DNA of 64,000 nucleotides from a bacterium (GTDB lineage: Bacteria; Bdellovibrionota_G; JALEGL01): contig JALEGL010000005.1 in NCBI GenBank assembly GCA_022763185.1, positions 124,001-188,000 on the forward strand, read 5' to 3'. The translations under genes were made by a program, and so were the position numbers. How positions within the stretch are numbered: position 1 is the first letter of the stretch; every line of letters begins with the position of its first letter. Shown here in pieces: positions 1 through 64,000 of this stretch. The notes below the pieces were generated by a model that was given only the letters and a program-made list of their open reading frames with translations, had not been told where the DNA came from and made no database searches.

Positions 1-1491
1 ACCGATCAATATGAAGGTTTTACCAACTTTGGCACGAGCACACTTAAGGCTGGAGCATTTCATATTGCTTTGTTTGCCAATCGTGTTGATGACCCTTTGG
101 AGTTTAATCGTATTGGTTCCAATACACAAGTTGCACCCATTGTTGCACAGTTTTACACGTTAAATTTTACACCACAAATTGGTATCTTAGATTGGCTTAG
201 TCTTGGCGCCAGTATCCCGTTTAATTTAACGACATCCGTTCGTAGTGACATTCCCAACTTTAGTCAGCAAGATGATTATTCTCTGGGAGATGCTCAGCTG
301 TATTTAAAGTTTCGTATACTGGATAACAAAACCAGCCCCGTTGGCTTGGCTTTTATACCCAGAGCCAGCGTGCCTCTGGATAACAATGTACAAGATCATT
401 TTAATAACCTTGATTACCGACTAGGCGGAAGTTTGGCTACAGACATGTGGCTTAACTCTAGGAACTACATTGCCTTAAATGTTGGTGGTTTTTATCGCCA
501 GCAAGATGAAGATGTGCTGAGTATTCTTCAGGTTAGCCATGACCTTGATTTTGGCTTGAGTTATGTCCATCATTTTTCTGAAGAAAAAACAATGGATGTG
601 TTTGCTGAAGTAACCGGTAGAACCGAGCTCACTGATCCTTTTACTTCTGGGCAAAAATCTCCAGTAGAAGCTCTGTTGGGTCTTAGATATAGAATGTTTA
701 ACAACAAACTAACAACTTTTTTAGGAGGGGGCCGCGGTATCACCAACGGCTTTTCTTCTCCAGACTATCGCATTTTTGCCGGCATTCAATTCTCACACAG
801 AAAAGATCAAGAAAAACCCGAGCCTGAGCCTGTTGTAGAAGAAAAGCCCAAAGAAATCCCAAATATTGCGCAAATCTACATTAGAGTTTTTGATGAAAAC
901 AAAGACCCACTTCCTGCAACCATTCTTGTGCGTGATGCTAATGGAGATCTGGTGGCCAGAGCCGATGACCAAGAGCTGCGTAAAAATTTAAAGCCGGCAG
1001 ACTATGATGTCTACGTTGAAAAAACCGGCTATACCTACTCTCAAAAAACAGTCACTTTAAATAAGGGCAAACGTGCCAATCAAAGCATTATCCTAGGCAA
1101 GGTTAAGAAAAAAGGACAAAAAATAGAGTATTTGGGCAAGATCTTATTTGATTTTAACAAAGCCAGCCTACAACAACAGTCTTACGATATTTTGGATAAT
1201 GTGGTTGATGTTTTACAAAGACATGAAGAAGTCAATAAAGTTAGAGTAGAAGCGCATACCGACAGTAAGGGCAGTGAAGTCTATAACTTAAATTTATCCA
1301 AAGCCCGTGCGAAGTCCGTAATGGACTATTTGGTTTCTGCCGGTATTGATCCAGAACGTTTAATTTCAGTTGGATTGGGTGAAAGCCAACCCATAGATAC
1401 CAATGACACTGAAGAAGGCCGCGCCAACAATAGACGTGTAGAGTTTACGATACTCGAATCTAAAAACAATGTTGTGCGTGTGAAACGCTAG
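1..1491 (+). CDS. OmpA-family outer membrane protein, 5' end cut by window edge
   Basis: The reading frame is open from base 1 and the first in-frame start-like codon (TTG at 70) lies inside the coding sequence, so the true start is outside the window. The first half (to about nt 800) alternates polar and aromatic residues as in a beta-barrel. A Pro/Glu linker (EPEPEPVVEEKPKE, nt 820-855) leads to a small Ig/PEGA-like domain (nt 870-1110). The last 115 residues are an OmpA C-terminal peptidoglycan-binding domain: ILFDFNKASL, then HTDSKGSEVYNLNLSKARA and NNRRVEF. The likely role is to anchor the outer membrane to peptidoglycan. It ends 8 bp before the convergent pyrK-like gene. Confidence 0.85.
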   Translation, partial: TDQYEGFTNFGTSTLKAGAFHIALFANRVDDPLEFNRIGSNTQVAPIVAQFYTLNFTPQIGILDWLSLGASIPFNLTTSVRSDIPNFSQQDDYSLGDAQLYLKFRILDNKTSPVGLAFIPRASVPLDNNVQDHFNNLDYRLGGSLATDMWLNSRNYIALNVGGFYRQQDEDVLSILQVSHDLDFGLSYVHHFSEEKTMDVFAEVTGRTELTDPFTSGQKSPVEALLGLRYRMFNNKLTTFLGGGRGITNGFSSPDYRIFAGIQFSHRKDQEKPEPEPVVEEKPKEIPNIAQIYIRVFDENKDPLPATILVRDANGDLVARADDQELRKNLKPADYDVYVEKTGYTYSQKTVTLNKGKRANQSIILGKVKKKGQKIEYLGKILFDFNKASLQQQSYDILDNVVDVLQRHEEVNKVRVEAHTDSKGSEVYNLNLSKARAKSVMDYLVSAGIDPERLISVGLGESQPIDTNDTEEGRANNRRVEFTILESKNNVVRVKR

Positions 1492-1499
1492 TAAACCGT

Positions 1500-2279
1500 T
1501 TAAGCCCGTAACTTTAAAACCGGTCCATCTTTGCATATGAGTTTACGTTCCCCTATTGGCAAAGCACTGGTTTCAGTGACACAGCTTAGGCACACACCCA
1601 TACCACAGGCCATTTTGGCTTCAGCCGATGCATAAACCTCTATACCTTGATCTTTGACTTGATCATAAATGGCTTTCATCATGATGTTGGGTCCACAGGT
1701 GTATACTTTTTGTGGAGCATAGCCCTGCTTTAAATCCTCAAAAAAAGCATGCACAATTAAGCCTTGGGGGTAACGGTCATTTTTTTCATCTGTCCAAATC
1801 ACAAGGTCAACGCCCAAATCATCAAACATTTTTTGTAAAGGTTTTGCCTCAGCATCATTTCTAAAACCAAAATACACTCTAATCTTGGCTAAAAACTCTG
1901 GTTTTTGTCTTTTTAGCCATAGCAAAAAGGGTGCGGCACCAATACCACCTGCTACAATGGCAATATTTTCTCCTGTAGCTTGCTCAAATTGGTTACCCAA
2001 AGCTCCCAGCAAGGATATTTCTTGCGCTAGATCTTGTTGACTTAACCACGCTGTTCCTTGCCCAACTACTTGGTATAAAACACTGATATGGTGGAGATCT
2101 TTTTGATCAAACACTGCCATGGGACGGCGCAAAACATGACCCTGCTCATAGCCGGTACTGAGCATCAGAAATTCACCTCCCAAACATTGATCAAATGGCT
2201 GCTCTAACTTTAAATCCAGCTGATAATAGCGGCCACCCAAATGCTTATTGCCAACAATCTGTGCTACATGTTCTTTCAT
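1500..2279 (-). CDS. pyrK: PyrK-like dihydroorotate dehydrogenase electron transfer subunit
   Basis: Ferredoxin-NADP-reductase-fold protein of 259 residues that would carry electrons from the dihydroorotate dehydrogenase flavin to NAD through FAD and a 2Fe-2S centre. Visible motifs are the FAD-binding RRPMAVF (about 51-57), the NAD-binding GGIGAAPF (about 113-120), CGPNIMM (about 199) and the PyrK cluster C-x4-C-x2-C followed by a fourth Cys 16 residues on (CGMGVCLSCV...LICK). The ATG at 2279 is preferred; the frame also has a TTG at 2300. No pyrD is adjacent, so a related flavoprotein reductase role is possible. Confidence 0.8.
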   Translation of the reverse strand: MKEHVAQIVGNKHLGGRYYQLDLKLEQPFDQCLGGEFLMLSTGYEQGHVLRRPMAVFDQKDLHHISVLYQVVGQGTAWLSQQDLAQEISLLGALGNQFEQATGENIAIVAGGIGAAPFLLWLKRQKPEFLAKIRVYFGFRNDAEAKPLQKMFDDLGVDLVIWTDEKNDRYPQGLIVHAFFEDLKQGYAPQKVYTCGPNIMMKAIYDQVKDQGIEVYASAEAKMACGMGVCLSCVTETSALPIGERKLICKDGPVLKLRA

Positions 2280-2402
2280 TATATTTTCAAATACTACCAA
2301 ACAACCCCAACAGTCAAACCATGGGTATTTTTACGGTCAATCTCAGTCAAGTCAGACTTCTAAGCAGTTGAGTTTAAGTTTTCTTGTATTTCTGTCACTG
2401 AT

Positions 2403-2858
2403 TTATTCTAGGGAGCGCTGCATGACGATGGCATCTTCACCATCTGAATAATAGTTTTTTCTACAGCTTAGATCAGCAAAACCCTGTTTTTGATAAAGTC
2501 TATACGCCTTTTTATTGCTTTGTCTGAGTTCTAAAAAAATTTTTTTTACCTCTTTAAACTGACAAAAATTTATGACCTCTATTAAAATAGCTTGTGCATA
2601 ACCCTTTCGCCTAAATTGATCTAAAACATATACCTGCAAAATTTCTGCTTCTTCAAATAAAACACTTAACAGCGCATATGCTATAGGTTTGTTTTTTTGA
2701 TTGACTGAAAAACAATGCATATGTTCTTGCTCTATAAGTTGTTGATCCTGATTATTTTTTAAAAAACCACTCTTTATCAACAGATTTAAAATATCTTTTT
2801 TGATTGGATCAAGCTCATTTTCTTTAAATTGAACATGAAGAACAGAATTTTTCATCAC
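2403..2858 (-). CDS. GNAT family N-acetyltransferase (RimI-like)
   Basis: A 151-residue GCN5-related acetyltransferase. It has the acetyl-CoA pyrophosphate-binding loop FRRKGYAQAIL (about 94-104) after the beta-4 strand AEILQVYVLDQ, then the C-terminal signature NKKAYRLYQKQGF typical of RimI-type protein N-acetyltransferases. The substrate is unknown. An N-terminal extension of about 50 residues before the core has weaker similarity. It lies immediately downstream of the SurA-like gene on the same strand with a 3-bp gap and is probably the last gene of the prkA operon, although functional linkage is unproven. Confidence 0.8.
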   Translation of the reverse strand: MMKNSVLHVQFKENELDPIKKDILNLLIKSGFLKNNQDQQLIEQEHMHCFSVNQKNKPIAYALLSVLFEEAEILQVYVLDQFRRKGYAQAILIEVINFCQFKEVKKIFLELRQSNKKAYRLYQKQGFADLSCRKNYYSDGEDAIVMQRSLE

Positions 2859-2861
2859 AAC

Positions 2862-3500
2862 TTATTCCAATGAAAACAAGTATATTTTCTTACGTGCCAA
2901 TTGCCGGCTCAACCATTCTTTATATTCTGCAGCGAGTTCAGATTTTTTTAAAGCTTGTTCAATTTTTATCAAAGCATCTTCTTTATTTTGCTCTACAAAA
3001 TCTTGTTGATGCTCTTGATAGTATTTTTCAGCTTCTTCTCGACCCACCTTTACTTTAAAGGCAATGTTATCTTTAATAAATTTTTCTTTATCATATTCCT
3101 GAAAAAATACTTTTTTCAATATTTCCTGACTTTGCCCTTGTTTGGTTAGCAATTGTTCAACTTTTTCAGTCACCATTGTTTGAAACTTTTTTTCCAGCTT
3201 TAGATTTCTTCTTGAATTTTGAGTATCAACCTTATTAAGATAATCTTGAACAATAAAATTTTGAACCATACCATCAATCGCTTTCTGATAGGCTTGTTGG
3301 TCAAAAACTATATCTTCTTTTTTATCCAAAAGTTGTTGCACAATCAAATACGGCTTAACATCATACAAAGTGTACAAAGTATTCTCATAAATAAACGCAC
3401 TTTGATCAACGCGAGTATTTGCATTTATAGGTAAATAGCCACCACATAAAAATAAGGCAAAGAGCATTACCTTACTGCTGATATTCAAAACTTTTTCCAT
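2862..3500 (-). CDS. Secreted SurA-N-like protein, fourth gene of the prkA operon
   Basis: From the ATG at 3500 the product is 212 residues with a signal peptide (Lys-containing n-region, hydrophobic MLFALFLCGGYLPI, Ala-Asn cleavage region). The mature part is helical and charged, with the DQQAYQKAIDGMVQNFIVQDYL pattern and KVGREEAEKYYQEHQQDF, both reminiscent of SurA/PpiC chaperone N-domains where the latter precedes the parvulin domain. No parvulin prolyl isomerase domain follows, so this would be a chaperone-only relative. Alternative starts are 3527 (inside spoVR) and 3467, which has AAGG just upstream but loses the basic n-region. The gene overlaps the 3' end of spoVR, implying coupling. 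Confidence 0.6.
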   Translation of the reverse strand: MEKVLNISSKVMLFALFLCGGYLPINANTRVDQSAFIYENTLYTLYDVKPYLIVQQLLDKKEDIVFDQQAYQKAIDGMVQNFIVQDYLNKVDTQNSRRNLKLEKKFQTMVTEKVEQLLTKQGQSQEILKKVFFQEYDKEKFIKDNIAFKVKVGREEAEKYYQEHQQDFVEQNKEDALIKIEQALKKSELAAEYKEWLSRQLARKKIYLFSLE

Positions 3501-4845
3501 CGTAATAAATTCTGGTTTCTTTTTCACTGACTACCGTTAACAAAGATATAGGCTTCTCCCAACAGAAAAATATATTTTTTAAGGTTTCTTTGGCCCAATC
3601 TTGCTTTAAATCTATACCTTCATGTTGATGCTCTAACACAAGTTCTTTACTTTTATCATTTTGATCAACAATATAAATCGGTGGTCCGTGCATGCTGCTT
3701 AACTGAACAACAAATTGTTTTTTAAATTTATCAAAAGCTTCTTTAAGTTCAGCATAACTTTTATCTTCATGCACTTCTGCAAACATAAATAATTTGTGCT
3801 GCTTGCAAAATTCCATGGTCATAAAATTTTCTATAAAATTAACATCGTTGTGAACTCTTCGTACTTCAAAAATTTTGTCTCTACCCTGACCTAAATTCTT
3901 ATTCCAATTATTTTTTTCCTGCAAGGAATCACATTCTTCATAATCCTTACCAAACTTGCCTTTATTCCATCTATCTTCAATATCTCTAAACAGCTCAATT
4001 CCTAATTTATAAGGGTTCATTTGTCCTTTTGCTGCGGCCATGGTCCCAGCATGGTGATCTGCATACTCTATCACTTCTGCATCTTTTAAAATATGCTGAG
4101 TCATCATTTTTGAATGCCAGTAGCTGGCCCAGCCTTCATTCATGATTTTGGTTTGTGCTTGTGGTGCAAAATAATAAGCTTCTTCCCTTAACATCATCAT
4201 GATTTCACTTTGCCAGTCTTTAAGACTACCATTTAAAGCAAGATAGCCCATGATGTCTCTTTGCTTATAGACTCCATCATCTTTTTTGTTTCTTTTGAGA
4301 TGCTCTCTTGGCAATTTAAAGTTTGCACTGCCCTGATTTTTAAAAGGCAAATGAATATCAATAAGATTATCCAATGATTTACATACATCAATAAATTGCT
4401 CTACCTCATCAAAGCCATATTTATCAATGTAACGTCTGATTCTAGTGGCATGATTGGCCATTTCATCAACCATTTTTCTATTGGTTTTACTGAACCATTG
4501 GTTGTTTTTAAAAAAATCTGCATGACCATATACGTGTGCCATCACCAATTTTTGATCAAGCAATGAATTGGATTTCATCAAATATGCAATGCAGGGATCA
4601 TTGTTAATGACCAATTCATATATTTTAGAGACCCCATAACTGTAGCCTTTGGATAATTCTTCATAAGTCATACCAAAAGACCAATGTGGATAACGGACTG
4701 GAAAGCCTCCATAAGAAGCCACTTGATTAAGCTGATCATAGTCAAGCATCTGAAAAATAGTTTTGCAAAAATCCAAGCCATAGGATTTTGCTAAGGCTTC
4801 AATGTTTTCTTTAATTTTGGTCAACTCAACATTTAGATTGGCCAT
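3472..4845 (-). CDS. spoVR: SpoVR family protein
   Basis: Full-length SpoVR/YcgB homologue of 457 residues. The N-terminal two thirds match the family: FPVRYPHWSFGMTYEEL near residue 50, then YELVINNDPCIAYLM, MAHVYGHADFF and MNEGWASYWHSKMM. The repeated His and Glu pairs in HVYGHADFF and EGWASYWH look like metal ligands. The family is named for a Bacillus spore-cortex gene, but in Gram-negative bacteria it is co-expressed with prkA and yeaH in starvation. Its biochemical function remains unknown. It starts 2 bp after the stop of the YeaH-type gene, the usual order prkA-yeaH-spoVR. Confidence 0.95.
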   Translation of the reverse strand: MANLNVELTKIKENIEALAKSYGLDFCKTIFQMLDYDQLNQVASYGGFPVRYPHWSFGMTYEELSKGYSYGVSKIYELVINNDPCIAYLMKSNSLLDQKLVMAHVYGHADFFKNNQWFSKTNRKMVDEMANHATRIRRYIDKYGFDEVEQFIDVCKSLDNLIDIHLPFKNQGSANFKLPREHLKRNKKDDGVYKQRDIMGYLALNGSLKDWQSEIMMMLREEAYYFAPQAQTKIMNEGWASYWHSKMMTQHILKDAEVIEYADHHAGTMAAAKGQMNPYKLGIELFRDIEDRWNKGKFGKDYEECDSLQEKNNWNKNLGQGRDKIFEVRRVHNDVNFIENFMTMEFCKQHKLFMFAEVHEDKSYAELKEAFDKFKKQFVVQLSSMHGPPIYIVDQNDKSKELVLEHQHEGIDLKQDWAKETLKNIFFCWEKPISLLTVVSEKETRIYYDGKSFEYQQ

Positions 4846-4847
4846 AC

Positions 4848-5966
4848 TTATTTTCCTTTACCTAAAAAAGTCTTAATTGACTTCATGATGGCATCTTTAT
4901 TGGGAATTTGAGAGCTGAGCAAATTATCAAAGTCTTTAATTTGTCGTAAATCTTTAATAAACTGGCCTGATCCATACTGTGAATCCACTTGACCATAACA
5001 AAAAAGATTCACCATAGGTAAAAGGCTTTGCTTTAGCTTATCCATGCATTTTTGTGTATCTTCACTGGACCAGTTGTCACCGTCAGAAAAATGAAACACA
5101 TAAATATTCCATTCAAACGGTGAGTAATCTTGTAAAATCAGTTGTTCACATAAATTATAAGCCGAAGAAATGATTGTACCGCCCGATTCACGAGTATGAT
5201 AAAACGTATGCTCATCGACTTCTTTGGCTTTGGCATCATGAATGATGTATTTTTTTTCTAAATCTTTGTATTGCGTTCCCAACCATGTATCAATCCAAAA
5301 GCTTTCTGTTCTGACAATATCTTTTTGATCTTGTCCCATCGAGCCAGAAACATCCATGATGTAAATAATTAAAGCATTGGTGCTGGGGATGACTTTTTCT
5401 TTCCAGCTTTTATATCTAAAATCTTCTTTAATAGGCACAATTAACGGACTATTTTTCTCATACGTCCCCGCTGCAATTTGTCGTTTTAATGCTTCTTTGT
5501 ATGTTCGTTTAAAATGCTTAAGTGAATTGGGCCCATTTTTATTGATGCTGGCATAATTATGCTTCAATGTTTCTATGCGTTTTTTGGCGCCTTTTTCATC
5601 AATATTGGGCAACTCTAATTCTTCCGATAAAATTTGTGCCAGCTCATCAATGCTGATGTCCACTTCTAAGATATGTTCTCCTGCTGTTTCTCCTGCTTTT
5701 TGACCTTGACCTTTTTGCTTTTGACCACCTTGTTGACCTGAAGATCCTGCTTTTCCTTGCCCCTCTCCCTGACCTTGTCCCTGCTGTTGATTGGGGTCAT
5801 GAATAAATCTTGGAATATTGATTTTTGGAATAGGAATAGAAATCATATCTTTACCTTTTCTGCCAATCATCTCACCTTTAGCAATATATTGCTTGAGGTT
5901 TTGTTTGATTTTACCTCTAATAATTTCTTTGAAGCGGTTGTGATCAGAATGAATCTTCAGCGCCAT
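4848..5966 (-). CDS. yeaH: YeaH/YhbH family DUF444 protein
   Basis: A 372-residue DUF444 protein, the standard partner of PrkA and SpoVR. It has a basic N-terminal region, a low-complexity Gln/Gly/Lys-rich linker (about 61-92) and a C-terminal von Willebrand A-like domain with a MIDAS-type DVSGSMG motif at about 205-211, followed by [15 protein letters not shown] and HFSDGDNWS. The family is implicated in stress survival and is thought to act with the PrkA kinase, but no activity is established. The 172 bp between it and prkA contain a large imperfect palindrome, so the three genes may not be evenly expressed. Confidence 0.93.
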
Positions 5967-5992
5967 TATCGAACCTGCTTTATCTCTTGGAA

Positions 5993-6108
5993 AACGGAGA
6001 TTTTTTCGAGCCTCTTCGTTGCAAGGAGCTCACAATCCTCGACGTAGCAAAAGTACGCCTGCGGTTTTTCACTTCCTTGCGCCTCGATTCTCAAAAAACT
6101 TTCCGTTT
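5993..6108. repeat. Imperfect palindrome between prkA and yeaH
   Basis: The outer arms at 5993-6028 and 6072-6108 are inverted copies with scattered mismatches (AACGGAGATTTTTTCGAG against AACGGAAAGTTTTTTGAG, and both run on to a GCAAGGA block). The centre at about 6038-6066 carries a second weaker inversion around GACGTAGCAAAAGTACGCC. On the minus strand the order of blocks AAGTTTTTT - CAAGGA - GAAAAACCG - AGGCGTA - TAC-TCGAG matches an element at 62557-62720, which suggests a dispersed non-coding repeat. The frames across it look like shadows, not genes. Confidence 0.65.
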
Positions 6109-6138
6109 CTTTTATAGTTTCAGTGTGGCAGTCCATAT

Positions 6139-8214
6139 TCATTGCTTAGACTTCACATCTCCTCTGGCAAAAATGGATGCGACAAATTGTAAAACGTCAC
6201 TGGCACTGTCTTCATTGTAACCGTAATGATTGATTAAACGTTTCTTAACCACATCAATTTTTTTCTGCGTTTCTTCATCAACAACGGAAGAAACCAGGCT
6301 GGTTAACTTAATGCTATCTTTTTGATCTTCAAATAACTTTAGCTCCAAAGCTTTGTTCAATCGATCATTGGTTTTGTAATCAAACTTCTTACCATCTAAA
6401 GATAAAGCACCAATATAATTCATGATTTCTCGCCTAAAGTCATCTTTGCGAGATTCTGCAATATCTATTTTTTCTTCAATAGAGCGCATCAAACGTTCAT
6501 CTGGCTCACCTCTTGAACCGGTGTAACTGTTTTTTACTTTTTCATTTTGTGTGTAAGCTTTAACGTGATCTATATAATTAGCACATAGTTTTGATAAAGC
6601 GCCATCATCGGTACTAAGAGCCCTTTGCACTTCTGCTTTAACAATATCGGCATATTCTTCTTTAACCACATTAATCAATTCACTGTAGTGCTTTCTGTCT
6701 TCTTCATTGGAAATTAATGAGTGCCGCTTGAGGCCACTTTCTAATTCTTTTAAAACCATAAATGGATTGATGTAGTTTTTTTCATCGTCATTGACCAAAG
6801 TATTGGATATTTTATCTTGAACATATCTTGGCGATACGCCATCCAAACCCTCTCTTACCGCTTCCTTTCTTAACTCCCTGATATTGTCTTCTGTATAACC
6901 AGGAATTGCCCGCCCATCATACAGCTTAAGTTTTTGTAACAAACTCAAATTTGACTTCTTAGGTTGTTCCAAGCGAGTTAATATGGCCCACATGGCGGCC
7001 ATCTCAAGTGTATGAGGTGCTATATGCTTGTCTTTTAAGCTTTTTTGATTGTAGTCTTTTTGATAAATTTTCATTTCTTCAGACAACTTGGTGATGTAAG
7101 GAATGTCTATTTTAATGGTTCTATCACGCAAAGCTTCCATAAATTCATTGCTTTGTAGTTTTCTATACTCAGGCTCATTGGTATGACCAATAATCACTTC
7201 ATCAATATCGGTTTGTGGAAATTTCTTGGGTTTAATGGTGTGCTCTTGCGATGCCCCCAATAAATCATACAAGAAAGCAACATCTAATTTTAAGACTTCA
7301 ACAAACTCAACAATGCCTCGATTGGCCACGTTAAATTCACCATCAAAATTAAATGCTCTGGGGTCAGAATCTGAACCATATTTTGCAATCAGTCTATAGT
7401 TTATGTCTCCGGTTAACTCTGTTGAATCCTGATTTTTTTCGTCTTTAGGTTGAAAGGTTCCTATACCCACTCTATCTTTTTCAGATAAAATCAAACGTTT
7501 GACCACTACGTGTTGCATAACCTTGGCCCAGTCACCGTCATAATAACTCATCAATTCTTGATACACTTGCCGTGAAGCGGGACAAACATCACCCTTGATT
7601 TGTATGGCGTCATGATCTGGATGTTTTTCTGCTATTTTCTCAAAAACCTGTGACCTAAATTCTTGTGGTATCAAAAGCAAAGGATCTGCATGCATCGGAT
7701 CCAACATGGTATCAGTATCCGCCAATACATTGGGAATTTCATTGGGATCTATTTTCCATGCAAAGGTATACAAAGCTCCTTCTGCTGTTTTACTGTAAGC
7801 TTCTAGACCTTTTTTAATCATTCTGACGATGGTTGATTTGGATGAACCCACAGGCCCATGTAAGAGCAACACTCTTTTTTCTGGTCCCAAACCCAGTGCT
7901 GCACTTTTAAAAACATTGACCAGCTTCATCAAAGAAATATCCAGGCCAAAGACAGCATCTTTGCCATCGTCTATGGGGTCAGAAAAAAAGTGATACTTGG
8001 TGATTTTTTTCTTACCATCGATATAGGTTTCATAACCATACGATAAAATCATATCGTAAATCCGTTGATAGGCTGTGCGACTCAACTTAGGATTATCCTC
8101 AACCATGTTCAAGTATTGAGCAAAACTTCCTTGCCAATGCTCCTGATGGAATTTATCGATATCATGATGATCATCAATCCATTGTAAAAGATCTGAATAA
8201 GGTTGATCTTGCAT
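6139..8214 (-). CDS. prkA: PrkA family serine protein kinase / AAA+ ATPase
   Basis: A 691-residue PrkA homologue with the N-terminal AAA domain and Walker A GPVGSSKS at about 120-127. [18 protein letters not shown] and [18 protein letters not shown] correspond to conserved family segments; the C-terminal part carries the kinase-like region. PrkA phosphorylates a small set of proteins in Bacillus and E. coli (YeaG) and acts in starvation and stress adaptation, with YeaH and SpoVR encoded downstream here. The start ATG has an upstream purine-rich AAGGAAAG. It is slightly longer than the usual 640-650 residues. Confidence 0.95.
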
Positions 8215-8253
8215 TGAGACTTTCCTTCCGCTGAGTGTTTATAGTCTGATCTT

Positions 8254-8266
8254 ACTATAATAGTAT
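8254..8266. promoter_or_regulatory. Short palindrome upstream of prkA
   Basis: TACTAT-A-ATAGTA is a perfect inversion with one central base, about 45 bp upstream of the prkA start and within the region where its promoter is expected. It could be an operator or part of a -10 region. It lies in the 263-bp divergent gap shared with the TSP3 gene, so it might affect either. Confidence 0.3.
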
Positions 8267-8400
8267 ACGGCTTTTTCAATCCATCAGCAACATTCTATTG
8301 AATCTTTATTTGTAAAAAATAAATATTTATCATTTTACTCTGCAATTTTTAACATCTTATACAGCAACTTAAGTTTACACTAACGAGGGATACAAAAGTT

Positions 8401-8457
8401 GCCGTGAAAAAGCTATCTATTTTCAGACACTTACTTCTAAAAAGCTTTAGGCACGGC
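8401..8457 (+). other. Hairpin-forming leader before the TSP3 gene
   Basis: GCCGTG at 8401-8406 pairs with CACGGC at 8452-8457, and AAAGCT just inside pairs with AGCTTT near 8443-8448, giving a two-part stem around a 30-nt loop. It ends 20 bp before the ATG and no strong ribosome binding site is visible between. It may be a structured 5' leader or a terminator-like repeat. No known riboswitch consensus was recognised. Confidence 0.4.
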
Positions 8458-8477
8458 TCTTGCTTCTTAAATAAAGC

Positions 8478-9980
8478 ATGAGAAGCCAAACAATACACAC
8501 AAGATTAAACCTAAATTACTTTAAACATTTTTGCATAGCACTATTCTTAGCAGTCAATGTTGCCTCAATCATGCTTCCCAACCCTGCCTATTCTCAATGG
8601 GGTTGCAGCAGCAACCCAAATGCAGATAACGATGGTGATGGCTTGATCAACTCTGAAGAAACTTTATGTGGTACCAATGCATGCCAGAGCGACACTGACG
8701 GTGATGGCTTGTTGGATGGTTTTGAAGCTGATGTTATCAATGGCGTATGTGAACATGTTGTTTCTGACCCCACCAATCCCGATACCGATGGTGATAACCT
8801 AGATGATAATGAGGAGGTTAACACTCACTTTACAGACCCGCAAAACCCTGACACAGACGGCGATGGCCTAAACGATGCTGAAGAGCTTTTTTCTCACAAC
8901 ACCGACCCACTCAACCCTGACACAGATAACGACGGTCTAAACGATGGGTCTGAAGTGGCTCAGGGATGCAACCCTGTTAACGATCCTGATACGGATGATG
9001 ATGGCTTATCTGATTTTGATGAAGACATGCATGGAACATCCTGCACCAATCCTGATACCGATGGTGATGGCTTAAATGACAATGAAGAAGCTGATATGAA
9101 TCAAACAGATGACACTGATCCCCTTAATCCTGATACGGATGGTGATGGCCTCAATGATGGCGATGATCAAAGCAATGGCTGCTTAGCAGCTGCAGGAAAT
9201 GTTGACACTGATGGTGACAGATTAACAGACTTTGAAGAAGTGATTACCCATGGAACAAACTGTGCAGACACGGACACCGATGATGGTGGCGTTGACGATG
9301 GTACAGAAGTCTTGACTGATTTAACCAACCCTTTGGATGGCAGCGATGACATGAATCCATCTTCTGGAAGCGATGATGACGATGGCGATGGCTTAACCAA
9401 TGATGATGAAGAAACTTTAGGCACCGATCCTCTTGACCCAGATACAGATGATGATGGTTTAACAGATGGCGAAGAAGCAGGTCCAGGCGGTACTGGTACT
9501 GACCCTCTTGATCCAGACACAGACGGTGACGGCCTAACAGACGGTGATGAAGAAAACGATGTAGGAACAGACCCTCTTGATCCGGATACAGACAACGGTG
9601 GCGTTGATGATGGTACGGAGCACACACAAGATGGAACTGACCCTTTAGATGGAAACGACGATCAAGTTGGTAGCGGCAATGATTCTGATGGCGATGGCTT
9701 AAGCGATAACACTGAAAACTTAATGTGTACGGATCCAAACAATGCTGATACCGACGGTGATGGCGTCAATGACTTCATAGAAAATGCCTTGGGCGTTGAC
9801 CCTTGTGACGCCGGCCAAAGTTTGACCATTGAAGGAAGTACAGGCCTTGCAAGTGAAGGAAGATCAGGCAAAGGCGCCGACTGTTCATCCAATACAAGTT
9901 CACCTACTGGCTTCATTCTCTTAATATTGATTATCATGGGTCAGATTTTACAAAGAAAGAAACAAAGATTTAACGCTTAA
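8478..9980 (+). CDS. Secreted thrombospondin type-3 repeat, calcium-binding surface protein
   Basis: A 500-residue protein beginning with a signal peptide (hydrophobic stretch about 20-38, then AYSQWG). Residues about 48-445 consist of repeated Asp-rich units of the form [12 protein letters not shown] followed by TDPLNPD, the TSP3 calcium-binding repeat. Near the C-terminus a Cys (GADCSS) precedes a roughly 16-residue hydrophobic segment and a basic RKKQR tail. This layout resembles MYXO-CTERM-type sorting signals. Expected location is the cell surface, stabilised by calcium. Opposite-strand frames here are by-products of the repetitive codons. A bidirectional hairpin terminator follows. Confidence 0.88.
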
Positions 9981-10001
9981 CTCAACGACACGACCTGCAC
10001 C

Positions 10002-10037
10002 AAAAAAGAGATATTCTAAAAAGAATATCTCTTTTTT
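10002..10037. terminator. Bidirectional terminator between the TSP3 gene and the protease gene
   Basis: Perfect 15-bp inverted arms, AAAAAAGAGATATTC and GAATATCTCTTTTTT, are separated by 6 bases, with A and T runs at both ends. This suits intrinsic termination for both convergent genes. Confidence 0.88.
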
Positions 10038-10094
10038 AGTTTCATCTTCATCAACAATACCCTCAAATAAAAATAAGAAAAGCAACATTCTCAA

Positions 10095-12047
10095 CTATTG
10101 ATTGAGTTGAAAAACCTTATCACAGGTGCGTTTAACATTTTTTTTACTCTTTGCTCCGCCCATAAAGCATTGATACCTTAGAATACTTTTTGGTTTAGCC
10201 TTCTCATCAACCAATAATCTTTGCAGATAGTCATCATCATCAACGTGTACTCGACCATCATCATCACCCTTTCTTGCAAAAACTTTCTGCAAACCTTCCT
10301 TGTCCTCTTTTTTACTTTCAGGATGTGCAGCATACAACCGTCTCACATAAACCGAAGGCAAAGCGTCTTTTTTTTGGTTAACAGAAATCACTGCTATTTG
10401 TTCTTGTTTTAAATTTAATGCATGAGAGTTACCTATCTCTATTATTGTTTCTTGGTCTAAAGCATAAGGTAGATTCAACCTTAACTTTGAATTTCCTTGT
10501 GTATCATCAATACTTGCAGGTTTTTTAGCGTTGATTTTGAGTTTGCTGATTGATTGTGGCAAAAACTTCTTGGGCAAAGCCAAAAACTCTGTCCAAGCAT
10601 CTAAGTCACCATGATAGCCCAACACCAACTTAGGTGCTTTTATTTTATAATAAAACAACTCTAAATCTGAAAGCCAGTATGGATTTGATCTAATTTCACA
10701 AGCTACACCCTTGGGTGTTGGTAAACAGTGGGTATAAATCACTGCTTCAAAAGGCTCAACTAAAAACGCAGACGATGTCCAATGCCTACCATAAGCATCT
10801 TGCCATTGGTCAACTTTGCTTGGATTACCCAAACTTACAAAATGCAACTTTTGCTCTGCAACCGTAATATAAGGTTGCAGTGCTTTTAAAACCAAATCAA
10901 AATACAGTTTGGGTTTCTTGATAAACTGTTGAAGACTGTATTGATCCGGCTTATCAATATAAACTTCACCTCTAATATCCTGAAAACTGTTACCCGCCAC
11001 TTTGAAAGTAATATTTTTATCTTTGCTGTATTCAATGGATTCAAAATCTTTATAGTCAGCAACAATCCAGTCTTTGGCGGCTGTCTTTTTTAGCTCCAAA
11101 AACCATGTGCCCGTTCTTTGAGCATGCAAACGTGGCAGAATTGATCGGTCATGCGGAAAAATATCATTCTTAAACTTTTTCTCAAACACTTTTCTTCTTG
11201 CAACAATCCCATCCAAATACGCTTGACTTGCCTGATCTGCAAAAGTTAAAAATGCCTGCGGTAGTTTTTCTTTATGTTCCCAAACGCTGAAAAATTCCTC
11301 AGCGTCGTCACTCTCTACAAGCTTCCTATCATAAAATTGTGCCATTTTATTTTTATCTTTTTTTAATAGTTTAATCGGTACTGAATAATTTAAATTCTCA
11401 TTGGCAGACTTGCCAATAACAATGCCAATAACCTTAGCATTTAAATCAACTAAGGGACCGCCACTGTTTCCAGGCGATGCAGGTGCTGTAAAACGAATGT
11501 ACTTAAAATCACCTTTGTATTCTTCATCGGTGTATGAGGTAACCCTACCTTTTCTCTCTACCACACCCTGGCCTAAAGCATTACCAATTGAAAAAACAGT
11601 TTGACCCACTTTGCTTGCTTCAGAAACATCCAAAAACTGCATATCTTTGGGATACGATTTTAAATTAAAAACAATATAGTCTCTACGTTGATCATAGTGC
11701 AATACTTGATCAATCTCATATAAATTATCATCTTTATCACGCAGCTTGATGTCTTTTAAGTATGTTTTTTTTAGATGCAAATCAAATACATGCGCTGCGG
11801 ATACAATGGTCTTGTTATCTATAGCAAATGCAGTTCCAAAACTTTCATACTTCTTTGTTCTAATCGCATACGGCAATTGATTGTAATTAATTTTTTTATC
11901 GTACTCAATATTCTTAAATTCAAGTGTAAATGGCTTCACCACCTCAAACACTGCTTTTCGTATTTTTAAAAAATCCTTTTCCTTAAGATCTTGTGAAAAC
12001 AAGCCAGGAACCGCTAACAAAAGAAAAGTTAACACCCATCTAAACAT
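10095..12047 (-). CDS. Secreted trypsin-like serine protease with large C-terminal region
   Basis: A 650-residue protein with a signal peptide (about 1-18, cleavage near LFSQD). Residues 60-225 form a DegP/S1-type protease domain with the complete triad: His86 in SAAHVFD, Asp123 in RRDYIVF and Ser195 in SPGNSGGPLVD. No PDZ domain is recognisable. The following 400 residues are unfamiliar, with several beta-rich segments and a Cys pair near the end (RYQCFMGG, KRTCDK). Its role is probably periplasmic or extracellular proteolysis; predation or protein quality control are both guesses. It is a single gene facing the TSP3 gene. Confidence 0.85.
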   Translation of the reverse strand: MFRWVLTFLLLAVPGLFSQDLKEKDFLKIRKAVFEVVKPFTLEFKNIEYDKKINYNQLPYAIRTKKYESFGTAFAIDNKTIVSAAHVFDLHLKKTYLKDIKLRDKDDNLYEIDQVLHYDQRRDYIVFNLKSYPKDMQFLDVSEASKVGQTVFSIGNALGQGVVERKGRVTSYTDEEYKGDFKYIRFTAPASPGNSGGPLVDLNAKVIGIVIGKSANENLNYSVPIKLLKKDKNKMAQFYDRKLVESDDAEEFFSVWEHKEKLPQAFLTFADQASQAYLDGIVARRKVFEKKFKNDIFPHDRSILPRLHAQRTGTWFLELKKTAAKDWIVADYKDFESIEYSKDKNITFKVAGNSFQDIRGEVYIDKPDQYSLQQFIKKPKLYFDLVLKALQPYITVAEQKLHFVSLGNPSKVDQWQDAYGRHWTSSAFLVEPFEAVIYTHCLPTPKGVACEIRSNPYWLSDLELFYYKIKAPKLVLGYHGDLDAWTEFLALPKKFLPQSISKLKINAKKPASIDDTQGNSKLRLNLPYALDQETIIEIGNSHALNLKQEQIAVISVNQKKDALPSVYVRRLYAAHPESKKEDKEGLQKVFARKGDDDGRVHVDDDDYLQRLLVDEKAKPKSILRYQCFMGGAKSKKNVKRTCDKVFQLNQ

Positions 12048-12145
12048 TGCCCGATGCTAATTCAGATCCTATATTTTGTAAAGCCCACTTTTAGCCCTGC
12101 TTGAGTTTTCTATTGACAAAGCCATACAATTAAAATTTGCCATGA

Positions 12146-12886
12146 TTATTTTTTAACTGGAAACAAGAGTAAACAAACACAACTCATCAAAAGGTAAATA
12201 ATATACAAAGGTACGGCCATCAGAATCATTGAACTCACATCTGCCGGGGTTAGCAAGGCTGATAAAACCAGCACTATAATCAAAACGCCTTTCCAGCTTC
12301 TCAGTAAATCTTTAGAAGAAATTAATCCAATTGCAACCAAAAAAAACACCAATAACGGCAGTTCAAAGGCCAAACCAAAACCCAGCAAGAGCATGGATGC
12401 AAATTTAAAATAATCCTGCATGCGTATATTTTGCGCAATCAGCTCGCCCTTTGTTACACTCAGTAAAAACTCAAAACTTTTTGGAAACACAAACCAGTAA
12501 CCAAAAACAGCTCCCCCAATAAAAAAAAGACTGGCCAAAGCTATGCCTGGGTACAAAAACTTTTTTTCTTCTGGTTTTAATGCCGGCAATACAAAACCTA
12601 AGATCTGATACAAAATAAATGGAAAAGAAAAAAACACCCCCGACAAAAAAGCAACTTTAAGATAAACCATAAAACCTTCTATCAAGGTAATATTTTGCAA
12701 GTTGGGCATTGTGCCGTAGACATTCATATAGGCTTGATCAAATGGTATCCGTAAATATCTAAACAAAGGTTTTGAAAAAATATATGCAATAAGCATGGAC
12801 ACCAACAAAAAAAGAGCGCTTTTGATTAATCGGACACGCAGTTCAGCTAAATGTTCAAAAAACGTCATAGAAACTTTTTTACTCAC
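12146..12886 (-). CDS. tatC: Sec-independent protein translocase subunit TatC
   Basis: Polytopic inner membrane protein of 246 residues with six hydrophobic helices. It is the TatC core that binds twin-arginine signal peptides. Family motifs include MTFFEHLAELRVRLI at the N-terminus, FMVYLKVAF, LPALKPEEKKF and the FGLAFELPLLVFFL helix. The start overlaps the tatB stop by 4 bp, so the two are translationally coupled. No tatA is seen in the window. Confidence 0.96.
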   Translation of the reverse strand: MSKKVSMTFFEHLAELRVRLIKSALFLLVSMLIAYIFSKPLFRYLRIPFDQAYMNVYGTMPNLQNITLIEGFMVYLKVAFLSGVFFSFPFILYQILGFVLPALKPEEKKFLYPGIALASLFFIGGAVFGYWFVFPKSFEFLLSVTKGELIAQNIRMQDYFKFASMLLLGFGLAFELPLLVFFLVAIGLISSKDLLRSWKGVLIIVLVLSALLTPADVSSMILMAVPLYIIYLLMSCVCLLLFPVKK

Positions 12887-13215
12887 GTTTCTTCCTTTTT
12901 GACATCTTGATTACCCTGATCCGAATAGCTTACACTATTTTTTACTGAATCAACTTCACTTTTTACTTCATCCAGCATTTGTGTCGATTCAGAGCGCATA
13001 TCTTCAATCTGCTGCTTCATTTCTTTAAGCTGCGTCTCTCTCTCAATTTGAGCAAACTCTTTTTGAACAACGGTTTTTACCTCATGGGTCATTTTTTTAA
13101 AGTGCTTAAAAATATAGGCTACTTTTCTTGCTATCGCTGGCAATTGTTCTGGCCCATAAAACATCAAGGCAAAAAGTAAAATACACAGAACTTCCCATGT
13201 CCCTATACCAAACAT
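12883..13215 (-). CDS. tatB: Twin-arginine translocase subunit TatB
   Basis: A 110-residue protein with one N-terminal membrane helix and the TatA/B signature FGIGTWEVLCILLFALMFYG followed by PEQLPAIARK. The Glu in the hydrophobic segment and the GPE-LP motif favour TatB over TatA. A long amphipathic and acidic helix (Glu/Lys/Gln-rich, about 40-85) follows. It works with TatC, encoded immediately downstream. The ribosome-binding region holds AAAAAAGGGAC just before the ATG. Confidence 0.9.
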   Translation of the reverse strand: MFGIGTWEVLCILLFALMFYGPEQLPAIARKVAYIFKHFKKMTHEVKTVVQKEFAQIERETQLKEMKQQIEDMRSESTQMLDEVKSEVDSVKNSVSYSDQGNQDVKKEET

Positions 13216-13282
13216 TGCTGTCCCTTTTTTACTGTATAAAGAGCTTTGCCATAATCAATCATTCAATTTACTGAGATACCCT

Positions 13283-13315
13283 AAAAAAAAAGGACACGCA
13301 ACATGTTGCGTATCC
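13283..13315 (-). terminator. Intrinsic terminator after the radical SAM gene
   Basis: The stem at 13291-13315 (AGGACACGCAA against TTGCGTATCCT, one G-U pair on the minus-strand RNA) is followed in the minus direction by eight T residues. It separates the radical SAM gene from tatBC. The stem sequence resembles the terminators at 20845 and 50619. Confidence 0.88.
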
Positions 13316-13380
13316 TAAAAAGCTAAACCCTCAACTTAAATCTGCTCCTAACTAAACTGAAGTCACCTTTGGGTCAATGA

Positions 13381-14514
13381 CTAAGCATTGGCTGAAGCTG
13401 TTCTAGACCGTGTTGTTTTACGTTTTGTAGAAGATGTTTTTTTCTTTGAAGAAGATTTTGCTAAAACTTTCTTTCCTTTTTTTTGGGATGTTGTAGATTT
13501 TTTAGCTGTTGCTTTTTTACTGGTTTTCGCTACTTTTTTCTTCTTACTTGTCTTGACACTTTTTTCTTCTGCATCAGAATCTTCTTTTAAGGTCATGAAT
13601 TTTTCTACAGCCTTACGTAGCTTTAAACTTTTAGGATCTTTTCTCAACTCTGTCAGTAAATCCATTTTCTTTTTAGGATCACTTTCATCATAAAGCATGC
13701 CATCCTGAGTCAACAAAAGCTGTGGGAACAACCTTGATTTTTCTTGAAAAGCTTTGCTTACAAAAGAAATTTTTCCCATAGCATTTTTAAAAATAAATGT
13801 TGGCACAGGGTCTTCATTTTGTAGTGGACTGATTGGAGTAAGAATCTGGTAAGAATCAATCATTTTTTTTGCCTCAATGATACCCAGTTTATTCTCTCTC
13901 TCTTTATAGGCATCACCTTCACTGGTAATAGGCAAGTACTCCATAAAGCATACATGTATTTTTCTATCTTTGATTAACCTTGCAAACTGAACAATTTCAT
14001 CGTTATTAATACCGTCAAACAAGGTAATATTGATTCTAATATCTGTAAAGTTCAGTTTCTCTACTTTTTCAATACCATCTAAAACACGGTACAAGGAATC
14101 GCTGCCTGTAATTTTTTGAAATTTTGCAAAGTGCATGCTGTCTAAATTGAGCGTTACTTTACGCAAGCCATATTTTCTTAAAGCATCACCAAAGGCTTTC
14201 AAAAACGTTCCATTGGTAAACAGTCGAACATCTTCTATAGCCTTATGGGCAAAGGCTGACTTAACAAAATTAGCAGCATCTTTGCGTAAAAGGGGTTCAC
14301 CGCCTTTAATCAAAACTTTACGAACGCCTAAATCGCCCACCATTTTCACAATCTTGCTGACGTCTGATGGAGTTATTTTTTGTTTGTTGTGTGTGAGATC
14401 TAAATTTTTTCCTGTAGCCTTACAATAAAAACAATTTAAATTGCAAGAACCCGTAATGGATAGTCTTAGGGTGTCAATGACAGTAGGTGAGGAATTAAAA
14501 ATACTTGCAGGCAT
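13381..14514 (-). CDS. MoaA-like radical SAM protein with lysine-rich histone-H1-like tail
   Basis: A 377-residue protein. Residues 10-290 follow the MoaA layout: the radical SAM CNLNCFYC motif (Cys24, Cys28, Cys31), GGEPLLR, the LFTNGTF strand, VTLNLDS-x-FAKFQKITG and VCFMEYLP. The region where MoaA has FC-x2-CNRLRLT-DG-L binding its second 4Fe-4S cluster reads SRLFPQLLLTQDGML, with no Cys, so the substrate cluster is lost. The last 60 residues are almost all Lys, Ser, Thr and Ala (KTSKKKKVAKTSKKATAKK), like histone H1 or AlgP tails that bind DNA. It is unlikely to be a true GTP 3',8-cyclase. Substrate unknown; no molybdenum cofactor genes nearby. Confidence 0.75.
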   Translation of the reverse strand: MPASIFNSSPTVIDTLRLSITGSCNLNCFYCKATGKNLDLTHNKQKITPSDVSKIVKMVGDLGVRKVLIKGGEPLLRKDAANFVKSAFAHKAIEDVRLFTNGTFLKAFGDALRKYGLRKVTLNLDSMHFAKFQKITGSDSLYRVLDGIEKVEKLNFTDIRINITLFDGINNDEIVQFARLIKDRKIHVCFMEYLPITSEGDAYKERENKLGIIEAKKMIDSYQILTPISPLQNEDPVPTFIFKNAMGKISFVSKAFQEKSRLFPQLLLTQDGMLYDESDPKKKMDLLTELRKDPKSLKLRKAVEKFMTLKEDSDAEEKSVKTSKKKKVAKTSKKATAKKSTTSQKKGKKVLAKSSSKKKTSSTKRKTTRSRTASANA

Positions 14515-14542
14515 AAACAGCGAACACTCCTTCTCAGTTTTT

Positions 14543-14571
14543 ATTACTCAGAGATAATACAATCATGTCAA
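14543..14571 (-). promoter_or_regulatory. Candidate promoter of the radical SAM gene
   Basis: On the minus strand, TTGACA (14566-14571) is followed after 17 bp by AGTAAT (14543-14548). A good ribosome-binding sequence, AAGGAG, lies about 20 bp further on, before the ATG at 14514. Confidence 0.5.
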
Positions 14572-14990
14572 GAATGCATCATCTTTTCTTTGTGTCTAAT
14601 CTAAACTGAAGCTATGAATCAAGCTCCACCTTAAAACACTTGCTGTTGATCATGACATAAAACATTAAAAAATATTTTATGCCTATAATTTGGGCTTATG
14701 ACCAACGATGCGTTGTATAATTGATTTTAAGACAGCTTGTCAAGTGAATGATTTTAACCTTTATTTAAAAGGGTTTTAGAGCCATACTTTGATTGGTTAA
14801 AAAAATATTGCTTTTAAGGTTTTGAGTCGCAAAAATAAAAACTCTATTTCACATTTTTCATATAGACCAAATGATACTGCAACGACAAGTCAACCATCAC
14901 CTCCAACAAGCCAGCAAAAAGCCTGAATAAAATTTACTGACTTCCATAAAAATTCAGCTTAAAAGCTATAATTCTGATATAAACGTCAAC
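14572..14990. other. Non-coding gap before the PBP gene
   Basis: About 420 bp of AT-rich DNA between divergent genes. No convincing ORF, tRNA or strong hairpin is visible. It must contain the promoter for the PBP1A-SpoIID operon, but no clear -35/-10 pair was identified. Confidence 0.5.
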
Positions 14991-17441
14991 GTGTTTTCAG
15001 AATATTACAAACAGCTTTCACTTAAAATCAAAATACCTCTTTTTATTATTACACTATCCTTCAGTGTAGGCTTACTTTTTTTAAGTTATATTTCTTGGAA
15101 CCTTCCATCTGTAAAATCTTTAAAAAATTATCAACCCTATGTTGGTTCAGAAGTTTTTACACGTGACCAAGTTAAAATAGGTGAATTTTATAGTCAGCGT
15201 CGAGTTTTTCTGCCCATAGAAAAGATTGAAAAAAAGGTCATTGATGCATTTTTAGCAGGTGAAGACGCTAATTTTTACAGCCACTCTGGTATATCTTTCA
15301 TGGGCATTATGCGTGCGGCCATTAAAAATTTTGTTGCTGGTAGTTACAAACAAGGAGGAAGCACCATAACCCAACAGGTTGCTAAAATTTTACTGCTTTC
15401 TTCTGAAAAAAAACTGATTAGAAAGTTAAGAGAAATTTTATTGGCCTTTAAGATTGAACGCAGTTTGAGTAAAGATGAAATCCTAGAGATTTATCTCAAT
15501 GAAATCTATCTTGGCGATAGTGCCTATGGCGTTCAGGCTGCTGCTCAAACTTATTTTGGTAAAAACTCTTCAGAGCTTAACCTTGCACAAATTGCTATGA
15601 TTGCTGGTTTAACCCGTGCTCCTAGTAGAGATAACCCACGAAAAAGCCTTGAAAATGCACAAAACAAAAAGAACTATATTTTAGGCCGTATGCATGATGA
15701 AGGTTACATTGATAAGAACACTTTACAGCTAGCCTTAAATGAGCCTTTACAGCTTGAATCTGCATTGGATTTAAACTTAAGGTACGCTCCTTACTTTGTT
15801 GAACATGTTCGCAGAGAAGTGATGGCAAAGTATGGTGCAGATGAAGTACTTAAAAAAGGCTTAAAAATTTACACCACAATTCATTCCAAAGCTGCAATAG
15901 CTGCGCATGAAGCCATTAAAAAAAGCGTTGTCCAAATAGATAAACATCAAGGTTATCGTGGGCCTATTGCCAACATCGAAGAGTCAAACATAGAAGAACT
16001 CTTAGCAAAACTAGAACAAGACAACCCGGCACAACTCAACAATGATCATATTTATCAAGCCTTGGTCACGGATGTTGATGATAAGAAAAAAACTGTCAGC
16101 ATTGACCTTGCTTTTACGCAGGGTACGATTGACTTAGAAAATATGGATTGGGCAAGAAAACCCAATGAAAATGTTTATTGGGCCTATCATAAAATCAAAA
16201 AACCCTCTCAAGCTTTAAAGAAAAATGACCATATTTATGTACAGTGGCTTAAAGAACAAAGCTTTACTCTCTATCAAAAGCCTGAGGTACAAGCTGCTCT
16301 TATCGCTGTTAATCCTTTTAATGGCATGATTGAAGCTATGGTTGGCGGCAATGATTTTGAACGTAGTGAATTTAACCGTGCCATACAAGCAAAACGTCAG
16401 CCTGGCTCCGCATTCAAGCCTATTGTTTTTGCCTCCGCTTTGGAAAAAGGCTACACGCCGGCATCTGTTATTGTAGACTCCCCCATTGTTTATGATGATC
16501 CAGCGCTACAGACCATTTGGAAACCTAAAAATTATGCCGGGGAATTTCATGGTAATACCATTTTTAGAGATTGTTTGATTCGCTCACGCAACATTCCCAG
16601 CATTAAAATCTTACAAGATGTTGGTATTCCACATTTAAGTAATTTTGCCAAAAGAATGGGCATCAACACGCCTTTAGAAGAAAACCTATCTCTAGCTTTA
16701 GGCGCTTCAGCTATAAGCCCACTAGAATTGGTCACTGCTTACAGCGTTTTTGCTTCTGGAGGGCAAAAACTAAAGCCAACACAAAGCATTATTAAAGTTG
16801 TCAATGCCCAAGGTGATGTTCTTGAGCAAAACTACTCAGACGAAGTGCTTGAACAAAAGATTCCTTACCCTGACCCCTACACCAACAATACCATTGATCC
16901 TGAACGCTATGAGCAAGCGCTTAATTCTATTATAGAAGAAGACACTGATTTGCCTGATGACTATGCCATGTCGCCACAGCACGCATATATCATGACCCAT
17001 CTCCTCAAAGAAGTGATCAGTGTGGGTACTGGTGCAAGAGCAAGAGACATTGATAGACCTGCTGCAGGCAAAACTGGAACCACCAACGACAACCATGATG
17101 CCTGGTTTATAGGTTTTACACCGCAAATGGTTAGTGCCGTATGGTTTGGTTACGATGATGCCTCATTAAGTCTAGGTGTACTTGAAGATGGAGGTAGGAT
17201 TGCCAGCCCCGTTTGGTTAGATTTCATGAAAAATACTTTAGAGGGTAGCCCAAGTGTTAATTTTACAAAACCAGAAGGCTTAACTTATGTTGAAATTGAT
17301 AGTAAGACTGGTTTACTTGCATCCCAAGCCAGTGAAAAAACCGTTAAAGAGTACTTTGTTGAAGGCACTGAACCTACACTCAGCAATGAAGAAAAGCCCG
17401 AACAAAGCACCTCTTCTCAAGATTTCTTTATGGATGAATAA
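14991..17441 (+). CDS. mrcA: Class A penicillin-binding protein (PBP1A family)
   Basis: Bifunctional peptidoglycan synthase of 816 residues. It has a short cytoplasmic N-terminus, one membrane helix (about 15-35), a GT51 glycosyltransferase domain with catalytic Glu91 in EDANFYSHSG and the GGSTITQQ motif (about 122-129), an OB-like insert (about 320-425), and a transpeptidase domain with Ser473-x2-Lys476 (PGSAFKP), SRN (532-534) and KTG (694-696). All catalytic motifs are intact. The start is GTG; the membrane helix lies so close to it that a later start is unlikely. The stop overlaps the next ATG (TAATG). Confidence 0.93.
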   Translation: MFSEYYKQLSLKIKIPLFIITLSFSVGLLFLSYISWNLPSVKSLKNYQPYVGSEVFTRDQVKIGEFYSQRRVFLPIEKIEKKVIDAFLAGEDANFYSHSGISFMGIMRAAIKNFVAGSYKQGGSTITQQVAKILLLSSEKKLIRKLREILLAFKIERSLSKDEILEIYLNEIYLGDSAYGVQAAAQTYFGKNSSELNLAQIAMIAGLTRAPSRDNPRKSLENAQNKKNYILGRMHDEGYIDKNTLQLALNEPLQLESALDLNLRYAPYFVEHVRREVMAKYGADEVLKKGLKIYTTIHSKAAIAAHEAIKKSVVQIDKHQGYRGPIANIEESNIEELLAKLEQDNPAQLNNDHIYQALVTDVDDKKKTVSIDLAFTQGTIDLENMDWARKPNENVYWAYHKIKKPSQALKKNDHIYVQWLKEQSFTLYQKPEVQAALIAVNPFNGMIEAMVGGNDFERSEFNRAIQAKRQPGSAFKPIVFASALEKGYTPASVIVDSPIVYDDPALQTIWKPKNYAGEFHGNTIFRDCLIRSRNIPSIKILQDVGIPHLSNFAKRMGINTPLEENLSLALGASAISPLELVTAYSVFASGGQKLKPTQSIIKVVNAQGDVLEQNYSDEVLEQKIPYPDPYTNNTIDPERYEQALNSIIEEDTDLPDDYAMSPQHAYIMTHLLKEVISVGTGARARDIDRPAAGKTGTTNDNHDAWFIGFTPQMVSAVWFGYDDASLSLGVLEDGGRIASPVWLDFMKNTLEGSPSVNFTKPEGLTYVEIDSKTGLLASQASEKTVKEYFVEGTEPTLSNEEKPEQSTSSQDFFMDE

Positions 17442-19156
17442 TGCTAAAACGTCGTTGGCAACTTACCCTTTTTCTCCCTTTAACTGTTGTTTTTTTTCTC
17501 AACAGCTGTATTCATGTTCAGCAAAAGCCAAGTCTGATCAATCTAAAAGAAAATAGCTTTCATGATGAAGAAAAACTGCATGATCTGTATCAAAGTTTTT
17601 GGTTTCCGCCATTATCGGACAATGCTGCGCTCAATGTAGGTATTTCAACCCAAAAAAATAGCATTGAATTTAAAACGCTTGATCATAGCAAATTCCTCAT
17701 TCTCATTAACAATAAACCTTATATGATTCAGTCACCCAAAAACACACATTGGATTGTAGACTCTGTTCAAACTGTTCGACCGGCGTTAATCAGCTACTAC
17801 CCAAGCGTTGCTACACAAACATTATGGCAAGCTTCGCCAACAGCTAAAATGCAAAAAAAACTTGGCCTGTGGAAACAAAGAGGTTTTCCACAAAGCCGTT
17901 GGATCCGTCAAAAAAATTCTCATGCCCACATGAGCCAAAAGAGTGCAAAGCAAGTTTTAAGTTTAGGCCAATACTCAAGCTATGAGTCTGCAAAAAATAT
18001 ATGTATTATGGTTAGACGGAAATACCCAAACCATTATTGCCGGGTCATTCAAAGAACCGATATTCCAGCCATTGGTAAAGCCAGAATAAGAACAGCCAAC
18101 AATGATTTTAGCACTGACTTTGATGGAATGATCAGCATTGATGTCAATACCAATACAACGCTAAAAGTGTTTAACTCCGATGTTGATACTGCAGTCAAAG
18201 ACAAAGCCATGCAAGATCAGGACTACAGAGGCCATTTTTACATTGTCAGCAACAATCAGTCTAAGCTAGATCTTATACAAAAAACCACCTTGGGCAATTA
18301 CCTTAAACATGTTGTTCCAGCTGAAATTTTTCCCAGTGCCCCACTTGAAGCTCTAAAAGCACAAAGTGTTATTGCCAGAACTTATACCTTAAAACATTTT
18401 GAACCCTTAACTGGACAGGCACCCTATACCATCTGTGGCGACACCCGCTGCCAAGTCTACAGAGGCTTTGCATTTGAATCTGAAAAAAGCAACCAAGCAA
18501 TTAAACAAACAGACTCTATATTTTTAATGTATCAAGACAGCTTTGCAGAAACTTTTTATCACAGTATGTGCGGTGGCCATACTGAAGATAAAAAAAATAT
18601 TTGGGGCAACCCCACAATTCCATACTTAACAGGCATCAACGATACCATCAATAACCCCAAACCCTTAAATTTACAACATTATGTCAACACCAAACATTTA
18701 CTTGAACAAGACAATAAAGCTTTATTTTTTTGTGGTCATACGCCTTATAGCCCAGATAAAAATTGGTCTTGGCAAAAAAGTTTTAGCAGTCAATATCTTA
18801 TGCAACAACTTCACACGCAAAACACCATTCGTCATATAGAGATTGTTAAACGGGGTCAATCCGGTAGAGTTTTAAGCTTAAATATTGTTTTTCATAATGG
18901 TCAAAAACATTTGCTCAAAGGCGAGCTCAACATCAGACGTTTTTTTTCTGGGCTCAAGTCTTCCTTATTCACCATTAAACGTTATTGGCATAAGGGCCAG
19001 GCTCACTACCTTTTTACCGGTAGAGGTTTTGGGCATGGTGTAGGCATGTGTCAAACCGGTGCCATTGGCAGGGCTGAACATGGACACAGCTATCAACAAA
19101 TTTTAAGCGCTTACTATCCAGGAACACAAATTTATACTCCTAGCCAAGAGAAATAA
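17441..19156 (+). CDS. SpoIID/LytB-type lytic transglycosylase lipoprotein
   Basis: A 571-residue lipoprotein whose signal peptide ends in the lipobox LNSC (Cys about 24). A SPOR-like segment (VLSLGQYSSYESAKNICIMV, about 168-190) may bind denuded glycan. The C-terminal half is a SpoIID domain with the catalytic Glu in VVPAEIFPSAP (about 295), ALKAQSVIARTYTL, FYHSMCGGHTE and FTGRGFGHGVGMCQTGA. SpoIID enzymes cleave glycan strands lacking stem peptides; in non-sporulating bacteria they assist cell-wall remodelling. One-base overlap with the PBP gene couples a wall synthase to a wall hydrolase. Confidence 0.9.
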   Translation: MLKRRWQLTLFLPLTVVFFLNSCIHVQQKPSLINLKENSFHDEEKLHDLYQSFWFPPLSDNAALNVGISTQKNSIEFKTLDHSKFLILINNKPYMIQSPKNTHWIVDSVQTVRPALISYYPSVATQTLWQASPTAKMQKKLGLWKQRGFPQSRWIRQKNSHAHMSQKSAKQVLSLGQYSSYESAKNICIMVRRKYPNHYCRVIQRTDIPAIGKARIRTANNDFSTDFDGMISIDVNTNTTLKVFNSDVDTAVKDKAMQDQDYRGHFYIVSNNQSKLDLIQKTTLGNYLKHVVPAEIFPSAPLEALKAQSVIARTYTLKHFEPLTGQAPYTICGDTRCQVYRGFAFESEKSNQAIKQTDSIFLMYQDSFAETFYHSMCGGHTEDKKNIWGNPTIPYLTGINDTINNPKPLNLQHYVNTKHLLEQDNKALFFCGHTPYSPDKNWSWQKSFSSQYLMQQLHTQNTIRHIEIVKRGQSGRVLSLNIVFHNGQKHLLKGELNIRRFFSGLKSSLFTIKRYWHKGQAHYLFTGRGFGHGVGMCQTGAIGRAEHGHSYQQILSAYYPGTQIYTPSQEK

Positions 19157-19248
19157 AAGTTTGGTGGTTTTTTATACTCTTTTTAATCCAAATACCGATT
19201 AACTTTGAGAAACTTTTAAAATAAAAGTGTTTTTGATAAAATAAAATA

Positions 19249-19782
19249 GTGGCAAGTTCTGATGAAAAACTGGAACAACGATTCGACAAACTTAATTTAG
19301 AGCTGATTTATTTAGGACAAAGTTTTGAACGTTATTTCTGCGGTAAAGACCCGGTACCGCCGGTGGTTAAGCTTAAAAACTATAAAACTAAAATTAAAGT
19401 ACTGACCCAAGAAAAATTCAGGGACAATGCCCTAAAATTTAAAGTTAATAATTTATTTCAAAAGCTTCTTGCCTATGAAGCAAACTGGAAAAAGAAATTG
19501 CATTTAATTGAGTTGGGGTTAACTTCAACAGGTAAGAAAATAAAAACCAAAGATGAAAAGCCTTACTTAAGAAAAGCTCAAGAAGATCAGCTTTATAAAG
19601 ATTTTTTAGCCAGCCAAAAAAAAGTCTCGGGCAAAGCCATTGATAAAGATCAATTTCTCAGCCATATCAAAGCACAGAAGAAAAAATTAGAGGAGCAAAA
19701 CAACATTGATGATGTATGGTTTAAAATCACCATAAAAGATGGCAAAACTACGATCAAAGCCTATCGTAAAAATGCTGAATAA
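19249..19782 (+). CDS. Small charged protein, MXAN_5187 C-terminal-like
   Basis: A 177-residue protein rich in Lys, Glu and Gln, starting at a GTG. The N-terminal pattern, FDKLNLELIYLGQSFERYFCGKDPVPP, recalls the C-terminal domain named after Myxococcus MXAN_5187. The rest is predicted helical with a long charged segment and a final beta strand (VWFKITIKDGKTTIKAY). No signal peptide or membrane segment, so it is probably cytoplasmic. It may be co-transcribed with the upstream SpoIID gene, 92 bp away. Function unknown; the family assignment is from memory of the motif. Confidence 0.65.
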   Translation: MASSDEKLEQRFDKLNLELIYLGQSFERYFCGKDPVPPVVKLKNYKTKIKVLTQEKFRDNALKFKVNNLFQKLLAYEANWKKKLHLIELGLTSTGKKIKTKDEKPYLRKAQEDQLYKDFLASQKKVSGKAIDKDQFLSHIKAQKKKLEEQNNIDDVWFKITIKDGKTTIKAYRKNAE

Positions 19783-19788
19783 AATTAT

Positions 19789-19995
19789 TTATTCAGCAAT
19801 ATAATCTAAAATATCTCCTGGCTTACAGTCCAAAACTTCACATATTTTTTCTAAGGTAGAAAAACGTATGGCCTTGGCCTTGCCAGTCTTTAAAATAGAC
19901 AGATTTTGTATGCTGATCCCAACTTTTTCTGACAGCTCATTCAAAGACATTTTCTTAATGGCCATTTGTACATCTAGATTGACTTGAATTGGCAT
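19789..19995 (-). CDS. Small XRE-family HTH regulator (YozG type)
   Basis: A 68-residue Cro/C1-type DNA-binding protein that is little more than the HTH: KMSLNELSEKVGISIQNLSILKTGKAKAIRFSTLEKICEVL. It ends DCKPGDILDYIA, typical of the YozG-like group. The ATG at 19995 (MPIQVNLD) is preferred over the upstream in-frame codon at 20013. It overlaps the stop of the upstream membrane protein gene. Such regulators commonly sit with DUF2975-type membrane proteins, and the pair probably autoregulates. Its 3' end faces the MXAN_5187-like gene at a distance of 6 bp. Confidence 0.85.
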   Translation of the reverse strand: MPIQVNLDVQMAIKKMSLNELSEKVGISIQNLSILKTGKAKAIRFSTLEKICEVLDCKPGDILDYIAE

Positions 19996-19996
19996 A

Positions 19997-20677
19997 TTAT
20001 ATGACCAACTCACTTTCTTTTTCTAGTTTTTTATTTTGAAGATGAATTTTATTCTTATGTTCGTAAAGAACTTTAAAAACACTAAATAAGATATAAAGTA
20101 TAAGTACCGATGTAAAGTTAAGATGAAAAAGGTCTAGAATATTGTTGTACCACGCATCCCTATTCAAACTTGCATCTTCATTGTAAAATATTTTTCTAAT
20201 TTCCTCCATATAGAGTACTTCAATCAATAGAGAAAGAACCGCAATTAAAATTTTAAGTATCAAGGTATTTTCTAGTAAATAAATTATGCGCACTAAACTA
20301 TTGCCTAAACAATATTCATCACTATAACTGGTTTCAAAAGAATATATATCTTTGAGTGCTTCATTCAAACTTTCAAAAAATTTACTTATTAGGTTTATTT
20401 CTACGGTAACAAAGAAGAATGCAACTAAAAGTCCTACAGCAAAAAGTGGCGTGTGATAAATATAGCTTTCCACAATTTCAATAAGCTCTTTGAAATCCAT
20501 TGTTGGTTTTACTCCTGTAATAAAAATTTTTAATATAAAAACTGATGTTACAAAAGTAAGTACAAGCATTATAAAAAATAAAAGCCTATTGATTTTTGAT
20601 GCTAACCAAAATAAAAGCGATGAGCCTTTGATAACTCTACTCGGGGAAAGAAAGTTTCCTAAACTAAATCTATTCAT
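19997..20677 (-). CDS. Four-helix membrane protein, DUF2975-like partner of the XRE regulator
   Basis: A 226-residue inner membrane protein with about four hydrophobic segments (about 25-50, 75-100, 140-165, 185-210) and a charged C-terminal tail. The layout with a downstream YozG-type regulator matches the widespread DUF2975-XRE pairs, but the sequence is longer than usual and the family match is not certain. The ATG at 20677 (MNRFSLGN) is preferred to a TTG at 20689. The locus is visibly more AT-rich than the flanking ATP synthase and cell-wall genes, consistent with recent acquisition. Confidence 0.6.
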   Translation of the reverse strand: MNRFSLGNFLSPSRVIKGSSLLFWLASKINRLLFFIMLVLTFVTSVFILKIFITGVKPTMDFKELIEIVESYIYHTPLFAVGLLVAFFFVTVEINLISKFFESLNEALKDIYSFETSYSDEYCLGNSLVRIIYLLENTLILKILIAVLSLLIEVLYMEEIRKIFYNEDASLNRDAWYNNILDLFHLNFTSVLILYILFSVFKVLYEHKNKIHLQNKKLEKESELVI

Positions 20678-20760
20678 ATCAATCAACAATCACACAATTC
20701 AATAATAAGCAACAAATATTTAATGAATAACATTAAATATTTAATAAGTATCATTTTCAC

Positions 20761-20832
20761 ACAAACCATGTTTAAAGCGTGAAGGCCTTGAGGGCGCAAG
20801 CCCGATCAGCCGAGCGCTTAAACATGGTTTGT
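20761..20832. repeat. Nested palindrome with 19-bp outer arms
   Basis: The outer arms at 20761-20779 and 20814-20832 (ACAAACCATGTTTAA-AGCG) are inverted copies, nearly perfect over 19 bp. The core is a small hairpin, GGGC-GCAA-GCCC, preceded by TTGA and followed by GATC. It lies between the end of the ATP operon and the XRE/DUF2975 pair. The two-tier layout matches elements at 39149, 42313 and 62400. Confidence 0.75.
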
Positions 20833-20844
20833 CTAGCCCTTAAT

Positions 20845-20880
20845 AAAAAAGGGGACACGCACCTACGGTTCATGTCCCCT
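20845..20880 (-). terminator. Terminator of the ATP synthase operon
   Basis: GGGGACA (20851-20857) pairs with TGTCCCC (20873-20879), extended by one further pair. In the minus direction the stem is followed by six T residues. It lies 30 bp beyond the duplicated atpC end. Confidence 0.85.
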
Positions 20881-20910
20881 TCTTACTCTTTTCTGTTAGT
20901 TAAATTACAA

Positions 20911-20961
20911 TTTTAACAAAGCTTCCAGCCAATCTCGCTCTTGATATAACCCTTCACGCTC
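20911..20961 (-). pseudogene. Duplicate of the atpC 3' end
   Basis: These 51 bp are identical to 21072-21122, the last 17 sense codons before Leu-stop in atpC. In this copy the codons that follow are TTG TAA instead of CTC TGA, so it also encodes the same C-terminus, ending LEALLKL-stop. It has no start and is a fragment. It sits nearer the operon terminator, so it may be the original gene end, displaced by the hairpin segment at 20962-21071. Confidence 0.9.
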
Positions 20962-21071
20962 ATCTGGCCTTTTAAGGGAAAATCACTTTTCCCTCACCAA
21001 CAAAAAACGTCGTTTTTGTTGCTTCACCCTTTGTGCAGAACTTTATATAAAATAAAGTTCTGACTTCAGAG
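20962..21071. repeat. Three-hairpin segment between the two atpC ends
   Basis: Three consecutive inverted repeats fill this 110-bp segment: AGGGAAAA/TTTTCCCT at 20975-20994, CAACAAAAA/TTTTTGTTG at 20998-21021 and CAGAACTTTAT/ATAAAGTTCTG at 21036-21062. It is flanked by the 51-bp direct repeat. It has no coding potential and looks like a small palindromic insertion. Confidence 0.8.
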
Positions 21072-21467
21072 TTTTAACAAAGCTTCCAGCCAATCTCGCT
21101 CTTGATATAACCCTTCACGCTCTTCTATGCCCACTTTTTCTGAAACCAGTTTGGCTTCTATGTCTTTGTGCTCTGCTTGAACTTGATCAAGGTCAATGTC
21201 TTTTTTGAATTTGGCGTCATCGGCCAACAAGCGAATGTGATTTTGGTTCACTTGCAAAAAACCAGCTTTCACCGCAACTTTATGAATTTGGCCTGCATGT
21301 TGATACTGTACCAAACCAGTTAAAAGTGTACTCAACAGCTCTGTATGGCTTTCTAAGACTTCCAGTTCACCTTTGTGACCGGGAATACTCACTTTTACAC
21401 AGCGAGTATTCACCAAACTCTCAGCCGGTGTTACAATTTCAAGGGCTATTGCTTCTTCATGTGCCAT
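21066..21467 (-). CDS. atpC: ATP synthase F1 epsilon subunit
   Basis: A 133-residue epsilon subunit with the N-terminal beta-sandwich (LEIVTPAESLVNTRCVKVSIPGH, GELEVLESHTELLSTL, KVAVKAGFLQV) and a C-terminal helical hairpin ending LEALLKL. It links rotation of the c-ring to the catalytic head. The last 17 codons and the stop context occur again at 20911-20961, so the present 3' end may have been rebuilt after an insertion. It follows atpD by 5 bp. Confidence 0.95.
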   Translation of the reverse strand: MAHEEAIALEIVTPAESLVNTRCVKVSIPGHKGELEVLESHTELLSTLLTGLVQYQHAGQIHKVAVKAGFLQVNQNHIRLLADDAKFKKDIDLDQVQAEHKDIEAKLVSEKVGIEEREGLYQERDWLEALLKL

Positions 21468-21472
21468 TGTGC

Positions 21473-22921
<1,449 letters not shown>

Positions 22922-22928
22922 TTATGTT

Positions 22929-23798
22929 CTACCCTAAAGCTTCTGCACCACTGATAATTTCAACAAGTTCACGGGTAATATTGGCTTGTCTTACTCTGTT
23001 CATGGTTAAGGTTAAGTCATCTATCATTTCACCAGCATTTCTGGTTGCTGAATCCATGGCTGCCATTCTAGCACCAAATTCACTGGCCAAAGAATGCAAA
23101 CATGGGCGGTACACTTTAACGTCCAAAGCTCTTGGAATTAAGCTTTCTAGAATTTTTTCCTTACCCGGTTCAAACAAGTAAGGTTTTTCTGCTTGTTCTT
23201 GATCTCCAACAGCGCCTTCATCTTTTTGTGTTGCCACCAAAGGTAACACGGTTTCTACCTGAACTTCTTGAGTCATCACTGAAATAAACTCATTGTAAAT
23301 AAAAACGATTTCATCAAATGTTTGCTCTACATAAAGTTTTGATAACTCTTTGCTTAAGTTTTGTGCAGACTCAACACTAAAGCCTTCCCAAAAACTTGCG
23401 TCACTTTTGTAAATTCTATCTTTGTATTTTCTTGCAAAAAAACCGTCGGCTTTTTTACCAAAGGTATAAAGTTGGACACTGTCCTCTTGCAACAACTCTA
23501 AAGCTTTTTTAAATGAGCTTGAATTGAATGATCCGCACAACCCCCGATCCGATGAAAACACCAAAACCAACTTTTGTTTTACATCTCTTTTGTTAAACAA
23601 AGGGTGTTTTTGTAAGCTTTCATCTGATGATAAATCTGCAAAAAGCTCTGTAATCACCTTACTGTAAGGATTGGATTTTTCTGCTGCTTCTTGGGCTTTA
23701 CGCAAACGAGCAGCCGCCACCATCTTCATGGCTTTGGTGATCTTTTGCGTTGATTTAACGCTTTTAATGCGTTTTCTTAAATCTCTAACAGATGCCAT
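22929..23798 (-). CDS. atpG: ATP synthase F1 gamma subunit
   Basis: Central rotor stalk subunit of 289 residues. The N-terminal coiled coil begins MASVRDLRKRIKSVKSTQKITKAMKMV as in all gamma subunits, and the C-terminal helix carries ARMAAMDSATRNAGEMIDDL and the final QANITRELVEIISGAEAL. The internal Rossmann-like part includes VFSSDRGLCGSFN. It begins 6 bp after atpA and ends 16 bp before atpD. Confidence 0.97.
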   Translation of the reverse strand: MASVRDLRKRIKSVKSTQKITKAMKMVAAARLRKAQEAAEKSNPYSKVITELFADLSSDESLQKHPLFNKRDVKQKLVLVFSSDRGLCGSFNSSSFKKALELLQEDSVQLYTFGKKADGFFARKYKDRIYKSDASFWEGFSVESAQNLSKELSKLYVEQTFDEIVFIYNEFISVMTQEVQVETVLPLVATQKDEGAVGDQEQAEKPYLFEPGKEKILESLIPRALDVKVYRPCLHSLASEFGARMAAMDSATRNAGEMIDDLTLTMNRVRQANITRELVEIISGAEALG

Positions 23799-23804
23799 GA
23801 CGTT

Positions 23805-25325
23805 TTATTTTTTCACCTCAGGTTTAAATCTGTCTTTGAATGCATCCAAGGTTTTTTGAATTGAAGCCTTGGCATCATCGCTTAAGTTCTTTTCTTCCCT
23901 TAACAACCGTAAAGTTTCTGGCTGCTCATCTCTTGCAAAAGCAATCAATTCTTTTTCATATTGTGGCAATGCCCATAGCTCATAGTCATCGACATAACCG
24001 TTAATGGCGGCATAAATTACCAGAACCTGCTCTTCTACAGGATAAGGTGCATATTGACCTTGCTTTAGCATTTCAACCAAACGCGCACCTCTGGCCAATT
24101 GCTTTTGTGTAGAAGCATCCAGATCAGAACTGAACTGCGCAAAAGCAGCCAATTCACGGTACTGGGCTAACTCTAGCCTCAAGGTACCGGCCACTTTTTT
24201 CATGGCTTTAATTTGTGCATTACCACCCACACGAGATACCGATAAACCTACGTTAATCGCTGGTCTTACCCCGGAATAAAACAAATCAGACTCAAGGTAA
24301 ATTTGTCCATCAGTAATAGAAATCACGTTGGTGGGTACATACGCCGATACGTCACCGGCTTGCGTTTCAATGATTGGTAGAGCGGTTAATGAACCACCAC
24401 CCAAGTCATCATGCATTTTAGCTGCTCTTTCCAACAATCTTGAGTGCACATAAAACACATCCCCTGGATAAGCTTCACGTCCTGGAGGTCTTCTCAACAA
24501 CAAGGATAATTGTCTGTAGGCAACCGCATGTTTTGAAAGATCATCATAAATGATCAAGGCATGTTGACCGTTATCTCTAAAATACTCACCCATTGCAACG
24601 CCAGCGTAAGGTGCCAAAAATTGTAGTGGCGCAGAGTCAGATGCGTTGGCACACACCACTGTGGTATATTCCATAGCACCTTCTTTTTCCAACTTATCCA
24701 CCACTTGTGCAACCGTTGATTGCTTTTGACCAATAGCCACATAGATACATTTAACATCTTGACCTTTTTGATTGATGATGGTGTCAATGGCTACGGCGGT
24801 TTTACCGGTTTGACGGTCACCAATAATCAATTCACGCTGACCTCTTCCAATAGGAACCATAGAGTCAATGGCTTTTAAACCGGTTTGCATGGGCTCTGTC
24901 ACTGGTTGACGGCTAACAATACCAGGTGCCTTTACTTCAGCTCTTCTGGTTTCACTGGTTTTTAAATCACCTTTACCGTCAATGGGTTGTCCAAGAGCAT
25001 TTAAAACCCTTCCTAAAACTTCCGGTCCAACAGGCACTTCAGTAATCTTTCCTGTTCTTTCAACGGTATCTCCTTCACGAACATGGGTATCATCCCCTAA
25101 AATCGCGGCACCAACGTTATGTTCTTCTAAGTTCAAAGCCAAGCCATAAACACCATTTGAAAAAGACAACAACTCACCAGCCATTGCTTTTTCTAAGCCG
25201 TGAATTCTTGCAATACCATCACCCACTGAAAGGACTGTTCCAGTTTCAGACACAGATACGCGCTTGTCGTAGTCTCTGACATGTGATTTTATAACTTGAG
25301 AAATTTCTTCCACACGAATACTCAT
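23805..25325 (-). CDS. atpA: ATP synthase F1 alpha subunit
   Basis: Regulatory nucleotide-binding F1 subunit of 506 residues. The P-loop [50 protein letters not shown] and the SRVGG motif are present. Its ATG overlaps the atpH stop by 4 bp, implying coupled translation. Length and motifs are normal for the family. Confidence 0.98.
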
Positions 25326-25876
25326 GATTTCATCTCCTTTTGTAGGCTATTGAGTTTGCCTTTGATTGATGCATCGTAAATAACTCCATCTACTTCTGCC
25401 TTTAAACCGCCAATAAGTGCAGGGTTCACCTGAACATTCAATAAAACATCTTTGCCTAGTTTTTTAGACAATGCATATAAAACTCTTCCTTTTTGATCAT
25501 CACTAAGATCAAATGCACTGGTCACATTCACCGATACCTTTTGCTCACTTTTTAAAATGGCTTCGCGGTATGATTTGACAATCCCAGAGTACAAATCAAA
25601 ATGCCCCTGGTCCACCAACACACATAAAAAGCGATAAAAAGGTTCTTCCAAATTAAGCTTATTTTTAAGTTCTTTTAAAACTTCATGCTTTTCATTGGTC
25701 TCAAACGCAGGGCTGGACAAAAAATTCTTTAACTCTAATGAAGATTCAATCACCTGCTCAAAATCTGCAAAGTTTTTATCTGCTGCATTGATCAAATTTT
25801 TATCGTCCATTTCAAACAAAGACTCAAACAATGCAATACCATAACCTTGGGCAAAACTGGCTCTATTATCTGCCAT
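25322..25876 (-). CDS. atpH: ATP synthase F1 delta subunit
   Basis: A 184-residue delta subunit (OSCP family) that joins the F1 head to the peripheral stalk. The N-terminal helical bundle has [18 protein letters not shown], and the C-terminal part has the conserved [26 protein letters not shown]. It overlaps atpF by 11 bp upstream and atpA by 4 bp downstream. Confidence 0.94.
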
Positions 25877-26354
25877 GCTTCATACTCTCCATTTCTTGTA
25901 CAAAACCCTCTACAAAGAAATCCTGATCATCTTGGGTCACTTTTTCTTTGAGTGTTGTTTCAGCTTGCAGCAACGCTTTGGCTAAAGCATCGCTTTGCAA
26001 AGCTTTCTTGGTTTTTTCTAACTCTTGATCAGCCATAATTTTAGCTTGGGCAATAATTTTTTCAGCATTCTTTTTGGCACGCTCTTCCATATTTGCTTTG
26101 TATTGTTCGCCTTTGGCTTTGGCATCGGCAATGATTCTTTCAACCTCTTGGTCTAAGCTTGCCAACTTGCTCTGATATTCATCAAACATCGCTTGGGTTT
26201 GCTCTCTTAGCACTTCGGCTTCTTCAATATTTTTTTTCCAACTGTCATGCTTTTCATTGAGCATGGCCTTAACAGGCTTTTTACTGAGCATAACCAAGCC
26301 AACCATTAAAATGGCAAAGTTAACAACGACTGAAATTGCTGGTAAATGTTCCAT
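25866..26354 (-). CDS. atpF: ATP synthase Fo subunit b
   Basis: Peripheral stalk subunit of 162 residues with one N-terminal membrane helix (AISVVVNFAILMVGLVML) and a long charged coiled coil rich in Glu, Lys, Ala and Gln. It follows a second, longer b-type gene with a 1-bp overlap, so the stalk is probably a b/b' heterodimer. No genes for a and c subunits are near. Confidence 0.92.
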   Translation of the reverse strand: MEHLPAISVVVNFAILMVGLVMLSKKPVKAMLNEKHDSWKKNIEEAEVLREQTQAMFDEYQSKLASLDQEVERIIADAKAKGEQYKANMEERAKKNAEKIIAQAKIMADQELEKTKKALQSDALAKALLQAETTLKEKVTQDDQDFFVEGFVQEMESMKHGR

Positions 26355-26914
26355 CAGCTCACCGCCTTACGCATTGCTTTTTTCAAAATACCACCTTTAC
26401 GCTCCGAGCGGACAAACTTGCCGACAATTTCTTCAGATAAACTGGAAATCTCTTTATTCAGCCCAGCACGTGCTTTTTGCGCTTGCAGAGTGATTTTTTC
26501 TTTTTCTTGTTCTAAACTGTCTTTTGCTGTCTGTCGAGCTTGAAAAACAATGTTTTTTTCTATTTCTTCACCCTCAAGCAATAAAGCATCACGGTGACTT
26601 GCTGCCTTAATTCTAGCTTCCTCAATACTTTGTGTATATTGTTCTAAAAGTCGATCGGATTCTAAACGCATCTGCTCCACTCTATTACGTTTTCCCGTGG
26701 TTGCTTCTTCACGTTCTTGAAAAATCTTAATGTAAGGAGCAAACAAAAAATTCTTTAAAATAAAATAAAAGGCAAAAAATAAAACCCCTTGAAAAACCAA
26801 ACCATGTGGAGCTTCTAAGCCCATCAAGCCCCAAAGGTTAATTTTTTCAAACAATTTAGCAAACAGCAAAAACAATGCTAGCAATGCAATAATATGCCTA
26901 TTTTCTTTGATCAC
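26354..26914 (-). CDS. ATP synthase second b-type subunit (b')
   Basis: A 186-residue b-like stalk protein. Unlike atpF it has an extra hydrophobic segment at the N-terminus (IIALLALFLLFAKLFEKINL) before the usual membrane helix (GLVFQGVLFFAFYFILKNFLF). The rest is a charged coiled coil with REEATTGKRNRVEQMR and a conserved EISSLSEEIVGKFV region. It overlaps the bactofilin gene by 4 bp and atpF by 1 bp. The extra helix could alter membrane anchoring of the stalk. Confidence 0.88.
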   Translation of the reverse strand: MIKENRHIIALLALFLLFAKLFEKINLWGLMGLEAPHGLVFQGVLFFAFYFILKNFLFAPYIKIFQEREEATTGKRNRVEQMRLESDRLLEQYTQSIEEARIKAASHRDALLLEGEEIEKNIVFQARQTAKDSLEQEKEKITLQAQKARAGLNKEISSLSEEIVGKFVRSERKGGILKKAMRKAVS

Positions 26915-27372
26915 GCGTGCCCCTCATCTTGTTGGCTGAGTTTATCCTCTTTGTTCTCTTCTTGAGCCAAACCATTAAGCTCAGTTTTTTTTGACATGCT
27001 CATTTTTCCATCAAAAATCGCTCCATCTTCTACAACAACACTGCTGGCAAAGATATTGCCTTTGACATGCGCTGTAGACTGCAGCTCAACTCTGGTTTTG
27101 GCTACAATATCACCTTCAACTTGACCCGATATGGTTACAACATCAACATTGATGCTGGCCACCACCTTACCTGTAGGACCCACAACCAAGTGCGCTGGAG
27201 CAAACACTTCGCCTTTAAACAAGCCATCAATGCGCACAACGCCTTCAAAACTCAACTTACCTTCAAACTCACTGCCCTGATCTAGGATTGCGTTAAAACC
27301 GCCGCTTGAGAGCCCAGCGCTTCCCTGAGCGTTGCTGACCGTTGACTTGCTATCGTTTTTTAAAAATCCCAT
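26911..27372 (-). CDS. Bactofilin, first gene of the ATP synthase operon
   Basis: A 153-residue bactofilin. The core is a right-handed beta-helix of repeated short strands (GVVRIDGLFKGEVFAPAHLVV, KVVASINVDVVTISGQVEGDIVAKTRVELQ), flanked by flexible Ser/Gly-rich and Glu/Lys-rich tails. Bactofilins polymerise without nucleotide into membrane-associated filaments. Position as first gene before the b-type subunits recurs in deltaproteobacteria and relatives, and suggests a structural link between filaments and ATP synthase placement, which is unproven. Confidence 0.92.
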   Translation of the reverse strand: MGFLKNDSKSTVSNAQGSAGLSSGGFNAILDQGSEFEGKLSFEGVVRIDGLFKGEVFAPAHLVVGPTGKVVASINVDVVTISGQVEGDIVAKTRVELQSTAHVKGNIFASSVVVEDGAIFDGKMSMSKKTELNGLAQEENKEDKLSQQDEGHA

Positions 27373-27420
27373 GGCTTTGTTCTCCAGGCTGTATTGCCCC
27401 CAACATCAAAGTTTAGGTGC

Positions 27421-27449
27421 CTAATACGAAGATAGCGCCCACATGTCAA
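27421..27449 (-). promoter_or_regulatory. Promoter of the bactofilin-ATP synthase operon
   Basis: On the minus strand TTGACA (27444-27449) and TATTAG (27421-27426) are separated by exactly 17 bp. The predicted start site is near 27413, about 40 bp upstream of the bactofilin ATG. GTTTAGGTG at 27411-27419 is inverted at 27534-27542. Confidence 0.75.
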
Positions 27450-27770
27450 GAAAGAATATGATTCAAAAAACAAAAAGGTTTGTATAGTAAATTCAAATAT
27501 TTAGCTTTAAGTTTTACGCTTAAATTCACAGGCCACCTAAACCTCAATTTTTACTCTAAATATATCTGAATCTACAGCGCCTAGAACAGACTTATCCGCT
27601 TGCTCATAAAGTAAACTGTTGCTTTTAAATACTGAGAGACCGTTTCAATTTGCATTTCAAGATCATTCAGGTATTTTCACTACAATAGATTACTTGAGGT
27701 GATTGGTGCCTTCATGGCTTTTAAAAAGCTTAATCAATCACACAAAACCTTAAAATGATTGGAGAAAATT
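27450..27770. other. Divergent non-coding gap before sodB
   Basis: About 320 bp of AT-rich DNA separating the ATP operon promoter from sodB. It must contain the sodB promoter, but only weak candidates are seen (TTGCAT near 27648 with TATTTT 16 bp on). No ORF or RNA gene is recognised. Confidence 0.4.
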
Positions 27771-28358
27771 ATGTTTTCATTACCTGACTTACCTTACAAC
27801 ATGGAGGCTCTTGCCCCACATGTATCAAAAGAAACTTTAGAGTTTCATCATGGCAAACACCATGCTGGCTATGTTACAAAACTCAACAATGCCATTGAAG
27901 GAACAGACTATGCTGGAAAAAGTCTAGAAGAAATTGTTGTTGCCAGTCGTGAAAAAAATGACATGGGCGTATTTAACAACGCGGCTCAACACTGGAATCA
28001 CAGCTTTTATTGGAACTCTTTAACAGGCGAGTCCTCTTTTGACAGCAACTCAAGCTTAGGCCAAGCCATAGAAAAAAAATGGGGCAGCTTGGATGCCTTT
28101 AAAGAAGCCTTTAATGGCAAAGCCGCGGGCAATTTTGGTTCAGGCTGGACCTGGTTGGTTAAAACAGCTTCTGGAGATTTAGATATTGTGAACACCAGCA
28201 ATGCTGAAAACACTCTAGGTACCGATAACACAGCCCTTCTAACCTGCGATGTTTGGGAACATGCCTATTACATTGACCACCGCAATGCCCGCCCAGCTTA
28301 CCTCAAAGGTTTTTGGGAAATTACCAACTGGGACTTTGCTCAAAAGAACTTTGGCTAA
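27771..28358 (+). CDS. sodB: Iron superoxide dismutase
   Basis: A 195-residue cytoplasmic Fe/Mn-family superoxide dismutase. Metal ligands are visible: His26 in EFHHGKHH, the His of [11 protein letters not shown], and Asp and His of [14 protein letters not shown]. Gln in the NNAAQ motif and the GWTWLV context favour iron over manganese. The ATG at 27771 has GGAGA 6-10 bp upstream, so the in-frame TTG at 27759 is rejected. It is monocistronic and followed by hairpins. Confidence 0.95.
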
Positions 28359-28369
28359 ATAAGCTCAAC

Positions 28370-28401
28370 TTCCCTCTAGGTACGGCCTTACCTGGAGGGA
28401 A
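28370..28401 (+). terminator. sodB terminator-like hairpin
   Basis: TTCCCTCTAGGTA pairs with TACCTGGAGGGAA with one mismatch across a 6-base loop. The run after it is AT-rich (ATTTAAATT) but not a pure T tract. Confidence 0.7.
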
Positions 28402-28410
28402 ATTTAAATT

Positions 28411-28457
28411 AAGGGGACAACTACCCAATTAAATCGATAAAAGGTCGTTGTCCCCTT
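28411..28457. repeat. Perfect 11-bp inverted repeat after sodB
   Basis: AAGGGGACAAC (28411-28421) and GTTGTCCCCTT (28447-28457) are perfect inverted copies around a 25-base loop. The arm start, AAGGGGACA, resembles the stems of terminators at 20851 and 50623, so it may be a degenerate member of that group. Confidence 0.7.
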
Positions 28458-28512
28458 AATACAATGCCTTTTTAATGGCCTTATCTTTTGCATTATCTTA
28501 TAATACCTGGGT

Positions 28513-29400
28513 ATGTCTGAGATATCTTCTCCAACACCCAACAATACATCACATGTTCAATTCATTGAAGGTGCACAAATACAAGCCTTACCTGCCCCTA
28601 TTGTTAAGCGTATGCTCGCTTATTGCTGTGATATTGGCATGGTCAGCGTTCTTCTCTATGGGGCTTATATTGTATTGGCTTTTATTCTTGCTGTCAGTGT
28701 GGGGGTCTTTGCCGCTACAGGTCTTTTTGATAGCCTTAAAAGCTGGACACAAAGCAGTCTTGAAAGCGGGAACCTAGGACAAATGATTGTTCTTTCTGTT
28801 ATTGGTTTTTTACTCCTTGTTCTGATTTACGCTATATTGATTGGTCCATTTCATGCTTACTTTATCTATTACGAGCATAAACAGCAAACCACACCGGGCA
28901 AGAAAGTATTTGGATTGCGGGTTATTGCCCTGGATCGACCCAAAATGAGTATGAAAGATATTATTTTGCGTGAAATGATGCGCCACTTTGAAGCAAGCTT
29001 GATCTTACCGGCCTTGATTTCCATGTTACTTACAAAAAAGTCACAGCGACTGGGAGATCTGATGACAGGCACCATGGTGGTTCATACACCAAAGGATGAG
29101 CGTAAAAGTGACTTTTTGTACTTAGATGAAGATTCCTTTAGATCCTTAAACGATCTATTATCATCTAAACAAATACTTGAGCCTGTTGACTGCAAAGCTT
29201 TTCTTAAACAGGTGTTTCCTGTTTTTATATCCAAGCTGGCGGATGAGTATCAAAAGCAGGAACTTCTTGCTCGAGCGCAAAGTATATTTAACCAATACTA
29301 TCAAGCCGATGAAAACTTCACGTTAAATACAATTTCAGACAAAGAAAAATTTTTACGTTTTCATGCCCAACGTTGCTTTGACTATGTGAACGCGCTATAG
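28513..29400 (+). CDS. RDD family membrane protein with C-terminal extension
   Basis: A 295-residue protein. Residues 25-195 form an RDD domain: Arg in VKRMLAYCCDIGM, three to four membrane segments, TPGKKVFGLRVI and the basic RLGDLMTGTMVV end. The last 95 residues are soluble, with helical segments rich in Phe, Leu and Glu, and are not recognised. RDD proteins are often near SpoIIM and MoxR/DUF58 genes, as here. Transport function is suspected for some members but unproven for this one. Confidence 0.85.
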   Translation: MSEISSPTPNNTSHVQFIEGAQIQALPAPIVKRMLAYCCDIGMVSVLLYGAYIVLAFILAVSVGVFAATGLFDSLKSWTQSSLESGNLGQMIVLSVIGFLLLVLIYAILIGPFHAYFIYYEHKQQTTPGKKVFGLRVIALDRPKMSMKDIILREMMRHFEASLILPALISMLLTKKSQRLGDLMTGTMVVHTPKDERKSDFLYLDEDSFRSLNDLLSSKQILEPVDCKAFLKQVFPVFISKLADEYQKQELLARAQSIFNQYYQADENFTLNTISDKEKFLRFHAQRCFDYVNAL

Positions 29401-29463
29401 TTTTGTAAATGTAGGCCAACAATGGCTAAGCATATATAAACTTTTCTAAAGAAAGTAGGACAA

Positions 29464-29925
29464 ATGTCTTTTATTCCTAAAAATAACGGTGCAAGCCGAC
29501 GCTTTGCTGCAGCCATTGTTGATAACGTGATTACAAGCTTACTGACCATACCATTGAGTATTATCTCTGGGTTAGTCATTGCATTATTCAATTTACAGGC
29601 CATGGGTGAGTCTGTTGTTGCTTTGGTCACTTATCTTTTAACCTATGGTATTCTTGTTTTCTATTTTGGTTGGTTTTACAAAAATAAAGGCGCTACGCCT
29701 GGCAAACTTCTAATGAAGCTACAAGTGATCAATCTGGAAACGGGTGGACGCATTGGTTACGGCAGAACATTTTTAAGAGAAATTATTGGTAAATTTTTCG
29801 CTGCTGTCATTTTGGGCATAGGCTTTTTTATGATCATCTTTAGAAAAGATCGTCGCGGTTTACATGACCTTATTGCCAATACGCAAGTGGTCTACACCGG
29901 TCCAGAAGCTGAAAAAGGCATCTAA
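29464..29925 (+). CDS. Second RDD family membrane protein
   Basis: A 153-residue RDD protein lacking the extension of its neighbour. The signature residues are ASRRFAAAIVDNVI, YKNKGATPGKLLMKLQVI and RKDRRGLHDLIANTQVV, with membrane segments at about 22-50, 55-75 and 110-130. An AAGTAGGA sequence just upstream of the ATG may be the ribosome binding site. It is followed 16 bp later by the SpoIIM gene, so the three membrane proteins probably form one operon. Confidence 0.88.
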   Translation: MSFIPKNNGASRRFAAAIVDNVITSLLTIPLSIISGLVIALFNLQAMGESVVALVTYLLTYGILVFYFGWFYKNKGATPGKLLMKLQVINLETGGRIGYGRTFLREIIGKFFAAVILGIGFFMIIFRKDRRGLHDLIANTQVVYTGPEAEKGI

Positions 29926-29941
29926 GTCGTTCATTAATCAT

Positions 29942-30895
29942 ATGCTGCCGTCTTCCATCAAACATCATCAAAATTATTCGTTGTTCTGGAAGACCGCGGC
30001 AGATATGCAAAAAATTTTGCAAGGTTCTACTACCCTTTCACTGCAAAACACCCAACATATCTGCCAACTGCACGATCAACTCAGTCTCTATATTCATCAA
30101 CTTCGTCGTGATTTTTCTACATCGGAACTTCAGGATTTTGAAGATACCTACTTCCAACTCAGCCAAAGCGTTCTAAGCTTACAAGACCATCATCAACGCA
30201 ATCAGTCTTATTTTAGACTGCGTTATCGAGCGATTTGGAAAAAACATTTTGACTTATTTATCATAAGCTTACAGCTGTTTACCCTGGCGTTTTTCGTGGG
30301 TTTATTTATGGGCTGGCACAAGCCTGAATACGCCCAACTGTTCCTGTCTCAAGGCATGGCAGAGCGAATCATGAATCATCAAGACTGGTTTGATGGTTTA
30401 AGACAATCACCTTTAAGTGGCGGCTTTGCCATTGCCTGGAACAACATTCAAGTCTGTATCAATGTTTTTCTTATGAGCGCACTTGTTGCTGTTGGTGGTA
30501 TTTTTCTTTTGGTATTCAACGGTTTCCATGTGGGTTTTATCATTGCGTTTTGTGCACGCTACGGTTTCTCTGACGCTTTAATCCAATTTATTACAACGCA
30601 TGGTATTCTTGAACTAACACTCATTGTGGCCAGTTGTTTTTCAGGTTTAATCATGGGCCAAGAGTTTTTTAAACGTCGTCAAAAACTCAGCTTTGCCACA
30701 CGATTCAAACAAAGCAGTAAAGATGGCTTCACTGTTTTATTAGGCTTACTGCCATGGATTGCCTTGGCAGCGGTATTTGAAGCCTTTGCCTCACCCTTTA
30801 CGTATTTAAGCATGACACAAAAAATATTCATTGGCTGTTTTATCACCGCATGCTTTTGGCTCTATACTTTTTTACCTGCACCCAAAAAATCATAA
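29942..30895 (+). CDS. SpoIIM/DUF95 family membrane protein
   Basis: A 317-residue protein from the ATG at 29942 (MLPSSIKHH); the frame extends upstream into the RDD gene without a good start. A soluble helical N-terminal part (about 1-95) precedes five or more membrane helices with the SpoIIM pattern FFVGLFMGW, AIAWNNIQVCINVFLMSALVAVGG and FITTHGILELTLIVASCFSG. SpoIIM assists septal wall hydrolysis during sporulation in Bacillus; relatives elsewhere pair with RDD and MoxR genes. It converges with the DUF58 gene. Confidence 0.88.
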   Translation: MLPSSIKHHQNYSLFWKTAADMQKILQGSTTLSLQNTQHICQLHDQLSLYIHQLRRDFSTSELQDFEDTYFQLSQSVLSLQDHHQRNQSYFRLRYRAIWKKHFDLFIISLQLFTLAFFVGLFMGWHKPEYAQLFLSQGMAERIMNHQDWFDGLRQSPLSGGFAIAWNNIQVCINVFLMSALVAVGGIFLLVFNGFHVGFIIAFCARYGFSDALIQFITTHGILELTLIVASCFSGLIMGQEFFKRRQKLSFATRFKQSSKDGFTVLLGLLPWIALAAVFEAFASPFTYLSMTQKIFIGCFITACFWLYTFLPAPKKS

Positions 30896-30917
30896 CTTGT
30901 TTTTTTCGATGTCTACT

Positions 30918-32222
30918 TTAAACGCGTAATTGCTTATACACCTCTCGCAACAAACCTACAGCGTGCTGTGTGGGTAAGTCAACCATACTAACATTGCTGC
31001 GACTTAACTTGGCCATAAGGTCTTGCTTTCTTTCCTGCAAGTTTAGAGCATACAACAATTGCCTACGATCGTCATGATTGATCTTGTCAATTTGCTCTGC
31101 TTGCTTTTGTACCAAACTTTGAACATTGTACTTTTCTTCAATCACATGCAAAACAATGATTTTATGTTTAGGATCAAGCTGCGGTAAAAGCTTGATGATG
31201 GCGGCATGCATCGATGGCTTTAACATGTCCAATAAAAGAAAAACGACACTGGGTTTATTAAGTTTTTTAATATGTTTCACTGCTTGCTCAAGTTGAGCGT
31301 CATACGGACTTACGTCAATTTTTTGATTGCGATAAACACGGATAAAATCTTCAGATTTTCTGCTGTTATAAACATATTGATGCAATTGATCATTTAAACA
31401 TGCAAAAGAAAACGTATCTCCCAAGCTGCAAGTGTATCGAATCAACTGATAGGCCAACAAGCTATAAAAATCTACTTTTTGACTGTTCTCAATTTCACCC
31501 AACATAGAGCGCCCCACATCCAAAATAACTTCAAGATGTTGCGCTTCATCTTGTTCAAACACTTTAACCATGGCTTTATCTAAACGCCCGGTTTTTTTAG
31601 CATCAATTAATTTTAAGGGGTCCCCAGGCCGGTATTCTCTTGCACCAACAACCAAGTCACTTTTCCTAGCCACGTTATGCTGGTTTTTCCAAACCATGGC
31701 ATAAGGATCTGCTTTTAATATTTGTAATACTTCATGCATATTCTGGCTCTGACTATTGGGCAAGACTTCAAAACTCTCGTCGCTGTTTAAAACAATCTCT
31801 TTATAAAATAAACCCGAAGAATCTTTAAGTTGAATATTAAGCTTAGGCACCCTAAAGCGTCCTAATTTTTTTGCCTCTACCTTCACTGTTTGAATCATCT
31901 GCCCGGAAGAAAAACAATAATTTTGTTGCTGCCACAATAAGGCCTGATGCCGATCAAAATATAAGACAAGCTCTACAGAATACAGTTGATAGTGCTTTAA
32001 CTCTATTGCAAAAGTTGTGGTTGCATTGAGCTCTAATTGCTCTTTGTAACGAATGATGACTTTTTTTACATTGTTGTTTTTAAATGTTTTCCAACATCTC
32101 CATAGATAGAGAAAGTACAAAACCATCATGGCCAATGCAAAATAAAAGATAAGGCTGTTGTACACGCCAAACAATAAAAAAAACTGCAGGAAGCCTAACA
32201 TGAGCCAAAACTTTTGACTCAT
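30918..32222 (-). CDS. DUF58 domain protein (MoxR partner)
   Basis: A 434-residue membrane protein from the ATG at 32222. Two hydrophobic segments near the N-terminus are followed by a beta-rich region and the DUF58 signature VGAREYRPGDPLKLIDAKKT, then a degenerate von Willebrand A-like fold (VILDVGRSM, VVFLLLDML). The frame is open to 32324 within the MoxR gene, but the short spacing after the MoxR stop supports the later start. DUF58 proteins act with MoxR ATPases as assembly or maturation systems. Target unknown. Confidence 0.88.
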   Translation of the reverse strand: MSQKFWLMLGFLQFFLLFGVYNSLIFYFALAMMVLYFLYLWRCWKTFKNNNVKKVIIRYKEQLELNATTTFAIELKHYQLYSVELVLYFDRHQALLWQQQNYCFSSGQMIQTVKVEAKKLGRFRVPKLNIQLKDSSGLFYKEIVLNSDESFEVLPNSQSQNMHEVLQILKADPYAMVWKNQHNVARKSDLVVGAREYRPGDPLKLIDAKKTGRLDKAMVKVFEQDEAQHLEVILDVGRSMLGEIENSQKVDFYSLLAYQLIRYTCSLGDTFSFACLNDQLHQYVYNSRKSEDFIRVYRNQKIDVSPYDAQLEQAVKHIKKLNKPSVVFLLLDMLKPSMHAAIIKLLPQLDPKHKIIVLHVIEEKYNVQSLVQKQAEQIDKINHDDRRQLLYALNLQERKQDLMAKLSRSNVSMVDLPTQHAVGLLREVYKQLRV

Positions 32223-32235
32223 GTATACGCTTGGC

Positions 32236-33165
32236 TTAGCTTGGGAACGGTAGTTCCATAAGTATGGCATTGATACATGCATCCTTGGACATATTTTGAA
32301 AAATAGCTTGTGATGATAAAGCAATACGATGACTCAACACAGGTTTTGCCAATAGCTTAATATCATCAGGGATTACCGTATTCCTACCATCAAGATACGC
32401 TAAAGCTTGTGCACACTTGACCAAAGCTAAACCCGCACGCAAACTTGCACCACAGGCAATAAGTTCATGCTTTCTAGTTTTAGCAATGAGCTCAGTGATA
32501 TAATTTAATAAACTTTGATCCACGCTAACTTTAATAATCTCTTTGTATACCTGCTCTAAATCCAATGTTTCTTTTTTTATTATTGAAAAATCGATAGGAA
32601 TTTTTTGTTCTAAATGCAACTGCAATAACTTTTGCTCGGTTTCCAAGTCTGCATGCTCCGTGTGAATACACAATAAAAAGCGATCCAATTGTACTTCTGG
32701 CAGTGGAAAGGTTCCTTCATGATCCTGCGGGTTTTGTGTAGCAATCACAAAAAAATGCTCCCCTAACTCATGCGTTTTTCCATCAATACTGACTTGCTGT
32801 TCTTCCATGGCTTCAAGCAAAGCTGACTGAGCTCTGGGTGATGCTCTATTGAGCTCATCCACCAACAAAAAGTCTGAAAAAACAGGCCCCGAAACAAACT
32901 CCAATTTTTCGCCACGCAAAATAGAATAGCCGGTTATATCTTGCGGTAAAAGATCGGAAGTGCATTGAATTCTGGAAAAAGATTTGCTGAGCAAAACACT
33001 CATCATTTTTGCTAACGATGTTTTTCCTGTACCTGGTGGGCCTTCAATCAAAACATGCCCTTTAACCAAATACGACGCCATCAACATTGGCGTGATATTT
33101 TGATGATCGCAATAGTAACTTTTGATTTCATTGATAATTTTTTGACACTGTTCTTGATACTTCAC
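32236..33165 (-). CDS. MoxR family AAA+ ATPase
   Basis: A 309-residue MoxR ATPase. The Walker A is EGPPGTGKTSLAK (about 37-49), Walker B is FLLVDELNRASPRAQSALLEAMEE, followed by sensor 1 (FFVIATQNPQDHEGTFPLPEVQLDRF) and a C-terminal lid with sensor 2 (SLRAGLALVKCAQALAYLDGR). MoxR proteins are chaperone-like and work with von Willebrand A partners; here the partner is the DUF58 protein encoded directly downstream. It begins 18 bp after the DUF4350 gene. Confidence 0.95.
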   Translation of the reverse strand: MKYQEQCQKIINEIKSYYCDHQNITPMLMASYLVKGHVLIEGPPGTGKTSLAKMMSVLLSKSFSRIQCTSDLLPQDITGYSILRGEKLEFVSGPVFSDFLLVDELNRASPRAQSALLEAMEEQQVSIDGKTHELGEHFFVIATQNPQDHEGTFPLPEVQLDRFLLCIHTEHADLETEQKLLQLHLEQKIPIDFSIIKKETLDLEQVYKEIIKVSVDQSLLNYITELIAKTRKHELIACGASLRAGLALVKCAQALAYLDGRNTVIPDDIKLLAKPVLSHRIALSSQAIFQNMSKDACINAILMELPFPS

Positions 33166-33183
33166 TTAAAAAAACCTCATTCA

Positions 33184-34296
33184 TTATTTAAATTCTTCCG
33201 CTAAAGCCAGGACGCTTTTGTTCCAATTTAAAATAAACTCTTTTTCATCCATTTTTCCTGTTTTTATCAATTTATCTTGTTTTAGCCCATAAAGCTCCCC
33301 TGTTTTTTGATGAAAAAATGCATAAGCATCCTCTCTACCCTTATCGTTTTTAAATAATGCAGAAAACAAACTCTCATAAAACCCATGATAGGTCGGAATG
33401 AACTCATCTGACTCTTCTTGCTCATGAATCACTTTTTTTGGCACCATAGAAAAGTAAAACAAAATAAATAAAACAAAACCTAAAATAGGCACAAGTACCT
33501 GTACATCTTTAAGTAAGTCTTGGATGCCCGCCTGTTTTACATAGTGATGATAAACATCCCACAAAATAGTTGGGTGTTTTACTTTTAAGCTTTTTAAAAA
33601 GTCTTGGTTTTCCTTAAATTGCAGCATGGCGTTGGCATACGGCGGAACACCAAGTAAAACAGTAACCTTACCCTGACCCAAAGACCATTGCATGAGATAC
33701 TCTGGATCATGGACCAAGTGAACAAGGTCTTGATCTGAGCTCTTATTCTTTTCTACCTTGGTTTTTGTATTTTTTCTTTCAAGGACTTCAACCCAATGAA
33801 TGGCGGAGTAGTGTTGAATAGTATTCATCTTGGGCCATTGAATCGTTTTTGTTTGACCATTTTTAAAAGATGCATCTTTGGCTGCTTTCACCCATGCATC
33901 ACCCTCTTTTTTTTCCATTTTTTTAGCTGTCAAGGGCGTAAAATTATAAACATTCAGCCGCTCATAATCTGCCTCTGTCATTGCTGTCAGTAAAAGGCTG
34001 CCCCCTTGGTAAACATAGCTTCTAAGCGTTTCTTGTTCATAAGAAGATAAAGGAAATTTTGGCGAATGAATGGCCACCATGTCATAGGCTTTTAAATCCA
34101 GGTAATCATGAAAAGCCTTTTTATTTAAGTGCAGTTGATCTGCAAGATATTCTTTTGCAATACTTAAACCCAGAGCATTTTTACTGCTGGCCAGAACACC
34201 TTCTTGCGATTTTCTCTGGTTGAGCTTGATTTGTGCCAAAAAATAAAGTCCTGTCAAAACCACCAGTGCAATCAGAGCAATCTGTTTATTTTTCAT
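33184..34296 (-). CDS. DUF4350-like membrane protein of the MoxR cluster
   Basis: A 370-residue protein with an N-terminal membrane helix (IALIALVVLTGLYFLAQ), a soluble DUF4350-like domain (AKEYLADQLHLNKKAF, VAIHSPKFPLSSYEQETLRSYVYQGGSLLL) and a second membrane helix at about 280-300. The ATG at 34296 (MKNKQ) overlaps the preceding gene by 11 bp. Such proteins are constant members of the DUF4129-DUF4350-MoxR-DUF58 cluster, but none has a known activity. Confidence 0.75.
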   Translation of the reverse strand: MKNKQIALIALVVLTGLYFLAQIKLNQRKSQEGVLASSKNALGLSIAKEYLADQLHLNKKAFHDYLDLKAYDMVAIHSPKFPLSSYEQETLRSYVYQGGSLLLTAMTEADYERLNVYNFTPLTAKKMEKKEGDAWVKAAKDASFKNGQTKTIQWPKMNTIQHYSAIHWVEVLERKNTKTKVEKNKSSDQDLVHLVHDPEYLMQWSLGQGKVTVLLGVPPYANAMLQFKENQDFLKSLKVKHPTILWDVYHHYVKQAGIQDLLKDVQVLVPILGFVLFILFYFSMVPKKVIHEQEESDEFIPTYHGFYESLFSALFKNDKGREDAYAFFHQKTGELYGLKQDKLIKTGKMDEKEFILNWNKSVLALAEEFK

Positions 34297-34858
34297 GATT
34301 GCTCCCACTTAGCATTGCTTCAAAGCGTTGAAGGTCTTTTTTTTGGGCAGGAGGTAAAAACATCAAGCTGTAAATGTTTTTTACTTCATTTTTGCGACCA
34401 AAATACTCCATTGGCGTTGTGGATAGGACAATCTTGTTTTGCTGCAAAAACCATTTCCACATAAGCCGAGCAGCCAAGGCATAGTTTTTTTGATTTTTTG
34501 CCAAGACATACATCTGATACAGACTCGATTTTTCTGAATTATCGTTCGCTAAACTGACGTTAGATATAGCATTGGCTTTTTTATTAAGAAAATACCGAAT
34601 CACTAACAATATGCCCACCACAAATAGCATGCACACAATTGTAAGAATGATGGTTTTCCATGGCCATTGATAGTGATTGTTGATTTTATTCAGTCCATTA
34701 AACCATGTTCGAAGCCAACTTAAAACTGGCTCCACCCATGTTTGAAATAACTGGCTCATTTTTTCTTGCCAGGGTGAAGGCTCAATCACCAGGTCAGGCA
34801 AAGCTTGCTGCTCATGTTGCTTAAGCAACTGATCTAAACTTTTCTCTTGAGCATTCAC
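34286..34858 (-). CDS. DUF4129-like membrane protein, first gene of the MoxR cluster
   Basis: A 190-residue protein with one membrane helix at about 70-92 and a cytoplasmic C-terminal part (YALAARLMWKWFLQQNKIVLSTTPMEYFGRK) that follows the DUF4129 pattern of a small helical domain ending in a T-P-x-E-Y motif. The assignment is supported by its place upstream of DUF4350, MoxR and DUF58 genes. It starts divergently from the SGNH-like gene. Confidence 0.6.
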   Translation of the reverse strand: MNAQEKSLDQLLKQHEQQALPDLVIEPSPWQEKMSQLFQTWVEPVLSWLRTWFNGLNKINNHYQWPWKTIILTIVCMLFVVGILLVIRYFLNKKANAISNVSLANDNSEKSSLYQMYVLAKNQKNYALAARLMWKWFLQQNKIVLSTTPMEYFGRKNEVKNIYSLMFLPPAQKKDLQRFEAMLSGSNHEK

Positions 34859-34905
34859 CTGTCCATCATAATCTTAGATCCCCCACATGACAATATCTAA
34901 ATCAT

Positions 34906-34934
34906 TTGACAAAATACATAGAGTTTATTAATTA
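34906..34934 (+). promoter_or_regulatory. Promoter of the SGNH-like gene
   Basis: TTGACA at 34906-34911 is followed after 17 bp by TAATTA at 34929-34934. The -10 overlaps the palindrome at 34930-34948, and AGGGGA at about 34962 is a suitable ribosome binding site before the ATG at 34976. Confidence 0.65.
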
Positions 34935-34948
34935 TGCGACGCATAATT
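34930..34948. promoter_or_regulatory. Operator-like palindrome over the -10 region
   Basis: AATTATGCG-A-CGCATAATT is a perfect 9-bp inversion with one central base. Its position across the -10 is typical of a repressor site. Which regulator binds is unknown. Confidence 0.6.
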
Positions 34949-34975
34949 TAATTCTAACCAACAGGGGAACATTCA

Positions 34976-35986
34976 ATGTATAAAAACATACTATCTTTAA
35001 TGCTATTTTCAAGCTTAGCACTACAGACTGTTTATGGCCAAGACATAAGCCAAACAGAAGAAACACAAAGTTATAAACCACAAATCTTGTACATTGGTTC
35101 CTGGACCTCTGCCACTCCTTATTTAGAGCCAGTAGAAAATCGTTTGCCAGGACAATTATCAGCTGCCTTGAAACAAGAGGGCTTTGATCATGAAATGATT
35201 GATGTTTCTCAACCTTATTTTCAAATTGAATTACATATGCAGGACTACGTATACAAAGCCTTGGGCATGGGCAGCAGAGGTCTTTATTACACAAGTCCAG
35301 ACTGGGAATCCAAATACGTAGACCAAGCCTTTTTAGATAAAGTAAAAGATGGCAGTATCAATCCAGATTGGATTTTTATTGAAGGCGGAGCTCGTGACTT
35401 AAACCTGGGTCACTTCAGTGAAACCATTGCTGATATGTTATTAAGAAATATTCCAGAAGCTAAAAACAAAAATGTTAACGTTGTGTTTCTGGGCGTTGCA
35501 CCTCCTAAAAATGTTGCAGACGCAACCGTTGAATCAGTAAGAATCATGTCTAAAACAGTGTATGTTTCTAAAAGCCGTATCCAAGATGTTGAAGATGCCA
35601 TTGCAGAATTAGATGCCTACTTTGCCACACTTACTCCAAAATACACCTATACAGATGACTCTGATGTAGCAATTGAAGACAGAAGAACCACCTTTGTTTC
35701 CACAACCTTAAATGGTTTAGACCCTGAGTCTGACTTTCAACTACCGGGTGAAGAAGCTTTAAGATTGGTCATGGAAGATGATTTTTATGAAGACACTCAG
35801 AAAAAAATTGAAAAGTTCAGAAACAATAAAAAAGTTTTAGAAGCTCAAAAAGCCTTAGAAAGTGCTCCCTTTGTTTTATCTCCATCTGGCATAGAAAAAG
35901 CGGTCAGCAACATTATGCGCAGCTTAACCGAACAAAGGTTTTTTGAGGTGGCACAATACTACCTAGAAGTTAATCAAAAAGACTAA
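34976..35986 (+). CDS. Secreted SGNH-hydrolase-like protein
   Basis: A 336-residue protein with a signal peptide (about 1-22, cleavage at VYG-QD). An SGNH-like layout is suggested by ILYIGSWTSA near the N-terminus (block I, where GDS is usual) and WIFIEGGARDLNLGHF (block III, usually GGND). The block V Asp-x-x-His is not evident, and the nucleophile context is atypical, so activity may be lost or the resemblance accidental. The second half is helical and charged. Own promoter with operator, own terminator; likely a regulated exported protein of unknown function. Confidence 0.6.
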   Translation: MYKNILSLMLFSSLALQTVYGQDISQTEETQSYKPQILYIGSWTSATPYLEPVENRLPGQLSAALKQEGFDHEMIDVSQPYFQIELHMQDYVYKALGMGSRGLYYTSPDWESKYVDQAFLDKVKDGSINPDWIFIEGGARDLNLGHFSETIADMLLRNIPEAKNKNVNVVFLGVAPPKNVADATVESVRIMSKTVYVSKSRIQDVEDAIAELDAYFATLTPKYTYTDDSDVAIEDRRTTFVSTTLNGLDPESDFQLPGEEALRLVMEDDFYEDTQKKIEKFRNNKKVLEAQKALESAPFVLSPSGIEKAVSNIMRSLTEQRFFEVAQYYLEVNQKD

Positions 35987-36009
35987 ATTAAACCTATACT
36001 CATTTTCTT

Positions 36010-36042
36010 AAAGCGCACGTCAATATAACGTGCGCTTTTTTT
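36010..36042 (+). terminator. Terminator of the SGNH-like gene
   Basis: AAGCGCACGT (36011-36020) pairs with ACGTGCGCTT (36028-36037) and is followed by a run of T residues. Confidence 0.93.
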
Positions 36043-36110
36043 ATTCTTATTGAATTTTTTAAGACTTAAGCTTTTATTGCAATTGCACAACTTACACGTA
36101 TAGTTGAATC

Positions 36111-36518
36111 ATGATCAGTTTATTGTTTGCGGGTATTTTAGGCCTTATTCTTTTATTGATTTCTAGAGCAACCATTGCAGCAAGGCGCAAATATAGAGTG
36201 AGTTTGGGCTATGGCGAGAAAAAAGACCCTTTATTTAATTATGTTAGTGCGCACGCCAACTTTTGTGCCTATACACCACTTTTCTTAATTCTTTTGTTTC
36301 TTTTGGAAAGTACTCAAAGCCTTCCAAATAGTTCTTTAATCATCATGGCCAGCTGCTTTACCTTTGGCAGGATCATTCACTTTTTTGCACTGACTAAAAT
36401 GGAACTTAAGACGCCTCCTAATTTTAAGTTTAGGGTTTTAGGCATGGTCTTAACCTTGGGAAGCCTTGGCGTTTTATCCATTGGAGCTATTTTTAAAAGT
36501 CTTTACCTTATTCTATAG
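36111..36518 (+). CDS. MAPEG family membrane protein
   Basis: A 135-residue protein with four membrane helices. The segment RRKYRVSLGYGEKKDPLFNYVSAHANFCAYTPLFLILL matches the MAPEG pattern, where the first loop binds glutathione and the following Asn and Pro residues are conserved. Family members are eicosanoid or glutathione enzymes in animals; bacterial roles are poorly known. A good promoter was not resolved in the 70 bp after the upstream terminator. Confidence 0.85.
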   Translation: MISLLFAGILGLILLLISRATIAARRKYRVSLGYGEKKDPLFNYVSAHANFCAYTPLFLILLFLLESTQSLPNSSLIIMASCFTFGRIIHFFALTKMELKTPPNFKFRVLGMVLTLGSLGVLSIGAIFKSLYLIL

Positions 36519-36557
36519 TGCTACAATGAACTGTAGCGCATGCTCAAAGTTTTAGGC

Positions 36558-37004
36558 TCAGGTAATTTTAAGCAAACGATTGCGTTGGCCATCAATATTG
36601 GGCATGATGACATATTGTTTTTTGGGTTGCTTAATATGAGAAACTTCTTTAAGCGTTCTAAAACCATCCATTTGCGTTACCTGGTTTAAAATAGACTGAA
36701 AAATAGTTAAATTGAGTCTCTCTTTTGGCCCAACACCAAAAAAACAAATGCTGCCAATCCCTTTAAATTTTTTAGGGATGTACCAAAGGTATTCTGTCAA
36801 ATGCCCGGTAAAACGTTTACTTCTTAAGGCTTGGCCTAAAAAATGATTGATGTTGTTATCCAAAATCATGGCCAAAGGATGCTGTGCTTTTTCTCCTGCA
36901 TATACGGGAACATACAAAACATCACATTTTAATTCCTCAAAAACTTGTCCATAATGCTTAACAATTTTTTTATGATTTTGTCGTTGACGAAACTTTTCAA
37001 ACAT
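36558..37004 (-). CDS. Stand-alone M17 aminopeptidase N-domain-like protein
   Basis: A 148-residue protein. VLYVPVYAGEKAQHPLAMILDNNINHFLGQAL and FKGIGSICFFGVGPKERLNL follow the N-terminal macro-like domain of leucyl aminopeptidase (family M17), but the metal-binding catalytic domain is absent. It overlaps the nusB stop by one base (TAATG) and is the last gene of the rib-nusB operon. Function unknown; a ligand-binding role is possible. Confidence 0.55.
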   Translation of the reverse strand: MFEKFRQRQNHKKIVKHYGQVFEELKCDVLYVPVYAGEKAQHPLAMILDNNINHFLGQALRSKRFTGHLTEYLWYIPKKFKGIGSICFFGVGPKERLNLTIFQSILNQVTQMDGFRTLKEVSHIKQPKKQYVIMPNIDGQRNRLLKIT

Positions 37005-37414
37005 TATCGTTGATACTCCTTGGCAATTCTATCCAACACTCCGTTGACAAAACTGGAGGTTTTTTCATCACCATATTTTTTTCCCAATTCTACTGCTTCA
37101 TTAATGGCAACTGCAGATGCAATTTTTTCTACTGCAAATACCATTTCATAAACCCCTATTCTTAAAATGCTTTTATCAATTTTTCCTAGTCGATACAATT
37201 TCCAATGTTCTAGTGCTTTCTCTAAAATTTCATCAATGGCTTTTTGGTGATCTTCAACACCATAAATGATGGTTTGCATGTAATTGGCATCGGCATTTTT
37301 GACTTCAAAATGTCCTTGAAAAAGATGCCGTGCTTCATGCGCTTCCACATCAGCGTAGTCCATAAAGTATAAGATTTGCAAAGCTTGCTCTCTTGAACGC
37401 CGTCGCTTAATCAT
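37004..37414 (-). CDS. nusB: Transcription antitermination factor NusB
   Basis: All-helical RNA-binding protein of 136 residues that, with NusE, binds boxA in rRNA leaders. Motifs include RRRSREQALQILYFMDYA at the N-terminus, KIDKSILRIGVYEMVF and the closing AINEAVELGKKYGDEKTSSFVNGVLDRI. Its ATG overlaps ribH by 4 bp, the common ribH-nusB pair. Confidence 0.97.
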   Translation of the reverse strand: MIKRRRSREQALQILYFMDYADVEAHEARHLFQGHFEVKNADANYMQTIIYGVEDHQKAIDEILEKALEHWKLYRLGKIDKSILRIGVYEMVFAVEKIASAVAINEAVELGKKYGDEKTSSFVNGVLDRIAKEYQR

Positions 37415-37902
37415 TGTGAAACCTTTATCTCTCTGAATTTTTGAGCCAACAGTATGGCTGCGTGGCAGGCTTCTTCACCTTTACGCCCATGCTCGCCATT
37501 CACTCTTGCTTGTGCTTGTGCCATATTTTCTACACTGAGGATGGCATTTCCAACCGGCAAAGCGTACTCTCTAGCAACTTGATCAATTGCAGGAAAAACA
37601 GTGTCACAAATATGATCGTAATGAGAGGTTTCTCCTCGAATGACACAACCGGTCACCACAACGGCATCATAGTGTTTATGTCTGGCAATAAACGCTAACA
37701 TCTGCGGAATCTCTAAAGTGCCAGTAACCTCGTACTCATCAACAAAAGACGCCGCATGCAAAGCTTTTGTAGTTTTTTTTACTTGCTCACTGACCTGTTT
37801 AAGTAAATCTTGATGCCAAGAGGCTTTAATCAATGCTACTGCATAAGGGCTTTGTTTTTTATCCAAAGCAGCACTATATTTATCTTGAGTTTTCATGGCC
37901 AA
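37411..37902 (-). CDS. ribH: 6,7-dimethyl-8-ribityllumazine synthase
   Basis: A 163-residue lumazine synthase, the penultimate enzyme of riboflavin synthesis. ASFVDEYEVTGTLEIPQML, VVVTGCVIRGETSHYDHIC (catalytic His in HYDH) and VGNAILSVENMAQAQAR match the family, although GNAILSVEN replaces the usual G-x-LT-x-EN. It starts 8 bp after ribBA. Confidence 0.96.
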   Translation of the reverse strand: MAMKTQDKYSAALDKKQSPYAVALIKASWHQDLLKQVSEQVKKTTKALHAASFVDEYEVTGTLEIPQMLAFIARHKHYDAVVVTGCVIRGETSHYDHICDTVFPAIDQVAREYALPVGNAILSVENMAQAQARVNGEHGRKGEEACHAAILLAQKFREIKVSQ

Positions 37903-37910
37903 TTACAGCG

Positions 37911-39116
37911 TTATTTAATGCTTAACAAATGCCCCATTTTTTCTTGCTTGGTTTTTAAATAGTTTTCATTCACTTTATTAGAGGGTGTTTCTAGTGCAAC
38001 TCTATCAACAACTTCTAAACCATAGCCTTCTAAGCCAACAATTTTTCTTGGGTTGTTGGTCAAGAGCTTCATTTTTTCTACGCCAAGCGTACTTAAAATT
38101 TGTGCGCCAACACCATACTCTCTTAAGTCTGACTTAAAACCAAGTTTTTCGTTGGCTGCAATGGTATCATGCCCTTGGTCTTGCAAGGCATAGGCCTTTA
38201 TTTTATTGACCAAACCAATGCCACGTCCCTCTTGACGCAAATACAACAGAACGCCTTGCTCTGCTTGGCCAATCATTTCCAACGCTTTATGCAACTGACC
38301 TTGGCAATCACAACGAAGCGAACCCAAAACATCCCCAGTAAAACATTCTGAATGCACTCTAACCAAAGTAGGTTTTTCAGGATCTATTTTTCCTTTAACC
38401 AAAGCCACATGTTGATACTGATCAATTTTGCTTTCAAACAACCTTAACTCAAAGCCATCAGAAAAAGTGTTGGGCAATGGTGCTCTTGCCACTTCTTGCA
38501 CCAAAGATTCATATTTTAAACGATACGCCGTAATATCGGCTACACTAACAATTGGAATATCATGCTTGGCAGAAAATTTTTCCAAGTCTGGTCTGCGCGC
38601 CATGGTTCCATCTTCTTTCATAATCTCACAAATTACTGCTGCTGGCTCTAAACCTGTCATCCGAGCCAAATCAACTGAGCCTTCAGTTTGCCCGGTACGC
38701 ACCAAAACCCCACCTTTTCTGGCACGTAGGGGAAAGATATGCCCAGGTCTGGCTAAATCATCTGCTTTGGCATTGGGGTTAACCGCAGTTAAAATAGTAT
38801 GTGCACGATCATGTGCCGATATACCGGTTGTAACACCCTCTTTGGCTTCAATGGATACGGTAAAAGCTGTGGTAAAACGTGAAGTATTGTCTTGCACCAT
38901 CATGGGCAAATTCAAAGCGTCGCATTTTTCCTCAGTCATCGCCAAACAAATCAATCCTCGTCCATGCATGCTCATAAAATTAATGCTTTCAGCTGTCACC
39001 TTTTCAGCAACCACCACCAAGTCACCTTCGTTTTCTCTGTCCTCATCATCCACCAAGATGATCATCTTGCCCATTTTTAATCGCTCTAAGGCTTCTTGTA
39101 TTTCTTTGTATTTCAT
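37911..39116 (-). CDS. ribBA: Bifunctional DHBP synthase / GTP cyclohydrolase II
   Basis: A 401-residue fusion. The N-terminal domain (about 1-200) is 3,4-dihydroxy-2-butanone 4-phosphate synthase with VDDEDRENEGDLV and RARKGGVLVRTGQTEGSVDL. The C-terminal domain is GTP cyclohydrolase II with the zinc ligands HSECFTGDVLGSLRCDCQ, LRQEGRGIGL and TNNPRKI. Both activities feed ribH and ribD of the same operon. A palindrome occupies the 109-bp gap between it and ribE. Confidence 0.97.
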   Translation of the reverse strand: MKYKEIQEALERLKMGKMIILVDDEDRENEGDLVVVAEKVTAESINFMSMHGRGLICLAMTEEKCDALNLPMMVQDNTSRFTTAFTVSIEAKEGVTTGISAHDRAHTILTAVNPNAKADDLARPGHIFPLRARKGGVLVRTGQTEGSVDLARMTGLEPAAVICEIMKEDGTMARRPDLEKFSAKHDIPIVSVADITAYRLKYESLVQEVARAPLPNTFSDGFELRLFESKIDQYQHVALVKGKIDPEKPTLVRVHSECFTGDVLGSLRCDCQGQLHKALEMIGQAEQGVLLYLRQEGRGIGLVNKIKAYALQDQGHDTIAANEKLGFKSDLREYGVGAQILSTLGVEKMKLLTNNPRKIVGLEGYGLEVVDRVALETPSNKVNENYLKTKQEKMGHLLSIK

Positions 39117-39148
39117 TGTTTAATCCTCAATTTTTTATATTCCAAATA

Positions 39149-39217
39149 AAATTGACTTACATGAGCGGCTTTGAGCTCAGCTTTGCTGAGCGATGCTAAG
39201 CGACTGTAAATCAATTT
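39149..39217. repeat. Nested palindrome between ribE and ribBA
   Basis: Outer arms AAATTGACTTACA (39149-39161) and TGTAAATCAATTT (39205-39217) match at 12 of 13 positions and extend further with one gap. The core hairpin is GCTCAGC-TTT-GCTGAGC (39175-39191), followed by GATG. It lies within an operon, so it may modulate downstream ribBA expression or mRNA stability. Confidence 0.75.
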
Positions 39218-39225
39218 TTATTTTT

Positions 39226-39840
39226 TTAAATCTTTCCTTTCAGTTGCTCCAAGTACGGCTGTATGCTTTTCACAATATACTTACCTACCATATCAAACTC
39301 TATGTTAATTGGTGTGCCTTTGTTTAGGTCATTGAGATTGGTCATTTCTAAGGTTTTTGGAATCAGCATCACATCAAACTCACTTTGATTGACATGATTA
39401 ACTGTTAGGCTGACCCCATTAAGTGTGACAGAGCCTTTACTGACCAACATATTATCCTCTAATAATTCTTTGGGCACTGTAAAGCTGACTTGTTTATACT
39501 CCTGGTCAACTGCTTTTATATCTAGAATCTGACACTGCCCATCAACGTGACCACTGACCATATGCCCATCTAAGGTTGCATTGGCTGACATGGCCATTTC
39601 TAAATTAACGGCAATGTTTTTTTCTGAACAATATTTGAGATTGGTTTTGTGTATGCTCTCTTGAGAAACTTGAAATGCAATGTGGTCTTTTGAAAAATCG
39701 ACTAGCGTCAAACAACAGCCGTTAACCGCAATACTTTGACCCAACCACAACTTTTCTAGAGGCCAGGGATTGTCCAAAACCAATTGATCTTGCTTAAGTG
39801 CCTGAACAAAAACTTTTTTTTGTACAATTCCGGTAAACAT
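39226..39840 (-). CDS. ribE: Riboflavin synthase alpha chain
   Basis: A 204-residue lumazine-binding protein made of two homologous barrels. It has MFTGIVQ at the N-terminus, SIAVNGCCLTLVDF, ANATLDGHMVSGHVDGQCQI and KGSVTLNGVSLTVNHV. It catalyses the final dismutation giving riboflavin. It starts 56 bp after ribD. No FMN riboswitch is seen upstream of the cluster. Confidence 0.96.
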   Translation of the reverse strand: MFTGIVQKKVFVQALKQDQLVLDNPWPLEKLWLGQSIAVNGCCLTLVDFSKDHIAFQVSQESIHKTNLKYCSEKNIAVNLEMAMSANATLDGHMVSGHVDGQCQILDIKAVDQEYKQVSFTVPKELLEDNMLVSKGSVTLNGVSLTVNHVNQSEFDVMLIPKTLEMTNLNDLNKGTPINIEFDMVGKYIVKSIQPYLEQLKGKI

Positions 39841-39896
39841 GTCTTCAAAGAACCTCTTGGACCATACACACGGTTAGGCACCAAACAACTTATTTT

Positions 39897-41000
39897 TTAA
39901 GACACCCGTGCGTGTCCGTTGTACCACTGAATGTGGTCTTCTGATGTGTTTATAACAAAACATGGCCTTTGCTGTAAAGCCTTAATTTTTGGGCCCTTGA
40001 TCAAACCTTGCCCCTTTAAGACCTTGTTTTTACTCTGATAAACACAGTACTCTTGGATATCGCCTTGCGCATCCAAATACTCAATCAAACGGGCTCCACC
40101 TTCAACCAAAACTCTATGAACACCTTGTTTATATAAATCTTGCCAAAAATCATCCAGATTTAAGCCCGCTTGAGCATTCCGCTTTGTAGCATACAAATGA
40201 ACACCCATGCGCTTCAACTGGTTTTTTTTATCTGGCTGTGCCTGGGCCTCATCATAAATCACTGTAACCTTTTCTGGGTGTTTGAGTATTTGGCGGTCTA
40301 AACTTATTTTAAGCGCAGGATCAACAACGCCAATGGCCATACTGTAATCTCTATTTAAACCTCTGACATTAAGTTTTGGGTTGTCAATATTCACCGTATT
40401 CACGCCGACCATGATAAGCTTGCTTAAAGCCCGTAATTTCATAGTTCTTCTTTGACAGGACCAGCCAGAAATTTTTTCTTGTTTATTCAAGCTCCCCATA
40501 TAACCATTGCTCGACAATGCAAACTTTGCCGTCACATAAGGCTTGTGTTCTTCAATGGCGTAAAAGAAGGCCCTATTAAACCATAAGCATTGTTCTTCTA
40601 AAACCGGGCCAATAACCTTAACCCCATGCTGTTTTAAAAAAGCCAAGCCTTGACCGGCAACTTTAGGATTGGGATCCTGACAGCCATAAACCACGGTTTC
40701 AATTTTTTTTTCAACAATGCGTTGTGCGCAAGGCCCTGTTTTACCATGATGCGCGCAAGGCTCTAAATTAACATATAAAGTGGCGTGTGGATGTTTGTCT
40801 GAGGAAAAGTTCTTTAAAGCATTGGCTTCAGCATGCGCTTGGCCATGTCGTTCATGGTAGCCTTGATGAATCAATTTTCCTTGATCAACAATCACACACC
40901 CTACCATGGGATTGGGTTGCGTCTGTTTCATGGCTTTTTGTGCAAGCACCAAGCAGCGCTTCATCCAGTATTCATGGCTATGCTTGAGTTCTTGCCCCAT
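39897..41000 (-). CDS. ribD: Bifunctional pyrimidine deaminase / reductase RibD
   Basis: A 367-residue protein. The N-terminal deaminase has QPNPMVGCVIVD, the zinc-binding HAEANAL and EPCAHHGKTGPCA; the C-terminal reductase has ITVNVDNPKLNVR-type sequence (VNTVNIDNPKLNVRG) and VEGGARLIEYL. The ATG at 41000 overlaps the glyA stop (TGATG), linking riboflavin synthesis to one-carbon metabolism by translation coupling. Confidence 0.95.
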   Translation of the reverse strand: MGQELKHSHEYWMKRCLVLAQKAMKQTQPNPMVGCVIVDQGKLIHQGYHERHGQAHAEANALKNFSSDKHPHATLYVNLEPCAHHGKTGPCAQRIVEKKIETVVYGCQDPNPKVAGQGLAFLKQHGVKVIGPVLEEQCLWFNRAFFYAIEEHKPYVTAKFALSSNGYMGSLNKQEKISGWSCQRRTMKLRALSKLIMVGVNTVNIDNPKLNVRGLNRDYSMAIGVVDPALKISLDRQILKHPEKVTVIYDEAQAQPDKKNQLKRMGVHLYATKRNAQAGLNLDDFWQDLYKQGVHRVLVEGGARLIEYLDAQGDIQEYCVYQSKNKVLKGQGLIKGPKIKALQQRPCFVINTSEDHIQWYNGHARVS

Positions 41001-42244
41001 CAATCATACAAAGGAAACTGCTGACACAGTTGCTTAACCTCACCTTTCAACTGAGTGTAAATCGTTTCATCATCCATATGGTTCAATGCACGATCTATCA
41101 TACCCGCAATCTGCTGCATTTCTTTTTCTTGCATGCCACGGCTGCTTAAAGCCGGTGTTCCTATGCGAATTCCACTGGTGACAAACGGTGACTGTGCATC
41201 AAACGGCACCATATTTTTATTCACCGCTATACCAACAGACTCTAGAACTTCCTCAGCTTGTTTACCGGTTAAATTACGTTGCGTTAAATCCACTAAAACC
41301 AAATGGTTGTCCGTTCCACCACTGACCAAGTGATAGCCTTTAGCCAACAGGGCATCTGCCAATGCCTTGGCATTCTTTATCACCTGTTGGGTATAAGTTT
41401 TAAACTCTGGCTTTAAAGCTTGCCCAAAAGCAATTGCTTTTGCCAATATGGTATGCATCATGGGTCCACCCTGCATCCCCGGGAAAACAGCGCTGTTGAC
41501 TTTTTTGGCTAAAGCTTCATCTTGGGTTAAAATCAACCCACCTCTGGGACCTCTTAAACTTTTTTGTGTCGTTGACGTTACAAAATGACAATGTGGCACA
41601 GGACTGGGATGTTCCCCACTGGCCACCAAGCCAGAAATATGAGCCATATCGCACAACAAGTAAGCATCTACTTTTTTAGCAATTTGTGCAAAACGTTCAA
41701 AGTCAATGATTCTAGAATAAGCACTGGCACCACACACGATCATCTTGGGTTGATGCTTTATAGCCAAAGCTTCCACCTCATCGTAGTCAATCAACTGTTC
41801 CTCTTGACTGACTCCATAGGGAATAACCTGATAAATTTTTCCAGAGAAATTCACTGGGCTACCATGGGTTAAATGACCCCCATGCGCCAAGTTCATGGCC
41901 AAGATTGTATCTCCTGGTTTGAGCACAGAAAAATACACCGCCATATTGGCTTGCGCTCCAGAATGGGGCTGAACATTGGCGTATTTGCTCCCAAACAATT
42001 GTTGAGCTCTATCAATGGCTAAAGTCTCTGCCTGGTCAACCACTTCACAACCGCTGTAATAGCGCTTTCCAGGATAGCCCTCAGCATATTTATTGGTCAG
42101 AGTTGACCCCATGGCTTGCATCACAGCTTTACTGGTGAAGTTTTCTGAGGCAATCATTTCAAGGTGATCTTCTTGCCTTTGGGTTTCTGCTTGCATCAAC
42201 TCCCAAGCAACCGGGTCACTGGTTTTAATATCTTCATTCAACAT
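41000..42244 (-). CDS. glyA: Serine hydroxymethyltransferase
   Basis: PLP enzyme of 414 residues converting serine and tetrahydrofolate to glycine and methylene-tetrahydrofolate. Motifs include [34 protein letters not shown], the PLP-lysine segment [18 protein letters not shown] and [12 protein letters not shown]. It is first in the glyA-rib-nusB gene row. Its upstream region is an unusual palindrome-rich gap. Confidence 0.98.
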
Positions 42245-42258
42245 TTATTTCCTTTCTT

Positions 42259-42308
42259 AAGGGGAAATATTGGCCCCTTCTTTGATCAAGACGTCGGTCT
42301 TGATCAAA
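42259..42308. repeat. Hairpin module 1 upstream of glyA
   Basis: Two adjacent inverted repeats: AAGGGG/CCCCTT at 42259-42279 and a 12-bp perfect arm pair TTTGATCAAGAC/GTCTTGATCAAA at 42281-42308. The same two-hairpin order recurs at 42481-42529. Confidence 0.8.
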
Positions 42309-42312
42309 TTTA

Positions 42313-42365
42313 AAGCTATACTTGTGAAGAGCAAGGCTTTGCCTTGCGATGACCTAGTATAACTT
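42313..42365. repeat. Nested palindrome between rpiB and glyA
   Basis: Outer arms AAGCTATACT (42313-42322) and AGTATAACTT (42356-42365) match at 9 of 10 positions. The core is GCAAGGC-TTT-GCCTTGC (42331-42347), followed by GATG as in the element at 39149. A further hairpin, GCCGC-TTTTA-GCGGC, follows at 42368-42382. Confidence 0.72.
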
Positions 42366-42387
42366 ATGCCGCTTTTAGCGGCCAGCA

Positions 42388-42469
42388 CACCCAGGTCGAA
42401 TTCGGCACAAGGCCTCTCCTCCACCTTTCTCTTAACACCCACTTAAACTGTGAATCTTCTCCACGCGTC
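42388..42469 (-). pseudogene. Duplicate of the rpiB 3' end
   Basis: 82 bp identical to 42537-42618. On the minus strand it encodes the last 11 rpiB residues, VEKIHSLSGC and stop preceded by Arg-Arg context partly deleted (GAAGGCAG joins directly to GACGCG), plus 46 bp after the stop. It has no start codon. Confidence 0.9.
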
Positions 42470-42480
42470 CTGCCTTCTTC

Positions 42481-42529
42481 AAGGGGGGATCTTCCCCCCT
42501 TCTTTGATCAAGACGCGGTCTTGATCAAA
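42481..42529. repeat. Hairpin module 2 between the two rpiB ends
   Basis: AAGGGGGG/CCCCCCTT at 42481-42501 and TTTGATCAAGAC/GTCTTGATCAAA at 42503-42529, each perfect, repeat module 1 at 42259-42308. The segment between the duplicated rpiB ends (42470-42536) contains little else. Confidence 0.82.
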
Positions 42530-42536
42530 TTCATCC

Positions 42537-42618
42537 CACCCAGGTCGAATTCGGCACAAGGCCTCTCCTCCACCTTTCTCTTAACACCCACTTAAACTGT
42601 GAATCTTCTCCACGCGTC
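42537..42618. repeat. Second copy of the 82-bp direct repeat, across the rpiB stop
   Basis: It overlaps the last codons and stop of rpiB and 44 bp beyond, and is identical to 42388-42469. It contains a 26-nt GC-rich module (42545-42570) which has a diverged third copy at 44795-44820. Confidence 0.9.
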
Positions 42619-43054
42619 TTTGGTGTCTGCCGCCTTCAAAGTCGGTGTTTAAAAATATTTTGAGCAGGTTTTTTGCGGTTGCTTGATCGATCACTCTTGA
42701 TCCAAAACACACTACATTGGCGTCATTGTGTTGACGGCTCATCTGGGTTTCAAACTCAGACTGAACCAATGCTGCGCGAATACCTTTGTACTTGTTTGCC
42801 GCAATACTTATTCCAATGCCTGTGCCACAAAGCAATACACCAACATGTTGAGGGTTTTTGATCACTTCTTTACACACTTTTTGAGCATAATCAGGGTAAT
42901 CCACAGAACTTTCATCATGGGTCCCCATATCCACTAGCTGATCTGGTGCGTAGTGCAAGTCATGCTTAAGATAGTCAATAAGCCCTTTTTTTAATTCAAA
43001 GGCCGCATGATCACCGCCAATATAAATTTTTTTAGGCTGTATTTTCATAGACAT
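42581..43054 (-). CDS. rpiB: Ribose-5-phosphate isomerase B
   Basis: A 157-residue RpiB/LacAB family isomerase of the pentose phosphate pathway. KIYIGGDHAAFELKKGLIDYL, HVGVLLCGTGIGISIAANKYKGIRAAL (catalytic Cys in LLCGTG) and RQHNDANVVCFGSRVI are conserved. The ATG at 43054 overlaps the fabF stop (TGATG); another ATG lies at 43048. The 3' end is duplicated downstream with a hairpin segment between. Confidence 0.95.
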   Translation of the reverse strand: MSMKIQPKKIYIGGDHAAFELKKGLIDYLKHDLHYAPDQLVDMGTHDESSVDYPDYAQKVCKEVIKNPQHVGVLLCGTGIGISIAANKYKGIRAALVQSEFETQMSRQHNDANVVCFGSRVIDQATAKNLLKIFLNTDFEGGRHQRRVEKIHSLSGC

Positions 43055-44292
43055 CAAGAAAACTTTTTAAAAATCAAACAACCGTTGGTTCCACCAAAAC
43101 CAAAAGAATTACTCAACACGGCTTCAACTTTATGCTGTTGTGCTTCATTAGGAACATAATCCAAATCACACGCTGGATCTGGTGTTGTGTAATTGATGGT
43201 TGGAGGCACAAATTGATGATGAATACTTAACACACTGTACACAGCCTCTACACCACCTGCTGCACCCAACAAGTGACCTGTCATAGACTTGGTTGAGCTT
43301 ACTTTAAGTTGCTTGGCATGATCTTTAAATAAGGCCTTAATAGCCGCGGTTTCTCCAGCATCATTGAGTTGGGTTGAGGTTCCATGGGCATTGATATAAT
43401 CTAAATCATCCGTATTCATCTGTGCATCAGTCAATGCTGCTTGCATACAGCGAATTGCGCCTTCTCCATCAGGGGAAGGCGCGGTCATATGGTGTGCATC
43501 TGCACTCATGCCATAGCCCGCAAGTTCTGCATAAATCCTTGCACCTCTTTTTTGAGCGTGCTCTAAGCTTTCTAAAACAACAATACCTGCACCTTCACCC
43601 ATAACAAAACCATCTCTGTCTAAATCAAATGGACGACTGGCAAGTTCTGGTTCATCGTTACGTTTAGATAATGCGCGCATGGCACCAAAACCGCCAACTG
43701 CTAAAGGCGATATGGTTGATTCTGTACCACCAGCAATCATCACATCGGCGTCACCACGTTCTATTATTTTTGCAGCATCGCCAATATTATGGGTGCCCGT
43801 TGTACATGCTGTTACGGTACAAGCATTGGGGCCCTTTGCACCCAAAGCAATAGAAATCTGACCTGGAGCCAAGTTGGCAATAATTTTTGGAATAAAAAAT
43901 GGAGAAACTCTCCTAGGTCCTTTTTCCAAAATGGTTTTATGGGTTTCTTCAATGGTGCCGATACCCCCTAAACCTGCTCCAACCATAACACCCACACGCT
44001 CTGCATTAGCATCATTAATCTCTAGGCCAGAGTCTTGATGAGCCATCAAAGCTGCTGTTAATGAATACTGAATAAACAGATCCATTTGCTTGATGCTTTT
44101 TGGATCTATACTTTGCGTTGGATCATAACCTTTAACTTCAGCTGCAATTTGGGTGGTGTATTGCTCACAGTCAAAGCGAGTAATTTTTCCAACACCACTT
44201 TTACCCGATTGAATGGCTAACAGGTTCTCTTCAACATTTAAGCCCAGAGGGGTAATCGTACCCAGACCTGTTACAACGACTCTTTTTTTCAT
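43054..44292 (-). CDS. fabF: 3-oxoacyl-ACP synthase II
   Basis: Condensing enzyme of 412 residues for fatty acid elongation. It has [14 protein letters not shown] at the N-terminus, the nucleophile context [14 protein letters not shown], and both catalytic His motifs, [11 protein letters not shown] and [16 protein letters not shown]. The ATG at 44292 is preferred, with GGAGAG upstream; the longer frame to 44358 lacks family similarity. It follows acpP by 127 bp and is coupled to rpiB. Confidence 0.97.
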
Positions 44293-44419
44293 ATTCTCTC
44301 TCCAAGCTGCATAAATCTTACACCGAAACCAAATAAAAAAATCATTGGAATACAACAATTGCGGTGCTGTTAAAGTATAACAACACCATCAACAATAGCT
44401 GAAAACAATTGAAAAAGAA

Positions 44420-44665
44420 TTAAGCTGCTTGGTTTTTTTCGATGTAATCAATAACATCGCCAACTTTTAAAATATTCTCTGCTTCCTCATCAGGAATTTC
44501 CATTTCAAAAGCTTCTTCCATAGCCATCACCAACTCTACAACATCCAATGAATCAGCACCCAAGTCATCAATGAAAGATTTTTCATTGGCAATATCATCT
44601 GCATCAACGTTAAGTTGCTCAACAATGATTTCATATACTTTGCTTTGGATTTCTTCTTTTGTCAT
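44420..44665 (-). CDS. acpP: Acyl carrier protein
   Basis: An acidic 81-residue carrier protein with the 4'-phosphopantetheine attachment Ser in [13 protein letters not shown]. It carries growing acyl chains between fabG and fabF products encoded beside it. AGGAGAATG just upstream of the ATG is a strong ribosome binding site. The 270-bp leader is unusually long and hairpin-rich. Confidence 0.98.
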
Positions 44666-44688
44666 TTCATTCTCCTCTGTTTGTTATT

Positions 44689-44820
44689 GGGAAAAAATGC
44701 TTTTCCCTCTTATCGGGCCTTGCAAAAGATATTCTCACTCATTCCTCACAAGAACATCTAAAAACTTGGTTTCCGATAATTTACTCTTTTGCAGTCGGAG
44801 TCGGCACAAAACCTCTCCTC
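44689..44820. repeat. Hairpin-rich leader between fabG and acpP
   Basis: GGGAAAA/TTTTCCC forms a hairpin at 44689-44707. TTATCGG (44710-44716) is inverted at 44772-44778, and TGCAAAAG (44721-44728) is inverted at 44785-44792. The 26-nt stretch at 44795-44820 matches the module in the rpiB direct repeats (42396-42421, 42545-42570) at about 22 positions. Confidence 0.6.
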
Positions 44821-44890
44821 TAGCAACCTTTTATAGACCTAGTCTACATTTCTCAAAAATAAATTTTTTCTACACTCTCTTTATAATATA

Positions 44891-44906
44891 TTTGAAACGA
44901 TTCAAA
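44891..44906. promoter_or_regulatory. Operator-like palindrome upstream of acpP
   Basis: TTTGAA-ACGA-TTCAAA is a perfect 6-bp inversion between fabG and acpP. It resembles the general shape of fatty-acid regulator sites such as FabT boxes, but no regulator is encoded nearby. Close to it lies a TA-rich stretch (TATATTATAA on the minus strand) that could be a -10. Confidence 0.3.
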
Positions 44907-44935
44907 TTTTTTACCCATTAATCATGGAATCTTTT

Positions 44936-45679
44936 TTAGATATACAAACCCCCATTGATGGACAATGTGTGACCCGTAATATAGCCTGCTTCCCTAGAAG
45001 CCAAGTATTTTACTGCACCGGCTATTTCTTCAGGCTCAGCCCAACGATTTAAAGGAATATCTTTTAAAAATCTTTCTCTCTGCTCATCTGTTAAAGCCAT
45101 GGTCATCTCTGTTCTAACATAGCCCGGAGCCACTGCATTGACTGTAATGTTTCTTGAAGCAAGTTCTTTAGCCAAAGACTTCATCAAGCCCAACATACCC
45201 GCTTTAGAGGCTGCATACATGCTTTGACCTGGGTTACCCATTTCACCAACCACAGAGCTAACATAAATGATGCGTCCATTATTTTTTCTGCGCATCATTG
45301 ACTTAACCGCAAATTTGCTGCACAAAAATGCCCCGGTAAGATTGGTTTGCATGACTTTATCCCAATCTTCATACTTAGCACGTAATATCAACTGATCAAC
45401 AGAAACACCGGCATTGTTCACCAAAACATCAACACCACCAAACTCTTTGGTGATCTGTGCTATGGCTTGCTCAACTTGCGCTGCATCAGCAACATCAAAA
45501 CCAATGGCTTGAGCATTTCCACCTTGCTCAATAATACCATCAACCACTGCTTGCGCTTGATTTTTATTGCTCCGATAATTAACTAAAACTGTGTGCTGAC
45601 CATCAGCAAAAGCATTAGCAATAGCGCTGCCAATACCTTTGGACGCTCCAGTAACCAGTACAATTCTTGAATCTGTCAT
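44936..45679 (-). CDS. fabG: 3-oxoacyl-ACP reductase
   Basis: A 247-residue short-chain dehydrogenase. NADPH-binding VTGASKGIGSAIA, NNAGVSVDQLILR, the catalytic Ser (YVSSVVGEMGNPGQ) and Tyr-x3-Lys (MYAASKAGM), and the C-terminal GYITGHTLSINGGLYI are all FabG-like. It lies between rpmF and acpP, the usual plsX-fab neighbourhood, although fabH, fabD and plsX are not in the window. Confidence 0.94.
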   Translation of the reverse strand: MTDSRIVLVTGASKGIGSAIANAFADGQHTVLVNYRSNKNQAQAVVDGIIEQGGNAQAIGFDVADAAQVEQAIAQITKEFGGVDVLVNNAGVSVDQLILRAKYEDWDKVMQTNLTGAFLCSKFAVKSMMRRKNNGRIIYVSSVVGEMGNPGQSMYAASKAGMLGLMKSLAKELASRNITVNAVAPGYVRTEMTMALTDEQRERFLKDIPLNRWAEPEEIAGAVKYLASREAGYITGHTLSINGGLYI

Positions 45680-45714
45680 ATCTGCCAGATCTTAAACAAT
45701 CGCTTGCAATCAAC

Positions 45715-45900
45715 CTAGTCTAAAGCAATTTGTACAGCTTCTTTGCCTTTGTAAAAGCCACATTCAGCGCACACATGATGCAACTGAACAGGCTCATTGC
45801 ATTGTGGGCAATTGTGAATATTGCTAGGAACAGTTAGCGCATGATGAGAACGACGCATGTTGCGCTTGGATTTAGATGTTTTTTTCTTAGGTACCGCCAT
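45715..45900 (-). CDS. rpmF: 50S ribosomal protein L32
   Basis: A 61-residue L32 with the basic N-terminus [21 protein letters not shown] and a zinc ribbon CPQC...CAEC (two Cys pairs). It sits before fabG as in many Gram-negative rpmF-fab rows. TTTTAAAGAGGTAAAAAACC precedes the ATG with AGAGG as ribosome binding site. Confidence 0.97.
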
Positions 45901-45978
45901 GGTTTTTTACCTCTTTAAAATTTAAACGTTCAGGCTTGTCTTTAAAACTTTACCTTGTAACAAATGATTTAAAGCGCA

Positions 45979-46007
45979 TAAATACCCATAATTGTTTTAT
46001 TTTTCAA
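45979..46007 (-). promoter_or_regulatory. Promoter candidate for rpmF-fab
   Basis: On the minus strand TTGAAA (46002-46007) and TATTTA (45979-45984) are spaced by 17 bp, about 78 bp before the rpmF ATG. Confidence 0.5.
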
Positions 46008-46079
46008 GTTTATTTTTATGAATTTAAGGCTATAGACCATTATTCACAAAACGGCTATTTTACCTCTAAGACCTTGATT

Positions 46080-46652
46080 TTATTTCTTTTTATCAACTTT
46101 ACTGTTCTTTTTGCAACGATGCTCATCTTCAATTTTTTCACCACAATCACCACACAAACCTTTACACAGCTCTGAACAAACATAGCGCATGGGTAAATTT
46201 AATAAAATCTGCTCGCGTATAATATGCGCCAGATCAATTTCTTCATTTGAAAAAAAAACCAAACCTTCTTGTGCTTGCTCAAAATCATCGTCTTGCGGGA
46301 CTGCATTACTCTGGCGAGCTCGCTTTTTTTTACTTACGCCACTGGCTTTTCTTGCTTGCTCTTGTCGGCGGGCACACATGATAAAAAAATGTTCTTGATA
46401 AGGATAATCAAAATGTTGCCCACAACGCGAACACAAGGCTTCAATTAAACAATCAACACTCCCCTGTAACTCAACATCATCCAAACGATGTTTTTGTCTC
46501 AACTCAGCATGGCAATGTGCCGGATGAATGAAATTCTCATCAGCTACAAACTGACTACTTTGATATCCTTCACCATGTAAAACGTCAGGACTGATATCAA
46601 AATCTAGAATCAAAGGTTTGTTATGGGGAATCATTCTTAATTTAATCAACAT
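46080..46652 (-). CDS. DUF177/YceD family protein
   Basis: A 190-residue YceD-like protein. It has paired cysteines in ALCSRCGQHFDY and CSELCKGLCGDCGE, and the EIDLAHIIREQILLNLPMRYVC stretch diagnostic of the family, and ends in a basic tail. YceD homologues are encoded directly upstream of rpmF in many bacteria and affect 23S rRNA levels in plants and bacteria. The ATG at 46652 is preferred because the longer frame (46694) begins inside the terminator of the preceding gene. Confidence 0.88.
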   Translation of the reverse strand: MLIKLRMIPHNKPLILDFDISPDVLHGEGYQSSQFVADENFIHPAHCHAELRQKHRLDDVELQGSVDCLIEALCSRCGQHFDYPYQEHFFIMCARRQEQARKASGVSKKKRARQSNAVPQDDDFEQAQEGLVFFSNEEIDLAHIIREQILLNLPMRYVCSELCKGLCGDCGEKIEDEHRCKKNSKVDKKK

Positions 46653-46693
46653 AGTATGCGCTCTAGCTTTAAACGCACGCTTCGTCAAGCCCA

Positions 46694-46728
46694 TAAAAAA
46701 AGCCAGAAGCTCTTAAAGCTCTGGCTTT
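46694..46728 (-). terminator. Terminator after the lipoprotein gene
   Basis: AAAGCCAGA and TCTGGCTTT (46699-46728) form the stem with a bulged AGCT extension. Seven T residues follow in the minus direction (46694-46700). Confidence 0.88.
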
Positions 46729-46754
46729 TCCCCGATAAAATTTAACTTTATTAT

Positions 46755-47999
46755 TTATGCATCTTTTTTCTTAGCCGAAACCACAACTTTAGATGTTGCA
46801 TCAGATGTTGCAAAAACACAATAATTACCTCCGGCATCATCAAGAACGGGTGAAGCGTATAAGTATCCACGCTGAACAACCATATTGTATTCTCCAGGAG
46901 CCACGCCCTCTAACTGAAAAGCAACGCCAACTTGACCTTCATCCAATACATGGTAACGAACAGGGTTCAGTTTATCTTCTTTATTGGCATGCTCTAAGGT
47001 TACAGTAATATAAGCTGTTTTTGTTTCAGGCGGTAAATCACCGCGTTGACCAATACCAAACTCAAGCACTTTGCCCTCTTCTACATTCATCACCGTTGCC
47101 AATGTAGCTTCTTTACTTTCTACATCTGCTGGAACCATATAAAGACCATAAAAGCCTTTTTTACCAAAAGTGAAGTGTGTAAAGTCACCAACACCAAAAC
47201 CACTGGTTTCTTCACCATAAACAACAGCTCTTCCTTGACTGTTCCGTTGACCAAAGCCAATAACTTGCTTGTCTTTCTCAGGAATATTTCCCAAATAATA
47301 ATTCTTTAAACGCTCACCTTCACCTCTGACTAAATCAAGAGAATAGGTTTGATCCAAGTTTAATGACTCCACTGGATCAGCTTCTTTAGCAACAGCTTCT
47401 TCCTCGCCTTCGTCAGCTTCTTCTTCCTCTTCACCTTCGTCAGCCTCTTCTGGCACCGCTTCTTTTTCAGCTTCAGTCATTGTACTTCTATTTGCTTGAT
47501 CCAAAATAGCCCTCAAGCCTAAGGCTTTAGCTTGCTCTAAAGGCTCTCCCTCAGAAATCATATTTTTTGCTGCTTTATTACCATTGAAAAACTTTGCCAC
47601 CACAACCGTTTCTTTGGCTGCAAAAGGAATGTCTGGCTTAGCATTCTTAGGAAATGTCTCTTCACCTTTATCAAAGCCTAAAACGTGGAAGGGATTTACC
47701 TCTTCATAGTCCCATGCCTCGCTGGTAAAGTACGCTTTTCCAGAAGCAAAAATCGCGCCCTGATGTTTAGCTATACCACTGACATCATTGACCACGTCAA
47801 TTTCTGCTACACCTCGTTCACAGCCTCCTGCTGCTGAAAGTTTGGCTGAAAAGCCTTCACTTCCAGGAATCACAATAGGCTTAGCTTTTTTCAAGTTTTT
47901 CATTTCACTTGTTCCGGGGGTTTGTACCAATGTACAACTGCTTAAAAACAGCCCTGTTACACAAGCGCCCATCAACAATTTTATCTGTATTTTATTCAT
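46755..47999 (-). CDS. Lipoprotein with acidic insert, function unknown
   Basis: A 414-residue lipoprotein with lipobox LSSC (about Cys22). A Glu/Asp/Ala-rich tract near 190-220 (EADEGEEEEEADEGEEEAVA) is low complexity. Flanking parts are beta-rich and fairly Gly-rich, with GFGVGDFTHFTFGKKGFYGLYMV and EGVAPGEYNMVVQRGYLYASP. No known domain was recognised. It follows the beta-barrel gene by 23 bp on the same strand, so the two likely form an outer membrane pair. Confidence 0.75.
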   Translation of the reverse strand: MNKIQIKLLMGACVTGLFLSSCTLVQTPGTSEMKNLKKAKPIVIPGSEGFSAKLSAAGGCERGVAEIDVVNDVSGIAKHQGAIFASGKAYFTSEAWDYEEVNPFHVLGFDKGEETFPKNAKPDIPFAAKETVVVAKFFNGNKAAKNMISEGEPLEQAKALGLRAILDQANRSTMTEAEKEAVPEEADEGEEEEEADEGEEEAVAKEADPVESLNLDQTYSLDLVRGEGERLKNYYLGNIPEKDKQVIGFGQRNSQGRAVVYGEETSGFGVGDFTHFTFGKKGFYGLYMVPADVESKEATLATVMNVEEGKVLEFGIGQRGDLPPETKTAYITVTLEHANKEDKLNPVRYHVLDEGQVGVAFQLEGVAPGEYNMVVQRGYLYASPVLDDAGGNYCVFATSDATSKVVVSAKKKDA

Positions 48000-48022
48000 A
48001 TTCCTACACCCTCTTTGATCAA

Positions 48023-49327
48023 TTAAAATGTATAACTTAGGTTCATGTTAAATAAGTTGCCTTTGGTTGTACTGGTGACATAGTTATCTTTATTGCTGCT
48101 ATCGGTTTGTATTCTGTATGCCACACTTGCTGACATAGAATCATTGATTTTTTGAGTAAATCCTAGCATATGTCTAAACCTTCTATTGGCTTTAAATTTA
48201 TTACCTTCTAAAGCGTGATCATACGTTCTCTGACGGATACGAAGCTCATAAGACACTTTTCCACCTTCCCACCAAGGTAAAATTTGTGTTACTTTAGGTC
48301 TTAAAAAATGCCCTTTCCATTCCGAATTTGGATTGTTTGAAAACACTTTAAAGGCATAACGGTAGTTCAACCTTAAAGAAGTGGACTCATTGGGACTCCA
48401 ATCCGCAGTAAAGCCTAACTTATTTTCTATCCAAGCAAGATCCGCTGTAGGGTTGGCCAAACCAAAATTACCCAAGTCGTCGGTATTGGCGCCAAATACT
48501 GAATCTGAAAGCGCTCCTCCACCAAAGTCATCAACATCAAAATCACCACCAATGCTGTCTATTAAAGAAACATCGGCATTCAACATTTGGAAGTAATCGA
48601 AGTAATAGGTTAGTGACAATGTAGTTTTGTCATCCAACTTCATTTTTGCTGTAGGTGAAGACAACAAGACTAAATAATTGTCAGCGCCGCTATCTTCTCC
48701 AGACAATAAAAACCACTCACCGTACATCCCAAAGTTGTAGCTCCATTGTTCATTAATTTTGCCATCAAATCCTAAATTAACAACATTGGTAAAACCGCGC
48801 TGAGCAGGATCTTCTTTATCTAAATATTCTTGCCAGGCAAACTCATAACTTAAACTCATGTTTAGCGCTTTTTTAGAATCGGTAACCAGCTTGGTGCTTA
48901 AATTAACATTGGGTGAAACTTGAAAATACTCTCTTTTATGACCATTGAGATAACCAAAACCAATGGGCGTTAATTTTACACCCGCACCAAAATTAAGACC
49001 ATTAATGGCGCCCTCAACAGGCTCCTCTTTGATGGCTGCTGCAGGAGGTGCAACATCAACCACACCACCTACCGTAATAGGGGCATTCGTGCTATTTAAA
49101 TTAGTATTCTGCTCAAGCACGGTATCTTCTGTGATGGGCATGCTTTGTCGAACTTGTTTAACCACCGGCTCAGTGCTAACTTCTTCGCTAGGTAAAAACA
49201 AACGCTTTTCTTCTTCACTCATTTCCTGCACTGTAATAACAGGAAGCTCTTCTGAAGGCTGGGCGATGACCAAAGAACCTGCAAAAAAACTCAAAATTAA
49301 ACTCAATGATAACAACTTTTTATCCAT
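48023..49327 (-). CDS. Outer membrane beta-barrel protein, function unknown
   Basis: A 434-residue protein with a signal peptide (about 1-22, SLVIA-QP). After an acidic, Pro-rich N-terminal region (about 25-100), the sequence alternates hydrophobic and polar residues in strands such as LNMSLSYEFAWQEYL, TTLSLTYYFDYFQML and STSLRLNYRYAFKVF, and ends in the aromatic LSYTF typical of BamA recognition. About 14 strands are possible by eye. Substrate or partner unknown; the lipoprotein gene lies downstream. Confidence 0.78.
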   Translation of the reverse strand: MDKKLLSLSLILSFFAGSLVIAQPSEELPVITVQEMSEEEKRLFLPSEEVSTEPVVKQVRQSMPITEDTVLEQNTNLNSTNAPITVGGVVDVAPPAAAIKEEPVEGAINGLNFGAGVKLTPIGFGYLNGHKREYFQVSPNVNLSTKLVTDSKKALNMSLSYEFAWQEYLDKEDPAQRGFTNVVNLGFDGKINEQWSYNFGMYGEWFLLSGEDSGADNYLVLLSSPTAKMKLDDKTTLSLTYYFDYFQMLNADVSLIDSIGGDFDVDDFGGGALSDSVFGANTDDLGNFGLANPTADLAWIENKLGFTADWSPNESTSLRLNYRYAFKVFSNNPNSEWKGHFLRPKVTQILPWWEGGKVSYELRIRQRTYDHALEGNKFKANRRFRHMLGFTQKINDSMSASVAYRIQTDSSNKDNYVTSTTKGNLFNMNLSYTF

Positions 49328-49347
49328 TTTTTTACCTCATTAACGTA

Positions 49348-49377
49348 TGTATACACTGCAGCTAACACATTGCACAA
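49348..49377 (-). promoter_or_regulatory. Weak promoter candidate for the barrel-lipoprotein operon
   Basis: TTGTGC (49372-49377) and TATACA (49348-49353) are spaced 18 bp apart on the minus strand, about 21 bp before the ATG, with GAGGT as ribosome binding site between. Confidence 0.35.
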
Positions 49378-49679
49378 TTATCTTCAAGCATAAAATTACA
49401 CACTGCTTCATTTTTTGTAACACTATTAATCTGCACATGTTCCCGCTATTAAAAAGCAATTGCTGTGCCAGCACACAATATTCATAAGGTATTGATTTTT
49501 TTAGATTAAAAGAATGGCGTTGTATCTTTTTGCGGCAAAGCTGTCGCAACAGCAGTGTCCCTATAAATTGCTTTAAGAAAAAAATTAATATTTTTAATGA
49601 TTTATTTTAATATTATAAAAATAGCAAATACTGCCAATCACTATAGCAATTAAATTCAATGACTTTTAAATTTATTATC
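49378..49679. other. AT-rich non-coding gap before the barrel gene
   Basis: About 300 bp with a short hairpin (GCTGT-CGCA-ACAGC near 49540) and long A/T runs. A 69-codon frame here has no ribosome binding site or recognisable sequence. The promoter at 49348-49377 borders the gap; nothing else can be supported. Confidence 0.4.
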
Positions 49680-50552
49680 TTACTGAACGTAGCGGTATTC
49701 GACTTGGCTTTGTTTGTCTTGAGTTAACAATTTAGACAAAAAAGTCTTGCCAAAAACCTTGGCAAAAAAACTGTCATCTTCTTTGGGAGGATAAATGGCT
49801 TGAATATCTTTTTCTTTAATATTCGCCAACTTAGCCGCTGCTTTAATGGCATACTCTAAGCCACCCAACTCATCCACCAATTTAACTTGTTTTGCCTGGC
49901 GACCTGAATAGACTCGACCATCAGCCAAATTACTAACCGTTGCTTTATCCAATTTTCTGCCTTGGGCAATGGCCTCAATAAACTGATCATGCATATCGTC
50001 CATCATATCTTGCATGATTTTTCTCTCTTCTGGCCGCAAGTTACGCAAAGGTGAACCAATATCTTTATTTTTACCGGCTTTAATCAATTCCCAGCGAATG
50101 TTCAACTTTTTCAAAGCATCGCCAAAAATAAAGTAATTGGCAATCACACCAATGGAACCCGTTATGGTTCCTGGATTGGCAATAATTTTTTCTGCTGGAG
50201 CTGCAATATAATAACCTCCAGATGCTGCGACATCTCCCATAGAGACCACGACTTTTTTACCTTTATTGATGCGTTTAATTTCATCATGAATTTCCTGAGA
50301 TGAACCCACAACGCCACCAGGAGAGTTGACTCGCAAAACAATGGCTTTAACCTCTTTTTTTTCTTCATATTTTTTCAATAATTTTACAGTATCCATTGAG
50401 CCATCAATAGCGCCTTGAACTTCTACAACTGCTATATTGCCATCGGGGTTGGCATCCCCCTTTAAAATAGCAACAATCATCCCCAATTCAATAACAATAC
50501 CTAAAAGAAAAATAACAATAAAAAACCTTGAAAAACCGCTTCTGTTGGACAT
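49680..50552 (-). CDS. sppA: Signal peptide peptidase SppA
   Basis: A 290-residue short-form S49 peptidase. It has an N-terminal membrane helix (about 8-30), LRVNSPGGVVGSSQEI, the nucleophile Ser111 in DVAASGGYYIAAP and the catalytic Lys in AGKNKDIGSP (Lys163, 52 residues on, as in Bacillus SppA). It cleaves leftover signal peptides in the inner membrane. Located between rpsA and the barrel gene. Confidence 0.94.
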   Translation of the reverse strand: MSNRSGFSRFFIVIFLLGIVIELGMIVAILKGDANPDGNIAVVEVQGAIDGSMDTVKLLKKYEEKKEVKAIVLRVNSPGGVVGSSQEIHDEIKRINKGKKVVVSMGDVAASGGYYIAAPAEKIIANPGTITGSIGVIANYFIFGDALKKLNIRWELIKAGKNKDIGSPLRNLRPEERKIMQDMMDDMHDQFIEAIAQGRKLDKATVSNLADGRVYSGRQAKQVKLVDELGGLEYAIKAAAKLANIKEKDIQAIYPPKEDDSFFAKVFGKTFLSKLLTQDKQSQVEYRYVQ

Positions 50553-50618
50553 GCCGCCTATTGTGACCTTTTTATCAAAGAGGTCAACTTATTCAGCTGT
50601 TCGTGATTAAAATTATAA

Positions 50619-50650
50619 AAAAAGGGGCACGCCTTTGATGCGTGCCCCTT
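50619..50650 (-). terminator. rpsA terminator
   Basis: AAGGGGCACGC and GCGTGCCCCTT pair perfectly (50622-50650). Several T residues follow on the minus strand. Confidence 0.9.
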
Positions 50651-50689
50651 ATTAAGAAGAATAGCTATGAATAACTAATAACAAGCTAT

Positions 50690-52402
50690 TTATTCAGCTT
50701 TGTCTCCACCAAAACCTTTGAACTGGTCGCCCATGATATCACCCAAGGTAGGCTTAGCTTTTTCTTTAGCTTTTTTAGCCGCTTCTTGTGCAATTTCTTG
50801 TGACATACCATTTTCAAAAGCTTTTATAGACAAGCTCAATTTTCTTTCTTGCGGATCCATGGAGGTTACCACTGCTTTCACAGCATCTCCCACGGCATAT
50901 TTATCATTGACCGTTTCTTCAGCGTTCAATGGAATTTCAGAAACGTGAATCAAACCTTCTAGGTCGTCTTCCACTTCCAAAAACAAACCAAAATCTGTGA
51001 TTTTGACAATCTTGCCTTCAGTTTCTGTACCGGCAGTGTACTTGCTTTCAGCTTTGTTCCACGGATCATCCGTCAATTGCTTGATGCCTAAGGCAAAACG
51101 TTCAGCACTAGGATCAACATTCAATACTACTGCTTCAATTTTATCGCCTTTTTTGTAAACATCATTGGGGTTCTTCACTTTGTTGGACCACGAAATATCT
51201 GATACGTGAACCAAACCATCAATGCCGTCTTCTACTTCAACAAAGACACCAAAGTCCGTAATATTACGCACTTCACCAGAGATTTTTGAACCTGGCTGAT
51301 ATTTTTCAACCAAAGCATCCCAAGGGTTAGGCTGAGTTTGCTTAAGACCCAAAGACATTCTTCTGTTTTCTGGATCTAATTCTAAAACAACCGCTTCCAC
51401 TTCTTCACCCAATTTTAATAAAGCGGATGGATGTTTCACACGTTTGGTCCATGACATTTCAGAAACGTGAATCAAACCTTCAATGCCTTCTTCCATTTCA
51501 ATAAACGCACCGTATTCAGTCAAGTTAACCACTTTACCTTTTACAGTAGCATTTTTGGCGTATTTCATTTCAGCATTGATCCATGGATCTTCACTCATTT
51601 GTTTCAGACCTAAAGATACACGCTCTTTGGCACGATCAAACTTAAGAACTTTAACATCAATCTCTTCACCCAATTTTAAAATTTCATTGGGATGATTAAC
51701 CCGTTTCCATGACAAGTCTGTAATGTGCAACAAGCCATCTAAACCGCCCAAATCAACAAAGGCTCCGTAATCGGTAACATTTTTAATGATACCTTTAACA
51801 ATGGCACCCTCTTCAATTTTACCAATAATTTGTTGACGCTGTACTTTTCTTTCTTGTTCAAGAATAGAGCGACGACTTAAAACAATGTTGCCTCTGATTT
51901 TGTTAAATTTAATAATTTTAAACTGATAAATGTTACCCACCATGTTACTCAAGTCACGCACGGGTGTTAAATCAATTTGTGAACCTGGTAAAAAAGCTTT
52001 GACACCAATATCTACAGATAGACCACCTTTGACTCTATCTAAAACACGACCTTCAATAATATCACCACGCTCACAAGCTTCGGCAATCTCATCCCAAATT
52101 TTAAGTTTATCGGCTTTTTCCTTTGATACAATAACCAAACCATCTTCGTCTTCGGCAGTTTCCAAAAAGACATCTACTTGATCGCCTACTTTTACGGTTA
52201 AGTTGCCTTCAATATCGACAAATTCTGAAATATCGACTCGACCTTCAGACTTATAGTCAATATCAACCAAGACTACGTCACGGCCGATCTTAATGACTTC
52301 ACCTGAAATAATTTCACCCGCTTTAATTTCTTTATCATCGCTAACGGATGCCAAAAAGAGTTCTTCAAAGCTTTCGCTGTTTGTTGTTTTAGTATTTTCC
52401 AT
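50690..52402 (-). CDS. rpsA: 30S ribosomal protein S1
   Basis: A 570-residue S1 with six OB-fold repeats. Each of the last four carries a variant of GAFVDLGGLDGLLHITDLSWKR or GVFVEVEDGIDGLVHVSDISW, with K-x-L followed by DPE/DPSAERFALGIKQ between them. S1 binds mRNA leaders and supports translation initiation of poorly structured genes. An AAAGGAAAC site precedes the ATG. Confidence 0.97.
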   Translation of the reverse strand: MENTKTTNSESFEELFLASVSDDKEIKAGEIISGEVIKIGRDVVLVDIDYKSEGRVDISEFVDIEGNLTVKVGDQVDVFLETAEDEDGLVIVSKEKADKLKIWDEIAEACERGDIIEGRVLDRVKGGLSVDIGVKAFLPGSQIDLTPVRDLSNMVGNIYQFKIIKFNKIRGNIVLSRRSILEQERKVQRQQIIGKIEEGAIVKGIIKNVTDYGAFVDLGGLDGLLHITDLSWKRVNHPNEILKLGEEIDVKVLKFDRAKERVSLGLKQMSEDPWINAEMKYAKNATVKGKVVNLTEYGAFIEMEEGIEGLIHVSEMSWTKRVKHPSALLKLGEEVEAVVLELDPENRRMSLGLKQTQPNPWDALVEKYQPGSKISGEVRNITDFGVFVEVEDGIDGLVHVSDISWSNKVKNPNDVYKKGDKIEAVVLNVDPSAERFALGIKQLTDDPWNKAESKYTAGTETEGKIVKITDFGLFLEVEDDLEGLIHVSEIPLNAEETVNDKYAVGDAVKAVVTSMDPQERKLSLSIKAFENGMSQEIAQEAAKKAKEKAKPTLGDIMGDQFKGFGGDKAE

Positions 52403-52582
52403 TGAATTAAATGTTTCCTTTCATTCTTTAAAAACAAAACTAAAATCTTAATTTTAGCTTTACCCTGATCATCCAATAATGTGTGATTGTTTAAAGAATG
52501 AATTGTTAAAGGTTAATATTACTGCATTCCAGCCTATCTGGATTGCCTTATATTTTAATATCTAAATCCTCCTTGTGATTTT

Positions 52583-53104
52583 TTAGATATGTTTGCCATA
52601 CTTTTCGTAATGACACTTTTTTGCGCTTGCTACCCAGTTGTCTCTTTCAATGCGGTCTTTAAAGGCATCCAAATTAACTGACACTTTTTTAAGGTCCGCT
52701 TTTGACAATTGAGCAACATGCTCAAACTTTGTAATTCCCAATTGGTGAAGTTTACTTTCTATAACCTTCCCAATACCATAAATCTTTTTTAAATCGTCTG
52801 TTTCCTGAGTAACAGGAGCGTTCATACTGTTTTTTACAGTTTTTGCAAGCTTTTTGCTTGGCGTCACCTTACTAGGAGTTGTTGATGTTAATTGTGCTTG
52901 CAAAGCATCAATGGTTTGTTGCTTTTCACGCAAACGATCTTGCATATCAGCCAACTGCACGGCATGAGTATAGTCAGAGTTTTTTTCACCAACACTGGGT
53001 GAAATCCATAAAACTTTTTTCATCCACCAACCTGCGACCAAACCTAAAATAAAGGCTGCCAACATCCAAAATAAAACTTGTATTGCTAAATACACCATGC
53101 CCAT
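52583..53104 (-). CDS. Membrane-anchored helix-hairpin-helix protein
   Basis: A 173-residue protein with an N-terminal membrane helix (VLFWMLAAFILGLVAGWW), a coiled-coil linker (VQLADMQDRLREKQQTIDALQAQL) and a C-terminal helix-hairpin-helix domain: DDLKKIYGIGKVIESKLHQLGITKFEHVAQL, as in flap-endonuclease-like or DUF4332 proteins. Another ATG lies 6 bp inside, which leaves better spacing from GGGAG. It follows the BON-OmpA gene by 12 bp. Possible DNA binding at the membrane is inferred only. Confidence 0.75.
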   Translation of the reverse strand: MGMVYLAIQVLFWMLAAFILGLVAGWWMKKVLWISPSVGEKNSDYTHAVQLADMQDRLREKQQTIDALQAQLTSTTPSKVTPSKKLAKTVKNSMNAPVTQETDDLKKIYGIGKVIESKLHQLGITKFEHVAQLSKADLKKVSVNLDAFKDRIERDNWVASAKKCHYEKYGKHI

Positions 53105-53116
53105 TCTCCCTATGTC

Positions 53117-53884
53117 TTAATACATCCCTGGCTTAAGTTGAACAATTTCAATTCTTCTATTTTTCTCTCTACCGACAGCCGTACGGTTATCAGCCACTGG
53201 CTGGCTGTCCCCATAACCTTGGGCGATCAGCTGATCTTGCGGCACACCTTGCGCAACCAAGTAAGCTTTAACAGACTTTGCTCTTTTTAAACTCAAAGAA
53301 AAATTGCTTGCTGAGTCGCCTGTTGCATCCGTGTGCCCAGACACTTTAAACACTGCTCCAGGCATAAGCTTAATGGCTTCAAGCAAATGATCAAGCTTGT
53401 CTTTTGCTTGTTGACTTAAGTCAACACTTGCGGAAGAAAACTGCAAACCAGATAAGTTTACATGACCGGTCTCTAACAGCTGTTTGGCTGTCTGGTTGAC
53501 TTGTAAATCTTGTGAAAGGCTTGGCATGATATCCAGCTGATTGTTAACTGCCCGCACGCCCCATACCTGAGCAACCTTATCGACTAAGTCTGCTCCTTCT
53601 TTTTCAGATAAAACAGTTCCGGTTAGCGTAGCGTCACGGCCCTCAAAAGAAACGTTTACGTTCTCATTACTTAAACCCGCCATGGATCTGGCTGTAAGGT
53701 CTTGTTCAATATGTCGTTTATTCAATTGTAAACTAAAAAAGTATAAAAGAGCAAAAGCAGTGCTCACAACAACCAAAACAGGCCTTATTTTACGTTGCCC
53801 TTCTTGACTGAATAGATACAACTCATGTTCATTGAATGCTTTAAAATCAGCTTGTTGCTTAGCGATTGCCATGATTGCTGGCAT
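53117..53884 (-). CDS. BON-OmpA envelope protein (ArfA-like)
   Basis: A 255-residue protein. One N-terminal membrane anchor (VLVVVSTAFALLYFFSLQL, about 37-55) is followed by a BON-like domain (VNVSFEGRDATLTGTVLSEKEGADLVDKVAQVWGVRAVNN) and an OmpA domain (GHTDATGDSASNFSLSLKRA...QLIAQGYGDSQPVADNRT, REKNRRIEI). This is the layout of mycobacterial ArfA/OmpATb. It would hold peptidoglycan from the inner membrane side. Paired with the HhH membrane protein. Confidence 0.87.
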   Translation of the reverse strand: MPAIMAIAKQQADFKAFNEHELYLFSQEGQRKIRPVLVVVSTAFALLYFFSLQLNKRHIEQDLTARSMAGLSNENVNVSFEGRDATLTGTVLSEKEGADLVDKVAQVWGVRAVNNQLDIMPSLSQDLQVNQTAKQLLETGHVNLSGLQFSSASVDLSQQAKDKLDHLLEAIKLMPGAVFKVSGHTDATGDSASNFSLSLKRAKSVKAYLVAQGVPQDQLIAQGYGDSQPVADNRTAVGREKNRRIEIVQLKPGMY

Positions 53885-54003
53885 CTTTATACAATATGTA
53901 CCAAAGCGTCAAGTCAATTCTTGACTTTAAGTGGCTTAAATTTATAGGCTTTTCTTACTAAAAGTTGATCATCACACATAAAAACACATGTTCATCTAAG
54001 TAT

Positions 54004-55902
54004 TTATGACCCAGACGATCCTGTATTTAGGGCATCAATGGCTGCTCGCAAAATATCACTTTCTTTGTTTAAGCGCCTTGACCATACCAAATCAACCTTA
54101 GGATACTTAAAGCTAGGCATACCGTAAGGAACATAATTTTTAAATCGATCATCATTTTTTAAAACCATACGCTGAAAGCCCAAACCATCTCTATGCAACA
54201 TTGCGTTGGGTTTCTCAAAACTCATACAGCCATAAAGCCATATGGCGTCAGAATAGTTCCGTTGCAGTTCTTGCCCATCAGGACAAGCACCCGGGTTTAC
54301 ATCATTGACCGCACACACGGCCGGGTTTTTTTGATGAAGCCAGGCCGCACTGACCGAGTCATAATAGTAATAATAATCACCGGCTCCTGAATTGTACTGA
54401 TCCCAAATCGATCCATTATTGGCAACAATCTTATCGGCCCCATATGAAAATGGCCAAACTTCCAAATCACCAAAGCTCATAAAACACCCATCCAAATCCA
54501 AGTTACCATAGGCATTTTGACTGCCTCCAGAAACATTAGGGTTATAATACCGGTTATTCCCCGTATCCCGATCATTACTGACCGTCACATTGGTTGAGCT
54601 GAGCAAAGTTCCTGTGCTAGCAACATCAAAGTAACGACTGTAATGGTTGGGAATGGTGCTAGGAATTCTAACCCCATCCAAGGCAAAAACACTGAACATA
54701 TCATTGGATTGACCCGATTGATCTGCATACTGAATATCCCCTTCTATCCAAGCATAACCCTTTGCAAAAATAGCAACTTTGCCATCAAGCTTGCCCTTCA
54801 CATGCACTGAGCCTTTGATATAAATATTCAACCCTCCATCTGGGATTTGATAAGTCTTTATGGGTGCGCCACCCTGAAATTCCCCATCATAGCGTCTATC
54901 TGGACGCAAATTGCCTGTCTTGCACTCCCACTGTTGAATAATGTTATCCACAAACTTAAAGCAAACATCACTGGCGACAATACTCAAGTCAGCTGTATCA
55001 AACAGCTGTCCATCCCATGCATTAATTTTACTCGAACTATCATCCATGTATTGAACATCAAATTCATCTTCATAATCACTCATTGAAAAGCTGACATTGG
55101 CAGACCTGTTAAATGTTGCTGCAGTTAAATCACCTGTAACGGCATTGATCGTGGTTTTTCCACTAAAGACATATTCATTGGCCGGCACGGTATGACCAGG
55201 GTGATAAAACGATGCCCCAAAATAAAAATTGTCTTTGTGAATTTTACCCAAATGCACATCACCCTCGGCCACGATAGGAATGAAAGTATACGGTACCGGT
55301 GTCCGGGCATTATCATCTAATGTATACAAGCCCCCACCATAATGGTTTTCAACAAAGCTTAATGCATAGTCTCCTGGCGTCATCAACTTTACCGCCACCA
55401 GCGCTTCCATACTTTCAATTTGAGCAGAACCGGCCTTTTTACTTTCTACCACCACATTGAATAACTTTGGATATAAAGAATTGTAATTATCTACCCCTCC
55501 TCCAGGGTCTGCATTTTCTATGCTGGGAATATAATAAATATTCATGATAGAACCATCCTGTTTTTGCCGTGAAAATCTTGGCGTCATATTTTCTCGCAAA
55601 GGATTGCGAGTAGCTATCACCAGGCCCATATCGGTCATTCCTTGCAGACTAACAGTCTGGCCATTTTGCACCATTCCCGTCCAATCATTTTGTTGAGCCC
55701 GCTCAAGCAGATCTCGGATGGCGAGCTGTAGACCTTCTTCTGATAAACTGCGCATATCCGTGCCTTTATTACGTTGACCAAAATACCGCTGCATGGGTTG
55801 AATCACCGACGCACTGCCCGCCATAATCAAGCCAGCGATTCCTAAAAGAATAACCGCAGCCAATAAGGCGCTCCCTTGTTGCTGATGTTTAGTTTTAAAC
55901 AT
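54004..55902 (-). CDS. PilX-like surface or pseudopilus-associated protein
   Basis: A 632-residue protein with a short basic leader and hydrophobic stretch QGSALLAAVILLGIAGLIMAG, like the PilX-type N-terminus in type IV pilus minor-pilin operons; Gly-Ser would be a non-canonical prepilin cleavage site. The rest is beta-rich with many Asn, Tyr and Gly residues and pairs of Cys (VCFKFV...WECKTG; VCAVNDVNPGACPDG). It may bind a surface ligand. No pilus genes lie nearby, and a TTGACA at 55972-55977 (minus) is the only promoter hint. Confidence 0.6.
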   Translation of the reverse strand: MFKTKHQQQGSALLAAVILLGIAGLIMAGSASVIQPMQRYFGQRNKGTDMRSLSEEGLQLAIRDLLERAQQNDWTGMVQNGQTVSLQGMTDMGLVIATRNPLRENMTPRFSRQKQDGSIMNIYYIPSIENADPGGGVDNYNSLYPKLFNVVVESKKAGSAQIESMEALVAVKLMTPGDYALSFVENHYGGGLYTLDDNARTPVPYTFIPIVAEGDVHLGKIHKDNFYFGASFYHPGHTVPANEYVFSGKTTINAVTGDLTAATFNRSANVSFSMSDYEDEFDVQYMDDSSSKINAWDGQLFDTADLSIVASDVCFKFVDNIIQQWECKTGNLRPDRRYDGEFQGGAPIKTYQIPDGGLNIYIKGSVHVKGKLDGKVAIFAKGYAWIEGDIQYADQSGQSNDMFSVFALDGVRIPSTIPNHYSRYFDVASTGTLLSSTNVTVSNDRDTGNNRYYNPNVSGGSQNAYGNLDLDGCFMSFGDLEVWPFSYGADKIVANNGSIWDQYNSGAGDYYYYYDSVSAAWLHQKNPAVCAVNDVNPGACPDGQELQRNYSDAIWLYGCMSFEKPNAMLHRDGLGFQRMVLKNDDRFKNYVPYGMPSFKYPKVDLVWSRRLNKESDILRAAIDALNTGSSGS

Positions 55903-55977
55903 GATTGTTATTAAAGAATCCTCGCTGCACTTTTATTTGCTTGAACACACTAAGAAAAATAGAAATATTTGTGTCAA

Positions 55978-56318
55978 AAAAGCAAATGATTAAAAAACTT
56001 GGGCCATCTTCTATTATAGCAAAAAACATGAGCAAAAATACAGCACTTTCTCAAGTTTTTAAGCTATTGCTAAAAGAGTAAAATACTGAATTTTATACAA
56101 AAAACCCATTCTTTTTCTTTATTAAACTTTATTTTTATCTTCTCAAATAATGATAAAACAGCATGTCTCTTGCAAACTGAATTTTATACCTGTTTCAAAG
56201 AAAGTTTCCTACACTCTTTTTATTACCGATCAAACGGTTAAAACCAATCATGCATAAAAAAACTCTGCAAAAAACACCGCCGGACTTGCATAAGATAAAA
56301 AACAATCCATAAAAAGGC
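55978..56318. other. AT-rich divergent gap before rpsT
   Basis: About 340 bp. It carries a 14-bp direct repeat, ACTGAATTTTATAC, at 56086 and 56177, and a short ACCG/CGGT hairpin near 56224. No ORF, RNA gene or strong palindrome is seen. Confidence 0.45.
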
Positions 56319-56346
56319 TTGACAAACAAATCTAAATTATATTTAA
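56319..56346 (+). promoter_or_regulatory. Promoter candidate for rpsT
   Basis: TTGACA at 56319-56324 is followed after 16 bp by ATTTAA (56341-56346), with TATATT slightly upstream. It leaves only a short leader before the ATG at 56357. Confidence 0.4.
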
Positions 56347-56356
56347 GGTCGGGATT

Positions 56357-56620
56357 ATGGCATCACATGCATCAGCACTAAAAAAAATTAGAAAAGATAA
56401 AACTCGCACAACTTTAAATCGTTGGTGGAAAAGTAGAGTTAAATTTGTAAGCAAACAAGTATTGGCTTTGTGTGAAAGCAAAGATAAAAAAGGCGCTCAA
56501 GACGCTTTAAGACAAGCCAATCACGAGATTAGCAAAGCTCAAAGCAAAGGTATTTTGCATAAAAACACTGCAGCTCGTAAGGTTTCTAGTTTGAGCAAAG
56601 CCGTTAACAACATTGCTTAA
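56357..56620 (+). CDS. rpsT: 30S ribosomal protein S20
   Basis: An 87-residue basic, helical protein: NRWWKSRVKFVSKQVLALC, QANHEISKAQSKGILHKNTAARKVSSLSKAVN. It binds 16S rRNA early in assembly. It is monocistronic and faces dnaE; the two share a hairpin. Confidence 0.95.
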   Translation: MASHASALKKIRKDKTRTTLNRWWKSRVKFVSKQVLALCESKDKKGAQDALRQANHEISKAQSKGILHKNTAARKVSSLSKAVNNIA

Positions 56621-56645
56621 GTTTCTCTAAAGAATTTTTTATTTT

Positions 56646-56670
56646 AAAGGCGCTTTTAAGCGCCTTTTTT
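56646..56670. terminator. Shared terminator of rpsT and dnaE
   Basis: AAAGGCGC-TTTTAA-GCGCCTTT with a T run on the plus strand. It overlaps the last codons and stop of dnaE (56656), so on the minus strand it lies partly inside the gene. Confidence 0.85.
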
Positions 56671-59600
56671 CTTTTTCCATTTGGCCGAGTATTTATTGTC
56701 CGCCTTTGCTCTCGTGCTTTTGTTGGAAGTCAATCGCAAACTTAATCCTTGATCAAAAATAGCCAACATGTTTTGCACCATGGACCAAGTGAGTTTGATT
56801 TTTATTTTTTCTTTTAAATCCATTTTAAGCAGCCACTTGCCTTTTTTGGCCAAGTACACATCACAATCGATATTTCCAGGATTATCTAAAAGTGTTTGCC
56901 TCAACCGCGCTACTTTATCCTGCTGTAAATACTCCCATTCTAACTTAATTCTGACCTTTCCAGAAAAAACTTCTGCTGGCGTTTCAAGGTAAGCAAATTT
57001 ATCCGCTATAATTTTGCAGCTCAAATCATCGCCATGCTCCAAGATTCCACTGACAATGATGGGTTTATCGGCCTTGAGCAACTCTCTTGCCTCTTCATAC
57101 ACATCTTTAAAAACAACCAACTCTGTGCTGCCAGATAAATCCTCTAAACCCACAAAAGCCATCCGATCGCCTTTTTTGGTGGTAATTTCTTTTAAACTTG
57201 AAACCACACCACCCACCCTAACCGTGGACTTGTTGCTTTGTTCGCTTAAACCCAAAACATCACAAGAAGCAAAGTACTTTAAAGCCGGTGCAAAACTGGC
57301 CAAAGGATGCCCAGACACATAAAAACCCAACATTTGTTTTTCAAACTCCAGCTGTTCTTTTTCCGGCCAAGCTTCTATTTTTGGATTGATCAAGTCAACC
57401 GCCATCCCAGTTTCATGGATACCAAACAAGCCCACCTGGCCCTGACTGTTATCTTTTTGGTTTTTACCGGCAATGGCCAAAATTTGTTCAATACTGGCCA
57501 TGCTTTGCGCTCGATGCGGATGCAAAACATCCATCGCGCCACACTTGACCAAAGCTTCTAAGGTTTTTCTATTGACAGATTTGGTGTCAATGCGCGAGGC
57601 AAAATCAAATAAATCTGTAAAGGGCCCATTCTTTTTTCTTTCTTGCACCACGGATTCTATAGCGGCTACCCCAACATTTTTGACCGCTGCCAAACCATAC
57701 AGCACCTTCCCATTCACCACATTAAAATCGACATCACTCTCATTGATATTGGGAGGGCACAACTCAATGTCTTGTTTCTTACAGTCGTTGGCAAAACGCA
57801 CCACTTTATCGGTATTGGATCGGTCAATGGTTAGACAAGCTGCCATAAACTCTTTAGGGTAGTGCGCTTTTAGATACGCCGTTTGATAAGAGATTAAAGC
57901 ATAGGCTGCAGAGTGCGATTTATTAAAACCATAGCCGGCAAATTTTTCCATCAGATCAAAAATCTTCTTGGATTTATCGGCTGGAAATTTATTTTGGGCT
58001 GCCCCCGTTAAAAAGCGCTCTTCCTGCTTGGCCATCTCAGCAGCAATTTTTTTACCCATGGCTCTGCGCAGCAAATCCGCTTCACCTAGCGAGTAACTGG
58101 CTAGAGTAGAGGCAATTTGCATCACTTGTTCCTGGTACAAAATCACACCATAAGTCTCTTTAAGAATAGGCTCAAGCTCAGGCAAATCGTATTTAATTTC
58201 TGTCCGGCCGTGCTTACGATTAATAAAGTCATCCACCATGCCTGAGCCCAGAGGACCCGGCCGGTACAAAGCCACCAAAGCCACTATATCTTCAAAACTA
58301 TTGGGTTTTAAACGCATGACCAGTTCACGCATGCCGGAGGACTCCAACTGGAAAATACCTTGAGTTGAGCCTTTGGCTAAAATTTCAAACACTTTTTCAT
58401 CTTGCATGTTCAGCGTTAATAAGTCGATATCAATAGCATGCGAGGCTTGAATCAATTCACAGGTTTTATGCAATAAAGTTAGGGTTTTTAAACCCAAAAA
58501 GTCAAACTTAACCAAGCCAACATTTTCAACCGCTTTCATATCCCACTGGGTGACGGCTTCACCATGTTGTCCAATAGATAAAGGAACATGATGTACCAAG
58601 GGCTGTTCATCAGAAACCACAACACCGGCAGCATGCACGGAAACGTGACGGGTCAGACCTTCCAGCGACAAGGCTACATCCAAAAGCTCATTGACTCTGG
58701 GGTCTTCTTGCCTGAGTTCTTCAAACTGCGCTTCTTGTTCAAAGGCTTCTTTTAATGAAATATTCAAAACATTGGGGACCAGTTTGGCTATTTTATCGAC
58801 TTCTCCATAAGGCATACCTAAGGCACGCCCAACATCTCGAATCACCGCTCTAGCTTGCAACTTCCCAAAAGTCCCAATTTGCGCTACTTTAATGCTATCC
58901 AAAGTTTTTTCTTTAGCATCCAAACTGCCATCGTATTTTTTTGCCACATACTGAATAACCTTGTCTCTGCCCTCTTGGCAGAAATCAACATCAATATCCG
59001 GCATGGAAATACGCTCAGCATTCAAAAAGCGCTCAAACAACAAATTATAGGGAATTGGATCAACGTCCGTGATCCGTGTGCAAAAGGCCACCAAAGACCC
59101 TGCCGCAGAACCACGCCCAGGACCCACTGGGATAGCATTGTCTTTGGCATAATTGATAAAGTCTTGCACAATCAAAAAATAACCCGCAAAACCTGTACCC
59201 TCAATCACTTTGAGTTCGATTTCCAGCCTGTCTTTGTATGTTTGTTTCATCCCGGCCATAGATGCTGTTGGATCATTTTTTTGATAGAAGCTTTCTATCT
59301 GTGGCCAGCGCATCTCTAAACCTTCATAGGATAAACGCACCAACTCCTCAAAAGCTGAACGACCCTGCGGCAAGTCATATTCCGGCATGCAATAGTCTTC
59401 TAAATTAATACTGACCTCACATGCCTGGGCAATTTTAACGGTATTCTCTAAAGCCTGGGGACAGTTAACAAACAAATTTTGCATTTGCTCTGCACTTTTC
59501 AAATAGTGCTCGGTGCTCTCGAATTTGATTCTATCTCTGTCCTGAACCCTGCGGGCAGAGCCTATGCACATCAAAACATCTTGGGCATGCGCGTCGGACT

Positions 59601-60198
59601 CTTGTAAATAATACACATTATTGCTGGCCACCAAGGCCAATTCATGCTGCTTAGCAAAATCAATAATCTCTTGCGCATCATTTGCATGCTGCTTACTGAT
59701 GGCCATATACATATCTTGTGGTGCAAAACATTGTTTCAAACGATTGATGTGTGTTTCTATGAGCTGCAATTGTCCAAACAAAGCGTGTTGACCAAAAGGT
59801 TGTTGCGGTGCCAGGGCACAAATCAGACCTTGGCCGTGCTTTTGTAAATACTCTATGTCAACAAAAGCCTGTTCGCTATTGTCTTGGGTGAATTGTGCAT
59901 GACTGGAGAGATAAAAAAGATTGCGCAAGCCTGCATTGTTTTTTGCCCAAAACAACACTGGACAAAAACGGCTATTTTGTGGATCTAAACTTAAATCAAG
60001 TTCAAGACCAATGATGGGTTTTAAATCTTGTTTTTTGGCTTTTTGATACAACTGCAAAGCACCGTGCAGATTACCTTTGTCCGTCAGTGCCACTGCTTGC
60101 TGCCCCTGTTGTTTGGACCAAGATACCAAGGCTTCTATTCTGAGCGAGCTCTCTAATAAAGAATATTGCGAGTGATTATGTAAATGAACAAATTGCAT
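56656..60198 (-). CDS. dnaE: DNA polymerase III alpha subunit
   Basis: Replicative polymerase of 1180 residues. A PHP domain (VHLHNHSQYSLLESSLRI) precedes the polymerase core with VGPGRGSAAGSLVAFC and the acidic PDIDVDFCQEGRDKVI, ILYQEQVMQIA and FNKSHSAAYALISYQTAYLKAHYP. C-terminal OB fold (VRVGGVVSSLKEITTKKGDRMAFVGLEDLSG) and final tau-binding region follow, ending in a Lys-rich tail. Length and order match DnaE1. Confidence 0.98.
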   Translation of the reverse strand: MQFVHLHNHSQYSLLESSLRIEALVSWSKQQGQQAVALTDKGNLHGALQLYQKAKKQDLKPIIGLELDLSLDPQNSRFCPVLFWAKNNAGLRNLFYLSSHAQFTQDNSEQAFVDIEYLQKHGQGLICALAPQQPFGQHALFGQLQLIETHINRLKQCFAPQDMYMAISKQHANDAQEIIDFAKQHELALVASNNVYYLQESDAHAQDVLMCIGSARRVQDRDRIKFESTEHYLKSAEQMQNLFVNCPQALENTVKIAQACEVSINLEDYCMPEYDLPQGRSAFEELVRLSYEGLEMRWPQIESFYQKNDPTASMAGMKQTYKDRLEIELKVIEGTGFAGYFLIVQDFINYAKDNAIPVGPGRGSAAGSLVAFCTRITDVDPIPYNLLFERFLNAERISMPDIDVDFCQEGRDKVIQYVAKKYDGSLDAKEKTLDSIKVAQIGTFGKLQARAVIRDVGRALGMPYGEVDKIAKLVPNVLNISLKEAFEQEAQFEELRQEDPRVNELLDVALSLEGLTRHVSVHAAGVVVSDEQPLVHHVPLSIGQHGEAVTQWDMKAVENVGLVKFDFLGLKTLTLLHKTCELIQASHAIDIDLLTLNMQDEKVFEILAKGSTQGIFQLESSGMRELVMRLKPNSFEDIVALVALYRPGPLGSGMVDDFINRKHGRTEIKYDLPELEPILKETYGVILYQEQVMQIASTLASYSLGEADLLRRAMGKKIAAEMAKQEERFLTGAAQNKFPADKSKKIFDLMEKFAGYGFNKSHSAAYALISYQTAYLKAHYPKEFMAACLTIDRSNTDKVVRFANDCKKQDIELCPPNINESDVDFNVVNGKVLYGLAAVKNVGVAAIESVVQERKKNGPFTDLFDFASRIDTKSVNRKTLEALVKCGAMDVLHPHRAQSMASIEQILAIAGKNQKDNSQGQVGLFGIHETGMAVDLINPKIEAWPEKEQLEFEKQMLGFYVSGHPLASFAPALKYFASCDVLGLSEQSNKSTVRVGGVVSSLKEITTKKGDRMAFVGLEDLSGSTELVVFKDVYEEARELLKADKPIIVSGILEHGDDLSCKIIADKFAYLETPAEVFSGKVRIKLEWEYLQQDKVARLRQTLLDNPGNIDCDVYLAKKGKWLLKMDLKEKIKIKLTWSMVQNMLAIFDQGLSLRLTSNKSTRAKADNKYSAKWKKKKGA

Positions 60199-60284
60199 AG
60201 GGCCTTTAACATGTATGAAAAAGCCCCATTTTGATCAAGCTTTTCTTTAAGCAAAAGTCTTATTTTGCAATCGTTTTTGTTTTT

Positions 60285-60689
60285 TTACATTAAGTCAGCG
60301 GCACAGCTTTTTAAATCTTCCAAGCTACACACTTCTAACGCTTTTTCATGGGTACTGGCCAAAAAAACTTTAGGCGCTGCACCCACTTCAAAAGCCTCTT
60401 GCCAGCGTGACGCACACAAACACCACTTATCTCCAGCCTTTAATCCTGGAAAGCCCATTTCTGGTCTAGGGGTCATCAAATCGTTGCCTCGACTCAAAGA
60501 AAACTGCAAAAATGCATCAGTCAACTCAACGCAAACTGCATGCACACCATGATCTTCTTCTCCAACTTTACAATAACCATCGCGATAAAACCCAGTTTTG
60601 GGAGAAAAACAACAGGGCGTTAAATCATCCCCAAAAACATTTTTATGACTGTCTTGCATAAGCATCTTACTTAGCACAAAAACATCCAT
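60285..60689 (-). CDS. DUF2237 family protein
   Basis: A 134-residue DUF2237 protein: NVFGDDLTPCCFSPKTGFYRDGYC, DHGVHAVCVELTDAFLQFSLSRGNDLMTPRPEMGFPGLKAGDKWCLCASRWQEA and a Cys-containing C-terminus. The family is small, conserved and functionally unknown; the conserved Cys, His and Trp residues suggest an enzyme. It lies in the gap between dnaE and the MscS gene. Confidence 0.85.
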   Translation of the reverse strand: MDVFVLSKMLMQDSHKNVFGDDLTPCCFSPKTGFYRDGYCKVGEEDHGVHAVCVELTDAFLQFSLSRGNDLMTPRPEMGFPGLKAGDKWCLCASRWQEAFEVGAAPKVFLASTHEKALEVCSLEDLKSCAADLM

Positions 60690-60871
60690 GCCTTAAATAT
60701 ATGTTCGGCACAATTATTTTTAGTCCAACTTTAACGCTTGCACTCAATTTAAAAGATGTCGTTGCCCACACTTTACATTGTATTGCTTGTATCCGGGGTT
60801 TAGAAATTTAAAATCTCATCAATTCTGAAACAATATTTTTGATAGTTTAAAGTTTTATGCCGCACCGTAGG

Positions 60872-61936
60872 TTAGCGCTCTTCTTCTATTCGTTGTTCTT
60901 TCTTTTCAATCAACCTATCAAAGCGTTCCAACTTATGCTTTAAACTTTCTATGGTTTGGCTTTGCTCAGGTGTGGGTTCTTTTTTACCAATCAGCTCTTT
61001 GATTTCATCAACTTTGTTTTGATATTCCTTTTTCTTTTCTTTGATACTTTCTATAGACTCCAGTTCATCAGCTTTATCAAAAATAATATTTTCTGGACCG
61101 CTTTGTGTGTTCTCTTCGTTTTCTTTTTTATGTTGCGGGACATACATGAATTTTTGTTTGGGTTGAAATACGCGCTGATTCATAAATGTAGGCGAAACGA
61201 TTTCTATTCCATGCGCATGCAAAGACACCAACATGCTCTCTCTTAAGTTTGACCGTGCAGATATCAAAGACTTTACTTCTGACAAAAAACCCGCCGCTTT
61301 GTAGCTGACAGAAAAATCACCTAATTTTTCTAATAGAACATAAGGCTTTTCTAGTCCCGCATTCAACACCGCTTTTTCCAAAGCTTCTTTTATTTTTTTA
61401 TGACTGGTGTCATACCCTAATGAAACCTCAGCAGATACGATGGTACCTGAACTGCGCACCACATTCACTGGGTTGCTGACCAAATACAAATTGGGCAACG
61501 TGGTCAATGAACGCTGATCAGTTTGGATTTCTGTATGCAACAAACCCCATTCTGATATACGACCAAAATGCTCTCCGGCTTGAATAAAGTCTCCAGGCTT
61601 AAAAGCTTTAATAGACCTTAACATCATACCTGCCATAATGTTGCCAAGAAAAGTCGTTGAAGATAAAGCAATAGCTGCTGCTGCAACCACACCAAACAAG
61701 TTTAGCAACTGCCCTCTTGAAGTAATATCAATAGGCAAAGTCATCAACACGGAGATCACAACAATCACAAACACACAAACCATTAAAATGGGCTTGATTA
61801 AACTGCTGCTGGCACTGGGAAAAAGCTTATCTAAAACATTTAATTTTTTAACCGTTCTAAACAGAACAAACCAAATAAGAATTAAAAGTAAAAATGGCAT
61901 CCAAGCAACGAAGTATTCTACGATTGAAGCAATCAT
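60872..61936 (-). CDS. Small-conductance mechanosensitive channel (MscS family)
   Basis: A 354-residue membrane channel with about three N-terminal membrane helices (about 5-30, 42-68, 75-105) and the MscS pore-lining pattern GVVAAAAIALSSTTFLGNIMAGMMLRSIKAFKPGDFI. The beta domain (GRISEWGLLHTEIQTDQRSLTTLPNLYLVSNPVNVVRSSG) and alpha-beta domain follow, then a long charged coiled-coil tail. It releases solutes under osmotic downshock. Confidence 0.92.
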   Translation of the reverse strand: MIASIVEYFVAWMPFLLLILIWFVLFRTVKKLNVLDKLFPSASSSLIKPILMVCVFVIVVISVLMTLPIDITSRGQLLNLFGVVAAAAIALSSTTFLGNIMAGMMLRSIKAFKPGDFIQAGEHFGRISEWGLLHTEIQTDQRSLTTLPNLYLVSNPVNVVRSSGTIVSAEVSLGYDTSHKKIKEALEKAVLNAGLEKPYVLLEKLGDFSVSYKAAGFLSEVKSLISARSNLRESMLVSLHAHGIEIVSPTFMNQRVFQPKQKFMYVPQHKKENEENTQSGPENIIFDKADELESIESIKEKKKEYQNKVDEIKELIGKKEPTPEQSQTIESLKHKLERFDRLIEKKEQRIEEER

Positions 61937-61985
61937 GATGAATAGACTATAACAATCCTTTGACTTAGGCCATCATTTTAACGCA

Positions 61986-62354
61986 TCAAACAGCATCTTT
62001 GGGATGATTGATACCATCACTGTAAGGGGTATTTTTATAATCTTCAATTTTGATGCCTTCAATACAAGCAATGTTAACGCCATATTCTGATGGATCAGAG
62101 CGCCTTTGGTGATGCGTGTAAATTCCACAGACCTTGCAAAAGTAATGCTTGGCTGTATGAGTGTTAAACGTATACATCTGAATTAAATCTTCACCTTTGA
62201 TAATTTTTAATTGATTCAAAGGAACCGAAGCCACCACCGCTCCCTTACGAGAACATATAGAACAATTGCAACGGCGTACTTTTTCTAAACCCTTGTTAAG
62301 CTCGACTTCTATTTCAACCCCTGCACAATGACAGGTCATTTTATATTTTTTCAT
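61986..62354 (-). CDS. GFA family zinc-binding protein
   Basis: A 122-residue protein with the glutathione-dependent formaldehyde-activating fold: MTCHCAGVEIEVEL, the RRCNCSICSRKGAVVA zinc site and HYFCKVCGIYTHHQRRSDP. Many relatives of Gfa and CENP-V lack formaldehyde activity, so the substrate is not predictable. No formaldehyde dehydrogenase gene is nearby. Confidence 0.9.
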   Translation of the reverse strand: MKKYKMTCHCAGVEIEVELNKGLEKVRRCNCSICSRKGAVVASVPLNQLKIIKGEDLIQMYTFNTHTAKHYFCKVCGIYTHHQRRSDPSEYGVNIACIEGIKIEDYKNTPYSDGINHPKDAV

Positions 62355-62399
62355 AAACTAATGTATTTATAACTATCGAAAACACCTAAGTAAAGGATG

Positions 62400-62482
62400 C
62401 TTGAGAAAAATATTTTCTACCAGCTCAAACAGTGGGCAGCATAGCTGCCCAAACTCGCTGTACGAAATTTATTTTTCACAAG
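62400..62482. repeat. Nested palindrome after guaA
   Basis: The outer arms (62400-62424 and 62457-62482) are AT-rich inverted copies with a 2-base gap and few mismatches, both starting CTTG-x-GAAAAATA when read inward. The core hairpin is GGGCAGC-ATA-GCTGCCC (62434-62450), with stem length and loop as in the elements at 39175 and 42331. Confidence 0.7.
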
Positions 62483-62556
62483 ACACCTATAATTATATAG
62501 CCCTCAAGAAACGGAAAATTTTGTACAGATCGATTTTTCTTATTTAGTTTATAAAA

Positions 62557-62720
62557 GGAATGGTAAGTTTTTCGAAGACCTAAGCTCAAAGGAGAGAAAA
62601 ACCGGAGGCGTAGCCCACTTACCTCGAGCTTTTAACATTAAAAACAGGTGAACAAATGGCAACGAAGGCAATGCATGTTGAAAGCATGCTTATAATAAGC
62701 AGCGGAAAAGTCGCCATTCC
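62557..62720. repeat. Large imperfect palindrome between GFA gene and guaA
   Basis: GGAATGG at 62557-62563 is inverted at 62714-62720, with adjacent AAGTTTTTC pairing imperfectly with GGAAAAGTC. The inner part shares the block order AAGTTTTT - CAAAGGA - GAAAAACCG - AGGCGTA - TACCTCGAG with the minus strand of 5993-6108. A small hairpin GCATG/CATGC sits in the right half. No protein frame is supported. Confidence 0.65.
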
Positions 62721-62741
62721 CTTAAATATCGGCAAAATTTT

Positions 62742-64000
62742 TTATTCCCATTCGATGGTGGCTGGTGGCTTACTGCTGATATCGTAGACTACTCTGTTGA
62801 TGCCTTTAACTTCATTGATGATGCGGTTGGATACATGCGCTAAAAATTCATGCGGTAGATGCGCCCACTTGGCCGTCATCCCATCTACGCTAGTCACTGC
62901 CCGCAAGGCACAGACGTGCTCATAGGTTCGTTGATCACCCATCACCCCTACGGTTTTAACCGGTAACAAAGTGGCAAAAGCCTGCCAGGTTTCATGGTAT
63001 AAACTTTGGCTTTTTAACTCTTCAATAAAAATAGCATCCGCGTCTTGCAAGGTTTTGATTTTATCTTCTGCCAACTCTCCCAAAACTCGAATCGCCAAGC
63101 CTGGCCCAGGAAAGGGGTGCCGCTCTATAAAGGCTTGAGGCAAGCCCAACTCTTGACCCAATAAACGGACCTCATCTTTAAATAATTCCCTTACCGGTTC
63201 AATTAACTGTAAGTTCATTTTTTCTGGCAAGCCGCCAACGTTGTGATGACTTTTAATGGTGACCGATGGCCCACGATGGGAAACACTTTCAATTACATCG
63301 GGATACAAGGTACCTTGTGCCAAAAACTTAACATCGTTTATTTTTTTAGCTTCTGCATCAAAGACTTCAATAAAGGTATTGCCAATAATTTTACGCTTCT
63401 CTTCTGGATCACTGACGCCTTGTAATTTTGACATGAATAAATCTTTGGCATCCACCGTAATCATATTCAAAGAGAATGCCTCTTTAACATCTCGTTCTAC
63501 CTGTTGACGTTCATTTTTACGCAATAAACCGTGATCCACAAAAATACAGGTCAATTGCTTGCCCAAAATTTTATGTAAAAGAATGGCCACCACGGATGAA
63601 TCTACACCACCAGACAAGGCACATATGACGTGCGCATCACCCACTTGCTGCTTAATGGCTTTACTTTGGACTTCAATAAAATGTTCCATGGTCCAATCTT
63701 TTTTGGACTGACATACATTAATCACAAAATTGTTTAAAATATCTTTCCCTATACTGGAATGCACCACTTCTGGGTGAAACTGCACGCCAAAAATAGTACC
63801 CTTATCAGACTCAAAGCCAGCATAAGGACAGGTTTTGGTTGTGGCGGTTACCTGCCAACCTTTTGGGATACTTTCAATTTGATCACCGTGACTCATCCAC
63901 ATTTCATGACGTGTTTCATGATCTATTCCAGAAAAAATTGCACTGGCTTTTTCAATTTTAACCTGTGCAGAACCAAATTCTCTATGTGAACAAGCTTCTA
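62742..64000 (-). CDS. guaA: GMP synthase, N-terminal part outside the window
   Basis: The frame stays open to the window edge (upstream codons read [16 protein letters not shown]), so the ATG at 63902 is internal. The visible 419 codons include the end of the glutaminase domain with its catalytic His-Pro-Glu ([12 protein letters not shown]), the ATP-pyrophosphatase domain with [12 protein letters not shown], and the dimerisation domain with [12 protein letters not shown] and the C-terminal [10 protein letters not shown]. The catalytic Cys lies outside. It amidates XMP to GMP. Confidence 0.97.

Follow-up and report, generated by a model that had tools for sequence, protein, structure and literature searches.

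The gene for the ATP synthase epsilon subunit, atpC, lies on the minus strand of the window, the 64,000-nt stretch of bacterial DNA analyzed here, and its 3' end is present twice (Table 1). The direct repeat first described as 51 bp is real and extends over 55 nt (20911–20965 and 21072–21126, 54/55 positions identical, spacing 161). The gene-side copy, T1, is the final ~55 nt of atpC. The two copies use different final codons for the same terminus, as the initial annotation had pointed out. atpC ends in ...EALLKL with CTC TGA, the outer copy, T2, continues with TTG TAA, and both encode ...LLKL-stop. The 106 nt between the copies (110 nt if the 51-nt copies are used) consist of three hairpins and a short closing stem. 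This insert folds with −31.0 kcal/mol on the plus strand and −35.7 kcal/mol on the minus strand, with z scores of −5.2 and −5.1, and 0 of 200 shuffled sequences were equally stable. The insert is non-coding, and no integrase was noticed among the neighboring open reading frames, in agreement with the original description of a hairpin-only cargo. Both the element and the duplication are absent in relatives: in G001 and G003, atpC has one end only and the hairpin segment is missing, so the double end is not carried by all relatives. A search with AtpC gave no named close relative. An assembly artefact is unlikely because many loci that differ in sequence share this architecture, as do independently assembled genomes.

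Table 1. Features of the atpC and rpiB loci in the window, and the loci with long flanking duplications. R1, covariance model of the element core; T, gene-end copy; E, hairpin element.
Feature	Position or locus	Strand	Basis or remark
atpC, ATP synthase epsilon subunit, 133 aa	21066..21467	-	PF02823, E-value 1.3e-18
T1, gene-side copy of duplicated atpC 3' end	21072..21126	-	repeat alignment
E element between both repeats	20966..21071	-	H3, linker, H2, H1, tail on minus strand
hairpin H3 (CAGAACTTTATTTTATATAAAGTTCTG)	21036..21062	-	UUUAU-type loop
linker CACAAAGGGTGA	21024..21035	-	
hairpin H2 (CAACAAAAACGACGTTTTTTGTTG)	20998..21021	-	hypervariable yet paired in all copies
hairpin H1 (GGGAAAA-GTGA-TTTTCCC)	20976..20993	-	GNRA-type loop
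T2, second atpC 3' end copy	20911..20965	-	begins directly after element's 3' end
tail-like stretch past T2	20876..20904	-	TTTAACTAACAGAAAAGAGTAAGAAGGGG vs element-tail consensus TTTAATAAACAGAAGAGCGAAGCGGG
rpiB, upstream gene of the window's second T-E-T-E locus	42581..43057	-	PF02502
87-nt repeat, first copy	42532..42618	-	rpiB 3' end, leader, element H3/linker
first E element, rpiB locus, short form	42476..42558	-	R1 match
87-nt repeat, second copy	42383..42469	-	98%
second E element, rpiB locus, long form with nested hairpin F	42254..42382	-	R1 match 42254-42330
PilZ gene, first 69 nt from ATG duplicated	L028		exact 5' end
atpC 3' end	L029		
tRNA-Glu 3' end	L032		
beta-lactamase family gene	L036		
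thioesterase	L037		
C9 locus	L041		
etfA 3' end	L042		
B12-binding protein	L046		
rpiB 3' end	L050		
aldehyde dehydrogenase 3' end	L058		in relative G003
duplication locus	L059		in relative G003

A family of multi-hairpin elements

Searching the insert against the rest of the genome returned further copies. A covariance model, R1, was built on the H2–H1 core. It matches the atpC element at 21051–20970 with 89.2 bits and identified 37 places at an E-value below 0.02. The significant matches number ~35 in this genome of 2.25 Mb, and an order-level relative has two. The atpC insert belongs to a family of multi-hairpin DNA elements not described before, here called E, whose copies are dispersed through the genome. 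The oriented copies share a layout of hairpin H3 (loop UUUAU or similar), a linker (variants include CGCAAAGGGUGA, CACGGGGAUGA, and GACCUGGGUGGGAUGA), a long hairpin H2, then GAGGG or GAAGGGG before hairpin H1 with its GNRA-type loop, and the tail UUAAUAAACAG(A), to which some copies add a AGAGCGAAGCGGGA extension. Their 5' ends vary from ~16 to 68 nt upstream of the linker, and no terminal inverted repeats common to the copies were seen. The copies have unrelated flanks. One other window match (37712–37803, 20.7 bits, several mispairs) is probably due to chance.

The sequence of H2 is highly divergent between loci, private to many of them, and nearly always paired. The H1 stem is also strongly variable and keeps its pairing. 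Among 37 distinct sequences, 95.6% of the stem cells are paired with 172 double-sided changes; 18 of the 19 pairs have such a change, and covariation is 0.655 compared to 0.232 after shuffling, counts that lean towards the model because the alignment was fitted to it. E thus has the covariation of paired positions by which structured families are recognized. GU pairs are 4.5% of the stem pairs, and the stems change almost only by Watson–Crick double changes. The linker and the H1 loop also vary together. CGC occurs with GCG in 15 copies and CAC with GTG in 6, against 1 exception (Fisher p 9e-5, shared ancestry uncorrected and two copies counted twice). The exception, L032, holds both motifs. 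This pattern suggests a pseudoknot in which the linker probably pairs with the H1 loop; in the atpC element, a CAC/GTG copy, the partners may be the linker CAC and the loop GTG.

In view of these features, E could mainly act as a structured RNA in 3' and 5' untranslated regions, with duplications that are passive and homogenized by gene conversion between the closely spaced repeats. The conserved linker and tail, the GNRA-type H1 loops, the covarying linker–loop pairing (Fisher p ~1e-4, shared ancestry uncorrected), the position of some copies close before start codons, and vertical persistence at the trmL locus described below point this way. We consider it improbable because GU pairs at 4.5% are rare for a selected RNA, the neighboring genes are functionally unrelated, and the attachment of duplications to so many copies would be left unexplained.

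Several other observations concern these repeats. Some E copies contain a smaller nested hairpin, F (GC(C)TTTGCATAAG-stem-CTAAA or CTTTATG). It occupies three different positions, in H1 (L002, L041, L053, and L057), in the linker (L015, L042, L050, and L055), and in an H2 arm (L060), as if it were itself mobile or a structural module. Two E copies ~515 nt apart (C3:27411 and C3:27926; L049 and L052) have the same H2 stem and surround what reads as the genes for ribosomal proteins L21 and L27. Four contig ends (C1, C5, C6, and C13; L044, L047, L054, and L057) lie in or within ~60 nt of E copies, so the copies probably break the assembly. A third hairpin repeat, G, adjoins tRNA genes and ends in a degenerate copy of a tRNA 3' end (L043, 1377–1457 on the minus strand; L048, ~1590–1700; L060, 1036–1228); one G copy matches Rfam AaHKsRNA22 over its full length with 33.8 bits, which is less than the cutoff of 39.8.

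Bacterial genomes commonly contain small intergenic hairpin repeats. To our knowledge, none is repeatedly bracketed by long copies of the neighboring gene's end. The repeats ERIC, Correia, CIR, BOX, and RPE include MITE-like and other types, some near gene 3' ends (PMC10969869). E is like these repeats (PMC10969869) in being ~100 nt long, non-coding, and palindrome-rich, with dozens of copies in intergenic and transcribed regions. It is unlike them in that its copies have no evident inverted repeats at their ends, no short target duplication of fixed length (the flanking repeats are 21–91 nt and variable), and three hairpins plus a linker with an H2 private to many loci; no parent insertion sequence was found here (among transposases, Y1 was searched). 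REP/REPIN sequences are likewise hairpin units next to genes, and the genome has three single Y1 (RAYT-like) transposase genes (L073, C1:16947; L074, C5:1289; L075, C4:58182). These were rejected as the mobilizer since each is flanked by its own, different REP hairpin (GGGGACAACTACC..., GTACCCAAAGGTATG...) and not by E, and REP/RAYT insertion proceeds without the larger target duplications that accompany E. A window hairpin at 20846–20884 (GGGGACA...TGTCCCC) resembles the REP of the first Y1 gene (L073). In the features tested, E differs from REP/RAYT elements, MITEs, and site-specific integrative elements, and no Rfam family scored above its gathering score.

Gene-end duplications and second elements

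The 220 nt before the core were aligned with the 220 nt after it for 36 copies. Long flanking duplications (scores of 21 or more, lengths 21–91 nt) were found at 11 of the 36, and the chance expectation is ~0.65 copies (1.8% of 3000 random window positions). Table 1 lists these loci, the protein genes named by Pfam. The repeat sequence is different at each locus, and at the protein-gene loci the gene-attached copy always carries the complete end. The junction on the 3' side is regular. In ten of the eleven loci T2 starts 4–7, 15–24, or 30–32 nt after the core, and these three offsets correspond to three forms of the E 3' end; in the exception, L032, the insert is longer and T2 starts 75 nt after the core. 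The two L046 repeats have nine mismatches over 48 positions. Seven of these mismatches fall on third codon positions, a pattern that suggests coding evolution of both copies and a later replacement of one allele.

It is well supported that E is real, structured, and dispersed, and that its copies recurrently carry long flanking gene-end duplications. Since copies repeatedly lie between two copies of a neighboring gene's end, the atpC scar reflects a recurring process and not an accident at a single gene. The initial annotation had read the locus as a gene-end duplication scar around either a relic or a minimal non-autonomous element. The scar and the probably non-autonomous character of the element hold, with many copies flanked in this way, and the dozens of copies argue against a relic confined to one gene.

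The same annotation had likened the repeats to the attL/attR sites of a site-specific integrase. Tyrosine-recombinase elements and casposons do resemble E in having a gene-end or tRNA-end duplication around inserted DNA, and the gene-3'-end and tRNA-3'-end repeats look like att sites. We nevertheless regard remains of a tyrosine-recombinase integrative element as very improbable because the repeats differ at every locus and share no att core; unlike integrative elements, E has no integrase within it or in the adjacent open reading frames. Casposons use a tRNA 3' end, and their duplications are ~15 bp (PMC9939771), unlike those at E.

Second elements or their remnants are present at most of the duplication loci. 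At etfA and rpiB a second element follows the second repeat in register; it shares the private H2 stem of its locus and has an extra nested hairpin, an arrangement that looks like tandem duplication. Both elements at rpiB have the same H2 stem, and the second lies just upstream of the next open reading frame (ATG ~42244), glyA-like by reading. At the thioesterase locus (L037) a part of the second element is preserved, as far as mid-H2, and a weak 5' match was seen at the C9 locus (L041). The PilZ and atpC loci have a tail-like stretch past the second repeat that scores above all control windows. At atpC the score of this stretch was reached by 0 of 38 control windows, and the stretch is a possible remnant of a lost second element. 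We did not detect a second-element trace at L032, L036, L046, or L058.

The trmL locus of Zetaproteobacteria

A gapped exact core pattern scanned over 84,980 species genomes gave ten matches, which include one contig of G003 (Deltaproteobacteria bacterium HKST-UBA01) and four zetaproteobacterial genomes. Matches in Clostridium, Aeromonas, Lentisphaeria, Clostridiales, and Ardenticatenaceae had no model match and were attributed to chance, and the viral contigs searched for E gave no match. The four zetaproteobacterial matches all lie beside the start of a SpoU-family methyltransferase gene (Pfam), read as trmL. The hairpins of a related element are present in all four genomes (weakly in L115, E-value 0.003), and the first 69–77 nt of trmL are duplicated in a T-E-T arrangement. 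When searched, these genomes had the element at trmL only, and among 398 Pseudomonadota genomes searched it was found only in these four. An unrelated 5.2-Mb genome (G250; L085–L114) has at least 41 copies, 85–90% identical, of a multi-hairpin repeat with terminal hairpins CTAGCAGG...CCTGCTAG that is like E in architecture only. This family has no long flanking repeats and served as a negative control.

Most of the 30 trmL loci of the class and L126 have neither the element nor the duplication. L154 has a variant element with a duplication. In L142 the element stands alone with no second repeat, and in L133 only the 5' half is present. Carriers are clustered in the TrmL tree, yet four changes are needed. 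The repeats are 92–100% identical within a genome and 78–86% between genomes, so the duplication or its homogenization is younger than the shared element. The 5' end of the zetaproteobacterial element is the reverse complement of the 10–12 nt where T2 starts, and this holds at a shifted site (L132). The same comparison in the window's genome gave complementarity no better than mismatched pairs. The genes beyond the element differ between sister zetaproteobacteria and the L133/L134 similarity stops inside the element, and for these reasons the locus looks breakage-prone. In the sister pairs L153/L154 and L133/L134, synteny beside trmL changes at or near the element, and neither pair could serve as a clean empty site because the downstream neighbors differ.

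Origin of the flanking duplications

We tentatively favor a local tandem duplication that arises when synthesis switches template at the hairpins and that is followed by hairpin loss, an explanation to which we give a little less than an even chance. E adjoins gene ends, and the block of gene end plus element would readily be duplicated in tandem. After copying the E hairpins, repair or replication synthesis would resume 20–100 nt upstream inside the neighboring gene end. The second gene-end copy would then be placed after the E 3' end to give T-E-T, sometimes T-E-T-E, and slippage would remove hairpins of the downstream element, in many cases down to a tail or a 5' stub. Since the copy beside the gene body is complete, the gene remains functional. 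We infer both template switching as the agent and the order of element first and duplication second.

The 11 flanked copies against ~0.65 expected and the three T2 offsets at ten loci are consistent with this explanation. It is also favored by the second elements with the same H2 at etfA and rpiB, the remnants at the thioesterase, C9, atpC, and PilZ loci, the trmL repeats that are younger than the shared element, the trmL variants with a missing second repeat (L142) or a 5' half only (L133), and the complementarity of the zetaproteobacterial element 5' end to the T2 start. Quasipalindrome-associated template-switch mutation accounts for stems that change fast, match perfectly, and contain few GU pairs (PMC8794818); the Watson–Crick double changes and the 4.5% GU pairs of E are as expected if template switching maintains its hairpins. 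The known process corrects or creates hairpins, and a 20–100-nt gene-end duplication at a 3' boundary was not found among its described outcomes. Against tandem duplication stand the four loci without a second-element trace, the occurrence of perfect repeats, the lack of general junction microhomology, and the absence of 5'-end complementarity in the window's genome. Concerted evolution of one old T-E-T could also yield the trmL pattern. Most copies with visible duplications belong to less diverged subclasses, which would be expected of repeats made by insertion itself, and the position of T2 at the E 3' boundary nearly always is explained more directly by insertion.

Insertion with an unusually long target duplication is a close rival of template-switch duplication. 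E would be a non-autonomous mobile element inserted by an enzyme via widely staggered strand cuts that leave target-site duplications of ~20–100 nt, which we regard as possible but on balance doubtful. A dispersed family with unrelated flanks and a T2 flush with the E 3' end would follow directly. The genes are always left intact, at 3' ends, at the exact 5' end of the PilZ gene, and at a tRNA 3' end, and insertions at gene ends would survive because the long duplication restores the gene. G001 and G003 without the element or the second atpC end, and most relatives at trmL, would be empty sites. Insertion does not account for the lack of a constant 5' end, for the downstream elements that repeat the same H2 in register at two loci, or for the remnants at others. 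No mobilizing enzyme for E was found when reverse transcriptase and Y1 transposase were searched in the genome. Retroposition by target-primed reverse transcription was rejected because the genome, which is 97% complete, gave no match to the reverse transcriptase domain RVT_1. Each of the three Y1 transposase genes is bounded by distinct hairpins that are not those of E, and IS200/IS605-type transposases make no larger target duplications (PMC2817692), which argues against insertion via Y1. Literature on long target duplications in bacteria contained nothing found to match E. In a bolder reading, which appears unlikely although we take it seriously, E would form a new class of mobile hairpin element shared by two distant lineages of bacteria. 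It would insert with variable 20–100-nt target duplications, and could for this reason land in gene ends without breaking them, by a route that involves neither reverse transcriptase nor a known Y1 mechanism.

The trmL locus, where related species have and lack the element, makes the question of insertion versus duplication testable. If insertion makes the duplications, E would represent an undescribed mode of transposition that spares the target gene. Hairpin-driven tandem duplication is usually studied with artificial constructs. If template switching makes the duplications, the E loci would be natural records of this process.
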